A program made the position numbers and the translations under genes. 14,156 nt of DNA from a bacterium (GTDB lineage Bacteria > UBP15 > UBA6099 > JAJRTR01), in the NCBI GenBank assembly GCA_024278215.1, contig JAJRTR010000128.1, forward strand, positions 1-14,156, given 5' to 3'. Below are positions 1 to 14,156 of the stretch, in pieces. The notes under the pieces are model-generated. The model was given only the letters and a program-made list of their open reading frames with translations. It was not told the origin of the DNA and made no database searches. The stretch's first letter is position 1, and each line of letters starts with the position of its first letter.

Positions 1-1072
1 GGAACCGGACCGCCTTCATCGACGCGATAGGGATAAGATTCGATACGGGCAGCAGCGCGATGAAAAACCAGCCGATTGCAAATGTCGCAACAGGCGCGAC
101 GCGCCGCAGAGCGACAGCCGCGACGAGCATCGCCGCAAGACCCGCCGCCGACCACAGAACAACCGGCGCCATAACCGAATGAAATATCTCCGGCACGTAC
201 ACCGGGCACATGTTCTGCGCCGTCGCCAGCATCCTCGCATAGTCCGCGAACACCGGTATCATTGAAATGAGAGTGGCCGCCCGCGAACCGCCGTGGTAAT
301 GGTGGAACTGTCCGGTGATGTCCACGTATGAAGTTCTGAAAACAAGATATGTTACGGCGATGAGCGCGAAAGGAAGTGCGCCGCGCAGGGCGCGACCGGC
401 GGTTCTCGCGAGGCCGGTATCCTTGCCGGGGAAAATAAATTCGTAAATAAATACGATACATGGCACGATAATCGCCGACTCTTTGGACAGAAGAGCGAGC
501 GCGAAAGCGGCCCACGACAAGCCTGCGAACTTCATGTCTGTTTTCGTATGGAGCGCGGGGCCGGGCCGGTCGAAGCCGCGGCTTCCGCTGTCGTCGCGCC
601 GCCGCGCGGCGGAGATATAGAGTGCGACCGACGTGAAGACAAGCGGCGCGGCGAGCAGGTTTGCGCGACCGCCGGTGATCCACGGCACGACCTCCGCGTG
701 CACGGGATGCACCGCGTACAGCAGCGCCGCACAGAACGCCCATAACGTGTTGCCGAGCAGGCAGCGCGCCATAAAAAACATCGCCGCGCACGCCGCCGTG
801 AACAGCATCACGTTTGTAAAGTGATACCCGAACGGGACCGGCATATATGTGTTGTCCGCAAGGAGCGAAACGGACCGCAGCGGCCTGTAGAGCCGGTCCA
901 CCGGGTGCCTGAAGGCATCGAGCCAGTTCGACGCGCCGGTTATTTCAGAAACATTGTATATAATGTCGTGGTCGTCCCACACAAGGGTGTATTTGAATGT
1001 TGGATAGTATAGAAGAACGGCTGTCCCTATAACCACCGCCAGCATGACCACTGTGAGGTATCTGTCTTTCAT
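1..1072 (-). CDS. TMTC-like GT-C membrane glycosyltransferase, N-terminal part (truncated by window edge)
   Basis: I translated 357 codons from the ATG at 1072 without meeting a stop; the 3' end lies beyond base 1. The protein starts with a short cytoplasmic stretch, a first membrane helix (about residues 8-27) and VWDD at 31-34, the place where TMTC-like GT-C enzymes carry their acidic catalytic motif. Further family landmarks are YRPLRSVSL (62-70), AVHPVHAEVV (120-129), ALLSKES (193-199) and LPVSNLIPI (341-349). It is a paralogue of the genes at 5914-7677 and 11074-12989, which suggests that TPRs follow outside the window. The expected role is sugar transfer from a polyprenyl-phosphate donor on the periplasmic side; donor and acceptor are unknown. 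The start overlaps the stop of the GT2 gene as ATGA, with no clear Shine-Dalgarno, so translation is probably coupled. Oddity: the usual AERYLY after LPVSN reads KAVRF (353-357), lacking the conserved Glu. Family call fairly sure; activity inferred. Confidence 0.85.
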   Translation of the reverse strand, partial: MKDRYLTVVMLAVVIGTAVLLYYPTFKYTLVWDDHDIIYNVSEITGASNWLDAFRHPVDRLYRPLRSVSLLADNTYMPVPFGYHFTNVMLFTAACAAMFFMARCLLGNTLWAFCAALLYAVHPVHAEVVPWITGGRANLLAAPLVFTSVALYISAARRRDDSGSRGFDRPGPALHTKTDMKFAGLSWAAFALALLSKESAIIVPCIVFIYEFIFPGKDTGLARTAGRALRGALPFALIAVTYLVFRTSYVDITGQFHHYHGGSRAATLISMIPVFADYARMLATAQNMCPVYVPEIFHSVMAPVVLWSAAGLAAMLVAAVALRRVAPVATFAIGWFFIALLPVSNLIPIASMKAVRF

Positions 1073-1779
1073 CCCGATGCAATCGACTTCTTTATCCGGA
1101 GCATTCTCAAAAATGTGCGTTTTATATCTCCGGCTTCTATCTTTGATTTCCCGGCGCGTCGCGGGTAATGAGTCACCGGCACCTGCCGGATGCTGAAACC
1201 TTTCGCGCGGGCGCGTCCCAGCATTTCGGCGTTTATCAGGTAGTCGTCCGACTCAAGCGTCAGCGCGTCCAGCACGCTTCGTTTCATCAGCTTGAACGCG
1301 CAGTCGACATCGCGCACTTTCAGCCCGAACAGCAAGCGCACAAGCAGGTTGAACCCCTTCGCGAGGAACAATCTTATCCACGAGTCCGCCCTGTTTTTGC
1401 GGTATCCGATCACGAAATCAAACTTATGCGCATGAGGCAGTAGAAGCGCCAGTTCGCCGGGGTCGAACTGGTTGTCGCTGTCAGTGAAAAACACATATTC
1501 AAGCTCTGCGGCGGCGAAACCCGAACGCAGCGCCGCGCCGTATCCCATGTTACGCTCGTGACGAATCATTTTAAGGCACTTCATGTTATCTTTCATGTTG
1601 TCGAGCACAGCCTGCGTCCCGTCCGTGCTGCCGTCGTCGACAACTATTATCTCGAATTCCGCGGCATATTTTCTCAGCGCATTGTAGGCGCGGCAAACGG
1701 CAAGTTCTATATTTTCCTCCTCGTCGAGGGCGGGCATAATATATGAGATGCCGGGCAATTTATACACAGTTTCGCTCAA
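1069..1779 (-). CDS. GT2 family polyprenyl-phosphate sugar synthase (DPM1-like)
   Basis: This is a 236-residue GT-A fold glycosyltransferase of family 2, close in size and motifs to single-domain dolichyl-phosphate mannose synthases. Visible motifs are VVDDGSTDGT (46-55, nucleotide binding), NMGYGAALRSGF (77-88), the metal-binding TDSD (99-102), RDVDCAFKLMKR (156-167) and RRAGKSK (207-213), the last typical of DPM1/GtrB-type enzymes. There is no C-terminal membrane domain, so it is probably peripheral on the cytoplasmic face. By family it would move a sugar from a nucleotide-sugar to polyprenyl phosphate, making the lipid-linked donor that GT-C enzymes use. Being the only such synthase among seven GT-C-like genes, it is the likely donor supplier for the locus, which is inference. 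The start is a TTG overlapping the upstream stop as TTGA; a good AAGGTGG site six bases before it supports this start. The mannose versus glucose or other sugar specificity cannot be read from the sequence. Confidence 0.88.
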   Translation of the reverse strand: MSETVYKLPGISYIMPALDEEENIELAVCRAYNALRKYAAEFEIIVVDDGSTDGTQAVLDNMKDNMKCLKMIRHERNMGYGAALRSGFAAAELEYVFFTDSDNQFDPGELALLLPHAHKFDFVIGYRKNRADSWIRLFLAKGFNLLVRLLFGLKVRDVDCAFKLMKRSVLDALTLESDDYLINAEMLGRARAKGFSIRQVPVTHYPRRAGKSKIEAGDIKRTFLRMLRIKKSIASG

Positions 1780-3770
1780 GGGTTGCCACCTTCCTTGATC
1801 CTGTCGACAATGTTTTTATATTCGGGCCGGATCGCCGCTGCTTTCCCGAACGCTTCGAGCGCGGCGCGCCGTTCGCCACGCCGGTGATATATCTCGCCCG
1901 CAACTGCGTGCAATCCCGCGATTCGGTCATTAACTTCAATGCCTCGCAGTGCGGTTTCGAGTGCCTTGCTGTCGAGTCCTTCGACATAATAGATGTATGC
2001 GAGCGCGCGCAACGCAGTGAGATTATCCGGGCTGAGCGACAGGCTGCGCTCGAGTTCGCCGCGCACAATTACCTTTTCACGCTGTGGCGTCTTCTTCCAG
2101 GCGTAAGCCCTGTCGAGCGCGGTGTGCGAGTCGGTCATCGTGTAGATATTGTCGGCGATAAGCGCGTGTTGCGCCGGGGTGTCTTTCGCGTAAATCTGCA
2201 CCACAGTATCCCAGTATACAAGGAACCACGGACCTTTGCCCCTGATGATCGCCTGCCCTGTGGCGGGCCTGTCGGATCGAATAACCGCGAATGTCAGGCC
2301 ATATTCAGACTGCATCTTATTCCACTCTTCGGGCGTCGGCGCCTGTTCGAATGCGATTACCCGGCTGTACAATTCAGGTCCGTACACCGGAACGCGACCG
2401 TCGATGAAGACTTTGTGTTCGGGGTACAGGCCAAAGATCAGCGGTCCGCCAAGTCCGAATGTGTTATACATATTGCCTTCAAATCTGTTGTTCTTAATAA
2501 ACTCTATCGCGGATTCCGGGTAAAAACTTTCGTTGATTCCCGTGCCCCATACGAATTTATGATCTTTGTAAGACAGGAAGTACCCGGCTGAAGTGAATGT
2601 GAAAATGATCAGGCCGGCGGCTAATGCACGGAATGTTTTATTACACAACAGACCGCCCGCCGCCGCGCTGAGATGAACCGCGACAATCGGCGCGGCGAAC
2701 ATCGCGAACATTGCAATAAAACGACGCGACCTGAGCGACATATACGCCGTCAGGCAGAATAACAATAAATGAAAGATATTAAGCCGCCTGCGGCCCGCAG
2801 TAAATGAGACAATGCCCGCCGCCAGGAAGAACGGCACGGCGAAGCGACCCGCCGCGCCCGCGCCTGTCGTAAAATATTCGCGCCACGGCACCGGTGCCCA
2901 CTCCGCTATGTGTTTCAGGAAAACGATGTTGCCCGAAAACTCCAGAGGCGCGACCAGGCCGTGTGTTCCATAAGGATTCAGCAGTATCGCAAACAGCACA
3001 GCGACGAGTATATAGCCGAGACGCCGCATATTGCCCGATGTCAACTCCGGCTGAAGTGTCGAACCTGTTTTCGTGTTTATAACAACGGCCGCCGCCGCTG
3101 CGACAACGGCGAAAAACACCAGTACGATTCCCAGCGGCGCGCCGGGGTGAAAATTGACCCACAGCGCCTGCATGACGGGGATCATTATCATTACAATGAC
3201 AATCCGGCGTTGCTCCGGGTCACCGGCCGGCGCGTCCGAATCGCCGGCAACTTTGTGGACTGCACTGCTCTTTGCAGTTGTGATACGTGTAATCAGGTAG
3301 AAGAAAGCGGACGCGAACAGGAGCGAGAAGAGTTCCGGACGCGGCGTCAGACGTATACGCGAGGCAAACGCCGCAACCGCAAGCAGGGGCGCGAGCAGCA
3401 ACGGGTCGCCGCCCGCGCGGCTGCCCGCAAAGAAAAGAACACAAAAAATGAGCACGGAAATAGCACTGACTAATATTTGCAGACCCTTCACTCCATATTT
3501 GTTGTAAACGGCGTACAGATAGTAGTCGCCCATCCATTCGTCATTTACCCATTTCGCGCCTTCGCGGGTGTGCGAAAAAGGATCGGTCTGCGGCAACTGC
3601 CTCGACTCTGGCTCCTGCTGCGCCGTCGCAGCTATGATTTCTCCAGACTTGATATGCCACCATGTGTCAGTTTCCCATACTTTTACATAAGTTATGAATG
3701 CGACAAGCGCAAGCAGGCAGTACAAAGCGATCCTGCCCGGGTTGTCTTCTTTGGTTTTGTTCATAAACAT
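1776..3770 (-). CDS. Polytopic GT-C-like membrane protein with soluble domain and C-terminal TPRs
   Basis: The 664-residue protein has a first helix at about 13-30, then a conserved acidic and aromatic loop: TDTWWHIKSGE (34-44), DPFSHT (63-68) and WVNDEWMGD (74-82). A helical membrane part follows to about residue 410. After it comes a soluble domain with GNMYNTFGLGG (432-442) and VFIDGR (454-459), then about two to three TPR units (roughly 570-655). This layout is known from many bacterial membrane proteins annotated only as hypothetical or TPR proteins; the topology and the first-loop acidic residues recall GT-C transferases, but no member's activity is known to me. An Asp or Glu in the 34-44 or 63-82 loop would be the catalytic candidate. 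It follows an 81-base gap after the previous gene and overlaps the GT2 gene by TTGA. Start: ATG at 3770 or at 3764 (MFMNK); neither has a clear ribosome site. In the gap a CCGG stem with a T5 run (3824-3841) is too short to call a terminator. Confidence 0.8.
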   Translation of the reverse strand: MFMNKTKEDNPGRIALYCLLALVAFITYVKVWETDTWWHIKSGEIIAATAQQEPESRQLPQTDPFSHTREGAKWVNDEWMGDYYLYAVYNKYGVKGLQILVSAISVLIFCVLFFAGSRAGGDPLLLAPLLAVAAFASRIRLTPRPELFSLLFASAFFYLITRITTAKSSAVHKVAGDSDAPAGDPEQRRIVIVMIMIPVMQALWVNFHPGAPLGIVLVFFAVVAAAAAVVINTKTGSTLQPELTSGNMRRLGYILVAVLFAILLNPYGTHGLVAPLEFSGNIVFLKHIAEWAPVPWREYFTTGAGAAGRFAVPFFLAAGIVSFTAGRRRLNIFHLLLFCLTAYMSLRSRRFIAMFAMFAAPIVAVHLSAAAGGLLCNKTFRALAAGLIIFTFTSAGYFLSYKDHKFVWGTGINESFYPESAIEFIKNNRFEGNMYNTFGLGGPLIFGLYPEHKVFIDGRVPVYGPELYSRVIAFEQAPTPEEWNKMQSEYGLTFAVIRSDRPATGQAIIRGKGPWFLVYWDTVVQIYAKDTPAQHALIADNIYTMTDSHTALDRAYAWKKTPQREKVIVRGELERSLSLSPDNLTALRALAYIYYVEGLDSKALETALRGIEVNDRIAGLHAVAGEIYHRRGERRAALEAFGKAAAIRPEYKNIVDRIKEGGNP
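1786..1792 (-). promoter_or_regulatory. Shine-Dalgarno site for the TTG start of the GT2 gene
   Basis: Minus-strand AAGGTGG, one mismatch from AAGGAGG, lies six bases before the TTG at 1779-1777. It is inside the end of the preceding gene. It decides the start, since the next ATG (residue 15) would cut into the first beta strand. It is also one of the few clear ribosome sites in the operon. Confidence 0.6.
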
Positions 3771-3851
3771 ACCGCGATACCAATTGCGAAAACAATTCTC
3801 ACCGATACCGAACTGCGATTACGAAAAACCGGTAAGTCCGGATATTTTATA

Positions 3852-5807
3852 TCAATTTGCGCCGGAAATCTTTTTTCGCGCCTGCTCGACGATATCGTCA
3901 CCGGGGTCGAACGCCGCAGCCCTGCCGATATAGGTGGCCGCATCTTCTGTGTTTCCGTATCTCAGTTCGATCATCGCCATAAATGCGAAGGCGCGGGCGA
4001 CAAGTGTTGTTTTTCCCATCTTTTCGATTTGTGTAAAGACAGCGAAGTGTGTGAACGCTTCCTCGTATTCGGCTTTATTGTACAGCAGCACAGCAAGGTT
4101 GTAGTGCGCCTCGGCGATTGTCGGGTCAGACTCGACAGCCTTTCTGAAATACTCGATGGCTATGTCTTTGCGCCCTGCCATGTTCGCCATTTTTCCGAGG
4201 TTGAAGTTCGCCGGGGCGTGCGAGGGATCGATAGTGAGGGCCTCGCTATATTCATTCAACGCGAGCAAAGGCCTATCCAGGTTCATATAGGTTATCCCAA
4301 GTGAATAATGCTTATGGGCGGGAGATTTCGAAGCGAAGGCGAGGGCGGCAAAGTAGTTCATGAGCAGAATCCCGGCCATGGCTGTTACCGTACCGACCGC
4401 GAACGCGAATGAGATGCGGTTGTTTTCTTCCCGCAAATAATAAGCGCAAACCAGGAAAAGTGAAAAGACGGTGAAGAGATAGATATAAAGCGAGTACGCC
4501 GCCGGGATGGTATTAATAATGGCAGGCAGCCACGCAGCCCGCAAAACGCCGTTTGCAAACAGCTTGAGGCAGTATTCGGTGACAGGTGCGTCGATTATTT
4601 GAGGCACATGCGGGTTTGTCGCCGTAATGAGCAGAAACAGTGCCGAGGAGGCCGCGAACGCGCCCATGAAAAGTCCTCCTGTGAATCGGCCCGCGTTTCT
4701 AAGGCTGAACACGCAAAGAAAAACCATAAAGGGCAGCATGCCCACAAGGTGCCTCGGCCCGGCCGACATGCCGCCGCCGGGTATGGGAAGCGAAGCGTTA
4801 ATGAGAATGTGAATGATGACGATCGCGCCGGCCGCGATAACCGGTTTCCGCCAGTGCGCGTCGCGCAGTCCGGCGAAAAAGCCGGGGACTGAAAACAGAA
4901 GGAACGGCGACAGGAAAAACAGGCCGCGACCGGGCTTCAGCAGAATGTCGTATAACGCGGAAAGATGCGGATATGTGATCCCGCCGAGCCCGCGGGCGTG
5001 GGCTTCGGCAAAAGGCGTGTAACTTTCGTGGAGGTAGCCGATTGTCAACCAACCGCCGAACGCCGCATGGTTGTACATGAAAAATACGGAGGCGGCGACC
5101 AGAACTCCGGGAACGAGCAGAAGCAGTGAAGATCGCTTTTCGATGATCGACGACGCGAGCAGAAGCAGAACGACAGCGTGAGCCGCGGTCGGGTAGTCGA
5201 TGACAACCATATAAGCGGCGGTGAATCCGGAAATCAGCATTACGGAAGCCGAAGGCGGGTGTTCGCGGCAAAGAATATAAAAGAGGATAAAGGAAATTAC
5301 CGCCGCCGGTACATGGCCGTAGAACAGCGTCGAGTACGGATACCACAGTGTCGCGAAAGCCAGCGCGAGCGTACATGCGAATGAGACGGAGAGGCTTTTG
5401 CAGACGGAAAAAACAATAAGAAAGAATATGCTTGCGAGCACAGCCGCGGGAAGCGACACGAGGAACATCGTGCAAATATGACGGAAGAGAATATTGTCGG
5501 GATCGACCTGTCCGAAAGACGAATAGGCCCACGCGACCGGGAGCGCGGCAAGCGACAGGCCCGGCGCTTTGTCCGTGTAATAATGGCCGTCGACGTACGC
5601 CTTGTCAATCGTGTTAAGGTGCCATTTGTCGATATTCAGCGAATGTTCGGTGATCATCGACGCCGTGAGATCGAGTCTCGTGTTGACGTTGTCGGCGGGG
5701 ATCGGTGTGAGGAAATATGAAAACGCGAAAAATGTAATAATGAACAGCAGCAGGGACAGCGTACGTGCTTTCGACTCATAATTATGTTGTTGCAGATAAG
5801 TTTTCAT
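3852..5807 (-). CDS. GT-C-like membrane protein of the GHYY-DKAPG family with C-terminal TPRs (copy 2)
   Basis: The 651-residue protein has a first helix (about 17-35), a loop with RLDL (44-47), LNID and GHYYTDKAPG (74-83), then about ten hydrophobic segments, and three to four TPRs from about residue 493 (one ends in LTIDP, the next in VESDP). It is plainly a paralogue of the gene at 7674-9494. Both share RLDL, LNID, NTIDKA, GHYY-DKAPG, GLFY, RGLF, GPR with LPF, and PHVP before the last helices. The Asp residues of RLDL and DKAPG are the likely counterparts of GT-C catalytic acids, which is inference. I know of no characterised member, so a polyprenyl-phosphate-sugar transferase is a guess from fold and neighbours. 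The TPRs would lie in the periplasm if topology follows TMTC. The start at 5807 has no strong ribosome site and is separated by 106 bases from the preceding large gene. An 81-base gap follows. Confidence 0.82.
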   Translation of the reverse strand: MKTYLQQHNYESKARTLSLLLFIITFFAFSYFLTPIPADNVNTRLDLTASMITEHSLNIDKWHLNTIDKAYVDGHYYTDKAPGLSLAALPVAWAYSSFGQVDPDNILFRHICTMFLVSLPAAVLASIFFLIVFSVCKSLSVSFACTLALAFATLWYPYSTLFYGHVPAAVISFILFYILCREHPPSASVMLISGFTAAYMVVIDYPTAAHAVVLLLLASSIIEKRSSLLLLVPGVLVAASVFFMYNHAAFGGWLTIGYLHESYTPFAEAHARGLGGITYPHLSALYDILLKPGRGLFFLSPFLLFSVPGFFAGLRDAHWRKPVIAAGAIVIIHILINASLPIPGGGMSAGPRHLVGMLPFMVFLCVFSLRNAGRFTGGLFMGAFAASSALFLLITATNPHVPQIIDAPVTEYCLKLFANGVLRAAWLPAIINTIPAAYSLYIYLFTVFSLFLVCAYYLREENNRISFAFAVGTVTAMAGILLMNYFAALAFASKSPAHKHYSLGITYMNLDRPLLALNEYSEALTIDPSHAPANFNLGKMANMAGRKDIAIEYFRKAVESDPTIAEAHYNLAVLLYNKAEYEEAFTHFAVFTQIEKMGKTTLVARAFAFMAMIELRYGNTEDAATYIGRAAAFDPGDDIVEQARKKISGAN

Positions 5808-5831
5808 ATCACACGTTTATGAAAATGCGAT

Positions 5832-5924
5832 TCAGAAAAAAACGCGGTAAGCGTCGAGCGGGTAGAAAAACAGAGTCGCGGAAACGATAAAAAACAGGAA
5901 TGAATATCCGCGACTACTGTTCAT
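5832..5924 (-). CDS. Possible 30-residue hydrophobic membrane peptide, or gene remnant
   Basis: An ATG at 5924, inside the last codons of the preceding gene, is followed by 30 codons: a polar start (MNSSRGYS), one hydrophobic span (FLFFIVSATLFFY) and the end PLDAYRVFF. A purine-rich GGAAAGAAG sits just before it and could serve as a ribosome site. It nearly fills the 106-base gap before the next large gene. The stop directly follows a run of seven T (minus strand); reading with one T fewer would extend the frame to a stop that overlaps the next ATG as ATGA, the junction style of this operon. It could be a real micro-protein, the remnant of a larger membrane gene, or chance. No family recognised. 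Confidence 0.25.
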   Translation of the reverse strand: MNSSRGYSFLFFIVSATLFFYPLDAYRVFF

Positions 5925-7677
5925 TACTTCTTTCCATTTCCTGTTCGAGGTAGTCCCGCATGACGAGGGCGCGATGATTATCAGGAGAAGTTGCGAGTAT
6001 ACGATTACACATATCAAGGGCCGCGTCTATTTTGCCGAGCTGGTGATACACCATTGCAAGGTATAACATGGCGGAAGGATTATAGGTACTGAGTTCGATT
6101 CCACGTTCGAGGGCTTTTTCAGCGACGTTCAACCTGCCGAGTTTTATGGAGGCCACGCCGATGTTGAGGTATGGAGAAGCCGCCTCGGGGTTGTAGCGGG
6201 TTGCTTCGGAAAAGAAGAAGATCGCCGTTTCGAGCCTGCCCTGCCGTGCGGCGACAATGCCGAGGTTGGTGAGTGCGCGATAGAGGCTGCCATAGCGGAA
6301 GTCCGACTGCCTGCCTTCCGCCGCCAGACGAACCGCCACGACGAGAGTATTACCCGCGTCTTCGAGGCGGTCTTCATCGAGGTATGCAAGTCCGAGGTTC
6401 ACCATCGCGCGGGCCGACGCCGGCGCGCAGTTGCAGGCGTCCTCCCAGAACTCGACGCGACTGTCCCAGACGCGGTTTCTCCTGTGCGTCATGAAGCCTG
6501 CCGCCGCTATTGCCGCTATCATCAGCACAGCCAGAATCGACCGGTTAAGGAAAGGGAATGGTCTGTCGCCTGACAGAAAAAGGTAATCGGCGGCGACGGC
6601 GATCGCCAAGAAAAAGCCTATGGAAGCGATATAAAGATAGCGCTCGGCCATTACGACACCGATGGGAATGATGTTGCTGACCGGCAACATGAATAAGATG
6701 AACCATGCCACACCGAAAGCTACAGGACGGCGGACGAGATAGAACAACAACGCGGTGCCCGACAGTGCGATAAGGACGAATATCGCAATGAGTGTCGCAG
6801 GGTCGCCGAGCGACGGATGCTCTGCAAAGAGGTAATCGACGCATTGTATGTCGGGCCAGAAAAGTAGATTAATGTAGCGCGCGAACGCCTGAATCATGAT
6901 CACGGCGGTGGATCGGAAATTGCCACCGTGGTATATGAGCACCTCGTGAGGCCCCTGCATCGGGCCGAAGCGGATGATAAGATAAAATATGGCGGGAACA
7001 GCGAACAGCGCCGCCGTGCCCCATGCGCGCGCCACACTCTTTTCGTCGCTCAGGTAATATTCATAAGCGAGTATAACGCACGGGAACACAACTGCCGTCT
7101 CCTTGGAAAAAACGGCGAGCAGGGCAAGAATGAGCGAAATAAACAGATATACCGGCGACGCGCCGTCCCTGTATTTGATGTAGACAATCAAGGAAGCGAG
7201 ACAGAAAAACGCCGCGAGGAGATCCTCGCGGAAAGTTATCGCGTTTATGGCTTCAGTCTGGATCGGATGCAGAGCGAAGAGCAGGGCCACGCCGAGCGAG
7301 AGCCAGTACTTTCTCGTGAAACGCGCCAGAAGCGCCAGCACCATGAACACGTTCATGATGTGCAGCACGATGTTGAACATGTGGTATCCGCCGGAGTGGA
7401 GGTCCCAGAGATAATATTCGATCATGAAAGTGAGTGTGGTCACCGGTCTGTAGGATAATTCGACAGGCTGCGTGAAATACGTCTTGTCGAAAAGGTGCGG
7501 GATGTTGGAAATGCTGTGAATAAAGTGATTGTCCTGAATCAGGTATGTGTCGTCCCATATAAACGGGTTGTCGAGCGTGTTGTAATAGGCGAAAATAACA
7601 GCGCAGAAAATGATGATTATGGCGGCGAGCCTGGCCCCCTGCGAAACAGTTGCGTTTGTATCAGCAGTACCGTTCAT
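5914..7677 (-). CDS. TMTC-like GT-C membrane glycosyltransferase with C-terminal TPRs (copy 2)
   Basis: The 587-residue protein begins at the ATG at 7677, which overlaps the preceding stop as ATGA; the frame is open further upstream to 7866, but that stretch is Arg-rich shadow of the overlapping gene and is rejected. Landmarks: first helix (16-32), IWDD (40-43, acidic motif of the first loop), YRPVTTLTF (76-84), LHPIQTEAI (136-144) followed by FRED, FSKET (190-194), LPVSNIIPIG (331-340) and AERYLY (344-349). About four TPRs run from residue 425 to the end. These are the marks of the TMTC-like (DUF1736-containing) GT-C group; eukaryotic TMTC proteins are O-mannosyltransferases with lumenal TPRs. 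The bacterial enzyme would be expected to transfer a sugar from a polyprenyl-phosphate donor in the periplasm, with TPRs binding the acceptor; this is inference. It is the most complete and canonical of the three copies here. Confidence 0.88.
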   Translation of the reverse strand: MNGTADTNATVSQGARLAAIIIIFCAVIFAYYNTLDNPFIWDDTYLIQDNHFIHSISNIPHLFDKTYFTQPVELSYRPVTTLTFMIEYYLWDLHSGGYHMFNIVLHIMNVFMVLALLARFTRKYWLSLGVALLFALHPIQTEAINAITFREDLLAAFFCLASLIVYIKYRDGASPVYLFISLILALLAVFSKETAVVFPCVILAYEYYLSDEKSVARAWGTAALFAVPAIFYLIIRFGPMQGPHEVLIYHGGNFRSTAVIMIQAFARYINLLFWPDIQCVDYLFAEHPSLGDPATLIAIFVLIALSGTALLFYLVRRPVAFGVAWFILFMLPVSNIIPIGVVMAERYLYIASIGFFLAIAVAADYLFLSGDRPFPFLNRSILAVLMIAAIAAAGFMTHRRNRVWDSRVEFWEDACNCAPASARAMVNLGLAYLDEDRLEDAGNTLVVAVRLAAEGRQSDFRYGSLYRALTNLGIVAARQGRLETAIFFFSEATRYNPEAASPYLNIGVASIKLGRLNVAEKALERGIELSTYNPSAMLYLAMVYHQLGKIDAALDMCNRILATSPDNHRALVMRDYLEQEMERSNEQ

Positions 7678-9494
7678 TTGCGTCCCGACATTTCTTCCGC
7701 TGTCTTTTTCAGTTCCAGCAGAGTCGTATTTCCCGGCTGTCTCAGGAGGCCGTTGTGGATGATGGGCACGGCCCTGGCGACGTTGCCCACGGTAAGCCAC
7801 GTCGCCGCGAGCGAGATGCGCGCCTGCGTGTCGCCGGGATCGAGCAATAGAGATTCCTCGAAACAATATATTGCATCATTATAGTTTTGCAGACGGATTC
7901 GCGCAATTCCAAGCCGGTACCATGCCTGCCGGAAACCCGGCTCTTCGTTGACCGCGTCCAGGAAGTAGTCGGCGGCTTCTTCGTACTGACCGTTGCTCAT
8001 GAATGCCGCACCTTTGTAATAAGATGTCTTCGATGTGTCCGTGCCGAGGTGTACCGAAGAAACCATGAACAAGACAGCCACTGCCATGAACCCGGTGATG
8101 ATGCCGAGCAGAGACTCGTTGAGATTTTCGTTTTTCATCCCGCGCATCAGCGACCACACAACAAGGCACGCGAGCAGCACAGCGGGCACCGCGGCCAAAC
8201 TGCCTGCGCCGCTGATATAATTTCCGATTGTACGCAATTTATAACCGCCCACGAGTAGAGGCATAGTAAATTGAAACAACGGCGCGTTGAATATATGTGG
8301 AACGTGTGGTTCGACAAGGTTGATTATGAAATAGTAGATGATGGAAAACACGCCCGCGCCCGCCGCTGTTCCCCGCGCGTATCCGTCGAGATTGTTCCAG
8401 CCGGCGGCGGCGAGAAGTGCAGCGAACGGCAGGACATGCACAAGGAACCTCGGCCCCGGCGCGAAACCGCCATACGGTTCATAATAAGCGGAGTTGATGA
8501 CCAGACCGGAGAGGAATATCAGGCCGCAGGCCACCGCTGCCCTGCGTTTCAGCGCGCCCGATTTCCAGGCCGCTGACATGCCGGGCAGCGCGAGCAACAG
8601 GAAAGGCTGCGCCCAGAACAGACCGCGCTGCGGCTGAAATAAAAGCTTAAAAAACACCTTCGGGTCGGGGAAAGTCACACCGCCTATTCCCCTGCCCATT
8701 TCTACTTTGAACCACTGTTGCACCTCATATTGATAACCGATGTGAAGCGGATGCCCGAATGCCGCCGCGTTGTAGCCGGCCAGCACGGCGAGAGCGGCTG
8801 CCGCGCCCGCTAAAAGTGCCGCGCGGTGGCGCAGGCTGCGCGAATCATAAAAAGAAATCGCGATAATAATCGCCGCTGGAACCGCCGCCGGATATTCGCA
8901 TACAATCGCATATCCCGCCAGCACGCCTGTAAGAAATCCGGTGAGCGGCGTTCGACGCATATTGCCTGCCGCTTCGCTGAACCAGATGAAGAATGCCGCC
9001 ATAAGCAGTGCGGCCGCCGGTTGATGGCTGTAGAAAAGGCCCGAATAGGGCATCGCGAGCGTCCCGGCCGCGTAGATGACCGCCGGGAAAAGCGCGTCGC
9101 CGCCGGATAGCTGTTCGGCAACTTTGCAGAACAACAGGAGCGACAGCACCGAAGGCAGCGCTATGATGAGCAGGATCAGCGGCCACTGTGCGACAGGATT
9201 GTCGGGATGCCAGTCAGCATCAGGAAAAACTCGCGCCAATACAGCTACAACACCGGCCGCGGGCAGCGAAACACCCGGCGCTTTATCGCAATAATAATGG
9301 CCGTTGTAAAACGCTTTGTCGATTGTGTTGGTATGATATTCGTCGATATTCAGGTCGCCGCTCAAGGCGAGAGAAAAGGCGAGATCGAGCCTGCTCGCAG
9401 CATTGTCGTATGCCGTGTTGTGCATGTTCCATACGTAGCAGATAAGCAATATTGCCACGAGCACTGTCGATGTCAAAAGCCTGTTGTTTTTCAT
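7674..9494 (-). CDS. GT-C-like membrane protein of the GHYY-DKAPG family with C-terminal TPRs (copy 1)
   Basis: The 606-residue protein has a first helix (about 6-23), RLDL (35-38), LNID, NTIDKA and GHYYCDKAPG (65-74) in the first large loop, then many membrane helices and three TPRs from about residue 490. Shared positions with its paralogue at 3852-5807 extend through the membrane part: PYSGLFY, EYPA, YNAAAFG, IGYQYE, GRGIGGVTFP, QRGLFW, GPRFLVHVLPF and EPHVPHIFNAP. Such conservation of His, Asp, Glu and Arg in loops suggests an enzyme, most likely a GT-C transferase, though no member's reaction is known to me. It starts with ATG at 9494 overlapping the previous stop as ATGA, has no evident ribosome site and ends in a further ATGA overlap, so it is coupled on both sides. 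Confidence 0.85.
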   Translation of the reverse strand: MKNNRLLTSTVLVAILLICYVWNMHNTAYDNAASRLDLAFSLALSGDLNIDEYHTNTIDKAFYNGHYYCDKAPGVSLPAAGVVAVLARVFPDADWHPDNPVAQWPLILLIIALPSVLSLLLFCKVAEQLSGGDALFPAVIYAAGTLAMPYSGLFYSHQPAAALLMAAFFIWFSEAAGNMRRTPLTGFLTGVLAGYAIVCEYPAAVPAAIIIAISFYDSRSLRHRAALLAGAAAALAVLAGYNAAAFGHPLHIGYQYEVQQWFKVEMGRGIGGVTFPDPKVFFKLLFQPQRGLFWAQPFLLLALPGMSAAWKSGALKRRAAVACGLIFLSGLVINSAYYEPYGGFAPGPRFLVHVLPFAALLAAAGWNNLDGYARGTAAGAGVFSIIYYFIINLVEPHVPHIFNAPLFQFTMPLLVGGYKLRTIGNYISGAGSLAAVPAVLLACLVVWSLMRGMKNENLNESLLGIITGFMAVAVLFMVSSVHLGTDTSKTSYYKGAAFMSNGQYEEAADYFLDAVNEEPGFRQAWYRLGIARIRLQNYNDAIYCFEESLLLDPGDTQARISLAATWLTVGNVARAVPIIHNGLLRQPGNTTLLELKKTAEEMSGRK

Positions 9495-11077
9495 TTATTA
9501 TTGTTGTCCGCGGGCGGTGCCGGTCTGAGAACCCACTGTCCGTTTTCATAGAGAATGATGTATCCATCGGGTTTGCGGGTCAGTATCAGGCTCGGGATAA
9601 AAGCGACCGGAATGAAACCGGAGCGCGTGCCCGGTCGGTTCATATATTCGAAATGGTGCGGGATGAACGAATGCCTGTTTTCCGGATGATATATCAACGT
9701 GTGCCCGTAAATGCTGAGTCCGAGCAGTTCATTCCCGAAAAGGGTCTGGTAGTTGTTGGACTTGGTCAGCCTCCCCATATTGAAATCCACAATATAAACG
9801 GCGAAACCGGCGGGCAGCAGCGCGGTACCGTCGGTGTTCTTTTTCACTTCTCTTTTCGGCAACACAACCGCGCCCGGCAGGTAATAAAAGAAAAGCGCCC
9901 GGTAGTTGTTGTAAACCTGATCGTCCACTACCAGCACAATATTATCATTTGTCGTGCCGAGATAATTGCAGAGTTGCATAAACCTGCTCTGCCCCCACTT
10001 CAGGCCCGAAAGGTTCATCACCGTCTGGAAAGCAGTCAGTGCAAGCAATGCGGCAATCAGGGGCGACCACTTTTTTATTGTCGCCGCATCCCTGAAGAAC
10101 ATGGCGGCGCCGAGCGCGAGAAATGGTATTATGGCAAGCATGTAATAGCTGTGCACGAAAAGGAAAAAATACAAAACGGAAAAAGGCGCAGCGAGGGCCG
10201 CCGGCCACCAGCCCGCGCCCCTGCGCAGGGCGGAGCGATACAGACCGAGCAGTCCCAGACAGAAAACAGCAGGCGACGCTCCCCAGAATATCTCTTTAAT
10301 CATATACAACAGGTTATTCATAGTCGGCAATGCGAACGCGCTGCCTTCGTATACATTCTTAATAAGGGCGGGCGACCTGAGCAGATGATGAAAAACAAAC
10401 GGGGCCGGGATAATAACGGCCGGAATGAGGAAAAGTATGATTCGCCGGTTGATCCACTTCAGTGATCGCTTCTCGAGAGTCGCGGCGAGCAGCAGCCCGG
10501 GCAGCAGCAACACACCGAAATTCTTTGTAAAACAGGAGAGGCCCCACAACACACCGGCGGCAAGCTTGAGCAGAGCCTCACGCCTGTGTCCGTTTGAAAT
10601 CAGGAACAGCCACGCCGCACCGAGTGCGAAACTCACATAGGCCGCATCGGGCTGCGCCTGTCTGCCAAGCACGACGTATACAGGACACACAGCGAGAAAC
10701 GCCGCGGTCAGCAGACCCGCCGCCCGACCGCCGATGCGGCACCCGATAAGATATATCCATAGCAGGGACAGCAGGCTGAAAAAGACCGATACAAGGCGCG
10801 GCGCGGCCTCGCTGAAGCCCACAGCCCGCATCGCAAACCACGAGAGTATCGCATAAACAGGCCGCACTTTATAATCAATGAGTCCGCCCGATACCGTCGG
10901 ATTCCATATCGACGTTTGCTCGAAGTTGCGCGCCTGCGTCGCGTACCATGCTTCGTTCAGCGCGTGGTATCCCCCGAAAGGCTCGTCGATGCGCACACAC
11001 CTCAGATACGCTCCGGCGACCAGTATCAGGACGAATATAAGAAATACCGTTGTCCTGTTTTTTGTGTTCGTTTTCAT
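9491..11077 (-). CDS. PMT/ArnT-like (GT39/GT83-type) membrane glycosyltransferase
   Basis: The 528-residue protein has a first helix (10-26) followed by RIDEPF (29-34) and NEAWYATQARNF (41-52), the first-loop acidic motif of the PMT_2/ArnT group. The sequence AAPRLVS (91-97), a Gly-rich helix pair and GRQAQPDAAY (138-147) are also typical. About ten to twelve helices are followed by a soluble C-terminal region from about residue 365 with no TPR, as in many GT39-type proteins. By family it transfers a sugar from a polyprenyl-phosphate donor to a protein, lipid or glycan in the periplasm. It is the only clear PMT-type member of the cluster and the only complete GT-C protein here without TPRs. 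It begins with ATG at 11077 overlapping the previous stop as ATGA, without an obvious ribosome site, and ends in ATGA overlap with the next gene. Confidence 0.87.
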   Translation of the reverse strand: MKTNTKNRTTVFLIFVLILVAGAYLRCVRIDEPFGGYHALNEAWYATQARNFEQTSIWNPTVSGGLIDYKVRPVYAILSWFAMRAVGFSEAAPRLVSVFFSLLSLLWIYLIGCRIGGRAAGLLTAAFLAVCPVYVVLGRQAQPDAAYVSFALGAAWLFLISNGHRREALLKLAAGVLWGLSCFTKNFGVLLLPGLLLAATLEKRSLKWINRRIILFLIPAVIIPAPFVFHHLLRSPALIKNVYEGSAFALPTMNNLLYMIKEIFWGASPAVFCLGLLGLYRSALRRGAGWWPAALAAPFSVLYFFLFVHSYYMLAIIPFLALGAAMFFRDAATIKKWSPLIAALLALTAFQTVMNLSGLKWGQSRFMQLCNYLGTTNDNIVLVVDDQVYNNYRALFFYYLPGAVVLPKREVKKNTDGTALLPAGFAVYIVDFNMGRLTKSNNYQTLFGNELLGLSIYGHTLIYHPENRHSFIPHHFEYMNRPGTRSGFIPVAFIPSLILTRKPDGYIILYENGQWVLRPAPPADNNNK

Positions 11078-12989
11078 CGAGATGCAGGAGTTCCCAAAGA
11101 TTTGATTTTTTCATATATCCCGGCAGCCGCCTCCGCTCTGCCGGTGCGTTTGTAAATGCTGTACAGGAGGTGATAGGAAGCTGTCGAGGAAGGATCAAGT
11201 TTTATGCTTTCGAGCAACTCGGACTCGGAGCGTTTCATATTCCCCAGTCGCAGATATGCCTGTCCGAGAGCGCCGTGATAGACCGCCGAGCCGGGTTCCA
11301 GCGCGACCGCCTGTTCGAGCCACTCGACCGCCTGCTTCAGAGCCGCGGCATCCTCCGAATTCTTTATTATATATTGTCCCGCGATAAAGTATGATTGTGG
11401 TCTGTCCGGGTCTGAGGCAAGTGCTTTTTGTATATATGCCAGGCCGCGCTCGTAATCGCCCCGCGCCGCGTATAAGTCGGCAAGATGATACATAGGTTCG
11501 ACAAAATCCGGCTTCAGTTCGACCGCGGCGAGAAACGACTCCCGCGCCATTTCAATGTCGCCCAGCGCGCGATACGCGAGTCCGAGGTTATAGCGATATT
11601 TGAATTCGTCGCCCGTCTGCTCGCTGCCGGGTACCAGGGCATATTGTTCCATCGCGTTTTCAATGTCGCCGGCTTTCAGGTAGGCGTTTGCGAGGTTCAT
11701 GTGTGCCTCCGCGCTTCGAGGCGCGCAGGCTGTCGTATCCTGCCAGAACGACAGATCACTCTGCCAGGCGGCAAGACGAAGCGGTGTCAGAACGCAAAAA
11801 AGTATTCCGAACGCCGCCGCGCACACAGCGGCAGTATGCGGGCGCGGCAGCCTCTCGAGCAGAGCCGCCGCAAGGAACGCAAACGCGAAAGACGGTATGT
11901 AAAGATAGCGTTCCGCCATCGTTTCTCCAAATGGGATTATATTGGACACAGGCAGCAGGCTAAGCAGGAAAAACGAGGCGGCGAAACCGAGTACGGCGCT
12001 CCACCCGGCAAAGAATATCGAATTGCAGGCCGCTACATCACCGATCGGTTCGGATGCGTGTGTTTTTCGGCGCGCACGTACCGCCGCGCCTGCAATCGCT
12101 ATCATCATGATAACAAAAAGTATTGCCGCCGGAACGATAACATTATTGCCTGCATCAATAACGTAATCGGCGCACAAACGCGCGGGGACGGCCAGCAACA
12201 AAAAGTATCTGATGAAAACATAAGACATGATGCTGAAAGTGCGCCATCCGCCGCCGCCGGGCCAGTCCGCACCGCCGCCCGGATTCGCGAGCCATAAATA
12301 GTGGAAGCCAAGCAGCAACAGGACGCCCGCGACATAAGGCAGATATTCCGGTAGCCTGTCCTTGAGAAGTTTAATAAACGGCTTTTCGCGGTCTGTGACG
12401 TAAAAATGATATGCGAAAAGAACCAGCGGGAATGAAGCCGCCATTTCCTTGGAGAACAGCGCGAGCAGGAAACACACGGTCGCCGCGACTCGCCCGCGCG
12501 CGCCGCCGCGCAGATGCAGGGCGAACGCCGCGAAAAAAAAGAGTCCGCAGAGTATCTCCTCGCGGTTCGACGCCAGCGCCACCGCCTCGGTTTTCACAGG
12601 ATGCACACCAAACAGAAACGCCCCCGCGAACGCCCACCATGGGGCGATCCCCATTGCCGCCAGAAGATAAAAAACAGCAACGGCGGCGAGCGCGTGCAAC
12701 ACAACATTGAATGCGTGAGCGCCCACAGGCGAGGCGTTCCACAAACGATGGTCGATGAAATATGAAAGCGTCGCCACAGGCCTGTAAGTGCGTTCCGCGA
12801 AACGGTCGTAGTAGTCGGACGAAAAGACGGCGGCAATATCATCCACGCTGTCGAACGACTGGTTCCTTAAAATCACATCGGTGTCGTCATATAGATAGGG
12901 AATCCTGAGCGCGGGGGTAAAAACGATAAAAGTAAGGATAAAAACGAGCGCGGCAAGGGGCAGGGTCAGTGTTTTTTTTTACCCGGCAT
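11074..12989 (-). CDS. TMTC-like GT-C membrane glycosyltransferase with C-terminal TPRs (copy 1), reading frame broken at an A9 run
   Basis: This is the first gene of the operon. The long open frame can start, uninterrupted, only at GTG 12876 (600 residues), but that would lose the first helix and the acidic motif. The same frame stays open upstream to 12979 and encodes LPLAALVFILTF and PYLYDD, matching the first helix and WDD of both paralogues, with no ATG, GTG or TTG in between. The ATG at 12989 reads MPGKKKH and stops (TGA 12968-12966). One added A in the A9 run, or a -1 slip there, joins it to give a 638-residue protein with YDD at 34-36. Other marks: TYRPVATLSY, FGVHPVKTEAV, LFSKEM, LPVSNIIPFG, AERYLYIPS and about six TPRs from residue 427. 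Role as for the copy at 5914-7677. An ATG at 13016 is in frame with 12989 and is an alternative start. No strong ribosome site; GGA lies about 11 bases upstream. Confidence 0.8.
12972..12980 (-). repeat. Homopolymer A9 tract at the 5' end of the first operon gene
   Basis: The plus strand shows nine consecutive T, so the coding strand has nine A forming codons 4-6 after ATG 12989. Ten A would be needed to keep the ATG in frame with the 638-residue protein. The run also fits the slippery pattern A-AAA-AAA followed by C. Such tracts are known sites of slipped-strand mutation, transcriptional slippage and -1 frameshifting, and also of sequencing miscounts. Confidence 0.9.
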
Positions 12990-13025
12990 GATGAATGATC
13001 CAGCGGTATTTACCATCGTGCGTAA

Positions 13026-13054
13026 ATTATATCGCCGCCCGGAAGTCAAGTCAA
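13026..13054 (-). promoter_or_regulatory. Sigma-70-type promoter of the glycosyltransferase operon
   Basis: On the minus strand, TTGACT (13054-13049) is followed by exactly 17 bases and a perfect TATAAT (13031-13026). The predicted start of transcription is near 13019, giving a leader of about 30 bases before ATG 12989. An A-rich stretch (TGAAAA) stands just upstream of the -35 box. Its position immediately ahead of the first gene supports one long operon transcript. Confidence 0.75.
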
Positions 13055-13214
13055 TTTTCACTGATTTTGCAACAGACAGCAGAATCAGACCGGGATTCGT
13101 AGCCTGGCGTTCAGGATTCAGAAAAAACCACTACTGTCGTGTCACGCATTGAATGTCGGCAAAAACGGCAGGACACGATCTCCGATACGCACCTCAAATA
13201 ATGAGAGTATTTTC

Positions 13215-13328
13215 ATGCACAAAAAAAAGAACTCATTAACTGCATGGCACATTATAGATTTTCTTGGTTTCACATACGCAATTCCTATTGCTAAGCGCTA
13301 TATATACGTTGTAAGGAGAGACAGATGA
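13215..13328 (+). CDS. Possible 37-residue basic small protein or remnant
   Basis: An ATG at 13215 opens 37 codons beginning MHKKKNSLTAWH, with a mildly hydrophobic middle (IIDFLGFTYAIPIA) and a basic end (VVRRDR). It contains an A8 run in codons 3-5. Its TGA overlaps a following ATG (13325) as ATGA. That second frame has an ideal ribosome site, AAGGAG at 13313-13318, but stops after ten codons (13355-13357), and then reads on for 28 more codons to a second stop. GAGAG about ten bases before 13215 is a weak ribosome site. No family recognised; it may be chance or the relic of a decayed gene. Confidence 0.2.
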   Translation: MHKKKNSLTAWHIIDFLGFTYAIPIAKRYIYVVRRDR

Positions 13329-13329
13329 A

Positions 13330-13358
13330 TTCACAAAATCGCACAGGTTCAGTATAAT
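13330..13358 (+). promoter_or_regulatory. Sigma-70-type promoter pointing toward the HD-GYP-type gene
   Basis: TTCACA (13330-13335, one mismatch from TTGACA), 17 bases, then a perfect TATAAT (13353-13358). Transcription would start near 13365, leaving a leader of about 340 bases before the ATG at 13709, unless it serves the micro-ORF at 13454. AT-rich sequence makes chance matches more likely, so the call is moderate. Confidence 0.45.
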
Positions 13359-13453
13359 TACACACAGGTGGCACCAGCATCCATTCTTTGACATTACTTG
13401 TCGAAATGGGAGGAAATTTTTTGACTGATAAGATCAGGAACGGATAACATATA

Positions 13454-13549
13454 ATGAGTATATTTCACAACAAACGATTTCCAGGACATTCAAAGCTCTT
13501 TTTACTAATGTTCTCTGTGATATGTTTATATATATCAGCTTGCGAATGA
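13454..13549 (+). CDS. 31-residue lipoprotein-signal-like micro-ORF, possibly a truncated lipoprotein gene
   Basis: The ATG at 13454 opens a basic start (MSIFHNKRFPGHSK), a hydrophobic core (LFLLMFSVICLY) and a lipobox ISAC, then a single Glu before TGA. That is a near-textbook type II signal peptide with almost no mature chain. The same frame continues with further stops and reaches the HD-GYP start in phase, so it may be the relic of a lipoprotein gene; tiny lysis-type lipoproteins are another known form with such a layout. The nearest ribosome-like AGGAA lies 13 bases upstream, which is too far. TATAAT overlaps its start codon. Treat as a candidate only. Confidence 0.3.
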   Translation: MSIFHNKRFPGHSKLFLLMFSVICLYISACE

Positions 13550-13708
13550 TTTGATGAAACGATGTTTCTCCATTATCATTCATATTGTAAATGGCTCTAA
13601 TGTAAAAGATACAATTTATCAGTAATCGATCCGGACATTACTATATATGGATCAGGCGCAATGGTGTAATATACGGATTAGATCAGGGAAAGTGATTCGG
13701 AGAACGTA

Positions 13709-14156
13709 ATGAAAAAAACATCAGTGGACGAACTCAAACCGGGTATGCAACTGAGCAGGGCTGTGAAGACGAGCGATGACGGCACTATGTATGAATGCTG
13801 CATCCTCCTGAATGAAGAATCGATACAAAAGATAAAAGACGCCGGAATCGAGCATGTGCATGTAATAGTATCGGCGGATGTCCGCGACTCGGGCGCGGCG
13901 CTCGAGCTGCTTGTCGAAAAAGGTTTTCAGGACTCGCGTTCGCGAACGGTAACGCACGCGAGAGAATTCCTGTCGAAAGCTGCAAGAGGCGAAGCCCTGC
14001 AGGAGTCGGGTCCGGAAGCGAAAGTGCTTGACATCCTCGAGGAACTTGTCACGGACAGGAACATCCTGCTGAAACTTGCCGGGATCAATTCCGTGGACAA
14101 CTATCTTTTCGCCCACGCGGTAAATACCACCGCGCTCGCGCTGCTGATTGCAATGA
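13709..14156 (+). CDS. HD-GYP-type cyclic-di-GMP phosphodiesterase, N-terminal part (truncated by window edge)
   Basis: The open frame gives 149 residues to the window end. The N-terminal part has VDELKPGMQLSRAV (6-19) and LNEESIQKIKDAGIEHVHV (34-52), the DUF3391-like domain that often precedes HD-GYP modules. After a charged helical linker comes NSVDNYLFAHAVNTTAL (127-143), matching the opening of HD-GYP domains (D-x-Y-x-x-x-H-x-x-N; His136). The diagnostic HD pair and GYP lie beyond the edge, so catalytic competence cannot be judged. By family it would hydrolyse cyclic di-GMP. The start is supported by GGAGA five bases upstream (13699-13703). Base composition returns to that of the glycosyltransferase genes. 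It is divergent from the operon, so a regulatory tie between them is only a possibility. Confidence 0.8.
   Translation, partial: MKKTSVDELKPGMQLSRAVKTSDDGTMYECCILLNEESIQKIKDAGIEHVHVIVSADVRDSGAALELLVEKGFQDSRSRTVTHAREFLSKAARGEALQESGPEAKVLDILEELVTDRNILLKLAGINSVDNYLFAHAVNTTALALLIAM

Follow-up and report, generated by a model that had tools for sequence, protein, structure and literature searches.

The first gene of an envelope-type operon is broken at an A9 run

The window, meaning the whole stretch of 14,156 nucleotides that was analysed, is an entire contig (C102) of the host genome G000, an assembly of 4.55 Mb in 207 contigs. Its minus strand carries an eight-gene envelope-type operon (1069-12978), the last gene of which, at 2-1072, is cut by the contig end. 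The operon encodes a GT2 family glycosyltransferase (1069-1779, minus strand, assigned by a domain match) and several multi-pass proteins, most of them with TPRs, and its genes are mostly joined by 4-base overlaps, with exact overlaps at 11074-11077, 9491-9494, 7674-7677, 1776-1779 and 1069-1072. The second gene (9491-11077, minus strand) encodes a PMT_2 (GT-C) glycosyltransferase and overlaps the first gene through ATGA. Gene reading, Pfam and alignment further identify an intact paralogue (5914-7677, minus strand) that combines a GT-C-like part with TPRs, starts with ATG and bears a WDD motif. Upstream of the operon, positions 13135-13185 form a dispersed intergenic repeat, with copies of 33-49 bases and 81-91% identity on C170, C175, C77 and C138.

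The body frame of the first operon gene, P0001, spans 634 codons (11074-12978, minus strand) and, as judged from the open reading frame, domains and alignment, comprises a GT-C-like membrane part with a YDD motif, followed by C-terminal TPRs. This frame opens inside a run of nine A residues (12972-12980, minus strand, read directly as T9 on the plus strand), is closed upstream by a TAA (12981-12979) that directly overlaps the run, and contains no ATG, GTG or TTG before GTG 12876. The sequence-only reading had stated that the gene lacks a usable start ahead of its first helix and YDD motif, and that the ATG at 12989 lies one base out of frame exactly at the nine A residues; both statements hold. 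Read from ATG 12989, the gene begins ATG CCG GGT AAA AAA AAA CAC TGA (MPGKKKH-stop). A second ATG at 13016, absent from that earlier reading, shares the frame of ATG 12989, and translation from either stops at TGA 12968-12966, just after the run, defining a short open reading frame read directly at 12966-13016 on the minus strand (MVNTAGSFIMPGKKKH, then the stop).

The break is a single one. A simpler frameshift scan without gene overlaps returned 146 matches, most of which were shadow frames or junctions between genes, and it was replaced by a free-frameshift gain test. In this test, allowing a single frame change at the A9 run raised the coding score by 20.8 bits. None of the other tested runs of 7 or more (583 in all) gained as much, and the 600 control A/T runs of 4-5 peaked at 12.2 bits. 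The first gene, as is typical of slipped-strand phase-variable genes, contains a homopolymer in its coding region whose length sets the frame.

A sigma-70-like promoter (TTGACT-17-TATAAT, 13026-13054, minus strand) is predicted by consensus match only, at 11 of 12 positions, and ATG 12989 lies 37 nt below the end of its -10 element. The promoter is plausible only, because the region holds four sites this good against 2.5 expected.

The skipped N-terminal segment is real protein

Orthologues from the same-order genomes G001 and G006 (40-42% identity) possess an intact ATG and align from query residue 1, and the residue pair D31/D32 is invariant in an alignment of nine homologues. Judged from these alignments, the N-terminal segment upstream of GTG 12876 is real protein, in agreement with what had been claimed from the sequence. 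At the other end of P0001, the predicted TPRs are certain, with a Pfam match to the array and a structure model of pLDDT >80 over roughly residues 461-630. From its kinship with PMT_2 proteins and its acidic motif, the N-terminal half is predicted to be a multi-pass domain of GT-C-like type. Pfam returned no GT-C match for P0001 itself, but the neighbouring gene and a paralogue on C86 do match PMT_2. In the membrane part, the structure model was of low confidence and too poor for a fold search. The initial label "TMTC-like" is acceptable as a description of architecture (GT-C-like plus TPR) but goes no further, since the DUF1736 segment of TMTC proteins has no Pfam match in P0001 and a PDB search with the family profile returned no match. 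The C86 paralogue was itself considered as a broken gene and rejected, its apparent stop sitting upstream of a GTG start.

Breaks at long A/T runs recur in GT-C genes

Throughout the 4.5-Mb genome, we located every A/T run of 9 or more (38 overlapping matches) and then read it in context; the sequence sampled covered about 1.29 Mb of G000, together with all A9 loci taken as stretches. Twelve runs of this length within genes leave the frame intact (C25, C34, C40, C51, C71, C121, C123 with two, C126, C175, C179 and C201). None of the twelve genes is a GT-C gene; by inspection, we take the one on C179 to be HflX-like and the one on C201 to be ThiL-like. By contrast, two further GT-C-type genes are broken at their runs. 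The gene at C163:2875-2883 (T9) has its halves in two frames, whereas its orthologues in the same-order genomes G001, G003, G004 and G006 have both halves in one frame. The gene at C124:1286-1295 is broken at a T10, the sole A/T run of 10 in the genome, whereas its orthologues are continuous in the same-order genomes G001, G005 and G006. Both products are PMT_2-type, one above and one below the Pfam cut-off in the genome search, and both breaks are internal to the gene. The direction of the break is identical in all three GT-C genes, including that of the window.

Breaks at in-gene runs of at least 9 thus affect 3/3 such runs in GT-C genes and 0/12 in other genes, a distribution with a probability of 1/455 under random assignment, from three cases and with the class chosen post hoc. 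By its composition, the GT-C class is not predisposed to such runs (1.8 against 5.4 expected per 100 kb). The breaks are concentrated in sugar genes rather than spread over all long-run genes, which is the pattern of phase variation, in small numbers and with the same post hoc choice. Across the genes sampled (about 0.93 Mb), synonymous shuffling predicts about ten times as many A/T runs of 9 or more as are present (45 expected, 4 observed), whereas runs of 7 are as frequent as in the shuffles (233 observed, 226 expected). Long runs are therefore costly here, as expected if they slip. No close relatives of the host were found among the genome contigs searched.

The A9 run of a gene pair on C45 was considered as a fourth broken gene and rejected, since this phage-type pair has a conserved -1 arrangement. 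The pair (G000 C45 1501-2162; also G001 C117 1884; in G003, an A9 at C30 23389-23397 next to the matching gene) resembles a programmed frameshift of the phage tail-assembly-chaperone type, and it has no PHROGs match.

A slipped-strand OFF allele is the favoured explanation

We favour, with a probability of roughly one half, the explanation that the window gene is a slipped-strand OFF allele of a hypermutable A9 tract, probably belonging to a contingency-like set with the C163 and C124 genes. The gene would encode a real GT-C-type, TPR-bearing envelope glycosyltransferase, and in the assembled genotype it would be turned off because a slipped-strand event had altered the length of its A9 tract, which occupies codons 4-6, by one base, leaving a 7-residue peptide from ATG 12989 or a 16-residue peptide from ATG 13016. 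A replication slip within the tract would be the sole route to restoring the enzyme, and may thereby change the surface glycan; some full-length product may still arise through slippage at the RNA level or through -1 frameshifting. The same type of change would have struck the two other GT-C genes, at tracts of 9-10 bases, suggesting that dispensable surface-sugar enzymes form a small contingency-like (phase-variable) set. Since no other break interrupts the 634 codons of the body, the lesion would be either recent or cheap. The phase variation put forward in the sequence-only reading is therefore supported in part: three broken GT-C genes set against twelve intact runs favour a slippage-type event at a hypermutable tract, but this support stops short of reversible switching itself.

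Two observations bear on how far this explanation can be carried. The genome contains mutS1 and mutL, so that a mutator background is unsupported, and the presence of MutS1 and MutL counts against the slipped-strand explanation, as they would restrain slippage. In addition, relatives carry the gene without the tract, which is therefore not a conserved switch. The data fit equally well with a gene that simply lost its function recently at a mutable site, with no selection for switching. Beyond the OFF allele itself, a small phase-variable set of GT-C enzymes, including the TMTC-architecture enzyme heading this operon, may be switched by A/T tracts of 9-10 in a genome that otherwise purges such tracts, a proposal that we regard as tentative and rather doubtful.

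Alternatives to replication slippage

The length of the run could be wrong through assembly or sequencing error, the true gene being in frame. The discrepancy is of one base, in the second-longest A/T run class of the genome, and all three broken genes are off in the same direction, as a systematic undercall would give. Nevertheless, the twelve other in-gene runs of at least 9 of the same genome are in frame, and so are 56/56 in-gene A/T8 runs of the 1.29-Mb sample and, in the relatives G001, G003 and G006, all A9 runs that lie clearly inside genes (about a dozen). GT-C genes are few, PMT_2 (GT-C) having only about 30 matches genome-wide, and an assembly error blind to gene class, which would not single out three GT-C genes, is a poor account of the pattern. 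We therefore consider such an error unlikely, and these data appear to fit a slippage-type event better than a chance error of assembly. To read all the long runs of one and the same genome is a simple way to tell assembly error apart from biology.

Alternatively, RNA polymerase slippage or -1 ribosomal frameshifting could yield some full-length enzyme, the break being then tolerated or even setting expression. The change needed (-1) is in the direction allowed by A AAA AAA and is identical in the three genes, and transcriptional rescue at runs is already known (PMC4256274, PMC5009743). In the C45 phage-like gene pair, the A9 with its -1 arrangement is conserved in G001, and in G003 an A9 adjoins the corresponding gene, so that A9 runs are probably decoded in -1 in this lineage. 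For the window gene, by contrast, a conserved programmed site is unlikely, because the slippery run is absent from the G001 and G006 orthologues and the RNA downstream of the run has no stimulatory structure, being less structured than shuffles (z = +1.0). These results speak against the programmed transcriptional slippage or -1 frameshifting suggested in the sequence-only reading, and we consider rescue at the RNA level or by the ribosome unlikely as the main explanation. The same reading had held that an intact ATG and the lack of an A run in relatives would refute it; such relatives do exist, but only at about 40% identity, so that they speak against conservation of a programmed site rather than against phase variation.

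A non-standard start is very improbable. The leader peptide would stop at TGA 12968-12966 and translation would restart, in the body frame, at the overlapping CTG 12969 (CTGA), which keeps the first helix and the YDD motif. Several genes of the cluster overlap by exactly 4 bases, as CTGA would, and an SD-like 4-mer is found at only 47% of ATG starts in the sample. However, CTG start codons are rare in bacteria, the orthologues and paralogues start with ATG, and a CTG restart leaves the C163 and C124 breaks, both internal, unexplained. Finally, a start at GTG 12876 with a non-protein upstream part is hardly credible, for although this is the first standard start codon of the body frame, it drops a helix and the DD pair invariant in the nine homologues, and the orthologues align ahead of it.

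Comparison with known systems

Slippage-driven on/off switching is well known in other bacteria. The window case would be a fresh instance of this known phenomenon, unusual in recurring within one enzyme class of one genome. If the slipped-strand explanation is true, homopolymer switching of surface sugars extends to an uncultivated lineage and to the GT-C/TPR class of enzymes. Campylobacter and Neisseria have phase-variable glycosyltransferase genes with homopolymeric tracts, typically of longer poly-G/C, for which mixed lengths are proven. As in these bacteria, the genes described here encode surface sugar-modifying enzymes with frame-breaking homopolymers, several such genes lying in one genome, but the tracts are of A/T and 9-10 bases long, and the genome has G/C runs of 9 or more at two places only.

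The TMTC-like architecture itself has already been noted in many poorly characterised prokaryotes (PMC7801869). Like human TMTC1-4, P0001 is predicted to have a multi-pass sugar-transferase-like region with an early acidic motif, followed by TPRs (PMC7801869), and unlike them it has no Pfam DUF1736 match and a family profile with no PDB match. In Citrobacter, a frameshift in tssM is reported to be rescued by transcriptional slippage (PMC4256274; review, PMC5009743). As in that case, the window gene is a broken gene with an A/T run for which correction at the RNA level is conceivable; unlike the tssM rescue, its run is not conserved and the case is known from sequence alone.

In Listeria monocytogenes, the length of the poly(A) tract at the 5' end of inlA varies with high frequency, cutting the protein to 8 aa (Orsi et al. 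2010, PMC2831843). The inlA tract is A6/A7, with variation and its frequency measured, whereas the present one is an A9 in a GT-C-type glycosyltransferase gene, seen in one assembled sequence. In both, the A run lies a few codons past the start of a surface-related gene, and a change in length by one base shortens the product to about 8 residues (PMC2831843).
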